The translations under genes and the position numbers were made by a program. A stretch of DNA of 64,000 nt from Thermus antranikianii DSM 12462 (GTDB taxonomy: Bacteria; Deinococcota; Deinococci; Deinococcales; Thermaceae). Positions within the stretch are counted from its first letter, which is position 1. Every line of letters starts with the position of its first letter. This document shows positions 1-64,000 of this stretch, in pieces. Location: the NCBI RefSeq assembly GCF_000423905.1, contig NZ_AUIW01000001.1, forward strand, positions 62,001 to 126,000, read 5' to 3'. The notes below the pieces were generated by a model, which saw nothing but the letters and a program-made list of their open reading frames with translations, made no database searches and was not told the origin of the DNA.

Positions 1-1116
1 TGGTACACCCCACCCCCGCCTTGGGACTTCCGCCCCTCCCCAGTGCCGGCCTCGAGGCCACCCAGGGAAGAGCGCTCCAAAGCCCAGCAGAACCTGGCCC
101 TTCCCCTTTTCCCCACCACCACCATAGGAAGCTTCCCCCAGACCAAGGAGCTTCGCGACTTCCGGAAAAGATTGCGCTCCAGGGCTCTTGACCAGACGGC
201 CTACTGGCTGCACATCCAGGAAGCCATCCGGGCGAACATCCGCCTCCAAGAGGAACTGGGCCTGGACGTTTTGGTCCACGGAGAGCCCGAGCGCAGCGAT
301 ATGGTGGAGTTTTTCGCGGAGCGTTTAGAAGGCTTCTATCCCACCCAGAAGGGTTTCGTCCTCTCCTACGGGAGCCGCGTCTGGCGCCCACCCATCCTCT
401 TCGCCCCGCCCCGCCGGAGGGAGCCTTTGGTCCTTAGGGAAACCCTGTTCGCCCAAAGCCTCACCCCTAAACCGGTAAAGGCCATCCTTACGGGACCCAT
501 CACCCTGGCTGCCTGGAGCTACCTACCCCAGGGGGTGGAGTTCAGAGAAGCGGTAATCGCCCTGGCGGAGGCCCTGCGGGAGGAGGTAAAGGAAGTGGCT
601 TCCCACGGAATCCGGGTGGTGCAGGTGGACGAGCCGGCGCTTCTGGAGAAGCTCCCTTTGAAGGCAAAGGAGCGCCCTGGGTATTTAGCCCTGGTGGGGG
701 AGGCCTTCCTGCGGGTAGTGGGGGAGCTTCCGCCGGAGGTCCAGGTGCACCTCCACCTCTGCTACTCCGATTACGCCGCCTTGCGCCCCTTCCTGGAGGT
801 CATGGACCCGGATGTGGTGAGCCTTGAGGGAGCAAGGCAAGACCCCAGCTTTCTCCAAACCCTCACAGGGCTTTCCCTAGGCCTGGGCCCCGGAGCCTTT
901 GACGTCCACTCCCCCCTGGAGGTTCCGGCGGAGGAAATCCTTACTCGCCTTCAAGCCTACCTCCGGTACCTGCCTGCGGAAAGGCTATGGGTGAACCCGG
1001 ACTGTGGTCTTAAGACCCGGAAGCCCGAGGAGGCCCTGGCCAACCTCAAGAACATGGTGGAAGCAGCCAAGAGGCTTCGGAAGGCCTTTGGAGGGAGCCA
1101 TGCTCACGGATCCTAG
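1..1116 (+). CDS. metE: Cobalamin-independent methionine synthase, C-terminal catalytic part (partial)
   Basis: Transfers the methyl group of methyltetrahydrofolate polyglutamate to homocysteine, making methionine without cobalamin in the cytosol. The visible protein begins the catalytic barrel with LPLFPTTTIGSFPQT. It keeps the zinc ligands: numbering from a GTG at 43, H238 and C240 (in HLHLC), E262 and C321 (in VNPDCGLKTR), spaced almost as in E. coli MetE. The frame is open to the left edge with no stop, and the residues before the barrel (PPREERSKAQ) resemble the linker before it in full-length MetE. I therefore think the N-terminal half lies off the window. A stand-alone C-terminal enzyme starting at GTG 43 is the alternative. 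It overlaps nrdB by 17 bases, so the genes are co-transcribed. Confidence 0.9.
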   Translation, partial: WYTPPPPWDFRPSPVPASRPPREERSKAQQNLALPLFPTTTIGSFPQTKELRDFRKRLRSRALDQTAYWLHIQEAIRANIRLQEELGLDVLVHGEPERSDMVEFFAERLEGFYPTQKGFVLSYGSRVWRPPILFAPPRRREPLVLRETLFAQSLTPKPVKAILTGPITLAAWSYLPQGVEFREAVIALAEALREEVKEVASHGIRVVQVDEPALLEKLPLKAKERPGYLALVGEAFLRVVGELPPEVQVHLHLCYSDYAALRPFLEVMDPDVVSLEGARQDPSFLQTLTGLSLGLGPGAFDVHSPLEVPAEEILTRLQAYLRYLPAERLWVNPDCGLKTRKPEEALANLKNMVEAAKRLRKAFGGSHAHGS

Positions 1117-2071
1117 GCCCCACTACCGTCCCTACGAGTATCCGAGGCTTTTAGCCTACCGGGACGCCATCCGGCACAGCTACTGGCTCCACACGGAGTT
1201 CAGCTATGCGGCAGACGTCCAGGACTACGCCCTGGCGGGTCCTGAGGTGCGCTCGTTGGTGGAGCGCTCCCTTCTTGCTATCTCCCAGGTGGAGCTTTCC
1301 GTGAAGCTCTTCTGGGCCCGAACCTACGAGGTCTTCCCGAAGCCAGAGGTGGCCGAGGTGGGCATGACCTTCGCCGAGAGCGAAGTGCGTCACGCCAACG
1401 CCTACGCCCACCTTTTGGATCTCCTGGCCCTCGAGGACCGCTTTGCCCGGGCCTTGGAGGAGGAGACCGCCTTAAGGGAACGGCACCGCCACTTAACCGA
1501 GGTCCTGGGGTCCGCCTTCCGAGGCGACCTGAGGGGACACGCCCTCGCCCTCCTTCTCTTTTCCGCCTTCACCGAACACGCCTCCCTTTTCTCCCAGTTC
1601 TACGTGCTTATGGCCCTGAACAAGCGCCTTGGGCGCTTCAAGGGGATCTCCAACGCCATCGAGGCCACCAGTAAGGAGGAAAACCTGCACGGCCTCTTTG
1701 GGGTAGAGCTCCTCAGGATCCTTAGGGAAGAGCGGCCGGACCTCTTCGGGCCCTCCTTTACCGAGGAGGCCCTGGATAGGGTAGAGGCCTTCTTTCGCAC
1801 GGAGGAGGCCCTTTTGGAGTGGATCTTCGCCCGGGGGGACACCGAGGCGGTGAGGGGAGAGGAGGTCCTGGAGTTCCTTAAGTGGCGGTACAACCAGGTT
1901 CTTTCCCTCCACGGCCTGCCCGCGCCCTTCCCCGTGCGGAAGGAGTGCCTAAGGGATACGGAGTGGTTTGACCTGGAGCTTTTGGCGGACAAGGAAGTGG
2001 ACTTCTTCAACAAGAGGAGCGTGGCCTACGCCCGCAGGGTGCAGAGCTACGACCCGGAAAGCCTTTTCTAG
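1100..2071 (+). CDS. nrdB: Ribonucleotide reductase small subunit (class I R2)
   Basis: Generates and stores the radical used by the large subunit to reduce ribonucleotides. The start chosen is ATG 1100, preceded by GAGGGA at 1091; a longer frame from 1004 lies inside metE. The 323-residue ferritin-like protein has ExxH at E95-H98, a tyrosine four residues later (Y102, the expected radical position), E158, and a second ExxH at E193-H196. The first metal ligand by spacing is E65, where E. coli and NrdF proteins have Asp; that alignment is my inference. The C-terminal tail (ending YDPESLF) is the usual docking peptide for R1. It starts inside metE and is followed nine bases later by nrdA. Confidence 0.9.
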   Translation: MLTDPRPHYRPYEYPRLLAYRDAIRHSYWLHTEFSYAADVQDYALAGPEVRSLVERSLLAISQVELSVKLFWARTYEVFPKPEVAEVGMTFAESEVRHANAYAHLLDLLALEDRFARALEEETALRERHRHLTEVLGSAFRGDLRGHALALLLFSAFTEHASLFSQFYVLMALNKRLGRFKGISNAIEATSKEENLHGLFGVELLRILREERPDLFGPSFTEEALDRVEAFFRTEEALLEWIFARGDTEAVRGEEVLEFLKWRYNQVLSLHGLPAPFPVRKECLRDTEWFDLELLADKEVDFFNKRSVAYARRVQSYDPESLF

Positions 2072-2080
2072 GAGGGAAGG

Positions 2081-3751
2081 ATGACCAAGACCAAGCGGGA
2101 ATACCGGCCCTGGTACTGGGCCAATGAATGGACGAGGCTCTACATGAGCCGGGGCTACCTTCTCCCTGGGGTGACGGTGGAGGAGAGGGTGAAGGAGATC
2201 GCAGACCGGGCGGAGGCCCTGACCCGCATCGAGGGCTTCTCCCGCAAGTTCCAGGAGTACGTGGCCCGGGGCTGGTACTCCCTCGCCACCCCCATCTGGG
2301 CCAACTACGGCCTCAAGCGGGGTCTCCCCATCTCCTGCTACGGCACCTACGTGGAGGACGACACCGCCTCCATCCTGAGGGCGGTGGCGGAGATCGGCAT
2401 GATGAGCAAACAGGGTGGGGGCACCTCTGTTTACCTGGGGGCCCTCCGCCCCAGGGGGGCCCCCATCCGGGACAACGGGGAAAGCAACGGTTCCTACGCC
2501 TTCGCTTCGCTCTTCGACCGGGTGATCGAGGTGTTCAACCAGGGTTCCACCCGGCGGGGGCAGTGCGCCGCCTACCTCCCTATCGAGCACCCGGACTTCG
2601 AGGAGTGGCTCAAGATCCAGCGGGAAGGAGGGGAGATCCAGTCCCTCTTCTGGGGGGTTTCCGTGGGGGATGCCTGGCTAGAGGAGGCCATCGCCGGGGA
2701 CAGGGAGAAACGGGAAAGGTGGGCTAAGGTACTCAAAAGCCGCGCCGAGGTGGGGATCCCCTACATCTTCTTCCGGGACAACGCCAACCGCCAGGCCCCG
2801 GAGGTCTTCAAGAAGCTGGGGAAGACGATTCATGCCAGCAACCTCTGCACCGAGATCATGCTCCCTTCGAGCCCTGAGGAAAGCTTCGTGTGCTGCCTCT
2901 CCTCCCTAAACCTCCTCCACTTCGACGAGTGGAAGGACACAGACGCCGTGGAAACCCTCACCATCTTCCTGGACTCCGTGCTGGACGACTTCATCGAGAA
3001 GGCGGAGGGCATCCCCTACATGGAGCGGGCGGTACGCTTCGCCAAGCGGTACCGGGCCATCGGGATCGGGGTTTTGGGCTGGCACAGCTACCTCCAGTCC
3101 AAGGGGATTCCCCTGGAGAGCGCGGAGGCCCTTTTCCTTAACAACCTCATCTTCAAGACCATCCGGGAAAAGGCGGAGGAGGCGAGCCGCTGGCTTAGGA
3201 AGCGCCATCCGGAGGACGAACTGGCCGACCTAATGGAAAGGCGGAACGCCACCCTCCTGGCCATCGCCCCCACCAAGAGCAGCTCCTTCATCCTGGGGCA
3301 GGTTTCCCCCTCCATCGAGCCCTACACCAGCAACTACTACCTCAAGGACCTGCAAAAGGCCCGAATCGCCTTCAAGAATCCCTTTTTGGAGGAGCTTCTC
3401 CAAGCAAAGGGAAAGAACGAGGAAAAAGTGTGGCGGAGCATCCTGGAGAGGAATGGCTCGGTACAACACCTAGACTTCCTTTCCGACGAGGAGAAGGACG
3501 TGTTCAAGACCTTTTCCGAGATTTCCCAAAAGACCCTGGTCAACCTGGCCATCGCCCGGCAGAAGTACATCGACCAGGGCCAGTCCCTCAACCTGGTCAT
3601 CCACCCCGAGGCTCCGCCCAAGGACGTGAACGAGCTGTACCTGCACGCCTGGAGAGGTGGGCTCAAGGCCCTTTACTACCAGTTCAGCGCCAGCGTGGCC
3701 CAAGCCTACAGCCGGGACCTGCTGCTTTCCTGCCGGGCTTGCGAAAGTTAA
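2081..3751 (+). CDS. nrdA: Ribonucleotide reductase large subunit (class I R1)
   Basis: Catalytic subunit reducing ribonucleotides to deoxyribonucleotides. It has the redox cysteine C86 in PISCYG, the NLCTE active-site loop (N254, C256, E258), the partner cysteine at C271/C272, the tyrosine dyad Y532-Y533 that relays the radical from R2, and a C-terminal CRAC motif (C551, C554) for re-reduction. At 556 residues it is short for R1 (usually 700-850) and starts directly in the barrel-proximal helical region, so the N-terminal ATP-cone that senses dATP is absent. The tyrosine dyad and adjacent nrdB exclude class II. Start ATG 2081 follows GGAGGG. Confidence 0.92.
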   Translation: MTKTKREYRPWYWANEWTRLYMSRGYLLPGVTVEERVKEIADRAEALTRIEGFSRKFQEYVARGWYSLATPIWANYGLKRGLPISCYGTYVEDDTASILRAVAEIGMMSKQGGGTSVYLGALRPRGAPIRDNGESNGSYAFASLFDRVIEVFNQGSTRRGQCAAYLPIEHPDFEEWLKIQREGGEIQSLFWGVSVGDAWLEEAIAGDREKRERWAKVLKSRAEVGIPYIFFRDNANRQAPEVFKKLGKTIHASNLCTEIMLPSSPEESFVCCLSSLNLLHFDEWKDTDAVETLTIFLDSVLDDFIEKAEGIPYMERAVRFAKRYRAIGIGVLGWHSYLQSKGIPLESAEALFLNNLIFKTIREKAEEASRWLRKRHPEDELADLMERRNATLLAIAPTKSSSFILGQVSPSIEPYTSNYYLKDLQKARIAFKNPFLEELLQAKGKNEEKVWRSILERNGSVQHLDFLSDEEKDVFKTFSEISQKTLVNLAIARQKYIDQGQSLNLVIHPEAPPKDVNELYLHAWRGGLKALYYQFSASVAQAYSRDLLLSCRACES

Positions 3752-3801
3752 GAGCACCCTTGGTAGCTACCACGGAAGAGTTTATACGACCCTACCCTGG
3801 C

Positions 3802-3857
3802 TTTCGCGGGGTGGGGGTTTGACTCCGGCTCTTCATTCGCGAAAGGTACATTTCGCG
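3802..3857. repeat. Three copies of TTTCGCG in alternating orientation before the recombinase gene
   Basis: TTTCGCG lies at 3802-3808 and 3851-3857, and its complement CGCGAAA lies at 3838-3844 within TTCGCGAAA (3836-3844). The last two copies form an inverted pair just upstream of the -10 box. The arrangement suggests an operator, but I know of no regulator for it. The rest of the 125-base gap holds a 12-base palindrome (TGGTAGCTACCA, 3761-3772) and nothing else I can identify. Confidence 0.35.
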
Positions 3858-3864
3858 CATATGT

Positions 3865-3876
3865 TATACTACCCCC
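3865..3876 (+). promoter_or_regulatory. -10 box of a leaderless promoter for the recombinase gene
   Basis: TATACT at 3865-3870 ends six bases before the GTG start at 3877, so transcription should begin at or next to the start codon. There is no Shine-Dalgarno sequence. No clear -35 box sits at 17 bases; a TTGACT at 3819-3824 is too far upstream. Confidence 0.6.
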
Positions 3877-4791
3877 GTGGAACCCGCTCTTATTTGGAAA
3901 TCCCTCGGCATTAAAAAGCCCGAGAAGGCCCTTCAACCCCTGGCCCCCTATGCCGAATACCTCCTTTTGGAGCGAGGGTACTCCCCTAGGGGGGTGCGCC
4001 GCTACCTCCAGGACCTGGCCCTCTGGTTCCGTTTCCTCCAGGAAGAGGATTTCACCCCGGGCCCCGAGGCGGTCCGGGCGCTCCTCCTCAAGGAGCGCTG
4101 GGCCCCAAGGAGGGTGCAGGGGTTCTTAGCGGCCCTCCGCAGCTACTACCGCTACCTGGCCCAGGTCAAGGGAGAAGCCGTGTCCGATCCCACGGAGGGC
4201 ATCGGCCGCCCTAAGGCCGGGCGCAGGCTCCCCTTGCACCCCGCTCCGGAGGAGCTCAAGCGTTTCCTCGAGGCTCTGGAAGCCGAAAAGGAGGCTAGGC
4301 TCCTCAGCCGCCTGGCCCGCTTCCTCTACGGCACGGGGCTTCGCATCTCCGAGGCCCTTTCCCTGAAGGGCCGGAACGTGATCCTCGAGGGCTCGGTTCC
4401 CGTGGCCATCCGGGTGGTGGGTAAGGGGAACAAGGAAAGGCTGGTGCCCCTTTCCAGGACCGCCCGGGAGGTGCTTCTGGAGTTGGGGCCACCCCAGGGT
4501 AATGTGAGTATTTTCACTTTCACTCAGGGAAGGCACCGGGGCAGGGTTCCCTCCGCCCGGTACGTGGAGGCTAGGTTCCGGGAGGCGGCCCTAAGGGCGG
4601 GCCTGGATCCCAGGCGCTTCACCCCGCACAAGCTCCGCCACGCCTACGCCACCTTGTTGGTGGAGGTGGGCGTGGAGCTGGATGCCGTGAAGGACCTCTT
4701 GGGCCACGAGTCCATCGCCACCACCCAGATCTACCTCCACGCCTCCCGGGAAAGGCTCAAGGAAGCGGCCCAAAGGCTTCCCGACCTCTAA
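3877..4791 (+). CDS. Tyrosine recombinase of the XerC/XerD type
   Basis: A site-specific recombinase, most likely one that resolves chromosome dimers at dif. The N-terminal SAM-like core-binding domain spans about residues 20-105 and the catalytic domain about 120-300. All six catalytic positions are visible: R156 (GTGLRISEA), K183 (VGKGNKER), H251 and R254 (PHKLRH), H277 (LLGHES) and Y286 (IYLH). Length (304) is typical for Xer proteins. Start GTG 3877 is chosen because a -10 box lies six bases upstream. It stands alone between nrdA and a convergent SDR gene whose stop codon overlaps its own. Nothing here suggests an integrative element. Confidence 0.88.
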   Translation: MEPALIWKSLGIKKPEKALQPLAPYAEYLLLERGYSPRGVRRYLQDLALWFRFLQEEDFTPGPEAVRALLLKERWAPRRVQGFLAALRSYYRYLAQVKGEAVSDPTEGIGRPKAGRRLPLHPAPEELKRFLEALEAEKEARLLSRLARFLYGTGLRISEALSLKGRNVILEGSVPVAIRVVGKGNKERLVPLSRTAREVLLELGPPQGNVSIFTFTQGRHRGRVPSARYVEARFREAALRAGLDPRRFTPHKLRHAYATLLVEVGVELDAVKDLLGHESIATTQIYLHASRERLKEAAQRLPDL

Positions 4792-5549
4792 AGGGCCGTG
4801 GCCCCGCCGTCCACGGGCAGGACCACCCCCGTGATGTAGTCCGAGGCGGGGCTTGCCAGGAAGAGCACCGCCCCCCCGAGCTCCCCGGGCCTCCCCGCCC
4901 GGCCCAAGGGCAAGGTAGCCCTTAGGAGAGGCTCGGCCTTGGGCAGGACCTTTTCCGTCATGCGGGTGGGGAAAAACCCAGGGGCCAGGGCGTTCACCCG
5001 GATGCCCCACCGCCCCCATTTCACCGCCAGGTCCCGGGTAAGGGCTACAAGCCCACCCTTGGAGGCAGAGTAGCCCACGGCGTCCAGGACCTCGGGGTAC
5101 TCCCCCTTAAGGCCGGCCACGGAGGCGATGTGGATGATCTTGCCGTAGCCCCTTTCCTTCATGCGCTTGGCGGCGGCGCGGCTCGCCAAAAAGGCCCCCA
5201 CCAGGTTCACCTCCAGGACCTCCCGCACCTTTTCCACGGGCATCTCCAGGGAGGGCGCACCCCAGCTGATGCCGGCGGCGTTCACCAAGACCGTGAGGGG
5301 GCCGAGCTCCCGTTCCACCTGGTCGCAAAGCTCCTCCAGGCGGGCCTCGTCCCGCACGTCCCCTTCCAGGTAGAGGGCATCCTCCCCCAGGTGCTTGCGG
5401 GCCTCTTCAAAGAAGCTTGCCCGCCGGGCCATCACCGCCACCTTGGCCCCCGCCTCCTTGAGGGCCAGGGCCGCCTCGAGGCCAAGCCCCCGGGAGCCCC
5501 CCGTCACCAAGGCCGCCTTGCCATCCAAGCGAAATTGCTCCAAAAACAT
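4788..5549 (-). CDS. Short-chain dehydrogenase/reductase, FabG-like
   Basis: Probably an NAD(P)-dependent 3-oxoacyl or 3-hydroxyacyl reductase or dehydrogenase. The Rossmann motif TGGSRGLG is near the N-terminus, followed by NAAG (a variant of NNAG), the catalytic Ser in IASVAG, and YSASK as the YxxxK pair. Length 253 is standard. It is the last gene of the acyl-CoA operon that starts at 11713, and its start overlaps the stop of the acyl-CoA synthetase by one base. It probably acts on a CoA-linked intermediate, but the substrate cannot be read from sequence. Confidence 0.85.
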   Translation of the reverse strand: MFLEQFRLDGKAALVTGGSRGLGLEAALALKEAGAKVAVMARRASFFEEARKHLGEDALYLEGDVRDEARLEELCDQVERELGPLTVLVNAAGISWGAPSLEMPVEKVREVLEVNLVGAFLASRAAAKRMKERGYGKIIHIASVAGLKGEYPEVLDAVGYSASKGGLVALTRDLAVKWGRWGIRVNALAPGFFPTRMTEKVLPKAEPLLRATLPLGRAGRPGELGGAVLFLASPASDYITGVVLPVDGGATAL

Positions 5550-7153
5550 CAGACACCCCCGTAGTAGTCCTTGTACCGCTCCCTAAGGGCCCGCTTCAGG
5601 AACTTGCCGGCGCTCGTCCTAGGAATCTCCTCCACGAACACGTAGGCGTCGGGAAGCTGCCACTTGGCAAAGCCCGCCTGGAGGAGGTGGGCGCCAAGCT
5701 CCTCAGGGGTTGGCGCCTCGCCCCTCGGCACCACCACCGCCAGGGGCCTCTCCTGCCACTTGGGGTGGGGGATGGCCACCACCGCCGCCTCCTTCACCTT
5801 GGGGTGGCCCATGAGGGCGTTTTCCAAGTCCACGCTGGAGATCCACTCCCCGCCCGACTTGATGAGGTCCTTGAGCCGGTCCTTGATCTCCACGTAGCCC
5901 TCCTCGTCCCACACGGCCATGTCCCCCGTGCGGAACCACCCGTCGGCGGTGAGGGCCCTTTGGCTCGCCTCCTCGTTTTGGTAGTAGCCCCGGGTAATCC
6001 AAGGGCCCCTGAGCTGGATCTCCCCCATGCGCTTCCCGTCCCGGGGCACGGGGCGGCCCTCCTCGTCCGCCACCCGTAGGCGCACCAGGGGGATGGGGAG
6101 GCCGGTCTTGGCCTTGAGGGTGAGCTTCTCCTCTTCCGGGAGGCCCTCCAGGTGGCTCTTGATGAAGTTCTGCACCACCACCGGGGAGGTTTCCGTGAGG
6201 CCGTAGCCCTGGCGCACCTCTATCCCCATCCTCTCAAAGCGGGCGATGAGGCTTTTGGGGGCGGCGCTACCCCCCACCACCAACCGCCTCAGGGTCCGCA
6301 GGCGGTGGCCGGTGCTTTCCAGGTGGTCCGCCAAGGCGAGCCACACCGTGGGCACCCCGGCGGTGAAGGTGACCCCCTCCCCGTCAAAGAGCTCCACCAA
6401 GGAGGTGGGATCTAGGCGGGGCCCCGGCAGGACCTGTTTGGCCCCCACCAGGGTGGCGGCGTAAGGGAGGCACCAGGCGTTCACGTGGAACATGGGCACC
6501 ACGGGAAGGACCACGTCCCTTTCCGAAAGGGCCGTGCCGTCAAAGAGGCTGGCCGCCAAGGAGTGGAGGACCAGGGCCCGGTGGCTGTACACCACCCCCT
6601 TGGGTAGGCCGGTGGTCCCCGTGGTGTAGGCCATGCCGCAGGCAGCCCGCTCGGGGACCCGGTGGGGCTCCGCCTCCTCTCCCAAAATCTCCTCGTAGGC
6701 CAGGTACCCCTCGGGGGCCTTCTCGTCCATGACCACGAAGTGGCGCACGGTCTTCAGTTCCGGGCGGAGGGCCTCCACCAGGGAAAGGAGGTTCGGGTCA
6801 AAGAGGAGGACCTTGTCCTCGGCGTGGTTCAGGATGTAGGCGATCTCCTTGGGGCTCAGGCGGGGGTTGGCGGTGTGGAGCACGGCCCCCATGCCGGGCA
6901 CGGCGAAGTAGGCCTCGAGGTGGCGGAAGTGGTTGAAGCCCAACGTGGCCACCCGGTCCCCCTCCCCTACCCCGAGGGCCCTAAGCCCCCTCATGAGCCG
7001 CTTCGCCCGCCGGTAAACCTCGGCGTAGGTGGTGCGGTGGATCTCCCCGGTGTGGAGGCGGGAGACCACCTCTTTCCTCCCGAAAAGCGCCGCTGCCCTC
7101 TCCAGGAAGTCCCAAAGGTTCAGCTCCTCGTCCATCATGGTGCTTGGGAACAT
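5549..7153 (-). CDS. Long-chain fatty acid-CoA ligase
   Basis: Activates fatty acids with ATP and CoA through an acyl-adenylate. The ATP/AMP signature YTTGTTGLPKG is present, with the adenylate motif YGLTETSP and the linker DRLKDLIKSGGEWIS before the mobile C-terminal domain. From memory the sequence is very close along its length to the structurally characterised T. thermophilus enzyme ttLC-FACS, including the N-terminal MMDEELNLWDFLERA. That makes long-chain specificity likely. Start ATG 7153 follows a purine-rich GAAAGGGGGAAGCC. A homologous start a few residues upstream is possible. Confidence 0.93.
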   Translation of the reverse strand: MFPSTMMDEELNLWDFLERAAALFGRKEVVSRLHTGEIHRTTYAEVYRRAKRLMRGLRALGVGEGDRVATLGFNHFRHLEAYFAVPGMGAVLHTANPRLSPKEIAYILNHAEDKVLLFDPNLLSLVEALRPELKTVRHFVVMDEKAPEGYLAYEEILGEEAEPHRVPERAACGMAYTTGTTGLPKGVVYSHRALVLHSLAASLFDGTALSERDVVLPVVPMFHVNAWCLPYAATLVGAKQVLPGPRLDPTSLVELFDGEGVTFTAGVPTVWLALADHLESTGHRLRTLRRLVVGGSAAPKSLIARFERMGIEVRQGYGLTETSPVVVQNFIKSHLEGLPEEEKLTLKAKTGLPIPLVRLRVADEEGRPVPRDGKRMGEIQLRGPWITRGYYQNEEASQRALTADGWFRTGDMAVWDEEGYVEIKDRLKDLIKSGGEWISSVDLENALMGHPKVKEAAVVAIPHPKWQERPLAVVVPRGEAPTPEELGAHLLQAGFAKWQLPDAYVFVEEIPRTSAGKFLKRALRERYKDYYGGV

Positions 7154-7186
7154 GGCTTCCCCCTTTCGTTTAGACCCAGTATAGCC

Positions 7187-7540
7187 CTAGGCTACCCGGT
7201 AGAAGACCCCCTTGGCGAAGGCCACCCGCTTCCCCTCCCAAAGGACCTCCCCGGCGGCGTGGAGGAGGTGCCGGCCGGGGTGGACCACCCACCCCCGGGC
7301 GAGGAGCACCCCCTCCCGTACAGGGCGTAGGTAGCTCACGGAAAGCTCGGCCGTGACCACCTTGACCCCTAAGCTTTCCACCGCCTGGCCCAGGGCGCTA
7401 TCCAACAGGGCGGCGAGGATGCCGCCATGCACGAGGCCTTGGCCCTGCAGGAACTCTTCCCGCACCTGTAGGCGAAGCTCCGCCTCGCCCTTTTCCTTCC
7501 TCAGGACCTCCGCCTGGAACCACCGGGCAAAGGGGCTCAA
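7187..7540 (-). CDS. PaaI-type hotdog-fold thioesterase
   Basis: A small acyl-CoA thioesterase (117 residues), a single hotdog domain with the HGG motif (GLVHGGILAALLDSA) typical of the PaaI/4HBT family. Such enzymes hydrolyse stalled acyl-CoA or aryl-CoA esters to release CoA. The start is a TTG at 7540 that overlaps the stop of the MaoC gene (TTGA), which implies translational coupling. The only gap in this operon, about 33 bases, follows it. The substrate could be fatty or aromatic acyl-CoA. Confidence 0.8.
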   Translation of the reverse strand: MSPFARWFQAEVLRKEKGEAELRLQVREEFLQGQGLVHGGILAALLDSALGQAVESLGVKVVTAELSVSYLRPVREGVLLARGWVVHPGRHLLHAAGEVLWEGKRVAFAKGVFYRVA

Positions 7541-7983
7541 GCGGGCCTCCGCCGCACCAGGGTGACGAACTCCCCTTCCTGCACCACCTCGCCCCGCTGG
7601 TTGTAGACCTTGACCCTCTGCACCAGGATGCCCCGGTCCGGCTTGCTGGTTTCCCGCTTCTCCACGATTTCGCTTTCCCCCCGCACCGTGTCCCCGATGA
7701 AGACAGGCTTCAGGAAGCGGTAGTTCCGGATCTCCATCCAGGCGATGATGGTGCCCTCAAAGTGGCCCGCCCGTTGCCGAAGCCCCGTGAGCATGGAAAG
7801 CACCAAAAGCCCGTGGGCGATGCGCTGGCCAAAGGGGGTTTCCTTGGCGAACTCGGCGTCGGTGTGGATGGGGTTATAGTCCCCGGAAACCCCGGCGAAG
7901 TTCACCACGTCCGCCTCCGTCACCGTGCGGGCCGGGGTGGAAAACCTTTGGCCGACCTCAAAGTCCTCAAAGTACATGGGCAT
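7537..7983 (-). CDS. MaoC-like (R)-enoyl-CoA hydratase
   Basis: Likely hydrates trans-2-enoyl-CoA to 3-hydroxyacyl-CoA. The hotdog domain carries the hydratase 2 signature: FAGVSGDYNPIHTD supplies the Asp-His pair, followed by the conserved GQRIAHGLL. At 148 residues it is a single MaoC domain. It lies six bases after the preceding SDR gene and overlaps the thioesterase. Together with the SDRs and dehydrogenases in this operon it would complete a beta-oxidation-like cycle, with the (R)-hydroxy stereochemistry typical of MaoC proteins. Confidence 0.87.
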   Translation of the reverse strand: MPMYFEDFEVGQRFSTPARTVTEADVVNFAGVSGDYNPIHTDAEFAKETPFGQRIAHGLLVLSMLTGLRQRAGHFEGTIIAWMEIRNYRFLKPVFIGDTVRGESEIVEKRETSKPDRGILVQRVKVYNQRGEVVQEGEFVTLVRRRPA

Positions 7984-7989
7984 CTCCCA

Positions 7990-8751
7990 TCACCTCCTCT
8001 GCGCAAGCGAAAGGTAAGCCCCGGGGCCCACGATGGAGCGGCCCCCGTCCACGTAAAGGGCCTGGCCGGTGATATAGCTCGCCTCATCGGAGAGGAGGAA
8101 GAGGGCCGCCTGGGCCACCTCCTCGGGGCGGCCTTCCCGGCCAAGGGGGGTGGCCTCCACCTCTCGCCGCCATGCCCATTCGGGCAACCCCGTGGTCATC
8201 CGGGTGGCGATGAGGCCCGGGACGAGGACGTTAACCCGGATGCCCTTGCGGGCAAGCTCCAAGGCCAAGGTGCGGGCGAGGCCTACCACGGCCATTTTGC
8301 TCGCGGCGTAGTGGGCAAGGCCCAGGGCACCCAAGGCGGCCACGGAGCTGGTGAGGACGAGGCTTCCCCCCTCCATGGCCTCCCCCGCTTTTCGGGCCAC
8401 CAGGAAACTTCCCGTGAGGTTCACCCGGAGCACCCGTTCCCACTCCGCCAAGGGGAGCTTCCAAGAGAGGCCGCTATGGGCTATCCCCGCGAAGTGGGCC
8501 ACCCCGTGGAGCGTCCCGAACTCCTCCAAGGCCTCCCGGAAGGCCTCCTCCACCCCTTCGGGGACGCTTACATCGGCCACCACGGCCACCGCCTCCCCTT
8601 CCAGGGGAGCCACGGCCTCGGCCAAGGCCTCCTCCTCCACATCCACCGCCACGAGCCTAGCCCCTTCCCGGGCAAAGAGCTCCAAGGCCGCCCGGCCGAT
8701 GCCATGGGCCGCTCCGGTCACGAGCACGGTTTTGTCCGAGAGCCTCCCCAT
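7990..8751 (-). CDS. Short-chain dehydrogenase/reductase
   Basis: Probably an NAD(P)-dependent hydroxyacyl-CoA or alcohol dehydrogenase of 253 residues. It has TGAAHGIG for nucleotide binding, a Ser in LTSSVAALG and YAASK as the catalytic pair. The acidic residue after the second strand (AVDVEE) favours NAD over NADP. The start is ATG 8751, which shares a base with the upstream stop (TGATG); a frame running back to 9252 lies inside the serine hydrolase and is not genuine. Paired with the adjacent MaoC hydratase it would oxidise the hydrated intermediate. Confidence 0.85.
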   Translation of the reverse strand: MGRLSDKTVLVTGAAHGIGRAALELFAREGARLVAVDVEEEALAEAVAPLEGEAVAVVADVSVPEGVEEAFREALEEFGTLHGVAHFAGIAHSGLSWKLPLAEWERVLRVNLTGSFLVARKAGEAMEGGSLVLTSSVAALGALGLAHYAASKMAVVGLARTLALELARKGIRVNVLVPGLIATRMTTGLPEWAWRREVEATPLGREGRPEEVAQAALFLLSDEASYITGQALYVDGGRSIVGPGAYLSLAQRR

Positions 8752-9998
8752 CAGCGCAGGCTGGCGTAAACGGCGTTCCGGAAAAGCCCGGCGTAATAGG
8801 TGCGCCCCCCGGGGTTCTGCATCATGAAAACGCCGATGAGGCGTTCCTTGGGGTCCACGAAGAAGTAGGTGCCAAAAAGCCCCGCCCAGTAATAATCCCC
8901 CTTGGAGCCGGGCAAGGGGCTTCCCCCGTCCTCGAGGCGCACCGCCACCCCCAGGCCGAAGCCGTACCCGAAGCCGGGGAGGTAAGGGGCCCCCCGTTGT
9001 AGGGAGGGAAGGTAGAGGGGACCCAGGTGGTCCTGGGTGAGGAGCTCCACCCCCTTGCGGGAGAGGATGCGCCGTCCCCCAAACTCCCCGCCGTTCAACA
9101 GGGCCTGCAGAAAGCGGTGGTAGTCCTGGGCTGTGGCCACGGCGCCTGCCCCGCCGGAATAGCGCTTGGGCGCCTCCCGCACGTTCAGGGGAAGGGGGGT
9201 AGGGGTTCCCGTGAAGGGATCCCGCTCGGGAGGTTCCGCAACACGGCCCCACTTTTCCGGGGGCACCTGGAAGCCGCTATCCACCATGCCCAAGGGCCGG
9301 AAGATCCTTTCCTCCATGAGTTCGGCGAGGCTCTTGCCCGTGACCCTTTCCAGGAGGTGGCCGAGAAGGTCCGTGGAGTTGCCGTACTCCCAGAGGGTGC
9401 CAGGCTGGAACTGGAGGGGAAGGCGGGCGAGCTTGGCCAAAAACTCCTCCCGGGTCTGGTCCAGGGCGTCGGCGTTTACCTTGCGGTACTCCTGCTTCAC
9501 CAGGGAGTCAAAGAAGATGCCGTAGGTGATGCCCGAGGTGTGGCGCAGGAGGTCGTAGAGGGTGATGGGCCTTTGGGACGGCGCAAGCTCCAGCACCGGC
9601 CTTCCTTCGGGGCCTGCCCGCTCCACCCCCACCCGTATCTCCCGGAACTCGGGGAGGTAGAGGGCAAGGGGGTCCGTGAGGAAAAGCCGCCCCTCCTCCA
9701 CGAGCTGTAGGGCGAGAACCGAGGTCAAGGGCTTCGTCATGGAGTAGATGCGGAAGATGGCCTCCTTGGCCATGGGGGTCCGCGCCTTGGGGTCCAGGTA
9801 GCCCACCGCCTCGTGGAAGACCACCTGGCCGTTCCGTGCCACCAGGACCACCGCGCCGGGGAGCCGGCCCTGGGCTACCTCCGCCTCGAGGCGGGCCTTG
9901 AAGGCCTGGAGCACCCCGAGGTCCACCCCCTCCCGCACCTGGGCCAAGGCCAGGCCCAGGAGGGCCATGCCTAGCGCCAAAAGCCGCCAAAGCCGCAT
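8751..9998 (-). CDS. Secreted serine hydrolase, class C beta-lactamase/esterase family
   Basis: A penicillin-binding-protein-fold hydrolase. The likely start is ATG 9998 (MRLWRLLALG), giving an N-terminal signal peptide ending near ALAQ; a Shine-Dalgarno GAGGGTGG precedes it. Catalytic motifs seen are SMTK (SxxK, nucleophile Ser) and YGN (YxN). Length is 415 residues. In this family non-lactamase members are esterases or peptidases, so an extracytoplasmic esterase supplying acids to the operon is more likely than antibiotic resistance. Its placement inside a beta-oxidation-like operon supports that, but this is inference. Confidence 0.8.
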   Translation of the reverse strand: MRLWRLLALGMALLGLALAQVREGVDLGVLQAFKARLEAEVAQGRLPGAVVLVARNGQVVFHEAVGYLDPKARTPMAKEAIFRIYSMTKPLTSVLALQLVEEGRLFLTDPLALYLPEFREIRVGVERAGPEGRPVLELAPSQRPITLYDLLRHTSGITYGIFFDSLVKQEYRKVNADALDQTREEFLAKLARLPLQFQPGTLWEYGNSTDLLGHLLERVTGKSLAELMEERIFRPLGMVDSGFQVPPEKWGRVAEPPERDPFTGTPTPLPLNVREAPKRYSGGAGAVATAQDYHRFLQALLNGGEFGGRRILSRKGVELLTQDHLGPLYLPSLQRGAPYLPGFGYGFGLGVAVRLEDGGSPLPGSKGDYYWAGLFGTYFFVDPKERLIGVFMMQNPGGRTYYAGLFRNAVYASLR

Positions 9999-10005
9999 AC
10001 CACCC

Positions 10006-11151
10006 TCACCTCCCTGGGTCAAAAGCCTTCGTTCCCGTGAGGTGCGCCCCAATGATGAGCTTCTGCACCTCGCTTGTCCCCTCGTAGAGGGTCAGGATGC
10101 GGGCGTCCCGGTAGAGCCTGGCCACCTCGTACTCCTCAAAGAAGCCGTAGCCGCCGTGGACCTGGATGGCCCGGTAGGCCACCCGGTTGGCGGCCTCGGA
10201 GGCGTAGAGCTTGGCGAGGCTGGCCTCTAGGGTGTAGGGCTCCCCCTTGACCTTTTTCCAGGCCGCCTGGTAGGTGAGGAGCCTCGAGGCCTCCAGATCC
10301 AGCTTCATCTCCGCCAGGTGCTCCTGGACCAGTTGGAAACCGGCGATGGGCCGGCCAAACTGCCGCCTCTCCTTCACATAGGCAAGGGAAAGCGCCAACG
10401 CCCGCCCCATGAGCCCCACCGCCCCCGCCGCCAAGGAGATGCGGCCCGTGTCCAAGGTGGAAAGGGCGATCCTAAAGCCCTCCCCTTCCTGGCCCAACAC
10501 CCGCTCCTTGGGCACCCGCACCCCGTCCAGGAAGACCATGCCCGTGTCCGCCGCCCTCAGGCCGAGCTTCCCCTTCAAGGGGCTCGTGCGCACCCCATCC
10601 TGCCGCTCCACCAGGAAGCAGGTGATGCCCTTGGCCCCCTTGTCGGGGTCCGTCTTGGCGAAGATGAGGAAGACCTCGGCCACGTTGCCGTGGGAGATAA
10701 AGGTCTTCTGGCCTTCCAAGATGTAATGGTCGCCGTCCCTATAGGCCCGGGTGCGGAGGCTTGCGGCATCCGACCCCGCCTCGGGCTCGGTAAGGCCGAA
10801 GGCGCCAAGGACCTCTCCTCGGGCGAGGAGGGGTACATACCGCTTCTTTTGCGTCTCCGTGCCGTAGGTGAGGAGAGGGGTGAGGACCAGGCTCTGCTGC
10901 ACGGAGAGGATGGAGCGCAAGGAGGCGTAGCCTCCCATCTCCTCCAAAAGGGCAAGGTAGGCGAAGAAGTCCAGCCCCGCCCCGCCCAGGTCCTCGGGGA
11001 CGAAAACGCCTAGGAAGCCCAGCTCCCCCATACGCCGCACCAAGGGCCAGGGGAAGGCCTCCTTCTCCTCGTACTCCCTCAGGGCCGGGGCCGCCTCCTC
11101 CAGGAAGCGGCGGGCCAAGGCCCTAAGCTCCTTGTGCTCGGGTACTTCCAT
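10006..11151 (-). CDS. Acyl-CoA dehydrogenase
   Basis: FAD-dependent oxidation of acyl-CoA to 2-enoyl-CoA, passing electrons to ETF. The FAD/substrate segment GAFGLTEPEAGSDAASL is conserved, as are GLRAADTGMVFLDGVRVP and LYEGTSEVQK, whose Glu is at the MCAD/SCAD catalytic base position. Length 381 is typical. It overlaps the end of the TetR gene by 29 bases and is the first enzyme gene of the operon. Chain length preference cannot be read; ETF is encoded at 56847-58545. Confidence 0.92.
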   Translation of the reverse strand: MEVPEHKELRALARRFLEEAAPALREYEEKEAFPWPLVRRMGELGFLGVFVPEDLGGAGLDFFAYLALLEEMGGYASLRSILSVQQSLVLTPLLTYGTETQKKRYVPLLARGEVLGAFGLTEPEAGSDAASLRTRAYRDGDHYILEGQKTFISHGNVAEVFLIFAKTDPDKGAKGITCFLVERQDGVRTSPLKGKLGLRAADTGMVFLDGVRVPKERVLGQEGEGFRIALSTLDTGRISLAAGAVGLMGRALALSLAYVKERRQFGRPIAGFQLVQEHLAEMKLDLEASRLLTYQAAWKKVKGEPYTLEASLAKLYASEAANRVAYRAIQVHGGYGFFEEYEVARLYRDARILTLYEGTSEVQKLIIGAHLTGTKAFDPGR

Positions 11152-11713
11152 CCTCTAACCCCCTAAGGATCAGGTCGTGATAGGCGCGGGCCACCTCCAC
11201 CGCCCGCATGGGCCCTCCCGGGCGGAACCAGCGGATCATCCAGTTGAGGAGGGAGAGCACCGCCCGGCCCGTCAGGGCCACGTCCACGGGGCGGAAGACG
11301 CCCGCTTCCACGCCCCGCCGAAGGATGGCCCTAAGGTTCGCCTCGTGCCGGTCCCGAAGCCGGTTGGTGAGGGCCCGGTTTTCCGGGGAGAGGCTTTTTA
11401 TGCCCTGGAGCATGGTGACGAAGAAGGGGTAGTTCTCCTCAAAGTAGCGGGCATGGGCCTCCATGAAGCGGAGAAGCGCCTCTTTCGGGTCCGGGTGGGC
11501 CAGGGCCTCCTCCCCGGCCCGCACCAGGCCCTCCAGGGCCTGGAGGCTGATGGCCAAAAGGATCTCCTCCTTGCTCCGGAAGTGGTGGTAGAGGGCCGCT
11601 TTGGAAAGGCCCAGGGCTTGGGCGACGTCCTGGACGCTCGTGGCCTCGTAACCCTTCTCGGTGAAGAGTTTGGCGGCCTCCTCGAGGATGCGCACTTTCG
11701 TGGTGGTCACCAT
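11123..11713 (-). CDS. TetR-family repressor, probable PfmR-like regulator of acyl-CoA genes
   Basis: DNA-binding repressor with an N-terminal helix-turn-helix at about residues 26-46 (TSVQDVAQALGLSKAALYHHF) and a C-terminal ligand-binding domain (196 residues). It heads the acyl-CoA operon, and its promoter contains a palindromic operator 5 bases before the start codon. That operator fits the consensus TACCGACCGNTNGGTN that I recall for T. thermophilus PfmR, and the same site occurs upstream of 12064, 23047 and 35884. Autoregulation and control of those operons is inferred. The inducer is unknown; acyl-CoAs are usual for such proteins. Confidence 0.8.
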   Translation of the reverse strand: MVTTTKVRILEEAAKLFTEKGYEATSVQDVAQALGLSKAALYHHFRSKEEILLAISLQALEGLVRAGEEALAHPDPKEALLRFMEAHARYFEENYPFFVTMLQGIKSLSPENRALTNRLRDRHEANLRAILRRGVEAGVFRPVDVALTGRAVLSLLNWMIRWFRPGGPMRAVEVARAYHDLILRGLEDGSTRAQGA

Positions 11714-11717
11714 AGGT

Positions 11718-11769
11718 CACCGACCGGTCGGTAAGTTCCACGATAGCCTTATCCCTTCGCTTTTGTCAA
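11718..11769 (-). promoter_or_regulatory. Promoter and PfmR-type operator of the TetR/acyl-CoA operon
   Basis: On the minus strand, TTGACA (11764-11769) and TATCGT (11740-11745) are 18 bases apart. Immediately downstream is TACCGACCGGTCGGTG (11718-11733), which contains a 14-base perfect palindrome and matches TACCGACCGNTNGGTN at every fixed position. The site covers the expected transcription start, so a bound repressor would block initiation. Confidence 0.75.
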
Positions 11770-11927
11770 GCTTGACCCAAAGGGTGCTAGACCACCTGCG
11801 GGAAGTTCTGCAAGGTGCCGGCCATGGGCCCCGGCGGTGCGGGCGTGGGTCGGAGGGGGTGGGCCCTATCCCCGTTGCGGGTGTTCCCCCCGCCTCTGGG
11901 GTGTACCCCGGACAAGCCCGGGTGGAC

Positions 11928-11976
11928 TTGACAGGGGCGGAGGGGGCAGATTAGCATGATAACCAACCGGTCGGTA
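11928..11976 (+). promoter_or_regulatory. Promoter and PfmR-type operator of the Liv/acyl-CoA ligase operon
   Basis: TTGACA at 11928-11933 and TAGCAT at 11952-11957 are 18 bases apart. The operator at 11961-11976, read on the minus strand as TACCGACCGGTTGGTT, matches the consensus at every fixed position and overlaps the expected start point near 11964. The leader to the first gene is about 100 bases. Confidence 0.75.
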
Positions 11977-12063
11977 AGTTCGGGCGCGCTTTCCATGCGG
12001 GCCAGGGTCTACACCTAGCAGGCTTACTTAGGCGCGCCCCACCGGTGGAAGGGAGGGAGGCTG

Positions 12064-13362
12064 ATGGGGCGTAGCTGGACCAAGACAAGCCTCTTGGTGT
12101 TGCTGGCCACCCTGGGGGGGTCCGCCTTCGCCCAGGTCATTCGCGTGGGCGTGGTGGGCCCTATGGCGTTCGTTCAAGGGGAGCACACGTGGTACGGGGC
12201 CACCCTAGCGGCGGAGGAGATCAACCGGGAAGGCGGGGTGGTGGTGGGCGGCCGGGCGTTCCGAATTGAGCTCGTTCGCGTGGACACCAACGAGATCACC
12301 AGCGTGACGGATGCTGCCACCGCCGTGGAACGGGCCATCACGGCCCAAAGGGTGGACTTCCTCATCGGGGGCTTTCGCAGCGAAGCTGTCCTGGCCATGA
12401 CCGAGGTAGCGGCGGACTACAAGAAGCCTTTCCTCATCACGGGTGCCGCCCTAGACGGCATCCTCGCTGGCCGGGTGGATCGCAACTACGAGCGCTTCAA
12501 GTACCTTTTCCGCGTGAGCCCCAACAAATCCAGCGACCTGGCACGCACCTCCCTGCTCCTCTTAGGAGAGGTGGTGCAGGCGATGCGCCAACAGCTCAAC
12601 CTGCCCAAGCCCAAGGTGGCCATCCTGGCCGAACGGGCCGCCTGGGCCGATCCCCTGGTGGAAACGGCAAGCCGCCTCATCGCCGCCCCACCCCCCCAAG
12701 GGTACGGGGCCGAGGTGGTGGGGGTCTGGCGGCCCTCGGCCACGGCCACGGACGTCACGCCTGAGCTCACCGCCATCCAGCGGGCCCAAGCCCAGGTGAT
12801 CTACACGGTCCTCTCGGGGCCCGTAGGGGTACCTTTTGGCCGGGACTGGGGTAGGCTCAAGATCCCCGCCGCCCCCGTGGGAATCAATGTGGAAGCCCAG
12901 CAGGAAACGTGGCTCCAGGCCACAGACGGACTGGGGGCTTATGTGGCCACGCTGAACACCCTGGCCCCGGGCGTGGCCATAACGCCCAAGACCCTTCCCT
13001 TCATCAGCAACTTCCAGAGCCGTTTCAAGCGCTTCCCCATCTACACGGCCAGCGGGGCCTACGTGGCCCTCCACCTCCTGAAGGAGGCCATCCTCCGGGC
13101 GGGGAGCCTGGAAGCCGAGGCGGTGGTCAAGGCCCTCGAGGCCACGGACCACGTGGGCCCCTCGGGCAGGATTGTCTTTGACAAGGTGCATGACGTCACC
13201 TGGGGCCCTGGGTACACCACGGGCCTGGGCGTCCAGTGGGTGGGGAACCGGATGCAGGCCTTCTGGCCCCGGGCTTGGCGCGCGGGGGACCGGGTGGTGG
13301 GGTATGCGGGCGTGCGGCCCTACCAGCTCCCTCCCTGGGTGGTGGAGGCCTGGAGGCGGTAG
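12064..13362 (+). CDS. Liv-type ABC transporter substrate-binding protein
   Basis: Periplasmic binding protein of the branched-chain amino acid (LivK/HAAT) type, 432 residues, with a Sec signal peptide (MGRSWTKTSLLVLLATL... cleaved after AFAQ). The lobe begins IRVGVVGPMAFVQG, typical of type I periplasmic folds. It is the first gene of a six-gene operon ending at 18426 with two permeases, two ATPases and an acyl-CoA ligase. The ligase and the operator shared with fatty-acid genes suggest the ligand is an organic or aromatic acid rather than leucine. That is inference, and an amino acid ligand remains possible. Confidence 0.85.
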   Translation: MGRSWTKTSLLVLLATLGGSAFAQVIRVGVVGPMAFVQGEHTWYGATLAAEEINREGGVVVGGRAFRIELVRVDTNEITSVTDAATAVERAITAQRVDFLIGGFRSEAVLAMTEVAADYKKPFLITGAALDGILAGRVDRNYERFKYLFRVSPNKSSDLARTSLLLLGEVVQAMRQQLNLPKPKVAILAERAAWADPLVETASRLIAAPPPQGYGAEVVGVWRPSATATDVTPELTAIQRAQAQVIYTVLSGPVGVPFGRDWGRLKIPAAPVGINVEAQQETWLQATDGLGAYVATLNTLAPGVAITPKTLPFISNFQSRFKRFPIYTASGAYVALHLLKEAILRAGSLEAEAVVKALEATDHVGPSGRIVFDKVHDVTWGPGYTTGLGVQWVGNRMQAFWPRAWRAGDRVVGYAGVRPYQLPPWVVEAWRR

Positions 13363-14226
13363 ATGCTCGCCGCCATCTTGGTCAACGGGCTGGTCCTAAG
13401 CGGGATCTACGGCATGTTGGCCCTGGGATTCGCCCTCACCTACGGGGTGGCCCGCATCCTCAACCTAGCCCATACGGCCTTTTACATGGCCGCCTCTTAT
13501 GCCCTCTTATTCCTCCTGGGATACACGGGCTTCCTCCCCGCCGCCTTCCTCGCCGCCCTTTTGGTCCTGGGCCTTGCCCTCCTCGCCTACAGGTTTTTCC
13601 TTGAGCCTTTGCGGGAACACGAGGCCACCATCCTCATCGTTACCATCGCCATAGCCCTCCTCCTCCAAGAGGTTCTCCTCCTCCTTTTCGGGGGGCACTT
13701 CCGTTCCGTGCCAGCCCTCCTGCCCGGCTTCGTGGAGATCCTGGGGGTCCGGGTGGCGCAGCAGGCGCTCCTCGCCCTGGCGTTCGCCGCTCTCGTCCTC
13801 CTTTTGGCCTGGGCCTTCCTCAAAGGGAGCCGCGTTGGGCTTGCCATCCGGGCCGCCGCCCAGGATATGGAGGCGGCGGAACTGGTGGGGGTAAGCCTCT
13901 CCCGGGCTGGGTACTGGGCCGTGGGCCTGGGGGCCCTCTTGGCCACTCTGGCGGGCCTTGCCGTGGCCCCCATGGCCACCTTGGAGCCCCACATGTGGAC
14001 CGCTCCCCTCCTGGTGGTGCTGGCGGCGGTGGTCCTGGGGGGCCTGGGAAGCCTTCTAGGAGCCCTCTTGGGAGCCTTGATTCTGGCTTTCGCCGAGGTG
14101 GTGGTGGTGAACCTGGTGCCTGGGGGCGCCTTCCTGCGCACCGCCGTGGCCCTTTTGGTGCTGGTTCTGGTACTGGTGTTCAAACCCGAGGGCCTTTTCG
14201 GCGCATCCTTTGCGGAGGAGCGATGA
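13363..14226 (+). CDS. Liv-type ABC transporter permease (LivH-like)
   Basis: Inner-membrane permease of 287 residues, almost entirely hydrophobic with about eight predicted helices. The family signature appears as LTYGVARILNLAHTAFYM near the N-terminus. Start ATG 13363 directly follows the stop of the binding-protein gene. It should form the translocation channel with the LivM-like partner, whose start codon overlaps its stop (ATGA). Confidence 0.88.
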   Translation: MLAAILVNGLVLSGIYGMLALGFALTYGVARILNLAHTAFYMAASYALLFLLGYTGFLPAAFLAALLVLGLALLAYRFFLEPLREHEATILIVTIAIALLLQEVLLLLFGGHFRSVPALLPGFVEILGVRVAQQALLALAFAALVLLLAWAFLKGSRVGLAIRAAAQDMEAAELVGVSLSRAGYWAVGLGALLATLAGLAVAPMATLEPHMWTAPLLVVLAAVVLGGLGSLLGALLGALILAFAEVVVVNLVPGGAFLRTAVALLVLVLVLVFKPEGLFGASFAEER

Positions 14227-15284
14227 CCAGTCCCCTGCGCATCTGGTCCGTCCCGTGGCTCCTACGTTTCCTTAGGTACGAGGTCTTCGCCCTGCCGAGC
14301 CGGGTTATCGCTCTGCTTTTCATCCTCTTCCTCCTCCTCTTCCCCCTTTTCTCGCAAGACCCTTACCTCCTGCGCATCCTCACCCTGTCCGGCCTTTTCG
14401 CCCTCTATGCGGCGAGCTGGGACCTCCTCTCGGGCTACACCGGCCAGGTGAGCCTGGGCCACGCCTTCTTCTTTGGCATCTCGGGGTACACCTCCGCCCT
14501 GCTGGGCCGGGAACTCGGTCTAGCCCCTTGGGCCACCATTCCCTTGGGGGCCACGTTGGCTACCCTTGCGGGCCTTCTCGTGGGCTTACCCTCCCTTCGG
14601 GTAAAGGGACCCTACCTCTCCCTGATCACCCTGGCCTTTCCCATCCTGGCGCTCGGGTTCATCTTCCTCTTTCCGGACTTCACGGGAGGGGAGCTGGGGC
14701 TTTCGGGGCTTCCCCGCCTTGGCCAGAGCCGCCTAGAGGAGTACTACCTGGTCACCCTCACCATGCTTGTTTCCGTCTACATTCTCTGGAGGATAGCCAA
14801 CTCCCGGGTGGGCCTCGTCTTCCACGCCCTAAGGGAGGATGAAGCCGCGGTGCGCATGGTAGGGGTGAACACCGTGGCCTACAAGCTCCTGGCCTTTGCC
14901 GTAAGCGCCTTCTTCGCCGGACTGGCAGGAGGGCTTTACGCCCACTACCTGCGGGTGGCGGGCCCGGATAGCCTGTCGCTTTTTAACTCCATTCAGCCCG
15001 TTATCTGGACGGTTTTTGGCGGTATCGCCACCATCTACGGCCCCGTGGCGGGCACCTTCCTCCTTGTGCCCCTTCTGGAGGTGTTGCGGGTGGCCGAGGA
15101 GTGGCGCATGGTGGGGTTTGCCGTCCTCATCCTCCTGGTCATGCGCTTCCTGCCCCAGGGGGTGGTGCGGGGGGTGCTGGACCGCCTCGAGGAGGAGTGC
15201 CCCCGGTGCAAGGTCCGCAACCCCTTCACCCGAAGGCGGTGCCGCGTTTGTGGCGTGGAGATGCGCTTGGAGGTGCGGGCATGA
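14223..15284 (+). CDS. Liv-type ABC transporter permease (LivM-like) with C-terminal zinc-ribbon tail
   Basis: Second permease of the transporter, 353 residues. Start ATG 14223 overlaps the previous stop; an in-frame extension back to 13995 lies inside livH. The core has LivM hallmarks (SGYTGQVSLGHAFFFGISGY). The protein ends in an added cytosolic tail with two CxxC pairs, CPRC and CRVC, eleven residues apart between the second and third cysteines. This looks like a zinc ribbon and is not a normal part of LivM. The tail could contact the ATPases or the ligase encoded next; its function is unknown. Confidence 0.85.
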   Translation: MTSPLRIWSVPWLLRFLRYEVFALPSRVIALLFILFLLLFPLFSQDPYLLRILTLSGLFALYAASWDLLSGYTGQVSLGHAFFFGISGYTSALLGRELGLAPWATIPLGATLATLAGLLVGLPSLRVKGPYLSLITLAFPILALGFIFLFPDFTGGELGLSGLPRLGQSRLEEYYLVTLTMLVSVYILWRIANSRVGLVFHALREDEAAVRMVGVNTVAYKLLAFAVSAFFAGLAGGLYAHYLRVAGPDSLSLFNSIQPVIWTVFGGIATIYGPVAGTFLLVPLLEVLRVAEEWRMVGFAVLILLVMRFLPQGVVRGVLDRLEEECPRCKVRNPFTRRRCRVCGVEMRLEVRA

Positions 15285-16945
15285 CGGAGGTCTATTGGGA
15301 ACGCCCTTGGCTTCGCTTCTACCCTCCCACCACGCCCAAAGAAGTTCCCCTTCCCGTAGGGAGCGTCAGCCAGCAGGTGGAGGAGGCCTTCCTGCGCTTC
15401 GGCGGGAAGACCGCCTTGGTCTACTACGGGCGCACCTACCGCTACGCCGACCTCCACGAGGCCATACGCCGCTTTGCCGGAGGGCTTAAGGGCCTAGGCC
15501 TTAGGCCGGGAGACCGGGTGGGCCTTTACCTGGCCAACAGTCCCCAGTTCGCCGTGGCCTACCTGGGCATCCTTTGGGCGGGGGGTGTGGTGGTGCCGGT
15601 AAGCCCCCTTTATACCTCCCACGAGCTCCGGCACCAGCTTTTAGACTCAGGCGCCCGCTTCCTCGTGGTCCAGGACGCCCTTCTGGAAAACGCCGAGCGG
15701 GCAGGGGTGGAGCTGGAGGGGAAGGTGGTGGTTTCCCTTTGGGAGGCCCTGCCCTCCTGGCAGAGGCTCCTGGTACGCCGCCTCCCCGTGCCCCGGGGCC
15801 CTGGAGTCTATACCTTCTCCGACCTCCTGCGGGCAAACCCCCTTCCTGCCCCAGAACCCCGACAGGGCGAGGACCTGGCCGCCCTCCCCTACACCGGGGG
15901 CACCACGGGTCTGCCCAAGGGGGTGCGGATTACCCACCACAACCTTCTCGCCGCCCACCGGATGATCCAGAGCTTCAACCCCTTCGGCCCAGGGAGCACC
16001 CTCCTAGCCTTTCTGCCCTTCTACCACATCTACGGCCAGGTGGTCCTCCTCCTTGGGGGGCTCCTTTCCGGGGCCCGGCTTTTGGTCTTTTCCACGCCCG
16101 ACCCCGACTGGATCCTGGAGGCCATGGTGCGCTACCGGGCCACCCACTTCTTCGGCGTCCCTTCCCTGTACGAGCTCCTCCGGGACCACCCCAGGACCCA
16201 CTGGGTGGATTGGAAGCGCCTCGAGGTGGTCCTAAGCGGGGCCGACACGCTGCACGAGGCCACGGCGGAGGCCTTTTTCCAGCGCACCGGCCGGGAGGTC
16301 GCCGAAGGCTACGGGATGACGGAAACCTCCGCCGCAAGCCACGTCAACCCCAGGGAACGGGTCAAGCGAGGGTCCTTTGGCATCCCCTTGCCCTGCGTCC
16401 AGGCCCTGGTGGTGGACCCCGACACCCTCGAGCCCGTCCCCGTGGGGGAGGTGGGGGAGCTTGCCCTTGCCGGCCCCAACGTCACCCAGGGTTACTGGCA
16501 ACGGGAAGAGGAGAACGCCAAAAGCTTCTTCAGGGAACGCGGACTCCGCTTCTTCCGCACGGGAGACCTGGTGCGCATGGACGAGGAGGGGTACTTCCAC
16601 TTCTACGACCGGGCCAAGGACATGATCAAGTACAAGGGCCGGCCCGTCTTCCCTCGGGAGATTGAAGAGGCTTTGCGGGCCCACCCCTTGGTAAAGGCGG
16701 CGGGAGTGATCGGGGTGCCGGACCCCAAGGTGGGGGCTTACCCCAAGGCCTACGTGGTCCTGGAACCCGAGGCTCGGGGCAAGGTGACGGAGGAGGACCT
16801 GCTCAGCTTCCTGAGGGAGCGCCTTGCCCCCTACAAGCTTCCCCGAGAGATAGAGTTCCGCGGGGAGCTTCCCAAAACCGACGTGGGCAAGGTCTCCCGC
16901 CGGGAGCTTAGGGAGGAGGTGGAGGGTGGCGCTCTTGGAGGCTAG
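15281..16945 (+). CDS. AMP-forming acyl-CoA synthetase embedded in the Liv operon
   Basis: Adenylate-forming ligase of 554 residues that activates a carboxylic acid to its CoA ester. Motifs are YTGGTTGLPKG (phosphate binding), GYGMTETSA (adenylate) and DRAKDMIKYKG before the C-terminal domain with its catalytic Lys near KTDVGKVSRR. Start ATG 15281 overlaps the livM stop, and its end overlaps livG by 20 bases. Placement between permease and ATPase genes suggests it traps the imported acid as a CoA thioester. Its closest family resemblance is to long-chain/medium-chain FadD-like ligases, not PaaK. Confidence 0.88.
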   Translation: MTEVYWERPWLRFYPPTTPKEVPLPVGSVSQQVEEAFLRFGGKTALVYYGRTYRYADLHEAIRRFAGGLKGLGLRPGDRVGLYLANSPQFAVAYLGILWAGGVVVPVSPLYTSHELRHQLLDSGARFLVVQDALLENAERAGVELEGKVVVSLWEALPSWQRLLVRRLPVPRGPGVYTFSDLLRANPLPAPEPRQGEDLAALPYTGGTTGLPKGVRITHHNLLAAHRMIQSFNPFGPGSTLLAFLPFYHIYGQVVLLLGGLLSGARLLVFSTPDPDWILEAMVRYRATHFFGVPSLYELLRDHPRTHWVDWKRLEVVLSGADTLHEATAEAFFQRTGREVAEGYGMTETSAASHVNPRERVKRGSFGIPLPCVQALVVDPDTLEPVPVGEVGELALAGPNVTQGYWQREEENAKSFFRERGLRFFRTGDLVRMDEEGYFHFYDRAKDMIKYKGRPVFPREIEEALRAHPLVKAAGVIGVPDPKVGAYPKAYVVLEPEARGKVTEEDLLSFLRERLAPYKLPREIEFRGELPKTDVGKVSRRELREEVEGGALGG

Positions 16946-17690
16946 GGGGATCACCAAGCGGTTCGGGGGGCTCCTGGCCCTAAACAGCGTGGACCTCCGG
17001 GTGGGCGAGCGGGAGATCCTGGGGCTCATTGGCCCCAACGGGGCTGGCAAGACCACCCTCCTGCGGGTCCTCCTCGGCATCCACCGGCCCGACGGGGGGC
17101 GGGTCTTCTTCAAGGGGAGGGACATCACCCCCTTGCCCACATGGGAGCGGGTGCGCCTGGGGCTTGCCGCCACCTTCCAGAACCCCAGGCCTTTGAGGCG
17201 GCTTCCGGTCCTGGCCAACGTGCTGGTGGCAGCCTACGGACCCCGGGGAGGGCGTAAGGGGGACTGGGTGAAGCGAGCGGAGGCCCGCGCCCTGGACGCC
17301 CTGGAGTTTGTGGGCATCGCCGACAAGGCAAAGGAGCCCGCCTCCGTCCTCTCGCAAGGGGAGCTGAAGCGCCTGGAAATCGCCCGGGCTTTGGCCACGG
17401 AGCCTGAGCTTTTGATCCTGGACGAGCCCTTTGCCGGCCTTACCCCTGTGGAAACGGAGCTTTTGGCCAAATCCTTGGCCCGCTTGCGCAAGGGAGGGCG
17501 GTTTGGCCGGCTTCACAGCGAGGGGTGCGCCATGGTCATCATTGAGCACAAGCTCTCCGAGCTCTTCAAAATCGCCGACCGGGTGGTGGTCTTGAACTTC
17601 GGCGAGGTCCTGGCCGAGGGCACCCCAAGCCAGGTGGTCCAGGACCCCAGGGTCATTGAGGCCTACCTGGGGGAGGTGCCCCATGCTTGA
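16926..17690 (+). CDS. Liv-type ABC transporter ATPase (LivG-like)
   Basis: ATP-hydrolysing subunit of 254 residues with Walker A GPNGAGKTT, an ABC signature variant LSQGELKR and Walker B LLILDEPFAG. Start GTG 16926 lies inside the 3' end of the ligase gene. A segment KGGRFGRLHSEGC before the switch His is longer than in many LivG proteins. Powers import with LivF and the two permeases. Confidence 0.88.
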   Translation: MALLEARGITKRFGGLLALNSVDLRVGEREILGLIGPNGAGKTTLLRVLLGIHRPDGGRVFFKGRDITPLPTWERVRLGLAATFQNPRPLRRLPVLANVLVAAYGPRGGRKGDWVKRAEARALDALEFVGIADKAKEPASVLSQGELKRLEIARALATEPELLILDEPFAGLTPVETELLAKSLARLRKGGRFGRLHSEGCAMVIIEHKLSELFKIADRVVVLNFGEVLAEGTPSQVVQDPRVIEAYLGEVPHA

Positions 17691-18426
17691 GGTGCGGGGG
17701 CTCTCCTTGCTCTACGGCAAGGCCCAGATCCTCTTCGGGGTGGACCTAGAGGTGCGGCAGGGGGAGCTCGTCTGCCTGGTGGGGCCCAACGGTGCAGGCA
17801 AGACCAGCCTGCTCAGGGCCATCTCCGGGCTAACCCGCCTCGAGGCCTGGCTCCACCGGGGCACCCGGGCCGGGGAAATCAAGCTCCAAGGCAAGGTCCT
17901 CTTCCAAGGTCGGCGCATTGATGGCCTCTTCCCCCACGAGATCGCCCGGTTTGGCCTGGTCCTCTGCCCCGAACGGCGGCGGCCTTTCCGGGAGCTATCC
18001 GTGGAGGAAAACCTCCTGGCGGGGGGGCTTCTTCTGCCCAAGGCCGAGGTGCGGCCGTGCCTGGAATACGTCTACAGCCTTTTCCCTAGGCTCGCGGAGC
18101 GCAGGCGGCAGCGGGCGGGGGACCTCTCCGGGGGGGAACAGCAGATGCTCGCCCTGGGCCGGGCGCTCATGGGTAAGCCCAGACTGCTCGCCATTGACGA
18201 ACCCTCCACCGGGCTTGCCCCCAAGGTGCGGGCCCTGGTCCTAGAGCAGGTAGCCCGGGTGCGAAAGGAGGGCGTAACGGTGCTTCTGGTGGAGCAGGAG
18301 GCGGCCCAGGCCCTTGCCCTGGCAGACCGAGCCTACGTGCTCTCCAACGGCCGCCTGGTCCGCCAGGGGGAGGCCAAGGCCCTCCTGGAAGACCCGTCAT
18401 TCCAGAGGACGTACCTAGGCCTTTGA
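17683..18426 (+). CDS. Liv-type ABC transporter ATPase (LivF-like)
   Basis: Second ATPase, 247 residues, with Walker A GPNGAGKTS, signature LSGGEQQ and Walker B LLAIDEPSTG. Start ATG 17683 overlaps the livG stop; a frame back to 17656 is not needed. A charged segment at about residues 52-66 (LEAWLHRGTRAGEIK) is an insertion relative to typical LivF. Last gene of the operon, ending four bases from a convergent gene. Confidence 0.87.
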   Translation: MLEVRGLSLLYGKAQILFGVDLEVRQGELVCLVGPNGAGKTSLLRAISGLTRLEAWLHRGTRAGEIKLQGKVLFQGRRIDGLFPHEIARFGLVLCPERRRPFRELSVEENLLAGGLLLPKAEVRPCLEYVYSLFPRLAERRRQRAGDLSGGEQQMLALGRALMGKPRLLAIDEPSTGLAPKVRALVLEQVARVRKEGVTVLLVEQEAAQALALADRAYVLSNGRLVRQGEAKALLEDPSFQRTYLGL

Positions 18427-18430
18427 CCCT

Positions 18431-19996
18431 TTAGAAGGCGGGGTGGGGCGTGGGGTCCACCACCACCTCCAGGAGGAAGGGCCCAGAGGGAAGCGAAGCC
18501 AAGGCCGCCTCCAGACCCTCAGGGTCCTCCACCCGGGCTGCGGGAACGCCGAAGGCCTGGGCTAGCTGGCAGAAATCCACCCCCGAAAGGGCGAGGCCCG
18601 GAACCCGCTCCGCCTGGCCCGGGTAGAGGCTTTGGGCAAACCCCTTGAGGATGCCGTACCCTCCGTTATTCAGGACCACGAACACCACATCCGCCCGGAG
18701 CTCGCGGGCCGTGTAGAGGACCTGGGGTGCGAAGAGGAAGCTCCCCTCCCCCACCACCGCCGCAGCCCTTTGGCCAGCCAACGCAGCCCCCAAAGCGGCC
18801 GGCGCCGCGAAGCCCAACCCCCCGCTCGCCCCGTGTAGGTAGCCTCCCCCCTCCTGCCGCAGGTGGCGCCGAAAGACCCCACTTAGGGAGATGGCCTCGT
18901 CCACGACGAACCTGGGGGACAGGGCCTGGGCAAGGCGAGCCGCCGCGTAGGGGGGGTTGAGGCGGCCCGAGGGGCTTTGGGGGGTAGGCAAAGGGGCAAA
19001 GACCCCCTGGGGCGGTGCTCCCGCCCGGGGCCGGACCCGCTGGGAGAGGAACTCCAGCCCCAGGGCCACGTGGCCCAAGTAGACCTCCTGGGCCTCCGCC
19101 CGGGCCGCCTCCTCGGGATCGTCGGTAAGGAGGAAGACCCGGGTGCCCGTGGGCACCGCGGGGCCCGGGGAGTAAGGGTAGAGGAGAAAGCAGGGCGCAC
19201 CGGCCACCAGGACCGCATCAAAGGCCTCGAGGATCCCCCGGATCCGCTGGGCCACGGGAGGCAGTACCCCCCGGTAAAGGGGATGTTGTGTGGGGAACGG
19301 GTGGCGCGGGCTTATGGGGTCGGAGAACACGGGGGCCTCCAAGGCCTCAGCGAGGCGGAAGGCCGCCTGGCGGGCCAAGGGGGTGTCCGCTCCTCCCCCC
19401 AGGACCAGGGCCGGTCGGGTAGCCCGGTCCAGGCTCTCGGCCAAGGCCTCCAAGCCTTGGGCCATACCCGGAAGGTGGAGGGCTTTGCACCGAGGAGGTG
19501 GGGCCTCCTCTTCCCAAAGGTCCATGGGAATGGCCACCACCACGGGCCCTCGAGGGGGGGTCAGAGCCAGGTGGTAGGCCCGCTCCAGGGCCTCCGGCAG
19601 GTCGGCTCCCCGTTCCACGGAGAAGGCAACCTTGGCAACGGGGTGCGCCATCTCCACCAGGGGTCCGGAGAGGAGAGGGTCGCGGAAGAGGTGCCGCCGG
19701 TCCTGCTGGCCCACGGTGACGAGAAGGGGCGAGCGGTTTTTCCGGGCAGTATAAAGCGCCCCTATGGCGTTTCCCAGGCCCGGCGCTGCATGGAGGTTCA
19801 CCACGGCCACCTGGCCGCTGGCCTGGGCGTACCCCTCGGCCATGGCCACCGCCACCCCCTCGTGGAGGGCGAGAACGTAACCGGCCACCTCCTCCAGGCC
19901 CAGGAGAAAGGGAATCTCGGTAGAGCCTGGATTGCCGAAAACCCAAGGGATACCCCGCTCCTTGAGCCACCTATGGGCGCTCTCCCGTGCGGTCAT
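18431..19996 (-). CDS. Thiamine-diphosphate enzyme resembling benzoylformate decarboxylase
   Basis: Likely decarboxylates an aromatic 2-oxo acid such as benzoylformate (phenylglyoxylate) to the aldehyde. It has 521 residues and three ThDP domains. The active-site residues of Pseudomonas benzoylformate decarboxylase are all recognisable: S25 (FGNPGSTEIPF), H69 (NLHAAPG), H238 (FPTQHPLYRG), plus the cofactor-activating E46. The ThDP motif reads GEGS at 416-419 with NN at 443-444, so the usual GDG aspartate that binds Mg is Glu. Start ATG 19996 overlaps the TRAP stop (ATGA). It shares an operon with a TRAP transporter. Other 2-oxo acid decarboxylases or carboligases remain possible. Confidence 0.8.
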   Translation of the reverse strand: MTARESAHRWLKERGIPWVFGNPGSTEIPFLLGLEEVAGYVLALHEGVAVAMAEGYAQASGQVAVVNLHAAPGLGNAIGALYTARKNRSPLLVTVGQQDRRHLFRDPLLSGPLVEMAHPVAKVAFSVERGADLPEALERAYHLALTPPRGPVVVAIPMDLWEEEAPPPRCKALHLPGMAQGLEALAESLDRATRPALVLGGGADTPLARQAAFRLAEALEAPVFSDPISPRHPFPTQHPLYRGVLPPVAQRIRGILEAFDAVLVAGAPCFLLYPYSPGPAVPTGTRVFLLTDDPEEAARAEAQEVYLGHVALGLEFLSQRVRPRAGAPPQGVFAPLPTPQSPSGRLNPPYAAARLAQALSPRFVVDEAISLSGVFRRHLRQEGGGYLHGASGGLGFAAPAALGAALAGQRAAAVVGEGSFLFAPQVLYTARELRADVVFVVLNNGGYGILKGFAQSLYPGQAERVPGLALSGVDFCQLAQAFGVPAARVEDPEGLEAALASLPSGPFLLEVVVDPTPHPAF

Positions 19997-21888
19997 CCTT
20001 CCATGCCTCCCCTCTGCCCCACCCGCCGGCGCAAGCCCAGGGCCAGGGCCACGAGCAAAAGCCCCGGAAGGGCGAGGAAGCTGGTGAGGGTTTCCGGGAT
20101 GGCGCAAAGGATCCCTCCCACCCCAAAGACGCCCCTCGCCCAAAGGGGGAGGGGGCCCAAGCCCCAGAAATACCCTTCCAGGGCCCCCACCAGAAAGAGG
20201 AGCCCCAGGACCGCAAAGACCACATGGTAGGCCACCGAGAAAAGGCTTCCTTGAAGGATTAGGGCAGGTTCAAAGAGGAAAAAGAAGGGGAGGAAGTAGA
20301 TGGCAAGCCCTAGCCTGACCGCGGTGAAGCTCGCCCCCATGGGGGAAGCCCCCGCGATGCGGGCAGCCAAAAAGGCGGCCACGGCCACAGGGGGGGTGAT
20401 GGCGGAGAGCATGGACCAGTAGGCGATGAAGAGGTGAACCGCCAAGGGGTTAAACTCCCCGATGCGCACAAGAGCGGGGGCCAGGGTCACGGCGAGGAGG
20501 ATATAGGCGGCCACCATCACCCCCGCCATCCCCAAGACGAAGGCGATAGCCACGCCCACCAAGAGGACCAGGTAGAGGTTTTCCGCTCCCATCCGCACCA
20601 GAGCCCCCGTGAGGGCCGGGGCCACCCCCGTCCCCACAAGCCCGGCGAGGATGAGCCCCACGGGGAGGATGAGGGCCAGGGTCTGGCCGATGAGGGAGGC
20701 GGCGCCCACCAGGGCCCGGTCCAAGGCTTCCCAGCGCAGCCTTCTGCCCGCGGCCAAGAGGAGAAAGCCCAGGGCGTAGAAGGGGGCGAGGCGTTCCAAG
20801 CGGAGGTACAAAAGGGCGAAGACCAGAAAGCCCAAGGCCATCAGGAAGGGAAGCCCCCGGCCTAGGCTTGGCCCCAAAGGAGGTAGTTCGGCCCTCGGCA
20901 GGCCCCGAAGCCCGTGGCGGGCAGCGTAGAGGTCCACGTGGGCGAAGAGGGACAGGTAGTAGAGCAGGGAGGGCAGGAGGGCGGCGGCCACCACCTGGCC
21001 ATACGGCACGCCCAAGAGGTTGGCCATAACGAAGGCCACGGCCCCCATCACCGGGGGCATGAGCACACCCCCTGTGGAGGCGCAGGCCTCTACCGCTGCG
21101 GCGTAGCTCCGGGAAAACCCCGAGCGGATCATGGCGGGGATGGTGAGGCTTCCCGTACTCGCCACATTGGAGAGGATGCTCCCGCTCAGGCTGCCGAAAA
21201 AGGCGCTTGCCACCACGCTCACCTTGGCGGCCCCCCCTCGAGCCCAGCCGAAAAGGGCCGAGGCCACCTCCAGGAAGACCTGTCCTGCCCCCAAGGCCAC
21301 CAAGAAGGCAGCCAGGACGAGGAAACCCACCAATAGCTCGCCTACGGTGCGCATCGGCAAGCCCATGAGCCCCTGGGTGGAGTAGATGGCGTAGCCCAAC
21401 ACCTCCTGCCATGGGAGGGAAGGTCCCCAGAGGAGGCCCGGCAGGTAAGGAGCCAGCAAGGGATAAGCGGCAAGGACCAGGGCCACCAAGGCGAAACCCA
21501 TCCCCCCCACCCGCCTCGCCCCCTCCAGCACCACCCCCAGGAGAAAGAGGGCCAACGCCACCTGCCAAGGGGCTTCCGGGTTGGTCCAAGGCCGAAGGAC
21601 CATGCTCGGGCCGTGATGGGCGAGGAAGACTCCTGCCGCCGACACGCCCAAGGCGAGGGCGTAGTCGTACCACCGGGGCCGGGTGTCTTGGGGACGGGCG
21701 GGGAAGAGGAGAAAGACCACGGGCAGGTAGAGGGCCAAAAGCAACCAGTAATAGCTGAAGTCCAGGAGGGCAAAGCCCACGAGGGGGCTACCCAGGAGGT
21801 AGTAGAGGATTAAGGTGAGGCCCAGGAGCGAAGCGGCCCGTACCCAGCCTCGAGCCCACGCGGGAAGCCTGTCCCACCGGCCCTCCAT
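19993..21888 (-). CDS. TRAP transporter fused membrane subunit (TAXI type)
   Basis: Sodium- or proton-driven TRAP permease in which the small (DctQ) and large (DctM) parts form one 631-residue protein with many hydrophobic helices. GSLSGSILSNVASTGSLTIP, a conserved DctM segment, is seen in the middle. Start ATG 21888 is chosen one base beyond the binding-protein stop. It pairs with the TAXI binding protein just upstream and the decarboxylase just downstream. Substrate probably an aromatic or other carboxylate; TAXI systems generally carry carboxylates. Confidence 0.88.
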   Translation of the reverse strand: MEGRWDRLPAWARGWVRAASLLGLTLILYYLLGSPLVGFALLDFSYYWLLLALYLPVVFLLFPARPQDTRPRWYDYALALGVSAAGVFLAHHGPSMVLRPWTNPEAPWQVALALFLLGVVLEGARRVGGMGFALVALVLAAYPLLAPYLPGLLWGPSLPWQEVLGYAIYSTQGLMGLPMRTVGELLVGFLVLAAFLVALGAGQVFLEVASALFGWARGGAAKVSVVASAFFGSLSGSILSNVASTGSLTIPAMIRSGFSRSYAAAVEACASTGGVLMPPVMGAVAFVMANLLGVPYGQVVAAALLPSLLYYLSLFAHVDLYAARHGLRGLPRAELPPLGPSLGRGLPFLMALGFLVFALLYLRLERLAPFYALGFLLLAAGRRLRWEALDRALVGAASLIGQTLALILPVGLILAGLVGTGVAPALTGALVRMGAENLYLVLLVGVAIAFVLGMAGVMVAAYILLAVTLAPALVRIGEFNPLAVHLFIAYWSMLSAITPPVAVAAFLAARIAGASPMGASFTAVRLGLAIYFLPFFFLFEPALILQGSLFSVAYHVVFAVLGLLFLVGALEGYFWGLGPLPLWARGVFGVGGILCAIPETLTSFLALPGLLLVALALGLRRRVGQRGGMEG

Positions 21889-21889
21889 G

Positions 21890-23047
21890 CTAGGGCCTCC
21901 AAGCCTCGGAGAAGCGGGGCACGCGGTTTTGCGCCAGGAATTCCCGCCAGAAGCGCTGCCACGCTTCGCTTGCGGGATCGGTGCTGATGCGGCGGGAACG
22001 CGCGAGGGCCAAGGCCCTTTCGTAAAGGGTGGCGTACTGGTCCGCAAGGCGTACAGAGGCTATCTGCTTCGCCTCCATCGCCTGATTCCATAGCCCCTTC
22101 TCCTTCAGGTAGCGCACGGTCCCGGGATGGAGGGGCACGGAAAGGTTTTCCACCACGAAGCGCAGGCTCTCCAGGGTTTGGTAGCGGGCCATGGCATGCT
22201 TGTCCCCATAGAGGGCATGGTTCTCGTCCCACCACTTCACGAGCTGGTAGACCAGGGCCTCGTCCACGTCGGCCCGGGTGTAGTAGACGCTAGGGATGAC
22301 GAAGGTCCGCACCCCCCGGGCCGAGGTAACCCCTACGTCTGCGGGCCGGACGAGCTTGAGAAGGGGGTAAGCCCGCTGCCAACGCAGAAGGCAGGTACGG
22401 TCTTCCTGCGGTGTGGGCACGGGGAGCCAGCGTATCCCCCTGGGGTTCCCCTCCACCTCCACGTTCACGTCTGACACGGGCGAGGTGAAGGCTATATCCG
22501 CCCCGCCCTCGGCAATCACCCGAGAATTGGCGTTGTAGTTAGCCACGGGCACCAAGCGCGCCTGTTCCCGGCTCATCCCCCGGCAGGCAAAGAGGCCATC
22601 CAAAATGCGGTGGAAGTAGGAGAAGGGGGGCCAGGCTACCCGTACCCCCGGCCCTATGTCCTGCACCCGCCGGTAAGGGGTATCCCCGCGGGTCATGAGA
22701 CCCCAGGGGGTTAGGATGGCCGGGTAAACCACCCGCAGGGGCCCGGGGCGGTACCCCGGCTCCCCGTCCAAGGACTCCACCAGCACCGTGAGCGGCGCGG
22801 AGATGAAGTCCACCCGACGCTCCAATAGCCACCCCGTAATGGTGGGCGTGGCGCCGGGGGAAACCCGCACCTGGACCCCCGTAGCGGCGGAAAACTCCCC
22901 TGACCAGGCCACCAGCAGGGAATAGCCCGCCGTGCCCACCTCCGTGGAGCCGAAGAGGAGCTGCCTTGGCCAAGGACCCGTTCCCTGGGCAAAGCTCACG
23001 AGGAGTGACGAAAGGAAAGCCCACACAAAGACTTTCTTCCAAGCCAT
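21890..23047 (-). CDS. TAXI-family TRAP solute-binding protein
   Basis: Extracytoplasmic receptor of 385 residues with a Sec signal peptide (MAWKKVFVWAFLSSLLVSFAQG). LLFGSTEVGTAGYSLLVAWS corresponds to the TAXI N-terminal motif. Start ATG 23047 has AAGGAGGT upstream; the frame back to 23092 runs through the operator. It is the first gene of the TRAP-decarboxylase operon, divergent from paaR. Confidence 0.88.
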   Translation of the reverse strand: MAWKKVFVWAFLSSLLVSFAQGTGPWPRQLLFGSTEVGTAGYSLLVAWSGEFSAATGVQVRVSPGATPTITGWLLERRVDFISAPLTVLVESLDGEPGYRPGPLRVVYPAILTPWGLMTRGDTPYRRVQDIGPGVRVAWPPFSYFHRILDGLFACRGMSREQARLVPVANYNANSRVIAEGGADIAFTSPVSDVNVEVEGNPRGIRWLPVPTPQEDRTCLLRWQRAYPLLKLVRPADVGVTSARGVRTFVIPSVYYTRADVDEALVYQLVKWWDENHALYGDKHAMARYQTLESLRFVVENLSVPLHPGTVRYLKEKGLWNQAMEAKQIASVRLADQYATLYERALALARSRRISTDPASEAWQRFWREFLAQNRVPRFSEAWRP

Positions 23048-23059
23048 CCCCAACCTCCT

Positions 23060-23111
23060 TACCGACCATTCGGTTGGAACCCATGCTACCACACCGGCCC
23101 CAGGCGGTCAA
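23060..23111 (-). promoter_or_regulatory. Promoter and near-consensus PfmR-type operator of the TRAP-decarboxylase operon
   Basis: On the minus strand TTGACC (23106-23111) and TAGCAT (23083-23088) are 17 bases apart. Downstream of the -10 on the minus strand, the operator at 23060-23075 reads on the plus strand TACCGACCATTCGGTT. It differs from TACCGACCGNTNGGTN at one fixed position (A for G at position 9). Confidence 0.65.
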
Positions 23112-23139
23112 GCGGGGGCGAAAAGGTGAGCCAGGACAC

Positions 23140-23184
23140 TTGTCCCTTCGCCTTAGGTGTGCTACCCTAACAAACGACCGTTAG
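23140..23184 (+). promoter_or_regulatory. Promoter and PaaR operator of the paa operon
   Basis: TTGTCC (23140-23145) and TACCCT (23163-23168) are 17 bases apart. CAAACGACCGTTAG at 23171-23184 matches the PaaR consensus I recall, CNAACGNNCGTTNG, at every fixed position. It covers the expected transcription start and ends two bases before the paaR start codon. Confidence 0.8.
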
Positions 23185-23186
23185 CC

Positions 23187-23774
23187 ATGGAGCGGCGCGA
23201 GCAAATCCTCACCGTTGCAGGCTACCTCTTCAGCCAGCGAGGCTACCACGCCACCAGCATGCGGGAGCTGGCCAAGCACCTCAACCTCCAGGGGGGAAGC
23301 CTGTACGCCCACATCACTTCCAAGGAGGAGCTTCTCTTGGAGGTGGTGCGCCAGGCTGCGGAGAGGTTCCTGGGGGTCCTGGAAGGGCTTAAGGGCGACC
23401 CCGTGTCCAAGCTGAAAAGCCTGGTACGGGGCCACCTTGAGGTCATCGCCCAGGAACTTCCCCGGGCCACGGTCTTCTTCCACGAGTGGAAACACCTCTC
23501 CCCTCCCCTTCTGGAGGAGGCCAAGGCCTTAAGGCGCCGCTACGAGGAAGGTGTGCAGGCGGTGATCCGGGAAGGAATGGAACAAGGGGTCTTCCGGGTG
23601 GAAAACCTCCGCCTGGCCACCCTCTTTGTCCTTTCCGCCCTGAACTGGACGTACCAGTGGTACCGGCCCGAAGGGCCCCTTACCTTGGAGGAACTTTCGG
23701 AAGCCTACGCCACCCTCATCCTGAGGGCCTTGGGCGTGGAGGCTAATAAGGAGAAAGGAGGCGAGAATGGTTAA
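23187..23774 (+). CDS. paaR: TetR-family repressor of phenylacetate degradation
   Basis: Represses the paa operon; in T. thermophilus HB8 phenylacetyl-CoA is, as I recall, the inducing ligand. The 195-residue protein has an N-terminal HTH ([21 protein letters not shown]) and a C-terminal effector domain. Start ATG 23187 is chosen because it lies just after the operator; the frame back to 23157 runs through the -10 box. It is the first gene of the operon, overlaps paaA by eight bases and carries its own operator, so it should be autoregulated. Confidence 0.88.
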
Positions 23775-24738
23775 GCTCAAGATCGGCTACCCAGAGGATC
23801 CCGACTACCAGGAAAGGCTTGAGGAGTTTGAGGCCCGTATTGCCCGGGGGGAAAAGATCGAGCCCGGGGACTGGATGCCCGCCGAGTACCGGCGCCAGCT
23901 CATCCGCATGATCTCCCAGCACGCCCATAGCGAGTGGGTGGGCATGCTTCCTGAGGGCGCTTGGATTACCCGGGCTCCCTCCATCCGGCGGAAGCTCATC
24001 CTGCTGGCCAAGGTTCAGGACGAGGCCGGACACGGGCAATACCTCTACCACGCCGCCGAAACCCTGGGGATCACCCGGGAAGAAATGGTGGAGGCCTTCC
24101 TTTCCGGCAGGGCCAAGTACTCCAACATCTTTAACTATCCCACCCTCACCTGGGCGGACGTGGCCATCATCGGCTGGCTGGTGGACGGCATGGCCATAAA
24201 GAACCAGACCATGCTGGCCCAGTGCTCCTACGGGCCCTACTCCCGGGCCATGGTCCGCATCTGCGCTGAGGAAACCTTCCACCACAAGCAGGGGAAGGAG
24301 GCGGTTCTCCTCTACGCCAGGGGCTCCAAGAAACAGCGCCAGATGGTGCAGGATGCCCTGAACCGCTGGTGGTGGCCCACCCTGATGATGGCCGGGCCCC
24401 ACGACACCGACTCCGCCCACACCCCCCTCCTTCTCCGCTGGGGCATCAAGACCAAGACCAACGACCAGGTGCGCCAGGAGTTCCTGAACGAGCATGTCCC
24501 CGAGCTCTTGGACGCTGGGCTTACCATCCCCGACCCCGACCTCCGCTACGACGAGAAGACGGGCAACTGGATCCACGGGCCCATCCCCTGGGATGAGTTC
24601 TGGAAGGTGATCAACGGGGAAGGCCCCATGAACCGGCACCGGCTCATGGCCAGGAGAAGGGCCCACGAGGAGGGCCGTTGGGTGCGGGAGGCCCTCGAGG
24701 CCTACGGTAAGCGCCGCCTGGCCCAGGCCGCGGATTAG
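23767..24738 (+). CDS. paaA: Phenylacetyl-CoA epoxidase catalytic subunit
   Basis: Diiron oxygenase subunit that epoxidises the ring of phenylacetyl-CoA, with PaaC as structural partner. The 323-residue protein carries the PaaA ferritin-like core with diiron ligand motifs [15 protein letters not shown] and [12 protein letters not shown]. Start ATG 23767 follows GGAGGCGAGA. It sits between paaR and paaB. Codon use is strongly GC-ending (one AAA among sixteen Lys codons by my count). Confidence 0.93.
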
Positions 24739-24747
24739 GAGGAGACC

Positions 24748-25269
24748 ATGTGGGGAACCGAGTGGCCCCGGTTTGAGGTGATCAAGCAGGACACCCAGGC
24801 AAGCCCCCCCCAGATGGTGGGCTCCGTACACGCCGCTGACCCGGAGCACGCCCTCTTGGTGGCCCGGCACGTGTTCGTGCGGCGCCCCTCCGCCTACGCC
24901 CTTTTCGTGGCCCCGGCCGAAGCCTTCTTTCACGTTTCCCAGGAGGGCCTAAAGGATCTGAAGCCCAGCAGGAGGGAGGGAGGAAGCGAAGAACCCTACT
25001 GGGTCTTTGCCAAGCGGAGCCACCGCCGGAGCATGGTCTACGGGGACCTGGTAGGCCGCTTCCTGGCGCAAGGCCCGGAGGATGCCGTAGCCCAAGCCCT
25101 CCTGCAGGCCCAAGGGGTGGCCTTCTGGGCGGTTCCCGAACGGTTGGTGGTGGGGACCGAACCCACGGAGGAAGTGGTGGAAAGCTGGTTCGCCCCGGCC
25201 AAGGAAAAGACCTACCGCCTGCAAAGCTACTACGGGCTCATCACCGCCAAGGGGGTGGAGAATGCTTGA
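24748..25269 (+). CDS. paaB: Phenylacetyl-CoA epoxidase subunit PaaB
   Basis: Small subunit of the epoxidase complex, needed to bridge PaaAC units. The start MWGTEWPRFEVIKQD and the later segment QMVGSVHAADPEHALLVARH are typical. At 173 residues it is longer than the roughly 95-residue E. coli PaaB, as in other long-form homologues. It follows paaA by nine bases with GGAGGAGACC before the start, and overlaps paaC by eight bases. Confidence 0.88.
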   Translation: MWGTEWPRFEVIKQDTQASPPQMVGSVHAADPEHALLVARHVFVRRPSAYALFVAPAEAFFHVSQEGLKDLKPSRREGGSEEPYWVFAKRSHRRSMVYGDLVGRFLAQGPEDAVAQALLQAQGVAFWAVPERLVVGTEPTEEVVESWFAPAKEKTYRLQSYYGLITAKGVENA

Positions 25270-26020
25270 GGCCTACCTGAAGGACGCCCTGGTGGCCCGG
25301 CTCACCGCCTGGGCCGACGATGAGGTGGTCCTGGCCCAGCGGCTTTCCGAGTGGGTGGGGCATGCCCCCATCCTCGAGGAGGATATCGCCATCGCCAACC
25401 TGGCCCAGGATGAGCTGGGCCACGCCAAGGTCTGGTTGGAGCTCCGGCAGGAGCTGGACGGCTCCGACCCCGACCGCCTGGTCTACTTCCGCGATCCCCT
25501 GGAGTTCCAAAACGCCGTCCTGGTGGAGCTGCCCAAGGGAGACTGGGCCTTCACCATGGTGCGGCAGTACCTCTTTGACGCCTACGAGAACCTCTGGCTT
25601 AAGGAGGCGACCCGGAGCACCTACCCCCCCCTGGCCGAGGCGGCAAGCCGCATCCTAAAGGAGGAGAGGTTCCACCTGAAGCACTCTTCCCTCTGGGTGG
25701 AGCGCCTGGGCCAGGGCACGGAGGAATCCCACCGCCGGGCGCAAGAGGCTTTGGAAACCCTCTTCCCCTACGTTCGCCAGCTCTTCCAGCCTCTCCCCGG
25801 GGACGAGGCCCTGGTGGAGGCAAGGGTGGTACCGGATCTCAAGGCCCTTGAAGCCCCCTACCTGGAGGAGGTAACCGCCCACCTGGTGCGCTCGGGCCTA
25901 AGGCCGCCTGAGGGAGGGTACGTGCCCAAAAGCCGCCAGGAGCATACGGAGTACCTCTGGTCCCTCCTCGCGGAGATGCAGTCCGTGGCCCGCTGGGACC
26001 CGGAGGCCAAAGCATGGTAG
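25262..26020 (+). CDS. paaC: Phenylacetyl-CoA epoxidase structural subunit
   Basis: Ferritin-like partner of PaaA without a functional metal centre in characterised systems. The 252 residues include EEDIAIANLAQDELGHA and LKEERFHLKHS, the PaaC signatures. It overlaps paaB upstream and paaD downstream by a few bases, giving tight coupling of the complex subunits. Confidence 0.92.
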   Translation: MLEAYLKDALVARLTAWADDEVVLAQRLSEWVGHAPILEEDIAIANLAQDELGHAKVWLELRQELDGSDPDRLVYFRDPLEFQNAVLVELPKGDWAFTMVRQYLFDAYENLWLKEATRSTYPPLAEAASRILKEERFHLKHSSLWVERLGQGTEESHRRAQEALETLFPYVRQLFQPLPGDEALVEARVVPDLKALEAPYLEEVTAHLVRSGLRPPEGGYVPKSRQEHTEYLWSLLAEMQSVARWDPEAKAW

Positions 26021-26469
26021 AGCGGTACTGGGAAGCCCTAAAAGGGGTTAAGGACCCGGAGATCCCCGTCCTCAACATCGTGGAGATGGGGATGGTCCTG
26101 GGGGTGGAGGCGGAAGGGGAAAAGGTCAGGGTCCGCTTCCGCCCCACCTTTTCCGGCTGCCCTGCCATACGGCTCATCCGCGAAGAGATCGAAAAGGCCC
26201 TGCGGGAGGCAGGAGCCAAGGAGGTGGAGGTGGTGGAGGCCAGGGCCCCCTGGAGCACCGAGGACATGGCCGAGGAAGCCCGAAGGAAGCTCCTGGGTTA
26301 CGGCGTGGCTCCACCCCTCCCCCTTCCCCTGGCGGGGAAGGATCCCCCCTGCCCCCGGTGCGGAAGCCAGGAGGTGGTCCTCAAGAACACCTTTGGGGCC
26401 ACCCTGTGCAAGATGCTCTACCAGTGCGCTGCCTGCGGGGAGGTTTTTGAGGCCTTTAAGACCGTCTGA
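26014..26469 (+). CDS. paaD: Phenylacetate pathway Fe-S assembly factor PaaD
   Basis: MIP18/DUF59-type protein thought to help deliver Fe-S clusters to the epoxidase system. The N-terminal DUF59 domain shows KDPEIPVLNIVEMG and C49 in SGCPAIR. The C-terminal zinc ribbon has CxxC pairs C113-C116 and C138-C141. Length 151 is normal for PaaD. No paaE reductase follows; the next gene is paaZ. Confidence 0.88.
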   Translation: MVERYWEALKGVKDPEIPVLNIVEMGMVLGVEAEGEKVRVRFRPTFSGCPAIRLIREEIEKALREAGAKEVEVVEARAPWSTEDMAEEARRKLLGYGVAPPLPLPLAGKDPPCPRCGSQEVVLKNTFGATLCKMLYQCAACGEVFEAFKTV

Positions 26470-26561
26470 AGGGGAAACATAAGGCCCGGGACTTGGAGGT
26501 GTACCGGGCCTTTGTCCTGGAGGGCAGGGAGTCAAAGGAGTTCGATTTCAAGGAGGAAGCC

Positions 26562-28595
26562 TTGAAGGTAAAAAGCTACCTCATGGGCCAATGGTTAACG
26601 GGCGCAGGAGAAGGGGTACCGGTGCAGGATGCCGCCACCCTCGAGGTGCTGGCCCACGTGACCTCGGAGGGCCTGCCCCTCAAGGAGGCGGTGGCCTGGG
26701 GAAGGGAGGTAGGGGGGAAAGCCCTCCTTGGCATGGGATTCCAGGAGCGGGGCCGAAGGCTTCGGGCCCTGGCACAGTACCTTTCCGAGCGGAAGGAGGA
26801 GCTCTACCGGCTCTACGCCACCACCGGGGGAACCCGTCGGGATGCCTGGTACGACGTGGACGGGGGTATCGGGGTACTCTTCACCTATAGCTCCTTGGCC
26901 CGGACGCTTCCCGAGGGAAACCTCCTCCCCGAGGAGGAAAACCTTCCCTTAAGCAAGGACTTTTCCTTCCAGGGAAGGCATCTTCTGGGCCCCAAGGGCG
27001 GAATCACGGTTCAGATCAACGCCTTCAACTTTCCGGTCTGGGGCCTTTTGGAGAAGTTCGCCCCTGCCTTCTTGGCAGGGGTGCCCACCCTGGCCAAGGC
27101 GGCCACCCCCACCGCTCACGTGGCCGAGGAAGTGGTGCGTCTCATGCTGGAGTCCGGGCTTCTGCCGGAAGGAAGCCTCCAGTTCGTGGCCGGAAGCCTG
27201 GGGGATGCCCTGGAGGCCCTGGACCACCGGGATAGCGTCTACTTCACAGGCTCCAAGGCCACCGCAGACCGCTTAAGGCGCCACCCCGCCTTTTTGGAGC
27301 GAGGCGCCCTCTTCAATGCGGAAACCGACTCCCTAAACGCCGCCATCCTGGGGGAAAAGGCAGGGGAGGAGGAGGTGGAGAGGCTGGCCCGGGAGATTGC
27401 CCAGGAGCTTTCCATCAAAACCGGACAGCGGTGCACGGCCATTCGCCGGGTCCTGGTACCCCAGGGCCGCCTCGAGGTCCTCCTCGAGGCCACCCGTAAG
27501 CATCTGGAGGGCCTTAAGCTGGGCGACCCCAGGGAGGAGGGCGTGGACCTGGGGCCCCTGGCCTCCCTGGGGCAAAAGGAGGAGGTGGAAAGGGCCGTGG
27601 AAGCCCTCCTGGCCGCCGGGGCCAGGGTGTACTGGCAGCACCCGGGCAGGCGGGACGGCGCCTTCTTTCCCCCTACCCTGCTCCTGGCGGAGGATCCCTG
27701 GGCGGAAACCCTCCACCAGGTGGAACCCTTCGGCCCGGTGGCCACCTTCTTTCCCTACCGGGACCGGGAGGAAGCCCTGCGCCTGGCCCGGTTGGGAGGG
27801 GGGATGCTCGCGGCCACCCTGGCCACCCCCGATCCCGAGGAGTCCCGCTTCTACCTCCTCGGGCTTTCCGGGGAGGTGGGCCGGCTCCACATTCTGAACC
27901 GCTTCAACGCCCATAGCTCCACGGGCCACGGCTCCCCCTTGCCCCGCCTCCTCCACGGGGGACCCGGACGGGCAGGGAGCGGGGAGGAGCTGGGAGGGCT
28001 TCTTTCCGTCAAGCGGCACCTGGCCCGCCTGGCCCTCCAGGCCGATCCCCACACCCTGCAGGCTCTCACCGGGGAGTACGCCAGGGGAGCGGAAAAACCC
28101 GCCAGCATCCACCCCTTCCGCAAGTACTACGAGGAACTGGAGATTGGGGAAACCCTCTGGACCCATCGCCGCACGGTCACAGAAGCGGACATTGCCCTTT
28201 TTGCCCACCTTTCCTGGGACCACTTCTACGCCCACACCGACGAGATCGCCGCCCAAAAGAGCCTTTTCGGGAAGCGTGTGGCCCACGGATACTTCGTCCT
28301 CTCCGCCGCCGCCGGGCTCTTCGTGGATCCGGCCCCGGGTCCAGTCCTGGCCAACTACGGCCTCGAGGGCCTGCGCTTCACCGAACCCGTGGGCATCGGG
28401 GATACCTTGCAAGCCCGGCTCACGGTGAAGGCCAAACGGCCTAGGGACGAGAAATCCGGGGTGGTGGAGTGGGCGGTGGAGGTGGTGAACCAGGAGGGCA
28501 AAACCGTGGCCGCCTATACCATCCTCACCCTGGTGGCCCGAAAGCCCACGGATGCTTTGCCCTCCGGGCAAACACATTTTGGAGCTTCCTCTTAA
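26562..28595 (+). CDS. paaZ: Bifunctional oxepin-CoA hydrolase / 3-oxo-5,6-dehydrosuberyl-CoA semialdehyde dehydrogenase
   Basis: Opens the oxepin-CoA ring and oxidises the resulting aldehyde. An aldehyde dehydrogenase domain covers about residues 5-515 (INAFNFPVWG; catalytic Cys in TGQRCTAIRR) and a MaoC hydratase domain about 530-670 (TEADIALFAHLSWDHFYAH; RVAHGYFVLSAAAG). The start chosen is TTG 26562 with AAGGAGG five bases upstream, which aligns with the beginning of E. coli PaaZ. The frame is open back to a TTG at 26493, which would add 23 residues without a good ribosome site. Last clear paa gene in the operon. Confidence 0.88.
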   Translation: MKVKSYLMGQWLTGAGEGVPVQDAATLEVLAHVTSEGLPLKEAVAWGREVGGKALLGMGFQERGRRLRALAQYLSERKEELYRLYATTGGTRRDAWYDVDGGIGVLFTYSSLARTLPEGNLLPEEENLPLSKDFSFQGRHLLGPKGGITVQINAFNFPVWGLLEKFAPAFLAGVPTLAKAATPTAHVAEEVVRLMLESGLLPEGSLQFVAGSLGDALEALDHRDSVYFTGSKATADRLRRHPAFLERGALFNAETDSLNAAILGEKAGEEEVERLAREIAQELSIKTGQRCTAIRRVLVPQGRLEVLLEATRKHLEGLKLGDPREEGVDLGPLASLGQKEEVERAVEALLAAGARVYWQHPGRRDGAFFPPTLLLAEDPWAETLHQVEPFGPVATFFPYRDREEALRLARLGGGMLAATLATPDPEESRFYLLGLSGEVGRLHILNRFNAHSSTGHGSPLPRLLHGGPGRAGSGEELGGLLSVKRHLARLALQADPHTLQALTGEYARGAEKPASIHPFRKYYEELEIGETLWTHRRTVTEADIALFAHLSWDHFYAHTDEIAAQKSLFGKRVAHGYFVLSAAAGLFVDPAPGPVLANYGLEGLRFTEPVGIGDTLQARLTVKAKRPRDEKSGVVEWAVEVVNQEGKTVAAYTILTLVARKPTDALPSGQTHFGASS

Positions 28596-28614
28596 CCTGT
28601 GCTACCATGGGGGT
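28579..28614 (+). promoter_or_regulatory. Leaderless promoter of the HxlR-type regulator
   Basis: TTGGAG (28579-28584), an 18-base spacer, and TACCAT (28603-28608) preceded by TGC as an extended -10. The box ends six bases before ATG 28615, so the mRNA should be leaderless. Confidence 0.6.
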
Positions 28615-28941
28615 ATGGCCGAGCACGAACCGGCCTTCTGCCCTGTTTATGCCGCCTTGAACCTCCTCCAGGAGAAGTGGACCCTGCACATCATCAGGGC
28701 TCTCCTGGAAGGCCCTAAGGGGTTCAATGAGCTGTCCCGGGCCATCGGGGGGGTAAACCCTGCCACCCTTTCCCAGCGCCTGGAGCACTTGGTGGATCTA
28801 GGCGTGGTGGAAAAGAAGGTGGAATCCTTCATGCCCCCCCGCACCCGGTACAGCCTCACCGAGGCTGGGCGGGAGCTGGAGGCGGTCATCGCCGCCATTG
28901 ACCGCTGGGCCCGCAAGAACCTTAAGGCCCCTGTGGGTTGA
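28615..28941 (+). CDS. HxlR-family winged-helix transcriptional regulator
   Basis: A small MarR-like winged-helix regulator (108 residues). The family core is seen as FCPVYAALNLLQEKWTLHIIR followed by GFNELSRAIGGVNPATLSQRL (recognition helix) and a wing ending RTRYSLTEAG. The single Cys near the N-terminus, conserved in redox- or aldehyde-sensing members, is present. It has its own promoter 20 bases after paaZ, so it is not simply the end of that operon. Target unknown; paaZ or the convergent bacterioferritin gene are nearby candidates. Confidence 0.85.
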   Translation: MAEHEPAFCPVYAALNLLQEKWTLHIIRALLEGPKGFNELSRAIGGVNPATLSQRLEHLVDLGVVEKKVESFMPPRTRYSLTEAGRELEAVIAAIDRWARKNLKAPVG

Positions 28942-28998
28942 GGTTTTGTAGCCGAGGGCGATCTGGCGTGCCCGTGAGCCTGAACCCCTTTACGGAGC

Positions 28999-29475
28999 CT
29001 ATTCCGCTTCCCCGGCCAGGTACTGGAGGTAGTTGGGCAACCCCATCTGGTTCAAGAGCTCCCGCTGGGCCTCCAGCCAGTCCACGTGGCCTTCCTCGTC
29101 CTTGAGGATCTCCGCCACCATGTCCCGGGTGCCGTTATCCCCCAGGCTTTGGGCCAGGTTCATGGTTTCGTTGTATCCCTTCACCGCCTGGAGTTCCCCC
29201 TCGTAGTCCCGGAAAAGGATTTCCTCCACCGTTTTGCCGATCCGGATCTCCCCAATCCGGCTCACCTCTGGGAAACCCTCCAGGAAAAGGATGCGCTCGA
29301 TGTGCCTCTCCGCATGGCGCATCTCGGTGATGGCATGGGCCTTAAGGTGGCGGGCCAGAGCCTTAAAGCCCCAGTTCTCCGCCATCTCCGCATGGACCAT
29401 GTATTGCAAGATGGCGGCCAGTTCCTCGGAAAGCCTTTCCTGAAGGCTTTGAATCACATCGGGATGGCCTTTCAT
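28999..29475 (-). CDS. bfr: Bacterioferritin
   Basis: Iron-storage protein forming a 24-subunit shell with haem between subunits. All ferroxidase ligands are in standard positions: E18, E51, H54, E94, E127 and H130. The haem-ligand Met52 is also present. Length is 158. Start ATG 29475 follows TTGGAGG. Promoter with a perfect TATAAT lies just upstream (29493-29498). Transcribed alone, in the same direction as the nad genes. No bacterioferritin-associated ferredoxin is seen. Confidence 0.95.
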   Translation of the reverse strand: MKGHPDVIQSLQERLSEELAAILQYMVHAEMAENWGFKALARHLKAHAITEMRHAERHIERILFLEGFPEVSRIGEIRIGKTVEEILFRDYEGELQAVKGYNETMNLAQSLGDNGTRDMVAEILKDEEGHVDWLEAQRELLNQMGLPNYLQYLAGEAE

Positions 29476-29492
29476 AAAGAACCTCCAAGAGC

Positions 29493-29498
29493 ATTATA
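29493..29498 (-). promoter_or_regulatory. -10 box of the bacterioferritin promoter
   Basis: TATAAT on the minus strand, 17 bases from the start codon with a Shine-Dalgarno sequence between. The -35 region (AGGCTG) is poor, so an activator or an extended element may be used. Confidence 0.5.
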
Positions 29499-29528
29499 CT
29501 CCGGCTAGCTCCATCCAGCCTGGAAAAG

Positions 29529-31079
29529 CTACCGCACAGGAGAAGTGCCCAGGGGTACCCTCACCAGGCCTGGCCGTTCCCTCCCGGCCCCAGGTGTCCC
29601 CCGCACCTCGAGGTGGTAGGGTTCCTTGGCCTCCTCGGGGAAGTCCTCTCGGAAGTGGGCCCCCCGGCTTTCCTCCCGCAGAAGGGCCATGCGCAAGAGG
29701 AGCCGGGCCAAAAGAGCCAGGTGGCCCGCTTCCACGAAAGCGCGCAGAGCACGGGGATCCCCAAGGGCAAAGAGGTCCTCAGGAAGAGCTTCCTTCAAGG
29801 GAAGACCTTCCAACCAGGCCAAAGCTTGGGCGAGATCCTGTCCCCGACGTACCACCCCAGCTGCCTGGCCCATTCTTTCCTGTAGGGGTTTTAGGTGTTC
29901 CGGATCCAGAAGCAGGACGGGTAAGGGCTCTACCCTCTTCGGATGGACTAGGTCCTGAAGGGCTGCCTTGGCGGCCCGCTCCCCCATCACCAGGCCCTCC
30001 AGGAGGCTGTTGGAAGCCAGGCGGTTTGCCCCGTGGAAGCCCGTGGAGGCCACCTCCCCGGCGGCGTAGAGGCCAGGGAGGCCCGTGTAGCCCGAAAGAT
30101 CCGTCTTGACCCCGCCCATGGCGTAGTGGGCTGCGGGAGCCACGGGAATAGGCTCCCGGAAGGGGTCGAAGCCCAGGGTCCGTGCCGCAGCCACCACCGT
30201 GGGAAAACGGGACTCCAGATGGGGAATGGGCCTCAGGTCCAGGTAAACTCCCCCAGTCCTCTCCCTCTCCCGGTGAACCGCCCGGGCCACCACGTCCCGG
30301 GGGGCAAGCTCCCCCAAAGGATCGTAGCGGGGCATGAAGCGCTCCCCCTGGGCGTTGAGCAGGATGGCTCCTTCCCCCCGGCAGGCTTCGCTCACCAGGC
30401 TTCCATCGGGAAGGGCAGTGGGATGGAACTGGATGAATTCCAGATCCCTCAGGGTGGCTCCCGCCAGGTAGGCCAGGGCCATGCCGTCCCCTGTGGCCCC
30501 TTTCGGGTTGGTGGTCACGGGGAAGAGCCTCCCCAAACCCCCCGTGGCCAGCAGGACCGCTCCAGCCCGCACCACCTGCAAGCCCTCGGGCCCCAGGACC
30601 AAGGCTCCTGCCACCCGCCCCTCCCCGAGGAGCAGGGCCACCGCCATGTAACCCTCCTGGACCGGGCTCCTAAGCCGCTTGAGAAGCCCCTTGAGCAGGA
30701 AAAGGCCGCTCCTGTCCCCCCCCAGGTGCCGTACCCGCGGTCGGGAGTGCCCCCCCTCCCGGGTGGGCTCGGAATGGAAGGGAAGCCCCAGGGAAAGAAG
30801 CTTTTCCAGGTGCCGGGGAGCTTCCTCCAGGATGGACCGGGCCACCCCCTCCTCCACCAAACCCCGACCAGCCCTAAGGGTGTCCTGGAGGTGGGCTTCC
30901 AGGTCGGCCTCATCCAAAGGGAAGGCTACCCCTCCCTGGGCCCAGGGGGTGGAACCCGAGGGAAGGGGATCCTTGCTGAGAAGGAGGATCTTAGCCCCTC
31001 TTTCCTCCGCCGCCAAAGCGGCGTAGACTCCCGCGATACCCGCACCCAGGATGAGGAGGTCGGTGGTTAAGGTGACCAT
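29529..31079 (-). CDS. nadB: L-aspartate oxidase
   Basis: FAD enzyme converting aspartate to iminoaspartate, the first step of NAD synthesis, in the cytosol. The dinucleotide-binding motif ILGAGIAGVYAALAA is at the N-terminus. Other hallmarks are GSTPWAQGG, the active-site HLGGDRSG, ATGGLGRLFPVTTNP and ASNSLLEGLVMG. Length 516 is typical. It lies 20 bases after nadA and is the last gene of the nad cluster. Confidence 0.95.
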   Translation of the reverse strand: MVTLTTDLLILGAGIAGVYAALAAEERGAKILLLSKDPLPSGSTPWAQGGVAFPLDEADLEAHLQDTLRAGRGLVEEGVARSILEEAPRHLEKLLSLGLPFHSEPTREGGHSRPRVRHLGGDRSGLFLLKGLLKRLRSPVQEGYMAVALLLGEGRVAGALVLGPEGLQVVRAGAVLLATGGLGRLFPVTTNPKGATGDGMALAYLAGATLRDLEFIQFHPTALPDGSLVSEACRGEGAILLNAQGERFMPRYDPLGELAPRDVVARAVHRERERTGGVYLDLRPIPHLESRFPTVVAAARTLGFDPFREPIPVAPAAHYAMGGVKTDLSGYTGLPGLYAAGEVASTGFHGANRLASNSLLEGLVMGERAAKAALQDLVHPKRVEPLPVLLLDPEHLKPLQERMGQAAGVVRRGQDLAQALAWLEGLPLKEALPEDLFALGDPRALRAFVEAGHLALLARLLLRMALLREESRGAHFREDFPEEAKEPYHLEVRGTPGAGRERPGLVRVPLGTSPVR

Positions 31080-31099
31080 GGGTCCTTCCGCCCCTGGGT

Positions 31100-32023
31100 T
31101 TAGCCCACGGCCACCATGGCCTCGAGGGCCCGCCGGGCCTTCTTGGCCACCTCCTCGGGCACCCGGATCACGTGGCGCATCTCCTTAAGGGACAGGTAAA
31201 CCTTCTCCAGGGTGATCCGCTTCATGTACTCGCAGATGGCATCCGGCTTCACCGGGATGAAGGTCTTTCCCGGGGCCTCCTTGGAGAGGCGGTGGAGGAT
31301 CCCCACCTCCGTGGCCACCACAAACTCCTTGGCCTCCGCCTTCTTGGCGTAACGGACCATCCCTTCGGTGGAGAGCATCTTGGCATCCGGTTTGAGGAAA
31401 AGACAGCTACTGCCGCACCCACACTCGGGATGGATCATGAACTCAGCCCCGGGGTGCTTCTCCAAAAGGGCCTTCAAGTGCTCCTCGCGGATTCCCGCAT
31501 GCACATGGCACTCCCCTGGGAAAAGGTCCAGTTTCCTCCCCGTCACCCTGGCCACATGGGCACCCAGGAACATGTCGGGCACGAAGAAGATGGGCCGGTC
31601 CTTGGGCAGGCGAGCCACCACCTCCACCGCATTGGCGCTGGTGACACATACGTCCGCCAGAGCCTTCACCTCGGCTTTGGTGTTCACGTAGGCCACCACG
31701 ATCCCCTCGGGATGGTCCTTCTTCCAGGCCAGAACATCCTCGGGGCGGATGCTGTCCGCCAGGGAGCAGCCCGCCTCCAAGTCGGGGAGGAGGACGGTTT
31801 TCTCTGGGTTCAGGATGGCGGCGGTTTCCGCCATAAAGTGCACCCCAGCGAAAACGATGACCTTGGCCTCGGTCCTTTGCGCCTCCCGGGCTAGGCCCAG
31901 GGAGTCCCCCACGAAGTCCGCCACCTCTTGCACCTCAGGAAGCTGGTAGGAATGGGCTAAGATGACTGCCTGCCGCTCCGCCTTCAGGCGGAGCACCTCT
32001 TGGATGAGAAGATCCCTTTCCAT
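31100..32023 (-). CDS. nadA: Quinolinate synthase
   Basis: Condenses iminoaspartate with dihydroxyacetone phosphate to quinolinate, using a [4Fe-4S] cluster. The three family cysteines are C86 (EAGCSLAD), C172 (ECHVH) and C264 (ICEYM). C201, C203 and C207 form an additional local group in HPECGCGSSC. Length 307 matches the compact NadA type. It starts three bases after the PIN-domain gene and feeds nadB and nadC products. Confidence 0.95.
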   Translation of the reverse strand: MERDLLIQEVLRLKAERQAVILAHSYQLPEVQEVADFVGDSLGLAREAQRTEAKVIVFAGVHFMAETAAILNPEKTVLLPDLEAGCSLADSIRPEDVLAWKKDHPEGIVVAYVNTKAEVKALADVCVTSANAVEVVARLPKDRPIFFVPDMFLGAHVARVTGRKLDLFPGECHVHAGIREEHLKALLEKHPGAEFMIHPECGCGSSCLFLKPDAKMLSTEGMVRYAKKAEAKEFVVATEVGILHRLSKEAPGKTFIPVKPDAICEYMKRITLEKVYLSLKEMRHVIRVPEEVAKKARRALEAMVAVG

Positions 32024-32026
32024 GCT

Positions 32027-32440
32027 CTACGCTTCCGCTGGGCTGAAGCCCTGTTCCCAAAAGTGTTCGTCAAACGCCAAGGCCTTCCGCAAACCCCTTC
32101 GCTGCATGAAGAAAAAGCTGGTCCAGTCCACCAGGCTGATGTCCCTCCTCCCAGAGGCCAGAAGGGCGGTCAGGGCCACCTGGTGCAGGTCCTCGTCCAC
32201 GGGAACCGTATGGATAACCTCTAAAAGGCCGTGGCAAAGGGCCCGCACCGCCTCGAGGCCCAATCTTTTCTGGACCAAGGCCACACTTTCCACCACCACA
32301 TAGCTGTGGGTTACCAGGCGCTCTCGAGCCGCCAAGAGGCGGCGAAACCCTTCCGCCGCCTGTGGGTGCCAGGCGTCGTCCCGGTCCAGGAGGGCGTAAA
32401 GGGCCGAGGTGTCAACGAAGACGGCCAAGGCGGTCCTCAT
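32027..32440 (-). CDS. PIN-domain ribonuclease, probable VapC toxin
   Basis: A 137-residue PIN domain with the acidic residues expected for metal binding: D10 in FVDTSALY, E52 in VVVES, and later Asp residues in ISLVDWTSF and AFDEHF. VapC toxins cleave specific RNAs, often tRNAs, when free of antitoxin. Its start overlaps the RHH gene by 29 bases; a shorter start a few codons in is possible. It lies between the antitoxin and nadA inside the NAD cluster. Confidence 0.85.
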   Translation of the reverse strand: MRTALAVFVDTSALYALLDRDDAWHPQAAEGFRRLLAARERLVTHSYVVVESVALVQKRLGLEAVRALCHGLLEVIHTVPVDEDLHQVALTALLASGRRDISLVDWTSFFFMQRRGLRKALAFDEHFWEQGFSPAEA

Positions 32441-32675
32441 CCATCGCCAGGTAGTGGTCGTGCTTCTGGCTCACATCCGTAAGGCCCGAGGCAAAGCGGC
32501 CCACCACGGCCAAGGCCCGCTCAGCCCGATCGGAAAAACTCCCATTCCCCTTCTCCTGGAGATACCCCTCCACCGCCCGGCGCACCAGCTCCGCCAGGGA
32601 CACCCCTTCCTCCTGGGCGAGCGCCTTTAGGCGCTGGGCCTGTTCCTCGGTAAGCTGCACCTGGGTCCGCACCAT
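32412..32675 (-). CDS. Ribbon-helix-helix antitoxin, probable VapB
   Basis: An 87-residue protein starting MVRTQVQLTEEQAQRLKALA, a classic ribbon-helix-helix DNA-binding N-terminus, followed by a C-terminal region likely to wrap the toxin. Start ATG 32675 is chosen because a -10 box ends six bases upstream; the longer frame to 32696 crosses that box. It precedes and overlaps the PIN gene, the usual vapB-vapC order. As with other antitoxins it probably represses its own promoter. Confidence 0.82.
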   Translation of the reverse strand: MVRTQVQLTEEQAQRLKALAQEEGVSLAELVRRAVEGYLQEKGNGSFSDRAERALAVVGRFASGLTDVSQKHDHYLAMDEDRLGRLR

Positions 32676-32681
32676 GCTTCT

Positions 32682-32687
32682 ATGGTA
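32682..32687 (-). promoter_or_regulatory. -10 box of a leaderless promoter for the antitoxin gene
   Basis: TACCAT on the minus strand, preceded by TGC (extended -10), six bases before ATG 32675. It lets the toxin-antitoxin pair, and perhaps nadA-nadB downstream, be expressed separately from nadC. No good -35 box is visible. Confidence 0.5.
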
Positions 32688-32700
32688 GCACACCATACCC

Positions 32701-33549
32701 TCATGGCTGCACTACCAGGAGGGAAAGATCCAGGGCCTTGGCGGAATGGGTCAGGGCCCCCACGCTCACAAAGTCCACCCCAGCCTCGGCGGCAGCCCGG
32801 GCCCTTTCCAGGGTCATGTTCCCGCTGGCCTCGAGAGGCACCCGACCTCCCACCCGGCGCACGGCCTCGCGGATCTCCTCGAGGGGAAAGTTATCCAGAA
32901 GGATCAGATCCGCCCCTGCTTCCAAAGCCTCCTCCAGCTCGGCCAGGTTTCCCACCTCCACCTCCACCTTGAGGTAGTGGGGAGCCCCGGCCTTGGCCCT
33001 TTTCACCGCCTCGGCCACACCCCCCGCGGCCCGAATGTGGTTCTCCTTGATGAGAATCCCGTCAAAAAGGCCATAACGGTGGTTCCTCCCCCCGCCCACC
33101 CGCACCGCATACTTCTCCAGGGCCCTGAGGCCCGGAGTGGTCTTGCGGGTATCCAAGACCTGGGCCTTGGTGCCCTTCAAGGCCTCCACGTAAGCCCGGG
33201 TTAAGGTGGCGATGCCGGATAGACGCTGCAGGAGGTTTAGGGCGAGCCTCTCCCCCGCCAGGATGCCCCTTAAGGGCCCCTCGAGGCGGGCCACTTCCTG
33301 GCCAGGGCCCACCCTTTCCCCTTCTCCCACCAAAGCGGTAAAGGCAATGCGGGCGTCCGCTAGGAAAAAGACCTCCTTGGCAACCGGCAGCCCAGCGATG
33401 ACGCCTTCCTCCTTGGCCAGGATGGCCGCGCGGCCCCAAAGATCCTCGGGCACGGTGAGGAGGGTGGTGAGGTCCCCATGGCCGAGGTCCTCGAGGAGCC
33501 AGGAGGCTAACTGGGGAAGCCAGGCCTTCAAGGTGTCCTGGGGCACCAT
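32701..33549 (-). CDS. nadC: Nicotinate-nucleotide pyrophosphorylase (quinolinate phosphoribosyltransferase)
   Basis: Converts quinolinate and PRPP to nicotinate mononucleotide. The protein has [10 protein letters not shown] near the N-terminus, then [11 protein letters not shown] and [19 protein letters not shown], the classic NadC active-site segments. Start ATG 33549 gives 282 residues, the usual length, and lies seven bases after a TACAAT -10 box. Frames back to 33711 run through the promoter. It is the first gene of the nadC-vapBC-nadA-nadB cluster. Confidence 0.94.
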
Positions 33550-33556
33550 GGCCCCC

Positions 33557-33562
33557 ATTGTA
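33557..33562 (-). promoter_or_regulatory. -10 box of a leaderless promoter for nadC
   Basis: TACAAT on the minus strand, seven bases before ATG 33549. The rest of the 33563-33770 gap between nadC and the divergent gene has no open frame or fold I recognise. I see no known NAD-repressor site. Confidence 0.5.
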
Positions 33563-33770
33563 ATTGGGGACAAGGGCAGGTTGCCCGCGGGCACCTTTAC
33601 GAAGCTAAAAGCCGCTAGTCGGCCAGCTGGGGAAGGCTTAACGGAGCCCCTATACGGCAGGCCCTCCGTACTTAACGTCCCCAGGCGCCACCGGTGACGT
33701 TCCACCAGCACGGTATGCCGTGTGAGATGACTACCTGTGTGCCCTCCCCTGACCGGCTAGCCTAAAGGGT

Positions 33771-35762
33771 ATGGCCAACCGCCTCCGGGATTCCCGAAGC
33801 CCTTATCTCCTCCAGCATGCGGAAGACCCCGTGGACTGGTACCCCTTTGGGGAGGAAGCCTTTACCACGGCTCTGCAGGAGGATAAACCCATCTTCCTCT
33901 CCGTGGGGTATAGCGCCTGCCACTGGTGCCACGTGATGCACCGGGAGTCCTTTCAAGACCCCGAGGTGGCGGGGATCCTCAACCGGCACTTCATCCCGGT
34001 GAAGGTAGACCGGGAGGAACGGCCTGACGTGGACGCCGCCTATATGCGGGCCCTCATCAGCCTCACCGGCCAGGGGGGTTGGCCCATGAGCCTCTTCCTC
34101 ACCCCGGAGGGGAAGCCCTTCTTCGGGGGAACGTATTTCCCCAGGGAAGACCGCGCGAGTCTCCCCTCTTTCAAACGGGTCCTTCTGGCGGTAGCCCAGG
34201 CCTGGCGGGAGGAACGGGAGGCCATATTAAGGGAGGCGGAACGCCTTTCCCAGGCTCTTTGGCGAAGCCTTACTCCCCCTCCCGGACCCGTGCCCCAGGA
34301 TGTGGAGGAAAAAGCTTTGCAGTTTCTTGCCCGCTCCTTTGACCCGGAGTGGGGTGGGTTTCTTCCCGCACCCAAGTTTCCCCAAGGTAACCTCCTCCTT
34401 TATCTCCTGGCCTTGGCCTGGCGGGGCAAGGAGGAGGCCCGCGGGATGCTCTATAAGACCCTGAGGGCCATGGCCCTGGGTGGGGTCTACGACCAGGTGG
34501 GTGGGGGGTTCCACCGTTACGCCGTGGACCGCTTCTGGTACCTCCCCCACTTTGAAAAGATGCTTTACGACAACGCCCTCCTGGCCCGGGTCTACCTGGG
34601 GGCTTACCGGGTCTTCGCTGACCCCCTTTTTCTCAGGGTGGCTCGGGAAACCCTGGACTGGCTTCTCTCCATGCAAAGCCCTGGCCAGGGAGGGTTCTAC
34701 ACAGCTTTGGATGCGGAAAGCGAGGGGGAGGAAGGACGCTACTACACCTGGACCCCGGACGAGCTCCAGGCAGCCTTGAGGGAGGATTACCCCCTGGCCC
34801 ACCGCTATTTTGCCCTGGGGAAGGCCCCGCTCCTGGAGGGAGGAGAATCTCCTAGGTACGTGCTTACCGCCTGGGGTGAGGAAGAGGTAAAGAGGGAGCT
34901 GGGGGAAGGCTTTGCGGTCTGGCGGGAGGGCCTCCGGGCTAGGCTTCTTGCCTCGAGACGGCGCCGTATGCCCCCCAACTTGGACGACAAGGTCTTAGCC
35001 GACTGGTCTGCCTTGGCGGTGCGGGCCTTGGCCGAGGCGGGCAGGCTTTTAAGGGACGGCCGCTACTTGATGGCGGCCCGGCGAGGGAGTCACTTCCTGG
35101 TGGAGACCATGGGCAAGGACGGCCTTGTGCGCCACGTGTGGCGGGCCGGGGCCCTGGGGGAAGAGGCTTTCCTCCAAGACCAAAGCTTTACCGCCTTGGC
35201 CTTACTGGAGCTTTACACCGCCACCGGCGAGTGGCCTTATCTGGAGAAGGCAAGGTCCTTGGCGGAGGCAGCCTGGGAGGTCTTTCAAGGGGAGGGTCTT
35301 GAGGGACCAAGTACCCGTCCCGCCCTGAAATCCCTTCCCCTTCCCGCCAAGGAGGTGGAGGAAACCACCCTTCCCTCTGGCAAAAGCGCCCTGGCCGAGG
35401 CCTTCTGGCGCTTGCAGGCCGCCTTTGGCGGTGACTACCGAAGGCGGGCCCAGTTGCTTTTGGAGGAAGGGGCCCTGTGGCTTGAGCGCCACCCCCACGC
35501 CCTCCCTGGCTTGCTCCTGGTTCACCGCCTCCTTAAGGAAGGAACGGAGCTTGCCCTTCCTACGCCCTCCCCGATTCTGGAGTCGGTACGGGAGCTCTAC
35601 CTACCCCTTACCCAGTTGGTGGTGGGGCCAGCGGATGCTCTTCCAGGCCTTCGCGGGCGGGAGCCTGGAAAGGCTTACCTGTGCCGGGAAGGAGCCTGCC
35701 GGCTGCCGGTTGAAGAGGTGAGGAGCCTGGTGGAGGAAGTGCAGGCGGTCTATGGTGGGTAG
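33771..35762 (+). CDS. Thioredoxin-domain YyaL/DUF255 family protein
   Basis: A 663-residue cytosolic protein with an N-terminal thioredoxin-like domain (about residues 1-160) containing C50-H-W-C53 in [16 protein letters not shown] long alpha/alpha barrel resembling N-acylglucosamine 2-epimerases and glycosidases follows. This is the DUF255/YyaL/SPATA20 family, whose biochemical role is not established. Start ATG 33771 has TAGCCT (33758-33763) seven bases upstream, so it may be leaderless. It stands alone, divergent from nadC. Confidence 0.88.
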
Positions 35763-35826
35763 CCTTCCTTGTTTGTGTTATTGTTCACGATTAAACTGGC
35801 TTGTGCTTTTCCTCTCCTCAACAGCA

Positions 35827-35873
35827 TTGACTTTCCTTCCCAGCTCCCCTACACTGTTACCGAACGGTCGGTA
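35827..35873 (+). promoter_or_regulatory. Promoter and PfmR-type operator of the thiolase gene
   Basis: TTGACT (35827-35832) and TACACT (35850-35855) are 17 bases apart. The site at 35858-35873, on the minus strand TACCGACCGTTCGGTA, matches the PfmR consensus at every fixed position and covers the expected start point. A GGGAGG Shine-Dalgarno follows. Confidence 0.75.
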
Positions 35874-35883
35874 GGGAGGTCCC

Positions 35884-37086
35884 ATGCCTGAAGCCTGGAT
35901 TGTGGAAGCCCTCAGAACCCCCATCGGCAAGCACGGGGGAGCCCTGGCCACCGTGCGCCCCGACGATCTCCTGGCCCTCACCCTCTCCGCCCTCATGGAA
36001 CGAAGCGGCGTCCCCAAGGAGGAAGTAGAGGACGTCTACGCCGGCTGCGCCAACCAAGCCGGAGAAGACAACCGCAACGTGGCCCGCATGGCCCTCCTCC
36101 TGGCCGGCTTCCCCGTAAAAGTAGCAGGTTGCACCGTAAACCGCCTCTGCGGATCCGGCCTGGAAGCCGTCGCCCAGGCCGCCCGGGCCATCTGGGCAGG
36201 AGAAGGCCATGTCTACATCGGCAGCGGCGTAGAGTCCATGTCCCGGGCCCCCTTCGTGGTCCCCAAACCAGATAAACCCTTCCCCACCGGCAACCAGGTA
36301 ATGTACGACACCACCCTGGGCTGGCGGCTCATTAACCCCAAAATGCAGGCCCTCTACGGCACAGAAAGCATGGGGGAAACCGCCGAAAACCTGGCAGAAA
36401 TGTACAAGATCCCCCGGGAAGAACAGGACCGCTTCGCCCTCCTCTCCCACCAAAAAGCCATCCGCGCCTGGGACCAGGGCCGATTCGCCAAAGAAGTGGT
36501 CCCCGTGCCCGTAAAGCGCGGAAAAGAGGAAGTCCGCGTAGAAGTGGATGAGGGACCAAGAAGGGATACCTCCCTCGAAAAACTGGCCCAGCTCAAACCC
36601 GTCTTCCGCGAAGGAGGCACCGTCACCGCAGGAAACTCCAGCCCCCTCAACGATGGAGCCGCCGCCGTCCTCCTGGTCTCCGATGCCTACGCCAAGGCCC
36701 ACGGCCTCACCCCCCTGGCCCGGGTGCGGAGCATCGCCGTGGCCGGTGTTCCCCCCAGAATCATGGGCATCGGGCCAGTGCCCGCCACCCAAAAAGCCTT
36801 GGAACGAGCAGGCCTCTCCCTAAAGGACATCGGCCTGATCGAACTCAACGAAGCCTTCGCCGCCCAAAGCCTCGCCGTGCTCAGAGAGTGGGGCCTGGAC
36901 ATGGAAGACCCCCGCCTCAACCCCAACGGCGGGGCCATCGCCCTCGGACACCCCCTGGGAGCCTCCGGAGCCCGCATCCTCACCACCCTGCTCCACGAAA
37001 TGCACCGACAAAAAGTCCAGTTCGGCCTGGCTACCATGTGCATCGGCGTGGGTCAGGGAATCGCCATGGTGGTGGAAGCGGTGTGA
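35884..37086 (+). CDS. Acyl-CoA thiolase, probable PaaJ-type 3-oxoadipyl-CoA thiolase
   Basis: Splits a 3-oxoacyl-CoA with CoA; in phenylacetate degradation PaaJ acts on 3-oxoadipyl-CoA and its dehydrosuberyl precursor. Catalytic residues are C89 (NRLCGSGLEA), H356 (ALGHPLGASG) and C386 (MCIGVGQG). At 400 residues it resembles PcaF/PaaJ. Its promoter carries a PfmR-type operator, linking it to the acyl-CoA operons although it stands alone here. Codon use is unlike its neighbours: 11 of 17 Lys codons are AAA, against 1 of 16 in paaA. A general acetyl-CoA acetyltransferase is the alternative. Confidence 0.88.
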   Translation: MPEAWIVEALRTPIGKHGGALATVRPDDLLALTLSALMERSGVPKEEVEDVYAGCANQAGEDNRNVARMALLLAGFPVKVAGCTVNRLCGSGLEAVAQAARAIWAGEGHVYIGSGVESMSRAPFVVPKPDKPFPTGNQVMYDTTLGWRLINPKMQALYGTESMGETAENLAEMYKIPREEQDRFALLSHQKAIRAWDQGRFAKEVVPVPVKRGKEEVRVEVDEGPRRDTSLEKLAQLKPVFREGGTVTAGNSSPLNDGAAAVLLVSDAYAKAHGLTPLARVRSIAVAGVPPRIMGIGPVPATQKALERAGLSLKDIGLIELNEAFAAQSLAVLREWGLDMEDPRLNPNGGAIALGHPLGASGARILTTLLHEMHRQKVQFGLATMCIGVGQGIAMVVEAV

Positions 37087-37094
37087 GGCTTCCT

Positions 37095-38633
37095 CTAGCC
37101 TTCCCAGGCCAGGATGGGAGCTATGTGCTGCCTTTCACGATGAAGCTCGCATGTGAACGTTAACTCTACTCCCGGCCACACCTGGCCGAAAAGCCAGAGA
37201 TCTCCAGGATGAACCCTGGCTGGCTTGGCATAGCCCCCAAGGCTCCCCTTATCCACCAAAAGCACCAGGGGGCGCCCAGAAGGCGGCACCTGGATACCTC
37301 CCAAGGGCGTGGCCTCGGAAAGCCCTTCCCCCCCAGGTACCTCCGGCCCCAGGAGCTCCACGCCCATCCGGTCCGCCCGCACCACCTGGAAGGAGGCGGA
37401 AACCAAAGCCCTAAAGGCTTCCCAGGAAAACTGGGGCCCGGGAAGGAGACGGAGGCGAAAGGCTTCCGGCAAGGGCCTTTGCCGGAAGGCGAGTCCCGGC
37501 CGCACGGCCCTTTCCTCCCCCAGACCCAAGACATCCCCCGCCTCTAACGGACGGCCGATCCTGCCCCGGAGGTCCGGGGACACGGAACCCATAAAGGAAC
37601 GGCCCTCGAGGGCTCCCGCCACCGCCAAGTAAACCCTGACCCCCCGGCCCTTGGGCCGAAAGGAGAGGGTTTTGCCCCTAGGCCAGAAAAAGCTCTGGCC
37701 CGGCGGAATCTCTTCCCCCTCCAGGAGGGCGGTAAGCCCATACCCTGCCACCGCCGCCACCAAATCCCTAAGAGCAGTGAGGACCGGACCCCGGTAGGCC
37801 ACCTCCAAAAGGGGTGCGCCCGGGGGATTCCCCACCAGGCGGTTGGCCAGGGAGGCGGAGTAGGGATCCAAGGGCCCGGAACGGGCCAAGCCCAGGTGGC
37901 CCGCCAGAAACCTTCCCTCATCCACCACCAGGTCCAGAAGACCCGGCTCCTCCACCCGCAGGGCAGGAATCCTGGGCTCCTCGGGAAGTAGGGCCAAGGG
38001 GTTGGGCTCCGGGGGAGTGGAACCCTCGGCTTCCCGGAAGCGCACCCGGTCCCCTGGCCTAAGGAGAAAGGGTTCCTCCCGATGGGGATCGTAGACCGCC
38101 ACCAAGGCGGTGCCCAAAAGATGCCACCCTCCAGGGGAAGGCAGAGGGTAGATGCCCGTCTGGGGCCCGGCCATGGCCACCGCATGGGCCGGCACCCTGG
38201 GCCTTGGGTGGGGGCGGCGGGGCAGGCGCAAGGCCGGTTCCACCGGGGCCAAAAAGGGAAACCCGGGGGTAAACCCCAGGGCATAGACCCGGTAAAGGGG
38301 TACCTGGTGCAGGCGTTTCACCTCCTCCAGGGGAAGCCCCGTGCGCCCGGCCACCTCCAAGAGATCTTCCCCATCGTAGCGCACGGGGATCTCCACCATC
38401 CTGCCTTCCTCCCCACCCCCAGCCAAGGTGGTGGCGAGGCGGGAAACAAGCCCAAGGAGCCGTTTCCGGGAAAGCCGCCTGGCATCGTACTCCAGGTACA
38501 GGGTGCCGTAGGCGGGAACCGCCTCCCAAAGCCCTTCAGGGGGAGCCTTTAGAAGAAGGCCGGCCAGGGCCTGGGCCATGCGGTTGGCCTCCTCGGAAAG
38601 CCCCTCGCCAAAGGCCAGGTAGAACCCGTCCAC
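37095..38633 (-). CDS. Fused KipI-KipA protein (5-oxoprolinase PxpB-PxpC type)
   Basis: One 512-residue protein joining a KipI/PxpB domain (about residues 1-205, with ALGFTPGFPFL) to a KipA/PxpC domain (about 220-510, with GHLGLARSGPLDPYSASLAN). In PxpABC these parts form an ATP-dependent 5-oxoproline hydrolase together with PxpA. T. thermophilus has a fused protein of this type whose structure was solved and which is often misannotated as allophanate hydrolase. No PxpA (LamB/YcsF) gene is visible in this window. Start is GTG 38633. Confidence 0.85.
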   Translation of the reverse strand: MDGFYLAFGEGLSEEANRMAQALAGLLLKAPPEGLWEAVPAYGTLYLEYDARRLSRKRLLGLVSRLATTLAGGGEEGRMVEIPVRYDGEDLLEVAGRTGLPLEEVKRLHQVPLYRVYALGFTPGFPFLAPVEPALRLPRRPHPRPRVPAHAVAMAGPQTGIYPLPSPGGWHLLGTALVAVYDPHREEPFLLRPGDRVRFREAEGSTPPEPNPLALLPEEPRIPALRVEEPGLLDLVVDEGRFLAGHLGLARSGPLDPYSASLANRLVGNPPGAPLLEVAYRGPVLTALRDLVAAVAGYGLTALLEGEEIPPGQSFFWPRGKTLSFRPKGRGVRVYLAVAGALEGRSFMGSVSPDLRGRIGRPLEAGDVLGLGEERAVRPGLAFRQRPLPEAFRLRLLPGPQFSWEAFRALVSASFQVVRADRMGVELLGPEVPGGEGLSEATPLGGIQVPPSGRPLVLLVDKGSLGGYAKPARVHPGDLWLFGQVWPGVELTFTCELHRERQHIAPILAWEG

Positions 38634-38726
38634 CCCTTCACTCTAGCGAAGGCCGGGGCCCAAGGCCTCCCAAAAGCGTGGGGCCCGGCAGGAAGACCAG
38701 GGCCACGAGACGCAGGCCACCTCATC

Positions 38727-38755
38727 TTGACGCACCCCCCTTCCGGGATTAGCCT
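38727..38755 (+). promoter_or_regulatory. Promoter of the AidB-like acyl-CoA dehydrogenase gene
   Basis: TTGACG (38727-38732) and TAGCCT (38750-38755) are exactly 17 bases apart. The leader is about 11 bases and includes a GGAGG before ATG 38773. No PfmR- or PaaR-type site is present. Confidence 0.65.
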
Positions 38756-38772
38756 GGGACTCGGAGGAAACC

Positions 38773-40320
38773 ATGAGGGCACGCTTTTACAGCCAGGGCG
38801 AGGATCACTATAAGCTTGACCCGGACCTAAAAGCGATATTAGACACTTTTGCCCCCGGCCTCCCCCAGGAGGAGCTCTCCGCCTTCGGGAAGCTGGTAGG
38901 GGAAGAGGTTTTAGAGGTGGCCCATCACGTGGACCAGGATGCCCTGCCCCGCCTCCAAATGCACGATCTGGATGGGAACCGTATAGACCGGGCCCTCCTC
39001 TCCCCTGCGCAAAAGACCCTCTTGGAGAAGCTCCGCCCCATGATCCGCCCCGCCTATGAGGGCCGGGGCTGGCCCCTCCACTACGCTTTCGGGTACCTCC
39101 TGGCGGATGGAGGGCTTTACTGCATCCTCACCATCACCCACCAGGTGGCCTACGCCCTCCACAAGTACGCCCCTGAGCACGAAGCGGTGAAGCGGGAACT
39201 CCTCTACGGCCCGGCCTTCGGCGCCACCTGGATGACGGAGATCCAGGGAGGAAGCGACCTGGGGGCCAACCGCACCGTGGCCCGGCGGGAGGGAAACGCC
39301 TACCGCCTTTACCAGGGGGATAAGTACTTCGCCTCAGGGGCGGGCCTGGCCGACTATGCCATCGTCACCGCCAGGCCGGAGGGAGCCCCGGCCGGCCCCA
39401 AGGGCCTTGGCCTCTTCCTCCTGCCACGGGAGGTGGAGGGGAGGCTGAACTTTACCGTGCGCCGGTTTAAGGAAAAGCTGGCCACCCGGGCTGTGCCCTC
39501 GGGGGAAGTGGAACTAGAAGGAAGCCTGGCCTACCCCATCGGCAAGCTGGAGGAAGGCATTTACTACACCCTGGAAAACCTAACGGTGAGCCGGCTGGCC
39601 AATGCGGCCGCCGCCATGGGCATCGCCAAGAAAGCCCACCTCGAGGCCCTCTTCCGGGTAAGGAGGCGGACAGCCTTCGGGAAGATCCTCCTCCAGCACG
39701 ACCTCATTCAGCACGACCTCCTGGAGATGCGCCTAAGGCAGGTGGGAGGCACCGCCCTGGCCTTTCTGGCCATCCAGGCCTTTGACCAAGCCTGGGAAGA
39801 GCGGCCCCCCTACAGCGAGGGCTATCACCTGGCCCGCCTCCTCTCCCACCTGGCCAAGGGGCGCACCGCCGAGCACGCCAGCGCCATCACCGCCCTTGCC
39901 ATGGAGCTTTTCGGGGGCCTGGGCTTCCTGGAGGAGTACGGGGTGGCCCGCTGGCACCGGGAAGCCCTCATCACCCCTATCTGGGAGGGCCCCGCCAACA
40001 TCCAGGCCCTGGACATGCTGGAGGCCATCCTCAAGAAGCGCGCCCACGAGCCCCTCTTGGACATGCTAGGGGAAAGCCCAAGGGCCCAGGCCGAGGCGCA
40101 CAAGATCCTCAAGAAGCTGCAAGAGGAAGGACCCTGGTATGCCAAGGAGGCCCTTAGGGCTTTGGCGGACGCGGTGACGGTCTACGCCTTGGAGAAGGTG
40201 GCCGCCGAACCCTTCCCCGAGCTTGCGGAGCTCTACACCCGCCGCTTCCTTAAAGGGGAAACCCTTCCCCCCTCCGCCCAAAGGCCTGAGCTTTACGACC
40301 CCTGGTCAAGCCTCTCGTAA
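38773..40320 (+). CDS. Acyl-CoA dehydrogenase, long AidB-like type
   Basis: A 515-residue flavoprotein of the acyl-CoA dehydrogenase superfamily, longer than the usual 380. The segment ATWMTEIQGGSDLGANRT, EYGVARWHREALITPIWEGPANIQALD and the long N-terminal extension match the AidB/DUF acyl-CoA dehydrogenase branch, in which the region near IWEGPANIQ carries the base. Some members bind DNA in the alkylation response and others oxidise acyl-CoAs. Context does not decide between them. Its 3' end overlaps the convergent aldehyde oxidoreductase gene by 28 bases. Confidence 0.85.
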   Translation: MRARFYSQGEDHYKLDPDLKAILDTFAPGLPQEELSAFGKLVGEEVLEVAHHVDQDALPRLQMHDLDGNRIDRALLSPAQKTLLEKLRPMIRPAYEGRGWPLHYAFGYLLADGGLYCILTITHQVAYALHKYAPEHEAVKRELLYGPAFGATWMTEIQGGSDLGANRTVARREGNAYRLYQGDKYFASGAGLADYAIVTARPEGAPAGPKGLGLFLLPREVEGRLNFTVRRFKEKLATRAVPSGEVELEGSLAYPIGKLEEGIYYTLENLTVSRLANAAAAMGIAKKAHLEALFRVRRRTAFGKILLQHDLIQHDLLEMRLRQVGGTALAFLAIQAFDQAWEERPPYSEGYHLARLLSHLAKGRTAEHASAITALAMELFGGLGFLEEYGVARWHREALITPIWEGPANIQALDMLEAILKKRAHEPLLDMLGESPRAQAEAHKILKKLQEEGPWYAKEALRALADAVTVYALEKVAAEPFPELAELYTRRFLKGETLPPSAQRPELYDPWSSLS

Positions 40321-42005
40321 AGGGGCGCCAGGTCCTCGGGGCGGAAGCGGGCGGTGTAGCCCTTGGGCGGAAGGGGTTCCTCATAGAAGAAGCCCGGGAG
40401 GCGGTCATCCTGGTGGGTGAAGCCCGCCAGGTGGTTAAAGCGATGTTCCAGGCGCAAAACGCCCTCCCCAAGCTCACGCCAGAAGGCAGGGGTCAGGTTC
40501 GTGCCCAGGGCGGCGTTTAGGCTTTCCACCACGAACTCCACCTGCTTGTTGGTGACGCTTCCCCCGAAGACGCAAAGGCCCAGGGCGTCGTTGGCGGCGG
40601 CGTTCACCTGGGCCTGATAACTGGCCTCGAGGATCTCCTCCACGGGCATGGCCCGGGTTTCCAGGCGCGGGGCATTCCCCGCGGTGTGGTCTGCCCCCTG
40701 GGCGGTGATCATCATGGTGATCCCCGTGGCCTCCACCACCCTGGGATCGTAGGCGCTGATGGCCTGACGCTTGATGACGGGAACCCGCTTAAGCCCAAGC
40801 GCCTCCCCCACCCGGGCGGTGCCTTGGGCCAGGAAGCGGGCCTCCTCACTTGGAGTGTAGAGGGCTTTGAGCCTGGCCTCCATGAAGGCATAGTCCCCCC
40901 AGTCCGCCTCTCCCTTTTCCATGAAAAGGGCCAAGGTGGCCCCGGTTTCTATGGTGTCCACCCCCAGGTCGTTGGCCAGGCGATTGAGGCGGGCGAGCTG
41001 GTCCGGATCGGTGAGGCCACAGTTGGTGCCCATAAGGCCGATGGTCTCGTACTCCAGGGGGGAAACCACCTCCTCTCCCTTTTCGTCCACGATGACGTTG
41101 GAGCACTGGATCACGCATCCAGGCATGCAGGCGTGGGTGTGTTTCCCTCCCCGAGCCTTGTTGAGGGGAGCGATGTACTGGCCGCCCATGCGGAACTCCT
41201 CCGGGGAGGCGAGCTGGCCCTGGCGAAAGTTCCTCACCGGCAGTCCCCCGAAGGCATTCTGGAAGTCCGCCATTCCCATGGTGCCGATGGCGTTGTAGAA
41301 CTTCATCACCAAGGGGTCCTGGCGCAAAAGCTCCGCATAGCGGCGGATGGCCCCGGTGACCTTGGGCTTGTCCCAGACCTCCACCTTCCCCGGCACCTCC
41401 ACCACGATGGCCTTGACCCGCTTGCTTCCCATCACCGCCCCCACGCCTCCCCGGGCCGCCAGGCGGGAAGGCCTGCCGTCGATGTCCGAAAAGGCGATGC
41501 CCGAAAGGAGGCCCAGGTACTCCCCCACCGGCCCCAAAAGGGCAAAGGCGATCTTCCTGCCGTAGGCGGCAAACAGCTTGGCCGCCGCCTCAAAGTTCCC
41601 GAGGCCCAGGAGGTCCTCCGCCGGGTCAAAAAAGACCTGGCCCTCCCGGGTGATGCGGAGGACCACCCAGTCGGGGCTTGCCCCCTCCAGGACCAGGTGG
41701 GAAAGCTTCATCTGGCCCAGGGCGTAACCGAAGGTGCCGCCCCCGTTGGCCTCCTTGATGCCCAGGGTAAGGGGGCTTCGCGTACCCACGCTGGTGCGGT
41801 TGGCGTTGGAAAACCCCGTTCCCGCCAGGGGACCTACGGCGAACACCAGGGGATTCTCTGGGGAAAGGGGATCCATGCGGTAGGCCTCCCGCTCCAGAAG
41901 AAGCCGCCCCGTGCGGTAGCGGCCGCCATGGGCCGCCTCCTCAGGAGAAACCTCCTCCCAATAAACCCGCTTGTTCAAAAGGTCAACCCGCAAAGACCTC
42001 CACAT
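40293..42005 (-). CDS. Aldehyde:ferredoxin oxidoreductase family tungstopterin enzyme
   Basis: Oxidises aldehydes to acids and reduces ferredoxin or another carrier, using a bis-pterin tungsten cofactor and one [4Fe-4S] cluster. The 570-residue protein has the family N-terminal domain (AVGPLAGTGFSNANR; GIKEANGGGTFG) and cluster cysteines in the middle at C293, C297 and C301, plus a distal Cys in DALGLCVFGG. Spacing CxxxCxxxC differs from the usual CxxCxxxC. It is the last gene of a three-gene operon after an aminotransferase and an ABC-class ATPase. The physiological aldehyde is unknown. Confidence 0.88.
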   Translation of the reverse strand: MWRSLRVDLLNKRVYWEEVSPEEAAHGGRYRTGRLLLEREAYRMDPLSPENPLVFAVGPLAGTGFSNANRTSVGTRSPLTLGIKEANGGGTFGYALGQMKLSHLVLEGASPDWVVLRITREGQVFFDPAEDLLGLGNFEAAAKLFAAYGRKIAFALLGPVGEYLGLLSGIAFSDIDGRPSRLAARGGVGAVMGSKRVKAIVVEVPGKVEVWDKPKVTGAIRRYAELLRQDPLVMKFYNAIGTMGMADFQNAFGGLPVRNFRQGQLASPEEFRMGGQYIAPLNKARGGKHTHACMPGCVIQCSNVIVDEKGEEVVSPLEYETIGLMGTNCGLTDPDQLARLNRLANDLGVDTIETGATLALFMEKGEADWGDYAFMEARLKALYTPSEEARFLAQGTARVGEALGLKRVPVIKRQAISAYDPRVVEATGITMMITAQGADHTAGNAPRLETRAMPVEEILEASYQAQVNAAANDALGLCVFGGSVTNKQVEFVVESLNAALGTNLTPAFWRELGEGVLRLEHRFNHLAGFTHQDDRLPGFFYEEPLPPKGYTARFRPEDLAPLYERLDQGS

Positions 42006-42015
42006 GGTTTCCAGC

Positions 42016-43686
42016 TTACTCCGCCGCCCGCCGCACCTCCAGGGAGCGAAGCCGGTTCACCGCTGCCCCCAGCTCCAAAGAGCGCACTTCGGCTACCTCA
42101 GGGGCCTCTTCCAGGGAAAAAAGGTCCTCTACCCTTCCCAGTACCTCCTCCACCAGCTCCCGCAAAGGAGTTTTGCCGTCCGCCTGCCGCCAAAGCCGCT
42201 GGAGCCATGCCCCCAAAGCCCGCACCTGGGCGTTTTCAAAAAGGTCCAAGGCGGATAGGTCCACCACCTCCTCCCCGTAGACCAGCTCCCTGAGGCCCCG
42301 ACCCTTCACCCGGGCCTTCCTGCCCCGCCTGGGATCAAAGCTTTCGGGCAAGGGAGCCCGGGAAGCCACGGCAAGGGGATACCGAGGCTCGCCAAAAGCC
42401 CGCCCCGTGGGATGGGCTTGGGCGATGGCCTTGGCCTCCAGGGTGGCCTCCCTCGGCCGGTACTCCTCCAGAAGCAAGACCGTGTCTGCCAGGTCCAGGT
42501 AGTCCCCCACCCCGCCCACCACCAGGATCAGGCTCACCCCCCTGGCCTTAAAGTCCTGAACCCGGTCCAAAAGGGGGGTGAGGGTTTCCCGCCGCACCAG
42601 GGCCTGCATACGGGCATCCCGCACCAGGAGGTTGGTGGCAGAGGTATCCTCGTCCAAGAGAAGCACCCGGGCACCCAGCTCCAGGGCCTCCAGGATGGCG
42701 GCCGCCAGGCTGGTGGACCCCGAGGCATCCTCCGTGGAGAAGAAAGAGGTGTCCTGGCCCAGGGGAAGGTCGTGCACGAAGGGCCTTAGATCCACGCCCT
42801 TCACGCTTCGGCCATCCTCCGACTGGACCCTCTGGGCCAGGGCATGGGTCACCACCCACTCCCGCCCATCCCCGGGAATATGGGGATAGACCCCGTGAAC
42901 CAAGGCCTCGAGGAGGGTGGTTTTCCCATGGAAGCCTCCGCCGGTGATAAGGGTGAGGCCCTGGGGGAGGCCCATCCCAAAGACCTCACCCTTGTGGGGT
43001 ACGCGGAAGGAAACCCGCAAGGAAGGGGGGCTTTGGAAGGGAACCGCCCCCCTTAAGGGCTTCTGGCTTACCCCGCTTTCCCGGGGAAGGATGGCCCCAT
43101 CCCCCACGAAGGCCACCAGGCCCCTTTGGGGAAGGCTCTCCTGAATATAGGCAAAGTCCTCCACCTGCTGGACCTGGGATACCAGGGCCCTCCCATCCAG
43201 TTCCCACAGAAACCCCCGAAGGTGCTCCACCAGGGCCCGGAAAAGCCTCTCCGCCTCCTTACCCAAAATCCTTCGGCCCGAGGCGGGAAGCCCCACCCGG
43301 AAACGCAGGTAAAGCGCCTCTTGGCCAAGATGGGCTCCAGCCCGCCGCAACACCTTGGGGCTTTCCACCTCTACAAAGACCCTCCCCGAGTGCCCGCTCC
43401 CCCCGCAAAAGGGCAGGTGGCGGAACCGGGCCTTGAGGGACCTGAGGAGGAAGTCCTCCACCGCTACCCGGCCCATGGGGTGGCGGTAGATCCGAAGTCC
43501 CTCCACGGCCTTGGCAGGGTAGCGCACCTCCACAACGCTTGGGGTGGCGAAGGGATCCCCCTGCACGTGGACAAAGCGCAGGTCAAACCCCTCACCCCTC
43601 CAGGTTCCCTTTAGATCCTTGTAAAAAGGGTAAGGCCTCCCCTCGAGGGAGGCCAGGAAAGGAAAAAGCTCCTCTAGCCGCCGCAC
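42016..43686 (-). CDS. ABC-class ATPase (PF09818-type)
   Basis: A 556-residue soluble ABC-fold ATPase of the family annotated as predicted ABC-class ATPase. The N-terminal domain (about residues 1-235) contains FCGGSGHSGRVFVE. The nucleotide-binding part has Walker A GGGFHGKTTLLEAL and Walker B VLLLDEDTSATNLL. There are no membrane helices. A trypanosome homologue takes part in RNA editing, but the bacterial role is not known to me. It is sandwiched with gaps of 9-10 bases between an aminotransferase and the aldehyde oxidoreductase, so it probably serves that pathway or its cofactor. Confidence 0.82.
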   Translation of the reverse strand: MRRLEELFPFLASLEGRPYPFYKDLKGTWRGEGFDLRFVHVQGDPFATPSVVEVRYPAKAVEGLRIYRHPMGRVAVEDFLLRSLKARFRHLPFCGGSGHSGRVFVEVESPKVLRRAGAHLGQEALYLRFRVGLPASGRRILGKEAERLFRALVEHLRGFLWELDGRALVSQVQQVEDFAYIQESLPQRGLVAFVGDGAILPRESGVSQKPLRGAVPFQSPPSLRVSFRVPHKGEVFGMGLPQGLTLITGGGFHGKTTLLEALVHGVYPHIPGDGREWVVTHALAQRVQSEDGRSVKGVDLRPFVHDLPLGQDTSFFSTEDASGSTSLAAAILEALELGARVLLLDEDTSATNLLVRDARMQALVRRETLTPLLDRVQDFKARGVSLILVVGGVGDYLDLADTVLLLEEYRPREATLEAKAIAQAHPTGRAFGEPRYPLAVASRAPLPESFDPRRGRKARVKGRGLRELVYGEEVVDLSALDLFENAQVRALGAWLQRLWRQADGKTPLRELVEEVLGRVEDLFSLEEAPEVAEVRSLELGAAVNRLRSLEVRRAAE

Positions 43687-43695
43687 CCTTCCAGG

Positions 43696-45021
43696 TTAGC
43701 CCAAAGCCCCAACCTCCACCTGCTTGAGGGCGCGGGAAAGGCGCTCCACACCTTCCAAGAACTCCTCCTCCTTTATGGTGAGGGGTGGAGCCACCACCAG
43801 GATGTTGTGCTTGACCAGGAGGTAAACCCCCTCCTGCCACAAAGCCGTTTGTAGGGCCTGCATGGCAGGGCTAAAGGGAGCATGCCAGGGAGAAAGGGGT
43901 TCCTTGGTGCCCCGGTCCCGGACCAGCTCTACGGCGTAAAAGGCCCCAAGCCCCCGGACATCCCCCACCACGGGATGCCGGTCCTTTAGGGCCTTAAGGC
44001 TTTCCTGGAAGAAACCCTCCATGGCCAAAACCCGCTCGAAGATGCCTTCCTCTCGGTAGACCTGGAGGGAAGCCAGCCCCGCCGCCACCGCCAAGGGATG
44101 ACCAGAGTAGGTGTGTCCCGTAGGCAAGGGATTTTCGTCAAAGTAACGGGCCAGGGTTTCCCGCACGAGCACCCCTCCTAAGGGCACGTAGGCGGAGGTG
44201 ACCCCCTTAGCAAAGGTGATGAGGTCGGGAACCACGCCAAACCGCAGGGCGGCAAAGGCTGCTCCCAGACGCCCGAAGCCGGTCATCACCTCGTCAAAGA
44301 CCAAAAGGATGCCATGTCGATCGCAAAGGGCCCGCACCCCCTCGAGGTACCCTTCCGGGTAGACGATGACGCCATTGGAGCCCACCACGGGCTCCAGGAA
44401 GATGGCCGCCACCCGCTTGGGATCCTCGTGGAGGAGAACCCTCTCCAGGTGGTCCAGGGCCCGGGTGGTTTCCTCCCTGGGGTCTTCCGTGTAAAAGGGG
44501 CTCCGGTAGGGATAGGGAGCGAAGAAGTGGACTACCCCGGGGGCAGTGCCCGGTTCGGAAGGCCAGCGGCGGTTTTCCCCGGTAAGGCTGGCGGAGGCGT
44601 GGGTGGCCCCGTGGAAGGACCGGTAGGCGGCAAGGACCTTGAAGCGGCCGGTGAGGTGGCGCACGAACTTCAGGGCGTCCTCGTTGGCCTCGGTACCCGA
44701 GGGGGTGAAAAAGACCCTGGCTCCTTCGGGCCAGGGAGAAAGGTCGGACAAGGCCTTGGCGAGAAGGGCCCGCTTATCGTGGAAAAGACTAGGGGCCGCA
44801 TAGGCCAAGGTGGCCGCCTGCTCGGCAATGGCCCGCACCAGCCTAGGGTGGCCATGGCCCAGGTTCAAGGCCACCAGGCCGCTGGAAAGGTCCAGGTAGC
44901 GCCGCCCCTCCTCGTCGTACAGCCAGACTCCCTCCCCCCGCACCACCAAGGGGGGGTTAAGGGAAGCCTGGGCCACCCAGGGGGTAAGGACGTGCTTCTT
45001 GTGGAGGGCTTTTAGGTTCAT
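43696..45021 (-). CDS. Class III pyridoxal-phosphate aminotransferase
   Basis: Transfers the amino group of an omega-amino compound (for example beta-alanine, GABA, putrescine or taurine) to a keto acid, producing an aldehyde. The 441-residue protein has GTEANEDALKF (phosphate binding), the cofactor Asp in LVFDEVMTGFGR and the Schiff-base Lys in TFAKGVTSAYVPLGG. Start ATG 45021 follows GGGGGAG. First gene of an operon whose last gene oxidises aldehydes, suggesting a two-step amine-to-acid route. The exact substrate cannot be read. Confidence 0.87.
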   Translation of the reverse strand: MNLKALHKKHVLTPWVAQASLNPPLVVRGEGVWLYDEEGRRYLDLSSGLVALNLGHGHPRLVRAIAEQAATLAYAAPSLFHDKRALLAKALSDLSPWPEGARVFFTPSGTEANEDALKFVRHLTGRFKVLAAYRSFHGATHASASLTGENRRWPSEPGTAPGVVHFFAPYPYRSPFYTEDPREETTRALDHLERVLLHEDPKRVAAIFLEPVVGSNGVIVYPEGYLEGVRALCDRHGILLVFDEVMTGFGRLGAAFAALRFGVVPDLITFAKGVTSAYVPLGGVLVRETLARYFDENPLPTGHTYSGHPLAVAAGLASLQVYREEGIFERVLAMEGFFQESLKALKDRHPVVGDVRGLGAFYAVELVRDRGTKEPLSPWHAPFSPAMQALQTALWQEGVYLLVKHNILVVAPPLTIKEEEFLEGVERLSRALKQVEVGALG

Positions 45022-45074
45022 CTCCCCCTGAGTATACCCGCCCCTCCATAAGCTCTTGCACGGCCCAAGGGGGC

Positions 45075-45105
45075 TTGCGGCTATAACGATAATGGTTTAT
45101 CATTA
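45075..45105 (+). promoter_or_regulatory. Leaderless promoter and palindromic operator of the metal-binding protein gene
   Basis: TTGCGG (45075-45080), a 17-base spacer, and TATCAT (45098-45103), which ends six bases before ATG 45110. GATAATGGTTTATCATTA (45088-45105) holds two interlocked inverted repeats: GATAA/TTATC and TAATG/CATTA. It overlaps the -10 box. In front of a zinc/manganese uptake gene this is a candidate site for a Fur-family (Zur/Mur) or MntR-type repressor. Confidence 0.6.
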
Positions 45106-45109
45106 CCTT

Positions 45110-45970
45110 ATGCCACGGCTAGCCCTGTTGCTCCTTCTCCTTTCCCAAGCCTGGGCCCAGGTGCAGGTGGCGGCCACCACCCCCCTCCTGGCCGACCTGG
45201 TGTCCCAGGTGGGGGGGAACCGGGTCAAGGTAGAAAGCGTGGTCCCCCCAGGGGCCGACCCCCACACCTTTGAACCCACCCCCAGCACCGCCAAAAACCT
45301 GGCCCGAAGCCGCCTTCTCTTCGCCAACGGCCTCGGCCTCGAGGCCTTCTTGCCCAAGCTGCAACGCCTCCTCCCCCAAGGCGCCCGGGTGGTGAAGCTG
45401 GCGGAAGGGCAACCCAGCCTCATCTGCCAGGAGGAACACCAAGAGGAAAGCCTGGAGGAACGGGAGCACGCCCACGGCCCCTGCAACCCCCACCTCTGGC
45501 TGGACCCCACCTACGCCCTGCGCTATGCCGAGCGCATCGCCCAGGAACTCGCCCAGCTGGACCCCAAAGGAAAGGCCATCTACCAGGCCAACCTAAAGCG
45601 CTTTAGGGCGGAGGTGGAAAAGCGCGATAAGGCCTTCCAAGCCTGCAACCTAAAGGGCCTCAAGGTGGTCACCCAGCACGATGCCTTCGCCTATTTTGCC
45701 CGCCGGTACGGCCTCCAGGTGGTGGGTAGCCTCACCGCCTCGGGGGTGCAGGAGGCGGGAAGCCGGACCTTCCTCACGCTCCTGGAGCGAGCGCGCCGGG
45801 AGGGGGTAAAGCTGGTCCTGGCCGAACCCCAGTTCCAGGGAACCGCCCTCAAGGCCCTGGCTGAGGCCCTGGGAGCCCGCATCGTCGTCCTCTATACCGA
45901 CACCCTGGACCGAAAGGTGCCCACCTATCTGGATTTACTGGACCATAACCTTAAGGCTCTATGCCCATAA
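45110..45970 (+). CDS. Zinc/manganese ABC transporter substrate-binding protein (ZnuA-like)
   Basis: Cluster A-I periplasmic metal receptor, 286 residues with a Sec signal peptide (MPRLALLLLLLSQAWAQ). Metal ligands are recognisable as His in ADPHTFEP, NPHLWLDP and VTQHDAF, and Asp in LYTDTLD. An acidic, His-containing loop (EEHQEESLEEREHAHG) before the second ligand is typical of zinc-binding members and may collect zinc. Start ATG 45110 follows the -10 box by six bases. No permease or ATPase gene is adjacent; galK follows seven bases later. Confidence 0.87.
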   Translation: MPRLALLLLLLSQAWAQVQVAATTPLLADLVSQVGGNRVKVESVVPPGADPHTFEPTPSTAKNLARSRLLFANGLGLEAFLPKLQRLLPQGARVVKLAEGQPSLICQEEHQEESLEEREHAHGPCNPHLWLDPTYALRYAERIAQELAQLDPKGKAIYQANLKRFRAEVEKRDKAFQACNLKGLKVVTQHDAFAYFARRYGLQVVGSLTASGVQEAGSRTFLTLLERARREGVKLVLAEPQFQGTALKALAEALGARIVVLYTDTLDRKVPTYLDLLDHNLKALCP

Positions 45971-45977
45971 TGGAGGC

Positions 45978-47021
45978 ATGGGGTTTAAAGAAGTCTTCGG
46001 CACCCTGCCCGAGGCCAGCGCCCAGGCCCCGGGGCGGGTGAATCTCTTGGGGGAGCACACCGACTATCAGGAGGGCTACGTCCTTCCCACCCCCCTCCCC
46101 TACTTCACCCAAGTGGAGGCCGCCAAAGGGGAGGGCCGGGTAGAGGCCTACAGCGAGGAGCTCAAGGAGCTCAGGGCCCGGCCTTTGGAAAGCCCGGCCC
46201 AAGGGGACTTTCTGGACTACCTCCTGGGGGTGGTCTGGGCCCTGAGGGAGGCGGGGTACGAGGTTCCCGGGGCTCGCTTTTACGTGCGGAGCAGGGTACC
46301 CATAGGGGCGGGGCTTTCCAGCTCGGCGGCCCTCGAGGTGGCGGCGCTAAAGGCCCTGCGCATCCTCTACCGCCTGCCCCTTTCCGACAAGGAAATCGCC
46401 CTTTTGGGCCAGAAGGCGGAGGTGGAGTACGTGGGGGTGCGCTGCGGCATCATGGACCAGATGGCCGCCAGCCTGGGCGAGGTGGGCAAGGCCCTTTTCC
46501 TGGACACCCGGACCCTGGAACACGAGAACCTACCCCTTCCTCCAAGGAGCCGGGTGGCCGTCCTAGACCTGGGCTTAAAGCGGCGCCTGGCCAGCGCCGG
46601 GTACAACGAAAGGCGCAAGGAAGCGGAGGAGGCAGCCAGGCGGCTTGGGGTGCGAAGCCTTAGGGACATCGGGGACCTTTGCCTGGTGGAGAGCCTTCCC
46701 TCCCCCTTGGACAAAAGGGCGCGGCACATCGTGGGAGAGAACCTCCGGGTGCTAAGGGGGGTAGAAGCCCTACGAAGAGGGGACGCCCGGGCCTTCGGCG
46801 AACTGATGGTGCAAAGCCATCGCTCCCTCTCCCAAGACTATGGGGTGAGCCTCCCGGAACTGGACGCCCTGGTGGAGGAAGCCCTGAGGGCCGGGGCCTA
46901 TGGGGCCAAGCTCACGGGAGCAGGGTTCGGCGGGGCGGTGGTGGCCCTGGTGCCCGAAGACCGCATGGAAGGTTTCCAAAACCACCTCCTCTCCCGTTTT
47001 CCCCATCTCCGCATCCTTTGA
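45978..47021 (+). CDS. galK: Galactokinase
   Basis: Phosphorylates galactose to galactose-1-phosphate (Leloir pathway). The 347-residue GHMP kinase has the galactokinase signature APGRVNLLGEHTDYQEG, the ATP motif PIGAGLSSSAALEVA, the catalytic Asp in CGIMDQMA and the third motif AKLTGAGFGG. Start ATG 45978 follows GGAGG. It sits seven bases after the metal-binding protein gene with no other galactose genes nearby, which is an odd pairing. Confidence 0.94.
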   Translation: MGFKEVFGTLPEASAQAPGRVNLLGEHTDYQEGYVLPTPLPYFTQVEAAKGEGRVEAYSEELKELRARPLESPAQGDFLDYLLGVVWALREAGYEVPGARFYVRSRVPIGAGLSSSAALEVAALKALRILYRLPLSDKEIALLGQKAEVEYVGVRCGIMDQMAASLGEVGKALFLDTRTLEHENLPLPPRSRVAVLDLGLKRRLASAGYNERRKEAEEAARRLGVRSLRDIGDLCLVESLPSPLDKRARHIVGENLRVLRGVEALRRGDARAFGELMVQSHRSLSQDYGVSLPELDALVEEALRAGAYGAKLTGAGFGGAVVALVPEDRMEGFQNHLLSRFPHLRIL

Positions 47022-47056
47022 CCGGCCTAGCCCCCTCGGCCAGGTAAGCTAAGGGC

Positions 47057-48529
47057 ATGGAAAAGCCAAGCCTCCTCCCCCTCCTGGATGCCCGCCTTCC
47101 CCTAAGCGAGGAGAAGGTGGCCGAGGCGGCCCGGCTTGCCGGGATACCCCTGGCCCAGGCCTGGGGGGTGGTGCGCTACTACCCCCGGTACCGGGGCCTG
47201 CCCCAGGGAAGGCTCCTGGTGGACGATCCCGTGGCCCGGGCCCGGGGATTCGCCCGCCTCCTAGAGGGAGCCGACGGAACCCATCCTCCCTTGGGCCTCG
47301 AGGCCCTCTCCCCCATCCACGTGCGGGTGGAAGGGGAGAAACGCTATGTGGAATGGGAAGGCCGGCTCATCCCCTTTAAGGAGTTTCGCCTCCCCTTCGC
47401 CCTAGGGCATGGGAACCGGCTTCTCCCTCCCGAACCCATCCTGGAACTTGACCAGTATGAAGCGCTGGGAGGGTTGGTGTTCTTGCGGAGGGCCCTGAAA
47501 AACCTCCTAGCCCCGGAGGCCATCCTCAAGGCCGTGGAGGAGGCTGGACTCCTGGGCCGGGGAGGAGCCGCCTTTCCCGCCCACATCAAGATGCGGGCCG
47601 TGGCCCGGGGGGAGCCCCCCAGGTATCTGGTGGTGAACGCCGACGAATCGGAACCGGGCAACTTCAAGGACCGCTTCCTCCTGGAGCACCATCCCTTCCT
47701 GGTCCTGGAGGGAACGCTTTTGGCCGCCCTGGCCATTGGGGCAAGCCAGGTCTTCCTCTACGTGCGGGATGAGTTCGAAGCCGCCATCCTGGGCCTGGAA
47801 AAAGCCATCCACCAACTTGAGGAAGCTGGCCTCCTTCCCGTTCCCACGCAGGTCTTTACCAGCGGGGGCCTCTACATCTGCGGCGAGGAAACCGCCCTTC
47901 TGGAGTCCATGGAGGGCAAGAGGGCCGAGCCCCGCTTAAAGCCCCCTTTTCCCGTGGAAAGAGGCCTGTGGGGAAGGCCCACCCTGGTGCAAAACGTGGA
48001 AACCCTGGCCAACCTGCCCCTGATCCTTAGGGAGGGCCCGGGAACCTGGCGTCAAAAGGAACCCAAGCTCTTCTCCATTACCGGGGACGTGGCCAAGCCG
48101 GGGCTTTACGAGCTTCCCCTGGGAACATCCTTGGAAGACGCCTTACGGAAAGCTGAAGGCGAGCCAGAGGGGCTGAAGGCCGTGCTCCTGGGCGGAGCCG
48201 CAGGGGTGTTTACCCGCGATTTCGCCTTCCCTTTGCGCTACAAGGGTAGGCTTCCCTTGGGAGCCGGCGCCATCGTGGCCTTCGGAAAGGAGGTGGACCT
48301 GTGGGAAGTCCTTTTGGGCCTGGCCGAGTTTTTCCGGGAGGAGTCCTGCGGGAAGTGCTTCCCCTGTCCTTTGGGCACGGCGGTGCAGGTGGAGATGGTG
48401 AGGCGGCGGGAAAGGAACCGGGACCTGGTTCACCACCTGGGACAGGCCCTCAAGGGAAGCCTGTGCGGCCTAGGCCAGTCCGCCTACTGGGCCTACCAAA
48501 GCCTGTTGGAGGTGGAAGGTGCGGCTTAA
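47057..48529 (+). CDS. NuoF/HoxF-like diaphorase subunit of a formate-dehydrogenase-type complex
   Basis: Flavoprotein subunit of 490 residues that exchanges electrons between NAD and Fe-S clusters. It has the FMN motif GRGGAAFP, NADESEPGNFKDR for NADH, YICGEETALLES, and the [4Fe-4S] ligands C431, C434, C437 (ESCGKCFPC) and C470. Residues 15-45 (LSEEKVAEAARLAGIPLAQAWGVVRYYP) resemble the helical start of NuoE, but the [2Fe-2S] thioredoxin-like part of NuoE is missing. First of three genes ending with a molybdopterin oxidoreductase, matching NAD-linked formate dehydrogenases. Confidence 0.85.
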   Translation: MEKPSLLPLLDARLPLSEEKVAEAARLAGIPLAQAWGVVRYYPRYRGLPQGRLLVDDPVARARGFARLLEGADGTHPPLGLEALSPIHVRVEGEKRYVEWEGRLIPFKEFRLPFALGHGNRLLPPEPILELDQYEALGGLVFLRRALKNLLAPEAILKAVEEAGLLGRGGAAFPAHIKMRAVARGEPPRYLVVNADESEPGNFKDRFLLEHHPFLVLEGTLLAALAIGASQVFLYVRDEFEAAILGLEKAIHQLEEAGLLPVPTQVFTSGGLYICGEETALLESMEGKRAEPRLKPPFPVERGLWGRPTLVQNVETLANLPLILREGPGTWRQKEPKLFSITGDVAKPGLYELPLGTSLEDALRKAEGEPEGLKAVLLGGAAGVFTRDFAFPLRYKGRLPLGAGAIVAFGKEVDLWEVLLGLAEFFREESCGKCFPCPLGTAVQVEMVRRRERNRDLVHHLGQALKGSLCGLGQSAYWAYQSLLEVEGAA

Positions 48530-49121
48530 GGTGAACGGACAAGAGGTGGAGGTCCAGGAAGGAACCCTCCTCCTGGAGATCACGGATCCTCCCCACCTGT
48601 GCTACCATCCCCACACGGAAACCCGGGGGCTTTGCCGCCTCTGCCTGGTGGAGGTGGACGGCCGCCTGCTTCCCGCCTGCGCTACCCAGGCCCAGGAGGG
48701 CATGGAGGTGAGAACGGACACGGAAGACCTCCGAATCCTCCGTCGAACCCTCCTGGAATGGCTAGCCCTGACCACAGACCTGAGCCAGGCCCCCTCCCTT
48801 TTAGAGCTCCTGAAGGCCCATCAGGGCCAACCCCAGCGTTGGGGCAGCGTATCCCTGAGCCGAAGGGAACGGAAGCCTATCCGGGACAACCCCTTCTTCC
48901 TGAGGGACTACGCCAAGTGCGTGAACTGCCGCCGTTGCGTGGACGCTTGCGGGGACGGGATCATGGGGGTGTACGCCCTCACCCTGGAGGGGAGGGGCCT
49001 CATGGCCCACCCCACCACCCCCCTGGACCGGCCCCTTCCCGAAACCCCCTGCGTCTTCTGCGGCAACTGCATCCAGGTTTGTCCCACAGGGGCCCTCAGA
49101 CCCTTGAGCATGGAGGTGTAG
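48519..49121 (+). CDS. HoxU/NuoG-like iron-sulfur subunit
   Basis: Electron-transfer subunit of 200 residues. An N-terminal [2Fe-2S] ferredoxin domain uses C28, C39, C42 and C54. Two C-terminal [4Fe-4S] motifs are C134, C137, C140, C144 and C178, C181, C184, C188. The His-Cys3 cluster that usually lies between them in NuoG and HoxU is absent. It starts at GTG 48519 inside the preceding gene and ends two bases before the catalytic subunit, so it bridges the flavoprotein and the molybdopterin subunit. Confidence 0.83.
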   Translation: MRLKVNGQEVEVQEGTLLLEITDPPHLCYHPHTETRGLCRLCLVEVDGRLLPACATQAQEGMEVRTDTEDLRILRRTLLEWLALTTDLSQAPSLLELLKAHQGQPQRWGSVSLSRRERKPIRDNPFFLRDYAKCVNCRRCVDACGDGIMGVYALTLEGRGLMAHPTTPLDRPLPETPCVFCGNCIQVCPTGALRPLSMEV

Positions 49122-49122
49122 G

Positions 49123-51162
49123 ATGCGTACCACGTGCCCTTACTGCGGTGTGGGTTGCCAGGTGGAGCCCGAGATCCAAGGGGGCCGCATCCTCCGGGTG
49201 CTCGCCCCCGACATCCCCCCTAACCACGGGGCTCTCTGCGTGAAAGGCCGCTTCGGCCTGGACTTTCCCTTCTCGGGAAAGCGCCTCCTCTACCCCATGG
49301 TGCGGGAAGACCGCCGCCAGGCCTTCCGCCGGGTTAGCTGGAACGAGGCCCTGGATTACACAGCAAGCAAGCTTCTCGCCGTGCTGAAAAAGCGAGGCCC
49401 CGAGGCCATCGCCGTCTTCCCCTCCGCCAAGACCACCAACGAGGAGGTCTATCTTACGCAGAAACTGGCTCGCGCTCTCCTCTCCACCAACCACGTGGAC
49501 CACTGCTCCAGGCTTTGCCACTCCTCCTCCACCGTGGCCCTTTCCCGTTCCCTGGGCGGGGCCAGCATGACCAATCCCATAGAGGACATCTGGAAAACCG
49601 ACCTCTTCCTGGTGGTGGGCTCCAACACCACGGAAACCCACCCCGTGATCGGGGCCATGATCAAGAAGAGGGTGCGGCAGGGAGCAGGGCTCATCGTGGT
49701 GGACCCCCGTTACACCGGCATGGCCGAGGCCGCCACCCTGTGGCTACGGATACGCCCGGGTACCGACCTTTTCCTCCTGAACGCCATGGCCCGCTATATC
49801 CTCGAGGAAGGCCTCTGGGACCAAGGGTACGTGGAGGAGCGCACCGAGGGCTTCGCCGAGTGGCAGGCCTCCTTGGAGCCTTATACCTTGGAGGAAGCCG
49901 AGCGCATCACCGGGGTGGAAAAGGAGAAAATCGCCTTAGCCGCCCGGCTTTACGCCACCACAAAGAGGGCGGGGGCTTACTGGGCCATGGGAGTCACCCA
50001 GCACACCAAAGGGACTGCCACCGCCCAAGCCCTGGTAAACCTGGCCCTTCTCACGGGCAAGGTGGGTAAGGAGGGAGCGGGCCTCAACCCCTTGCGAGGC
50101 CAGAACAACGTGCAAGGGGCAGGGGACATGGGAGCGCTGCCCGATGTCCTCCCCGGGTACCTGAAGGTGTCGGACCAAGCAGCAAGGAAACGCTTTGAGG
50201 CCCTCTGGGGGGTGGAGTTGAACCCCAAGCCGGGCCTACGCATGACCGAGGTCTTCGAGAGAATCCCCGAGGTGGAGGCCATCTACCTCATCGGGGAGGA
50301 TCCCGTGACCAGCGAGCCTTACCAGGACCACCTGAAGGCCAAGCTGGAGGCCCTCCCCTTCCTTGTGGTGCAGGACATCCTGGAAAACGAAACCACCTCC
50401 TTTGCCCACGTGGTCCTGCCGGCGGCCAGTTTCCTGGAAAAGGACGGAACCTTCACCAACACCGACCGCAGGGTCCAGAGGATTCGGAAGTTGCTGGACC
50501 CCCCAGGGGAGGCCCGGCCCGATTGGTGGATCGTCCAGGAGCTGGGCAAGCGCCTGGCCCAGGCCTTGGGCCGTCCTTGGGCACTCTACCCCGGCCCCGA
50601 GGCCATCTGGGAGGAGGTCCGCCGGGCCATTCCGGAGATGATGGGCGGGATCACGTACCGCCGCCTGGAAAGCGAGGGCGTCCGCTGGCCTTGCCCCCAC
50701 GAGGACCATCCCGGCGAAGCGGTGCTTTTCCGAGAGCGCTTCAACACCCCCTCGGGGAAGGCCCGTTTCTTCCCCGTGCACTTCACCCCTCCGGCGGAAA
50801 CCCCTTCGGAGGAGTACCCCTTTACCCTCTCCACCGGCCGGGTCCTCTTCCACTGGCACGGGGGCACCCTAAGCCGCAACAGCCAACTCAAGGAAGCCTA
50901 CCCCGAACTCAAGGTGGAGGTGAACCCCAAGGACGCCCAGAAACTGGGTATAGGGGATGGGGAGATCATCCAGGTGGTGAGCCGCCGAGGCCGGATCCGG
51001 GCCCGGGCCTGGGTTACCGACCGCACCCCCGAAGGAGTGGTCTACGCTCCCTTCCACTTTGCCGAAGCCCCCGCCAACCGCCTCACTACGGACGCCCTGG
51101 ATCCCTTCAGCCGCATCCCCGAGTACAAGGTGGCGGCGGTGCGCCTGGAAAAGCTGGATTGA
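49123..51162 (+). CDS. Formate dehydrogenase alpha subunit, molybdopterin type
   Basis: Molybdenum/tungsten bis-MGD oxidoreductase of 679 residues. A [4Fe-4S] cluster is held by C5, C8, C12 and C39 (TCPYCGVGC). DHCSRLCHSSS places C132-H133 at the metal-ligand and active-site His positions of formate dehydrogenases, with Cys instead of selenocysteine. The MGD-binding C-terminal domain contains STGRVLFHWHGGTLSRNS. There is no signal peptide, so the complex is cytosolic and probably NAD-linked. Related molybdopterin enzymes for other substrates cannot be excluded. No fdhD or extra NuoE gene is adjacent. Confidence 0.87.
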   Translation: MRTTCPYCGVGCQVEPEIQGGRILRVLAPDIPPNHGALCVKGRFGLDFPFSGKRLLYPMVREDRRQAFRRVSWNEALDYTASKLLAVLKKRGPEAIAVFPSAKTTNEEVYLTQKLARALLSTNHVDHCSRLCHSSSTVALSRSLGGASMTNPIEDIWKTDLFLVVGSNTTETHPVIGAMIKKRVRQGAGLIVVDPRYTGMAEAATLWLRIRPGTDLFLLNAMARYILEEGLWDQGYVEERTEGFAEWQASLEPYTLEEAERITGVEKEKIALAARLYATTKRAGAYWAMGVTQHTKGTATAQALVNLALLTGKVGKEGAGLNPLRGQNNVQGAGDMGALPDVLPGYLKVSDQAARKRFEALWGVELNPKPGLRMTEVFERIPEVEAIYLIGEDPVTSEPYQDHLKAKLEALPFLVVQDILENETTSFAHVVLPAASFLEKDGTFTNTDRRVQRIRKLLDPPGEARPDWWIVQELGKRLAQALGRPWALYPGPEAIWEEVRRAIPEMMGGITYRRLESEGVRWPCPHEDHPGEAVLFRERFNTPSGKARFFPVHFTPPAETPSEEYPFTLSTGRVLFHWHGGTLSRNSQLKEAYPELKVEVNPKDAQKLGIGDGEIIQVVSRRGRIRARAWVTDRTPEGVVYAPFHFAEAPANRLTTDALDPFSRIPEYKVAAVRLEKLD

Positions 51163-51168
51163 GAACCC

Positions 51169-51195
51169 TCCCCACGTTTCCTCAAACGGTGGGGA
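51169..51195. terminator. Possible hairpin between the convergent FDH and TRAP-binding-protein genes
   Basis: TCCCCACGTTT at 51169-51179 can pair with AAACGGTGGGGA at 51184-51195 around a four-base loop, with one bulged base. It overlaps the last codons of the leftward gene and has no T-run. Weak. Confidence 0.3.
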
Positions 51196-52258
51196 AGGCG
51201 AAGCTCTCATAGCCCAGCTCGGCCACGGAGAACCAGCGGTACTGTTCGTTGCGGAAGGCCCAGTAAGCGGAATACACCTTGCGGTAGGTGGCGTCCTTGG
51301 CCGCCTGTTCCTCGTACAAGGCCCGGGCTTCCTCGAGGGCCTTCTTCATGATCTCCCCCGGCCAGCGGCGCAGGCGCACCCCTGCCTTGAGAAGGCGGTT
51401 CAGGGCTGGAGGGTTCTGGGCATCGTACTTGGCCATCATGGTGAGGTTGACCTCCGCCGCTGCCACCTGGAAAGCCTCCTGGAACTCCTTGGGAAGCCTC
51501 TGCCACTCCCTTTGGGAAACCAGGAAGGAAAGCTGGGCGCTGGGTTCCCAGAAGGAGGGGTAGTAGTAGTAGCGGGCCACCTTGTAAAAGCCCAGCTTCT
51601 CGTCGTCGTAGGGGCCTGAGAACTCGGTGGCGTCGATGGTGCCCCGCTCCAGGGCCGGGTAGATATCCCCGGCGGCCAGGGTCTGGGGCACCACCCCAAG
51701 CCGCCCCATCACCAGCCCTCCAAGGCCAGGAATGCGCATCCTTAGGCCCTTAAGGTCCGCCAGGGTCTTGATCTCCTTGCGGAACCATCCTCCCATCTGG
51801 GCCCCGGTGTTTCCTCCAGGGAACTGGATCACCCCGAAATCGGCATAGACCGCGCGCAGGAGCTCCAAACCGCCACCATACCGCATCCAGGCGTTGTGCT
51901 GCCGGTAGGTCATGCCAAAGGGCACGCCCCCGTCAAAGGCCAGGGTGGGGTTCTTTCCCACATAGAAAGGGCCATAGGTGTGGCCCGCCTCCACCGTGCC
52001 CTGCTGGACTGCATCCAGCACCTGGCCCCCGGGCACAATCTCCCCCGCCTGGTAAACCCGGATCTGGAAACGGTCGCCGGTGAGTTCTGCCACCCGCTTG
52101 GCCAAATCCTCGGCACCGCCATAGAGGGTATCCAGGCTCCTGGGGTAGCTGGAAACAAGCCGCCAGCGCACCTGCGGGGTGGCTTGGGCAAAAGCCGAGT
52201 AGAAAAAGCTTGCCGCCAAACCCACCCCCACTCCTTTGAGAAACCGCCTCCGCCTCAT
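51182..52258 (-). CDS. TRAP transporter solute-binding protein, DctP family
   Basis: Extracytoplasmic receptor of 358 residues beginning MRRRRFLKGVGVGLAASFF, a twin-arginine-like signal, with cleavage near FAQA. Segments GGNTGAQMGGWF and YPALERGTIDATEFSGPYDD match the subgroup that binds 2-oxo or 2-hydroxy acids such as lactate or pyruvate. No TRAP membrane subunits are adjacent, so it must use a permease encoded elsewhere. The two-component genes upstream on the same strand may sense the same ligand. Confidence 0.85.
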   Translation of the reverse strand: MRRRRFLKGVGVGLAASFFYSAFAQATPQVRWRLVSSYPRSLDTLYGGAEDLAKRVAELTGDRFQIRVYQAGEIVPGGQVLDAVQQGTVEAGHTYGPFYVGKNPTLAFDGGVPFGMTYRQHNAWMRYGGGLELLRAVYADFGVIQFPGGNTGAQMGGWFRKEIKTLADLKGLRMRIPGLGGLVMGRLGVVPQTLAAGDIYPALERGTIDATEFSGPYDDEKLGFYKVARYYYYPSFWEPSAQLSFLVSQREWQRLPKEFQEAFQVAAAEVNLTMMAKYDAQNPPALNRLLKAGVRLRRWPGEIMKKALEEARALYEEQAAKDATYRKVYSAYWAFRNEQYRWFSVAELGYESFAFPTV

Positions 52259-52275
52259 ACCTTCCCCCTTTTCGC

Positions 52276-52287
52276 GTATAAGTATAC
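52276..52287 (-). promoter_or_regulatory. -10 box and inverted repeat before the TRAP-binding-protein gene
   Basis: GTATAAGTATAC (52276-52287) is a perfect inverted repeat of five bases with a two-base centre. It contains TATACT (52281-52286) on the minus strand, about 22 bases before ATG 52258. No good -35 box is seen. Confidence 0.45.
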
Positions 52288-52327
52288 ACCAGCCCGCCCC
52301 AGGCTATTCAGGCCGTCCGAAGAGCCG

Positions 52328-52693
52328 TTACCCTTCTTCCCGGGCCAACAGCCGGTCCACCTGAGCCAACAGGGTCTGGGTTTCAAAGGGCTTGCCCAGG
52401 AAGGCTTGCGCCCCCGCCTCGAGGGCCTCCCGCCGGCTTTTCTCGGAAACGCTGGCGGAAAGGGCCAGAATGGGCGTGGAAAGACCCAAGGCCCGCATCC
52501 TCTGGATCACCTCGAGGCCCGATACCCCGGGCATCACCAGATCGCACACCACGAGATCGTAGGGTTCGGAAAGCTTCTCCAAGGCCGCCTGGCCGGAAGA
52601 GGCCCAGTCCACCTGGTGCCCAGCCCGCTCCAGAATGCGGCGCACCATATGGGCCACCAAGGGTTCGTCCTCAACCAGAAGGATGCGGGCCAT
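52328..52693 (-). CDS. Single-domain response regulator
   Basis: A 121-residue receiver (CheY-like) domain with no output domain. It has the acidic pair in LLVEDEP, the phosphorylatable Asp in VCDLVMPG, and the conserved Lys in LGKPFET. Start ATG 52693 lies 23 bases inside the kinase gene; the longer frame to 52798 is contained in the kinase. Encoded directly after the histidine kinase, it should be its phosphoacceptor and must act through protein contacts. Confidence 0.88.
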   Translation of the reverse strand: MARILLVEDEPLVAHMVRRILERAGHQVDWASSGQAALEKLSEPYDLVVCDLVMPGVSGLEVIQRMRALGLSTPILALSASVSEKSRREALEAGAQAFLGKPFETQTLLAQVDRLLAREEG

Positions 52694-55577
52694 ATAGGGG
52701 TAGGATAACCCTAAAGAGGCTTCCTTTTCCCTCCTCGCTTTCCACCTCAATCCGGCCCCCATGGGCCTCCACGATGTGCTTGGAAATGAAAAGGCCAAGC
52801 CCCGTGCCCGAAACCCCCCGGGTCTGGGCGTTCTTGGCCCGGGCGTAGCGCTGGAAGAGCTTGGAAAGCTCCTCCTCGGGAATGCCGGGGCCCGTGTCCT
52901 CCACTTCCAGGACCACCTTGTCCCCTTCCTGCCGGGCCCGAAGGTAGACCCGCCCGCCCGGCGGGGTGAACTTGAAGGCGTTGGAAAGGAGGTTTCCCAC
53001 CACCTGAACCACCCGGTCGGGGTCCGCCTCCAAAAGGGGAAGCTCCTCCAAAGCCACCTGGAACTCCACCCCGGAAAGCCGGGCCACGCCCTGGAAGCTC
53101 CTGGCTAAGTCCTGAAGAAGGGGCCTCAGGTTCACGGGTCTTCGGCTCACCTCAAAGCGGCCGGCCTCGAGGCGGCTCGTATCCAGAAGGTTATCCACCA
53201 TGGTCTTGAGCCGGAAGGCGCTTTCCAGGATGAGGTCCGCTGATTCCTGGGCTGAGGGGGAAAGCCCCTCCTCCCGAAGAAGCTCGGCTAGGCCCATGAT
53301 CACCGCCAAAGGGGTGCGGAGCTCGTGGCTTACGGCGGCGATGAACTCCCCCTTAAGCCGCTCGGCCTCCAGCCTGGGGCGCAGGTCGTGCAGGTCCACC
53401 ACCACCCCCTGCACCCGGGGGTCAGCCAGAAGGTTCCGCCCCCAGGCCTCCACGGGAATCGGGGTGCCGTCCGCGTGAAGGACCCGGAACTCCCCGGTGC
53501 GCACCTCCCCTGGGTGGCGCAAAAGCTCGCGGAATAGGGCCTCCGCTATCCCCCGGTCCTCGGGGTGGACGAAGTCCAAGGCCCTCAAGGGAGCCTTCTT
53601 GTACCCCTCGGGGTCATAGCCCAGCACCGGGCGCACGCTGGCGCTCACATAACGGATAAGCCCTTCCCCATCCAGCACGTAAACCACGTCCTGGGAGTGC
53701 TCCAAAAGAGCCTTAAGGCGCTCCTCCTCGGCCTCCACCAGTTCCAAAAAGCGGGCCTTTTCCAACACCAAAGCCAGCAGGGTCCCCACTTGAACCAGGC
53801 GGGAGAGAAGTCTATCAGGAAAGCGCCTCTCCTGCCGAAAGCCCAGCAGAAGCCCACCCCGGAATCCTCCCGCCCGGAAGGGAACCACCAAGGCGCTCTT
53901 AAGGCCCAGCATCTGCGCCACCCCGCAATCCTGGGCCTCCAGGACCTCCGCCCCCAGCGGCTCTCCCTCCATCAGGGCTTTCTCCAGAAGGTTGGGCCGG
54001 GGAAGGGGTCCGGGAAGGGTGCAAGTGCTGTAAAGCACCCTTTGGCTACCCCCCTCCTCCGCCAAGAGCAACCCCTCATCCGCGCTGAAGAGGACTTGCA
54101 GGCGCTTGACGATGGCCTCGGTCAAGGGAGCAAGCCCCGGCTGGCGCAAGGCTTCCTTGGCCAGGTCCACCAAGGTCTGGGTGAAGGCCACCTGCTCCCT
54201 CAGGGCCCGCTCCATGCGGGTGCGCTCGGTGATGTCGTGGAGAACCAAGACCCGCATCTCCCCCACCTGCTTTCCGCGGACGCTATACGCGGCCCCTCCC
54301 AGACTGAACTCCAGCCTCCCTCCTTCCAAGGCGGGCTCCAGGGCCGCGGGAAGGTCCTCGAGGGACACCGTGGACCCCACGGAAAGCGCCTGGCGGGCCT
54401 TCCCGTTGGCAAAACCCTCGGAACCGAAAAGCACCACCACCCCGTCGGGAAGCTCCTCCAGCACCTGGAAAAGCCGCCCCCGCTCCGCAGCTAAGGCCAG
54501 GGAAAGCTCCTTCTTTTCCCGGTAAAGCTGGGCATTCCTGAGGGCTACCCCCGCCACGCCCGTGAGGAGCTCCACGTAGCGCACCTCCGCCTCACCCACC
54601 CCTGGCCCCCCAGGCCCGTGGTCCACGGCCACTGCCCCCAAGGCCTCTTCCTCAGCCAGAATAGGAACAAAGGCGACACTTGGACCCATCTCCTGGGCCA
54701 CGTGCGGGGGCAGGCTTTCCCTTCCCAGAACCAGGGTCCTCCGTTCCCGCACCACCTTGGCCAGGGGATCTGGGGAAGAAGCCAAAGGCAGGCGGATGCG
54801 GCTGATGCCCTCCGTCCAGTAAAGGTCTTTTCCCCGCACGGTGAGGTAGCCCTCCAGGTAATCCTTGCCCTCCTCCCCCTTCACCAGGGCCACGGTCACC
54901 CGGAAGAAGCCGAAGCGCTCCGAAAGGGCCTGGGCCAGGGTTTCCAGCACGGCAGCGGGTTCCAGGGCCTTGACCACCTCCCGGGCCAAGGCGCTCACGT
55001 GGGAAAGGGCCTCCGCGTGGCGGGAAAGCCCGGCCAAAGCCCGGTTTCGCTCCGACAGGAGTTCGCCGTTTTTCAAAGCCAGGGCCGTGAGCTGGGCGAG
55101 AAGGGGCAGAAGAGGCCTCAGGGCCTGGGGAACTCCCTCCAGGCTCAACACCCCCTTGGGCGAAAAGTAAGCGCAGCTAGGACAGACCAGGAAGCGGGTC
55201 TCCCGGGTGGCCCGGGGGCGGACCGTGCAGCGGGCCTCGGGATCGGCCCAGCAGTACGAGGCCTCCTCCCCCACCACCGGCAAAAGCCATTCCTCTCCCC
55301 GCTGCACGGGACCTTCGGCGAAAAAGGCCTCCTGCACATGCCCTTTTGCATATAGGGGAAGGGCGATGGCGGAAACCGTGTAGTGGCGGCCCCGGCCCGA
55401 GGCTACCTCCCCCACCAGCTCCCGGGTTTCCCGGTGGTAGAGGAAGAGGGCTGCCCGCTCCACTCCCTCCTCCGTGGCCACCTCGAGGAGGTTCCGGAGT
55501 ATTTGCACAGGCTCTAGATCTCTTAATAAAGCCCGCTGGAATCGCCCAAGGATCTCCAATTGGCCCGAGGTTCTCAT
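52671..55577 (-). CDS. Multidomain GAF/PAS sensor histidine kinase
   Basis: A 968-residue kinase with no membrane helix or signal, so cytosolic. By my reading it has a GAF domain at about 15-170, a second GAF at 205-350, a PAS-like region at 365-450, a third GAF at 465-610, a PAS at 620-735, a HisKA domain with H751 (AVSHELRTPL), and an ATPase domain with NLLSNAFKFTPPGG, DTGPGIPEEE and GTGLGLFISK. The first GAF contains four cysteines (C109, C117, C132, C135) that could bind metal or an Fe-S cluster or act as redox thiols. It overlaps its receiver gene. Confidence 0.87.
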   Translation of the reverse strand: MRTSGQLEILGRFQRALLRDLEPVQILRNLLEVATEEGVERAALFLYHRETRELVGEVASGRGRHYTVSAIALPLYAKGHVQEAFFAEGPVQRGEEWLLPVVGEEASYCWADPEARCTVRPRATRETRFLVCPSCAYFSPKGVLSLEGVPQALRPLLPLLAQLTALALKNGELLSERNRALAGLSRHAEALSHVSALAREVVKALEPAAVLETLAQALSERFGFFRVTVALVKGEEGKDYLEGYLTVRGKDLYWTEGISRIRLPLASSPDPLAKVVRERRTLVLGRESLPPHVAQEMGPSVAFVPILAEEEALGAVAVDHGPGGPGVGEAEVRYVELLTGVAGVALRNAQLYREKKELSLALAAERGRLFQVLEELPDGVVVLFGSEGFANGKARQALSVGSTVSLEDLPAALEPALEGGRLEFSLGGAAYSVRGKQVGEMRVLVLHDITERTRMERALREQVAFTQTLVDLAKEALRQPGLAPLTEAIVKRLQVLFSADEGLLLAEEGGSQRVLYSTCTLPGPLPRPNLLEKALMEGEPLGAEVLEAQDCGVAQMLGLKSALVVPFRAGGFRGGLLLGFRQERRFPDRLLSRLVQVGTLLALVLEKARFLELVEAEEERLKALLEHSQDVVYVLDGEGLIRYVSASVRPVLGYDPEGYKKAPLRALDFVHPEDRGIAEALFRELLRHPGEVRTGEFRVLHADGTPIPVEAWGRNLLADPRVQGVVVDLHDLRPRLEAERLKGEFIAAVSHELRTPLAVIMGLAELLREEGLSPSAQESADLILESAFRLKTMVDNLLDTSRLEAGRFEVSRRPVNLRPLLQDLARSFQGVARLSGVEFQVALEELPLLEADPDRVVQVVGNLLSNAFKFTPPGGRVYLRARQEGDKVVLEVEDTGPGIPEEELSKLFQRYARAKNAQTRGVSGTGLGLFISKHIVEAHGGRIEVESEEGKGSLFRVILPLYGPHPSG

Positions 55578-55606
55578 CTGCCTCCAATGGTAGCATGGGG
55601 GCGGGG

Positions 55607-55635
55607 TTGCAAGGGGGTGGGCACAATCTTAGACT
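55607..55635 (+). promoter_or_regulatory. Promoter of the acyl-CoA dehydrogenase-ETF operon
   Basis: TTGCAA (55607-55612) and TAGACT (55630-55635) are 17 bases apart. TTGCAA is its own reverse complement and lies 14 bases from TACCAT (minus strand, 55587-55592) upstream of the kinase gene, so the two divergent promoters may compete for this element. Confidence 0.5.
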
Positions 55636-55690
55636 GGGTCAAAGAGCGGGCCCTCGGCCCCACCCCTGGCAGGCCGCCAAGGAGGAGGTT

Positions 55691-56836
<1,146 letters not shown>

Positions 56837-56846
56837 GAGGTAAGGG

Positions 56847-57590
56847 ATGAAGTTCGTGGCGGTCATCAGGCAGGTACCGGACGGGGAAAGCAGGCTGAGG
56901 ATCCAGGGGGATCGGGTGGATCTTTCCGGGGCCACCCTGATCCTGGACCAGATGGACGAGTACGGGGTGGAGGAAGCCCTTCGCCTAAAGGAGAAGCACG
57001 GGGGCGAGGCCATCGTGGTGGGCTTCGGCCCCGAGCGCACGGAGGAGGCCATCCGCACCGCCTTGGCCATGGGGATGGACCGGGGTATCCACGTGGTTTA
57101 CGAGGGCTATGCCGATCCCGTGACCGTGGCCGAGGCCCTGGCCCCCATCCTGAAGGAGGAATCCCCTACCCTCATCCTCACGGGCGGGCAACAGGCGGAC
57201 TGGGATAGCCAGGCCCTGGGCGGGGCTCTGGCGGAAGCCCTGGGCGTGCCGGTGGTGGCCTGGACCACGGCCCTCGAGCTGGAAGGGGAAACCGCCAGGG
57301 CCAAGCACGACCTGGACGAGGGAGCGGAGTGGGTACGGGTACGGCTTCCTGCGGTCTTCACCACGCAACAAGGCCTGAACGAACCCCGCTACCCCACCCT
57401 GCCCGGCATCATGAAGGCCAAGAAGAAGGAGATCAAAAAGGTGGCCTTTCAGGGCGCAAGCCGGGTGGAAATCCTCCAGGAGAGCATCCAGGAGAAGACC
57501 CGGCTTCAGAAGATCCTGGACGGCAAGGATCCTGTGGCGGCAGCCGAGGAGCTGGTGCGGCTTCTGCACGAGGAAGCCAAGGTGATCTGA
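56847..57590 (+). CDS. etfB: Electron transfer flavoprotein beta subunit
   Basis: Beta subunit (247 residues) of the ETF heterodimer that collects electrons from acyl-CoA dehydrogenases. It starts MKFVAVIRQVPDGESRLR and contains the family adenosine/AMP-binding segment GGQQADWDSQALGGALAEALG. Its C-terminal part (RYPTLPGIMKAKKKEI) is typical. It sits between the dehydrogenase and etfA. Confidence 0.94.
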   Translation: MKFVAVIRQVPDGESRLRIQGDRVDLSGATLILDQMDEYGVEEALRLKEKHGGEAIVVGFGPERTEEAIRTALAMGMDRGIHVVYEGYADPVTVAEALAPILKEESPTLILTGGQQADWDSQALGGALAEALGVPVVAWTTALELEGETARAKHDLDEGAEWVRVRLPAVFTTQQGLNEPRYPTLPGIMKAKKKEIKKVAFQGASRVEILQESIQEKTRLQKILDGKDPVAAAEELVRLLHEEAKVI

Positions 57591-57600
57591 GGAGGCATCC

Positions 57601-58545
57601 ATGATCCTGGTGGTTCTGGACCACGATGGAAACAAGCTGAGGAAGGCAAGCCTCGAGGCCCTGACCCGGGCCCGGAAGCTCTCTGAGGCCTTAGGGGAAG
57701 GGGTGGCCGGGGTGCTCTTGGCGGAGGGCCAAGCCCCTGTGGAAGAAGCCCGAGGTTACGTGGAAACCCTTTATGTGGCGGAGCTCGGTCCCTACACCGC
57801 CGAGAAGTGGGCGGCGGGGATCTTGGAAGCTGCCAAGAAGGCCGGGGTAAAGGCCATCGTTGCCCCTTCCTCCCGGCAAAGCCGCACCTACATGGGCCGG
57901 GTGGCCTATGCCCTAAGGGCTGGGCTCCTGGAGGACACCCTGGAGTCGTGGGTGGAGGGAGGCGAGGTCTACGCCACCCGTTACGCCTACCTGAACCGGG
58001 TGACCCAGAAGGTGAAAACCGCTCCCCCAGTGGTCCTCACGGTGAAGCCCAACACCACTCCCCTCGCAGAACCCCTGGGCCAGGCGGGCCAGGTGGTGGC
58101 GCTTCCCATCCCCCCAGTCCCCACCGTGGAGGTGCTGGAGAGGGTGCAGGAGGAGAAAAAAGGCGTCTCCCTCACCGAAGCGGATGTGGTGGTCACGGGA
58201 GGCCGGGGCATGGGTGGCCCCGAGGCCTTCAAGCAAGTGGAGGAGCTTGCCGCCCTCCTGGGCGGGGCTGTGGGAGCCACCCGGGCGGTGGTGGATGCCG
58301 GCTGGCGTCCCTATAGCGAACAGGTGGGCCAGACGGGGAAGACCGTGCAACCCTCCCTGTACATTGCCCTGGGAGTTTCCGGGGCGGTCCAGCATCTGGC
58401 GGGGATGAACAAGAGCAAGTACATCGTGGCGGTGAACAAGGACCCCGAGGCCCCCATCTTCAAGCACGCCGACTACGGGATCGTGGGGGATGTGCACCAG
58501 GTGCTTCCCGCCTTGATCGAGGCGGTAAAGAAACTTAAGGACTAG
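57601..58545 (+). CDS. etfA: Electron transfer flavoprotein alpha subunit
   Basis: FAD-binding alpha subunit (314 residues). The C-terminal FAD domain shows [54 protein letters not shown] and the end motif [21 protein letters not shown]. Start ATG 57601 follows GAGGAGGC. The operon ends here and a strong palindrome follows 16 bases later. Electrons would pass to ETF:quinone oxidoreductase, which is not in the window. Confidence 0.95.
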
Positions 58546-58561
58546 CTACGGCCAGTGGCAA

Positions 58562-58591
58562 CGGACAGGCAGGGATATCCCTGCCTGTCCG
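58562..58591. terminator. 30-base perfect palindrome between convergent genes, probable bidirectional terminator
   Basis: Bases 58562-58591 read the same on both strands, with GGACAGGCAGGG arms meeting at a central ATAT. As RNA it folds into a long hairpin with a minimal loop. No T-run follows on either side, so it may terminate or protect 3' ends without the classical U-tract. Confidence 0.65.
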
Positions 58592-58607
58592 GAACTTTAG
58601 CCCATCC

Positions 58608-59030
58608 CTACCCCTTCCTGGGAGGAGCCCCCTCGTTCTCCATACGCGAGGCCTCGTGGTTCTCTTGGCCAAGGGATCCCTGCTCCTCGCTCCCTTCCTT
58701 TCCTCGGTTACCGCGAAGAAGCTGCAACAGGAAGAAAAGAAGCACCGCCACCACCACCACGCCCACCGCATAGGGCCAGGCGGGGGCGCTTGGGGCTTTT
58801 GGCACCTCAGGGAGGGAAAGAGGTGGGGACGGAGCCTTGAAGACCTCCTGTTCCAGCTTGGCCACCCGATCGCCCAAGGCCTTCAGGGCTTGCTCCTGGG
58901 CCTGCACCCGATCTTCCAAGGCGGCCACCTGGCCCTCGAGGGCCCGGAGGCGGGCATAGCCCTGGTAGCCAGCCCAGACCAGAAGAAGTGCCACCGCCAG
59001 CAATAGGACCAGGCTTAACCAGCGCTTCAT
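58608..59030 (-). CDS. Small bitopic or two-pass membrane protein with coiled coil, unknown function
   Basis: A 140-residue protein I do not recognise. It has an N-terminal hydrophobic helix (residues 2-24, MKRWLSLVLLLAVALLLVWA), a predicted coiled coil with heptad-like repeats (about 29-65), a Pro/Ser-rich linker, a second membrane helix (about 86-105) and a polar C-terminus. Start ATG 59030 has AGGAGG eight bases upstream; GTG 59039 is too close to that site. It is divergent from the carboxylase gene and convergent with etfA. The topology suggests a membrane spacer or tether. Confidence 0.65.
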   Translation of the reverse strand: MKRWLSLVLLLAVALLLVWAGYQGYARLRALEGQVAALEDRVQAQEQALKALGDRVAKLEQEVFKAPSPPLSLPEVPKAPSAPAWPYAVGVVVVAVLLFFLLQLLRGNRGKEGSEEQGSLGQENHEASRMENEGAPPRKG

Positions 59031-59103
59031 TCCACTCACCTCCTCTGCCGGGCCCCCTTACCGTGGAAGCAAACCCGGCTTCTTAGTATATCATGCGGCC
59101 AGT

Positions 59104-60669
59104 ATGGCCGATAACGCCAAGCTTATCCTGGATGAGCTACTGGCTGAGCTGGAGGAAAGGCGGAAAAGGATCCTTCTCGGCGGGGGAGAGGAACGCATCC
59201 GCAAGCAGCACCAGCAGGGAAAGCTCACCGCCCGGGAGCGAATAGACTACCTTTTGGACCCGGGAAGCTTTGTGGAACTCATGCCTTTCGCCGAGCACCT
59301 GGAAACCGGCCTCATGGAGGGGATTGAGGCTCCAGCCGACGGGGTGGTGACCGGCTACGGCACCATCGGGGGCCGTTTGGTCTTCGTCTTCAGCCAGGAC
59401 TTCACTGTCCTAGGCGGCTCCTTGGGCAAGATGCATGGGCGCAAGATCGCAAGCCTCATGGACCTGGCGGCCAAGGTGGGGGCTCCCATCATCGGCCTTA
59501 ACGACTCCGCCGGGGCCCGCATCCAGGAGGGAGTGGATAGCCTCTCCGGGTACGGGGAGGTCTTCTACCGCAACGCCATCTACTCCGGGGTGGTGCCCCA
59601 GATCTCCGCCATCCTGGGGCCCTGCGCCGGGGGAGCGGTCTATAGCCCTGCCATGACCGACTTCATCCTCATGAGCCGGGGGACCAGCTACATGTTCATC
59701 ACCGGCCCCGAGGTGATCAAGAGCGTGACCCGGGAGGAGGTGAGCTTTGAGGAGTTGGGCGGGGCGGACGTGCACATGGAGAAAAGCGGGGTGGCCCACC
59801 TCGAGGGCCGAAACGACCAGGAGGTCCTGGACCTCATCAAGAAGCTTCTCTCTTACCTGCCCCAAAATAGCCGGGAAAAGCCCCCGGTGGTGGAACCCAA
59901 GGACGATCCCTTCCGCCCCACCCCGGAGATCCTGGACATCGTCCATCCCGATGCCAAAAGGCCTTACAACATGCACCAGGTGATCAGGACCCTCCTGGAC
60001 GATGGGGAGTTTTTGGAAATCCAGCCTGGCTTCGCCAGGAACATCATCGTGGGCTTAGGCCGGCTTGGCGGCTACCCCGTGGGGGTGGTGGCCAACAATC
60101 CCCGCTTCATGGCCGGGGCCTTGGACATCAACGCTTCCGACAAGGCCGCCCGCTTCATCCGCACCATGGATGCCTTCAACATCCCCATCCTCACCCTGGT
60201 GGATGTCACCGGATTCCTGCCCGGGGTGGCCCAGGAGCACGGGGGCATCATCCGCCATGGGGCCAAGATGCTCTTCGCCTACGCCGAGGCCACGGTGCCC
60301 AAGATCACCCTCATCGCCCGCAAGGCCTACGGCGGAGCCTACCTGGCCATGAACTCCAAGGACATGGGGGCGGACGTGGTCCTGGCCTGGCCCACGGCGG
60401 CGGTGGCGGTGATGGGGGCGGAGGGGGCCGCCAACATCATCTACCGGCGGGAGATCCAATCCTCCCCCAACCCCGAGGAAACCCGCCGCCGCAAGATCGA
60501 GGAGTACCGCCGGGCCTTTGACAACCCCTGGGTGGCCGCGGGTAGGGGGTACATTGACGATGTCATCGACCCCACCCACACCCGCCGCATCCTCTACCAG
60601 CACCTAAGAATGCTCTGGAACAAGAAGGAGGAGCGCCCCTTTAAGAAGCACGACAACATACCCCTTTAA
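59104..60669 (+). CDS. Acyl-CoA carboxylase carboxyltransferase (beta) subunit
   Basis: Transfers carboxyl from biotin to an acyl-CoA; propionyl-CoA or methylmalonyl-CoA is the most likely substrate. The 521-residue two-domain crotonase-fold protein has GGSLGKMHGRKIASLMDLA, GLNDSAGARIQEGVDSLSG, the oxyanion-hole segment GPCAGGAVYSPAMTD and VTGFLPGVAQEHGGIIRHGAK. A biotin carboxylase and biotin carrier subunit are not adjacent. Odd-chain fatty acid and aromatic breakdown elsewhere in the window would supply such substrates. The start at ATG 59104 has no strong ribosome site; TATCAT lies at 59089-59094. Confidence 0.92.
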   Translation: MADNAKLILDELLAELEERRKRILLGGGEERIRKQHQQGKLTARERIDYLLDPGSFVELMPFAEHLETGLMEGIEAPADGVVTGYGTIGGRLVFVFSQDFTVLGGSLGKMHGRKIASLMDLAAKVGAPIIGLNDSAGARIQEGVDSLSGYGEVFYRNAIYSGVVPQISAILGPCAGGAVYSPAMTDFILMSRGTSYMFITGPEVIKSVTREEVSFEELGGADVHMEKSGVAHLEGRNDQEVLDLIKKLLSYLPQNSREKPPVVEPKDDPFRPTPEILDIVHPDAKRPYNMHQVIRTLLDDGEFLEIQPGFARNIIVGLGRLGGYPVGVVANNPRFMAGALDINASDKAARFIRTMDAFNIPILTLVDVTGFLPGVAQEHGGIIRHGAKMLFAYAEATVPKITLIARKAYGGAYLAMNSKDMGADVVLAWPTAAVAVMGAEGAANIIYRREIQSSPNPEETRRRKIEEYRRAFDNPWVAAGRGYIDDVIDPTHTRRILYQHLRMLWNKKEERPFKKHDNIPL

Positions 60670-60708
60670 GTTTCCGTTTTGCCCGCCGGACTAAAATGAG
60701 GCCAAACC

Positions 60709-61227
60709 ATGGTTCGGGTCTGGCTCAATCTTTCCCTGGCTTCCCTACAAGAAGCCTTGGCTGAGGCCCTTCGCACCCGGGGATTTCACGTGGAGGAACA
60801 TCCCTACACCGCCCAGGTGGGCCTGACAGAGGGGGTAAGGGAAGTCCCTCCACCCCCACCCCTTCCGGCGGTGGTGCTCCTTCGGAACCCGGAGCAAGCG
60901 GCCCAGGCCCTCAAGCAAGGGTATAGAGGGTACCTCTACCCGGACCAAGGCCTCGAGGTCCTCGCCAAAGCCCTAAACGCCGTGGCTCGAGGCGAGCTCT
61001 GGGCCGAGCGCCGCATGCTGGCTGGCTTGGTAGGGGAACCCAGCCCCCGCTTTACCCAGCGGGAAAAGGAGGTGGCCGCCCTGGCCGCCATGGGCCTCAG
61101 CAACAAGGAGATCGCCAAAGAACTCGGCATCTCCGAGCGCACGGTAAAGGCCCACCTATCGGCCATCTTTCAGAAGGCCGGTGTGAAGCGGCGGAGCCAG
61201 CTGGCCCAGATCCGGTTCCTTTCCTAG
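60709..61227 (+). CDS. LuxR/NarL-type DNA-binding protein with degenerate receiver
   Basis: A 172-residue regulator. The C-terminal helix-turn-helix is clear (FTQREKEVAALAAMGLSNKEIAKEL... ERTVKAHLSAIFQKAGVKRR). The N-terminal 100 residues have the length and pattern of a receiver (PAVVLLRNPEQAAQALKQGYRGYLYPDQ). They lack the acidic pocket and phosphorylatable Asp, so phosphorylation is unlikely. -10-like TAAAAT lies at 60692-60697. The next gene, a secreted lipoprotein, is a plausible target. Confidence 0.8.
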   Translation: MVRVWLNLSLASLQEALAEALRTRGFHVEEHPYTAQVGLTEGVREVPPPPPLPAVVLLRNPEQAAQALKQGYRGYLYPDQGLEVLAKALNAVARGELWAERRMLAGLVGEPSPRFTQREKEVAALAAMGLSNKEIAKELGISERTVKAHLSAIFQKAGVKRRSQLAQIRFLS

Positions 61228-61286
61228 GGGAAAACCCTACCAAGGAAGTAGTACCTTCTTTTTACAAGGCCTAGGGCAAAGGAGAG

Positions 61287-61315
61287 TTGTCAACAGATTA
61301 GAAGTGTCCTATCCT
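61287..61315 (+). promoter_or_regulatory. Promoter of the secreted lipoprotein gene
   Basis: TTGTCA (61287-61292) and TATCCT (61310-61315) are 17 bases apart, about as good a sigma-A promoter as any in the window. The leader of about 15 bases carries AGGAGGAGGA before ATG 61338. Confidence 0.65.
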
Positions 61316-61337
61316 GGCCCGAAAGGAGGAGGATTTT

Positions 61338-62903
61338 ATGTGGGCTAAGCCATCATGGTTTAAACTTGGAATCCCTCTCGGAACGCTCTTGCTCCTCGTT
61401 CTGTCCGCCTGTGGGGGACAGACTGGAGAGAGGTTGGGCCAGACCCTGAAACCAGCCTCCGCGGTAAGCGGGACGCCTGATCCCTACCCCATCTGGCAAT
61501 CAGGAAACGCCGACGCCGAATGCACTCAGGCTGGGGTGAGCTTTGATGGAGCCTACAAGGTCGACTCACCCACCAGCGGCACCTCCACCTACACCGTTGA
61601 TTCGTATGGTAACACCATCACCTTGACGCTCTCCAGCGATGGCAAGTACGTGGACTGGAGCTCCACCCTGGCCATGACCGCGGTGATCGTCAAGGGAGGG
61701 CCCGGGGCCAACGTCTACCGCTACGATCCCCCCGCCACCTCCGACACCGGCCTCCACGCCCCGCCCAACCAGAAGGGAACCATCCCCAAGGTCAGCCACG
61801 TGACCTTCTGCTTCCAGTACCGCTTGAAGGTAAGCAAGACGGCCGAAACCCATTACACCCGTCAGTACTTCTGGGAGATCCAGAAGACGGGGGACCAGAC
61901 GGAGCTCACCCTGAGCCACGGTCAAGTCTTCCCCGTGAACTACCAGGTGCGGGTGGGGGTCACGGGCTATGAGGAGCGGGACTTCGCCGTAAGCGGCACC
62001 ATCACCATAGAGAACAACACCCCGATCACCTTTGTGGTGCAAAGCGTTTCCGATGTGGTCACACCGAACATCGCCGCCAGCGTAAACTGTGGGGCCCTCC
62101 CCCACACCCTGGCCCCAGGTGGTAGCCTGACCTGCACCTATAGCGCCAACCTGCCCGACAAGACGAACCGCACCAACACCGCCACCGTCAACTACGTGCG
62201 CCAGGGACAGGACTGGGTGCGCACCGCAAGCGCCACCGCCCCGGTGACCTTCGGTGACCCCACCACGCTGGTGGACAACCAGGTGAACGTGACCGATGAC
62301 CGGTACGGCCCCCTGGGCACCGTGAGCGCAGGCGAAGCCCCCAAGACCTTCACCTACACCCTGGAAGTGGGGCCCTACGCATGCCAGGCCCAGGATATGT
62401 ACCACGCCTTCACCAACACCGCCACCCTCACCACCAACACCACCGGCACCGTAAGGTCCTCCAGCTGGACGGTTACGGTAAGGGTGCCCGCCTGCCCCAT
62501 GGGCTGCACCCTCACCCAGGGTTACTGGAAAACCCACACCGAATACGGTCCCGCCAAGCCCCGGGACGCCACCTGGGACCTTATCCTTCCTCGCGGTGAA
62601 GACTCCGACTTCTTCCAGTCCGAGAAGAACTACTACGAGGTTCTCTGGACCCCGCCCTCTGGCGGCAATCCCTACTACCAGCTGGCCCACCAGTACATCG
62701 CCGCCAAGCTGAACGTGCTGAAGGGAGCTTACGCTCCACCCGAGGTGCAGGCGGCCATTGCCTGGGCAGAAAACCAATTCTTTAACCTCTACCCACCCAG
62801 CTACAACTTCGGCAAGAGCCTCACCAACCAAGCCCGTTACTACGCGGGAATCCTGGGCCAGTACAACGAGGGCAGGATCGGCCCCGGGCACTGTAGCGAG
62901 TAA
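61338..62903 (+). CDS. Secreted lipoprotein with Ig-like repeats and a TQGYWKTH domain
   Basis: A 521-residue protein of unknown function. The N-terminus is a lipoprotein signal with lipobox LSAC (LLLVLSACGG), so the mature protein should be lipid-anchored. The middle is Thr/Val/Asn-rich beta-sheet sequence with repeat-like phrases (NTATVNYV, NTATLTTN), suggesting two or three Ig-like modules. The last 130 residues begin with CPMGCTLTQGYWKTH, a motif shared by many secreted bacterial proteins of unknown role. It has its own strong promoter and is followed by a palindromic terminator. I suspect surface or envelope function. Confidence 0.75.
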   Translation: MWAKPSWFKLGIPLGTLLLLVLSACGGQTGERLGQTLKPASAVSGTPDPYPIWQSGNADAECTQAGVSFDGAYKVDSPTSGTSTYTVDSYGNTITLTLSSDGKYVDWSSTLAMTAVIVKGGPGANVYRYDPPATSDTGLHAPPNQKGTIPKVSHVTFCFQYRLKVSKTAETHYTRQYFWEIQKTGDQTELTLSHGQVFPVNYQVRVGVTGYEERDFAVSGTITIENNTPITFVVQSVSDVVTPNIAASVNCGALPHTLAPGGSLTCTYSANLPDKTNRTNTATVNYVRQGQDWVRTASATAPVTFGDPTTLVDNQVNVTDDRYGPLGTVSAGEAPKTFTYTLEVGPYACQAQDMYHAFTNTATLTTNTTGTVRSSSWTVTVRVPACPMGCTLTQGYWKTHTEYGPAKPRDATWDLILPRGEDSDFFQSEKNYYEVLWTPPSGGNPYYQLAHQYIAAKLNVLKGAYAPPEVQAAIAWAENQFFNLYPPSYNFGKSLTNQARYYAGILGQYNEGRIGPGHCSE

Positions 62904-62918
62904 GCCTCAAACCCTCCC

Positions 62919-62948
62919 CATAACCCCCGCCCTAGGGCGGGGGTTATG
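62919..62948. terminator. 30-base perfect palindrome after the lipoprotein gene
   Basis: Bases 62919-62948 form a perfect palindrome with arms CATAACCCCCGCCC meeting at a central TA. It lies 15 bases after the stop codon. GC-rich stem, no U-tract immediately following. It may also overlap the upstream promoter region of the next gene (TATGCT at 62945-62950). Confidence 0.7.
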
Positions 62949-62959
62949 CTTATAAGCCG

Positions 62960-63634
62960 ATGATGGATCTTTCCTCATGGGATGCCTTCAAGCGGGAACT
63001 TACCGCCTGCACCCGCTGCCCGAGGCTGGTGGCCCACCGGGAAGAGGTGGGGCGGAAAAAGCGCCGCGCTTTCCAGGATTGGACCTACTGGGCCAGGCCC
63101 GTTCCCGGATTCGGGGACCCCCAGGCACGCCTGGTTCTCTTCGGCCTGGCCCCCGGGGCCCATGGTTCCAACCGCACGGGCCGGCCCTTCACCGGGGATG
63201 CCTCCGGAGCCTTCCTCTATCCCCTCCTCTACCAGGCGGGCCTCTCCAGCAAGCCGGAAAGCGAGCCCCACGACGACCTAAGGCTCTACGGAACCTACCT
63301 CACCGCCGCCGTGCGGTGCGCTCCCCCGGAGAACAAGCCCACCCGGGAAGAACTCCTGGCCTGTAGCGCCTGGACCCGGGTGGAGCTCGGGCTCCTTCGG
63401 GAGGCCAGGGTCTACCTGGCCTTGGGCCGCATCGCCCTCGAGGCCCTCCTGGACCACTTCGGCATGAAGAAGACCGCCCATCCCTTTTTCCACGGGGCCC
63501 ACTACCTCCTGCCGGATGGCCGCCACCTCCTGGCCAGCTACCACGTTTCCCGACAGAACACCCAGACGGGCAGGCTCACCCGGGAGATGTTCCTGGAAAT
63601 CCTACTAAAGGCTAAAGGCCTCGCCGGCCTTTAA
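62960..63634 (+). CDS. Family 5 uracil-DNA glycosylase (UDGb type)
   Basis: Removes uracil and related deaminated bases from DNA. The 224-residue protein has motif A GLAPGAHGSNRTGRPFTGD, in which the family 5 enzymes lack the usual polar catalytic residue, and motif B HVSRQNTQTGRLT. Cysteines in CTRCPRL (C17, C20) and AVRCAPP / LLACSAW fit the [4Fe-4S] ligands. ATG 62960 and 62963 are both possible starts. It converges on the polX gene with a 23-base overlap; both belong to base excision repair. Confidence 0.9.
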   Translation: MMDLSSWDAFKRELTACTRCPRLVAHREEVGRKKRRAFQDWTYWARPVPGFGDPQARLVLFGLAPGAHGSNRTGRPFTGDASGAFLYPLLYQAGLSSKPESEPHDDLRLYGTYLTAAVRCAPPENKPTREELLACSAWTRVELGLLREARVYLALGRIALEALLDHFGMKKTAHPFFHGAHYLLPDGRHLLASYHVSRQNTQTGRLTREMFLEILLKAKGLAGL

Positions 63635-64000
63635 GCCAGGCGGTAAGCTCCGGGTAGGAGAGCACGTTGAGCACGCGCTCAGGTCCTATCCAGGCCCTCT
63701 GCGCCGTGCCCACCGCAAGCTCCATGAAGCGCAGGTGCTCCGCCTGGTGGGCATCGGTGGAGAGGCTGATCCATAGGCCCATCCCGTAGGCCATGCGGGC
63801 CAGATCATCCGGGAGGTCCATGCGGTCGTAATACCCATCGATCTCCACCGCCACGCCCCGTTCCTTGGCCTTTTTAAACACCGCCTCCCAGTCCGCCTCA
63901 ACGGGCGCCCGCCTCCCGATGAGCCGGGCCGTGGGGTGGGCCAGCACGTGCACGAAGGGGTTTTCCAGGGCGCGCAGGATCCTTTTGGTCTGCTCGGTCT
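63612..64000 (-). CDS. polX: DNA polymerase X, C-terminal PHP domain (partial)
   Basis: Only the last 129 residues are in the window; the gene continues beyond the right edge. Visible are LAHPTARLIGRR, VAVEIDGYYDRMDLPDD and LSTDAHQAEHLRFMELAVG, the metal-binding end of the PHP phosphoesterase domain of bacterial family X polymerases. The frame is open through 64000 with sensible upstream residues (RILRALENPF). In Thermus this enzyme works in base excision repair with 3'-5' exonuclease activity, consistent with the neighbouring glycosylase. Confidence 0.9.
   Translation of the reverse strand, partial: TEQTKRILRALENPFVHVLAHPTARLIGRRAPVEADWEAVFKKAKERGVAVEIDGYYDRMDLPDDLARMAYGMGLWISLSTDAHQAEHLRFMELAVGTAQRAWIGPERVLNVLSYPELTAWLKGRRGL

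Follow-up and report, generated by a model that had tools for sequence, protein, structure and literature searches.

An aminotransferase-ATPase-aldehyde oxidoreductase gene row in Thermus antranikianii, probably left behind by loss of an intervening catabolic module

The window analyzed here, a stretch of 64,000 nucleotides from Thermus antranikianii DSM 12462 (contig NZ_AUIW01000001.1, positions 62,001 to 126,000), contains three closely packed minus-strand genes, termed AMT, ATP and AOR3 (Table 1), that encode proteins of 441, 556 and 570 amino acids, respectively. In agreement with an earlier note on this DNA, the reading frames were confirmed, with gaps of 9 bases between AMT and ATP and 10 bases between ATP and AOR3, and the identities proposed there (aminotransferase, PF09818 ATPase and aldehyde oxidoreductase, AOR) are upheld by Pfam domains. 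At its 3' end, AOR3 overlaps the convergent acyl-CoA dehydrogenase gene by 28 bases. Beyond the latter, window 37095-38633 encodes one protein fusing CT_C_D and CT_A_B, i.e., 5-oxoprolinase subunits B and C type.

Table 1. Features of the AMT-ATP-AOR3 locus and its borders (window coordinates).
Feature	Position	Strand	Basis
Convergent acyl-CoA dehydrogenase; far locus border in nearly all arrangements	38773..40320	+	Pfam
AOR3 (570 aa; AFOR_N + AFOR_C), the genome's third AOR paralog	40293..42005	-	Pfam
10-base ATP/AOR3 junction; site of ~10 kb in G001, G005, G012, G018, G019	42006..42015	-	
ATP, soluble ABC-class ATPase (ABC_N, PF09818, MRB1590_C)	42016..43686	-	Pfam; 5d6a match
AMT, class III aminotransferase, PRK06062 subfamily; nearest solved relative 6jix	43696..45021	-	Pfam, NCBIfam, structure match
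TATACT -10-like box, 9 bases ahead of AMT start codon	45031..45036	-	By inspection
Divergent ZnuA/MntC-type metal-binding protein, flanking marker	45056..45970	+	Pfam
Palindromic TGATAA-N3-TTATC-like element	45087..45105	.	Thermus genome comparison

All three genes are intact and under purifying selection, with dN/dS values of 0.08-0.17 against the nearest Thermus genomes (for the single genes, against the nearest relatives without the gene island described below: AOR3 0.08-0.13, ATP 0.12-0.17, AMT 0.10-0.12; for AOR3 between island-less relatives, 0.08-0.14), and are therefore still in use. A -10-like box (TATAAT or TATACT) is found in every compared relative having AMT at this place, and its position implies an AMT transcript that would be nearly leaderless. 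The palindrome, located directly ahead of position 45110, where the divergent Mn/Zn-binding protein gene probably starts, is recognizable in every Thermus genome compared, even in those without AMT, and is assigned to the metal-binding protein gene rather than to AMT. It resembles a Fur-family operator and may be regarded as a candidate Fur-family box.

AMT contains an Aminotran_3 domain (PF00202, 7e-93 in Pfam) and belongs to subfamily NF004718/PRK06062 of NCBIfam (571 bits vs. a cut-off of 472). Its best solved relative along the full length is taurine:2-oxoglutarate aminotransferase (6jix; 357 bits, next best match 276), with which the PLP lysine (TFAKG) aligns, whereas the NCBIfam subfamily is unnamed and has no function assigned. 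ATP combines the Pfam domains ABC_N, PF09818 (5e-116) and MRB1590_C and is thus a member of the PF09818 ATPases, sharing all three domains, the Walker motifs and an LPRxSG loop with 5d6a ("Predicted ATPase of the ABC class"; 362 bits) and with MRB1590 from Trypanosoma brucei. Walker A (GGGFHGKTT), Walker B (LLLDED) and signature (DASGSTS) motifs are intact. The loop reads LPRESG in the Thermus proteins (25/25) but LPRRSG in many others; its Glu also occurs in 24 of 76 PF09818 proteins of other phyla, and the loop pair in the Thermus ATPase may correspond to the pore arginines 199-200 of MRB1590. The latter is the sole studied PF09818 relative and the only one for which RNA binding is known (PMC4538832), while a search for literature on PF09818 or COG3044 in bacteria returned nothing relevant.

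In AOR3, the Pfam domains AFOR_N (3e-52) and AFOR_C (4e-60) span the whole protein, as is typical of W/Mo aldehyde:ferredoxin oxidoreductases (PF02730 and PF01314) such as Pyrococcus furiosus AOR (1aor) and BmWOR from Brevibacillus massiliensis. AOR3 aligns with 1aor over its full length and retains the active-site residues Glu (LEYE) and His (GADH) as well as the fourth cluster cysteine (GLC). Four [4Fe-4S] cysteines, Glu and His are thus all present, but the first three cysteines differ in spacing: the motif HACMPGCVIQC (window 41103-41129; group form HACMPGCVIxC) gives C-x3-C-x3-C, a spacing found in 25 of 26 AOR3-group sequences, and not the C-x2-C-x3-C seen in the two further AORs of this genome, located on other contigs, and in the other AORs of the genus. 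The enzyme is of the single-subunit type, and no AorA/AorC-like gene lies beside it. An aerobe with a working AOR of the W/Mo family is already known (PMC9424855), and three AOR paralogs were reported for T. thermophilus in 2005 (PMC1274311). A moaA match in the genome of the window (G000:C7:99246-99995) scores below the cut-off and ends at the contig end.

To place the locus in the genus, 27 Thermus genomes (G000 being that of the window) were searched for PF09818, PF01314 and AMT, and the loci were then read. Wherever the flanks are readable, the borders are near-constant, the locus being flanked by GalK and an MntC/ZnuA-type protein at one end and by the convergent acyl-CoA dehydrogenase at the opposite end. 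AMT and ATP are adjacent in 22 of the 27 genomes and constitute an old Thermus gene pair. AMT was not detected in G026 and G016, both of which contain ATP, and lies on another contig in G009; in G025 alone (L157 9207-11505), about 2.3 kb of other DNA separate AMT and ATP. Two assemblies feature damaged genes, possibly through assembly errors: AOR3 is split and AMT carries a stop in G009 (L177, L178), while G016 (L183, contig C2) has an AOR3 fragment with a stop and an ATPase in two pieces.

What follows ATP differs between genomes. In ten of them, AOR3 stands directly behind it at a distance of no more than about 190 bases (G000, G002, G003, G007, G008, G014, G017, G022, G023 and G025), a remnant reading frame lies in between in G004, and about 10 kb separate the two genes in G001, G005, G012, G018 and G019. 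Immediate succession by the acyl-CoA dehydrogenase is seen in six genomes (G006, G010, G011, G013, G021, G024). No AOR was found anywhere in G013, which has ATP, while AOR3 occurs alone elsewhere in the other five and in G026, and its persistence there means that the 10-kb island is not strictly needed. AOR3 of G026 (L164) and G005 (L152) are nearly identical and the corresponding ATPases are not close, so that AOR3 has probably been passed laterally between members of the genus.

The island comprises nine genes in identical order and with identical borders in all five genomes, encoding a PucR regulator (PF07905 and HTH_30 in Pfam), a GABA transaminase (GabT), PotA-, PotB-, PotC- and PotD-like proteins, a second GabT (GabT2), a GNAT acetyltransferase and an Amidohydro_3 protein, with the end of the amidohydrolase gene overlapped by the start of AOR3. 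The first GABA transaminase scores above the TIGR00700 cut-off and the second is GABA-transaminase-like. NCBIfam scores of the PotABCD-like transporter fall below the equivalog cut-offs, and judging from these its cargo could be other than polyamines or GABA. A PucR regulator beside a GABA transaminase is reminiscent of GABA-utilization clusters like that of Corynebacterium glutamicum, where the PucR-type GabR regulates GABA utilization (PMC7652997). In contrast to such clusters, island and AOR3 together feature an ABC transporter, a second GabT, a GNAT protein and an amidohydrolase, and the island genes include no aldehyde dehydrogenase (no GabD), leaving AOR3 as the sole aldehyde-oxidizing enzyme there. 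We found no literature linking AOR with GabT/PucR and none describing such an AOR-aminotransferase neighborhood. The window itself contains neither PucR nor GabT, which are present in the island of G001, G005, G012, G015, G018 and G019. For the genome of the window, no match to the island PucR, GabT or amidohydrolase occurs among the matches listed; its island matches are confined to transporter genes (67-72% identity), a pattern common to every genome of the genus.

Adjacency of ATP and AOR3 could have arisen by loss of the island, or the island could be a late insertion that split an ancestral ATPase-AOR3 pair. The state with AOR3 close to the ATPase is indeed the commoner one (10 or 11 vs. 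5 island genomes), and Thermus readily exchanges DNA. These points are outweighed by remnants of a pre-existing island. The 243-aa reading frame between ATP and AOR3 in G004 is a PucR-amidohydrolase fusion, its N-terminal part deriving from PucR and its C-terminal part from the amidohydrolase tail, and the DNA of this interval matches only bases 47-137, 234-447 and 9750-9957 of the island. The same fusion had bridged PucR and amidohydrolase into one protein group during clustering ("c7"), a grouping rejected on the basis of Pfam, which identifies different proteins. Amidohydrolase tails also precede AOR3 in G007 (54 codons) and G014 (about 17 codons), and a few codons are left in G003, G008 and G022. 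Furthermore, the cluster and AOR3 occur together apart from the ATPase: G071, from another genus of the family, has the order PotABCD-GabT2-GNAT-amidohydrolase-AOR3 with ATP on a different contig, and in G015 island and AOR3 share one contig while AMT-ATP lies on another. A fragment from G020 reads amidohydrolase-AOR3-acyl-CoA dehydrogenase. From the arrangements in G071 and G015 and from the remnants, it follows that AOR3 goes with the island and AMT with ATP. A late insertion is largely contradicted by the remnants, which it would have to treat as independent acquisitions, and we regard it as extremely improbable.

Judged from these sequences, the direction is settled as deletion for G004, G007 and G014, and a deletion of about 10 kb would have produced the ATP-AOR3 adjacency in general. 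In two sister pairs, an island-bearing genome is joined with an island-less one (G001 with G002 and G018 with G004), with strong support in both the ATP and the AOR3 tree. The island may have been deleted more than once, or recombination may have restored it in some genomes, so that the number of deletions is uncertain; the trees are also compatible with recovery of the island by recombination in G001 following one old deletion.

This history bears directly on the proposal of the earlier note that the ATPase acts in cofactor insertion or reactivation of the oxidoreductase. A dedicated operon, with AMT as the source of the aldehyde and the PF09818 ATPase as a maturation or reactivation factor for AOR, would fit the close packing on a shared strand, the three intact genes under purifying selection and the recurrence of the ATPase-AOR order in nine further Thermus genomes. 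The adjacency, however, arose by deletion and exists only where the 10-kb island was lost, and each gene is found without the other within the phylum and beyond. Of 111 Deinococcota genomes surveyed, 41 contain AOR3 relatives and 36 contain PF09818. Outside Thermus the two are never neighbors, residing on different contigs in G071, G036, G038, G039 and G042 and 1.6 Mb apart in G037. AOR3 without PF09818 was observed in G043, G045-G048, G095 and G099, several of these genomes being incomplete, and PF09818 without AOR3 in G013, G035 and G044. The neighborhood survey suggested in the earlier note detected no AOR, by tblastn and profile search, in the flanks (6 kb at most, less in some cases) of 79 PF09818 loci from other phyla; 15 of 23 PF09818-bearing genomes of these phyla are devoid of any AOR. 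Conversely, the control genomes of E. coli, Haloferax and Methanosarcina contain the AOR family and lack PF09818. No recurrent neighbors of PF09818 emerged across the 79 loci: the two large clusters of reading frames were interpreted as antisense shadows of the ATPase gene, and each remaining cluster covers at most 8 of 79 loci. In addition, such a factor would also have to serve the other two AORs of this genome, which lie on other contigs. In view of gene order and co-occurrence in the genomes searched, the idea that the ATPase matures or reactivates AOR was rejected; the ATPase, a neighbor of AOR only through island loss, probably does not assist the oxidoreductase, and a dedicated operon is very improbable. 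The AMT-ATPase-AOR genes show neither an order conserved across genera nor the co-occurrence of a conserved operon. Absence of this order from every other genome was one of two findings that, according to the earlier note, would together refute its unit; the order does recur within Thermus, as a secondary state, and was detected in none of the genomes searched outside the genus.

The observed gene content, gene orders, remnants, co-occurrence and selection are best explained as follows, while substrates, electron acceptor, metal, co-transcription and aldehyde flow are predicted. AMT and the ATPase are an old pair, bordered by the genes for the divergent metal-binding protein and the convergent acyl-CoA dehydrogenase. 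A catabolic module running from PucR to the amidohydrolase and AOR3 would once have sat between the ATPase and the acyl-CoA dehydrogenase, until the lineage of the window lost the first nine genes of this module, placing AOR3 ten bases behind the ATPase, where it is presumably transcribed from the AMT promoter. Most likely, AOR3 oxidizes aldehydes from omega-transamination (succinate semialdehyde or amino-aldehydes) to acids, with electrons passing to ferredoxin. Within the complete module, AOR3 would act after the two GabT enzymes and replace the missing semialdehyde dehydrogenase. Since selection on AOR3 has persisted beyond the loss of the module, the enzyme would accept aldehydes from other sources, the AMT product perhaps included, with the ATPase acting separately. 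We assign a probability of about 75% to this explanation as a whole, i.e., that island loss stranded AOR3 behind an AMT-ATPase pair and that the three proteins do not form a specialized unit.

The earlier suggestion that an aminotransferase furnishes the aldehyde for AOR is plausible in general, the original neighbors being two GabT-type enzymes and an amine-type transporter, but the supplier it named, AMT, is another enzyme, paired with the ATPase even where AOR is distant or missing. Following the deletion, AMT and AOR3 might nevertheless have evolved into a two-step pathway, AMT forming an omega-aldehyde (for example, sulfoacetaldehyde or malonate semialdehyde) and AOR3 oxidizing it; the ATPase located between the two would then be a passenger without relation to this pathway. 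Probable co-transcription, selection on AOR3 in the absence of GabT1 and the relationship of AMT to taurine:2-oxoglutarate aminotransferase speak for such a pathway. On the other hand, AMT lies beside the ATPase with no AOR3 there in G006, G010, G011, G021 and G024, G013 keeps AMT-ATPase without any AOR, G026 keeps AOR3 while AMT was not found there, and retention at the locus may be passive. We consider this two-step pathway rather unlikely; the original partners of AOR3 are most likely the GabT enzymes, and AMT is at most a present-day partner.

The locus is an ordinary neighborhood with an instructive history: a tidy-looking operon can mislead, as the ATPase and the oxidoreductase became neighbors through loss of intervening genes. 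The useful lead moves to the original setting of the AOR, a PucR/GabT/Pot-type module without an aldehyde dehydrogenase. It is conceivable, if on balance doubtful, that AOR3 represents a W/Mo group with C-x3-C-x3-C spacing that takes the place of succinate-semialdehyde or amino-aldehyde dehydrogenase in the breakdown of GABA/polyamine-type compounds by aerobic thermophiles, yields reduced ferredoxin rather than NAD(P)H and was kept after the other genes of the pathway were lost. The original module suggests a testable substrate class for an uncharacterized AOR of aerobic thermophiles.
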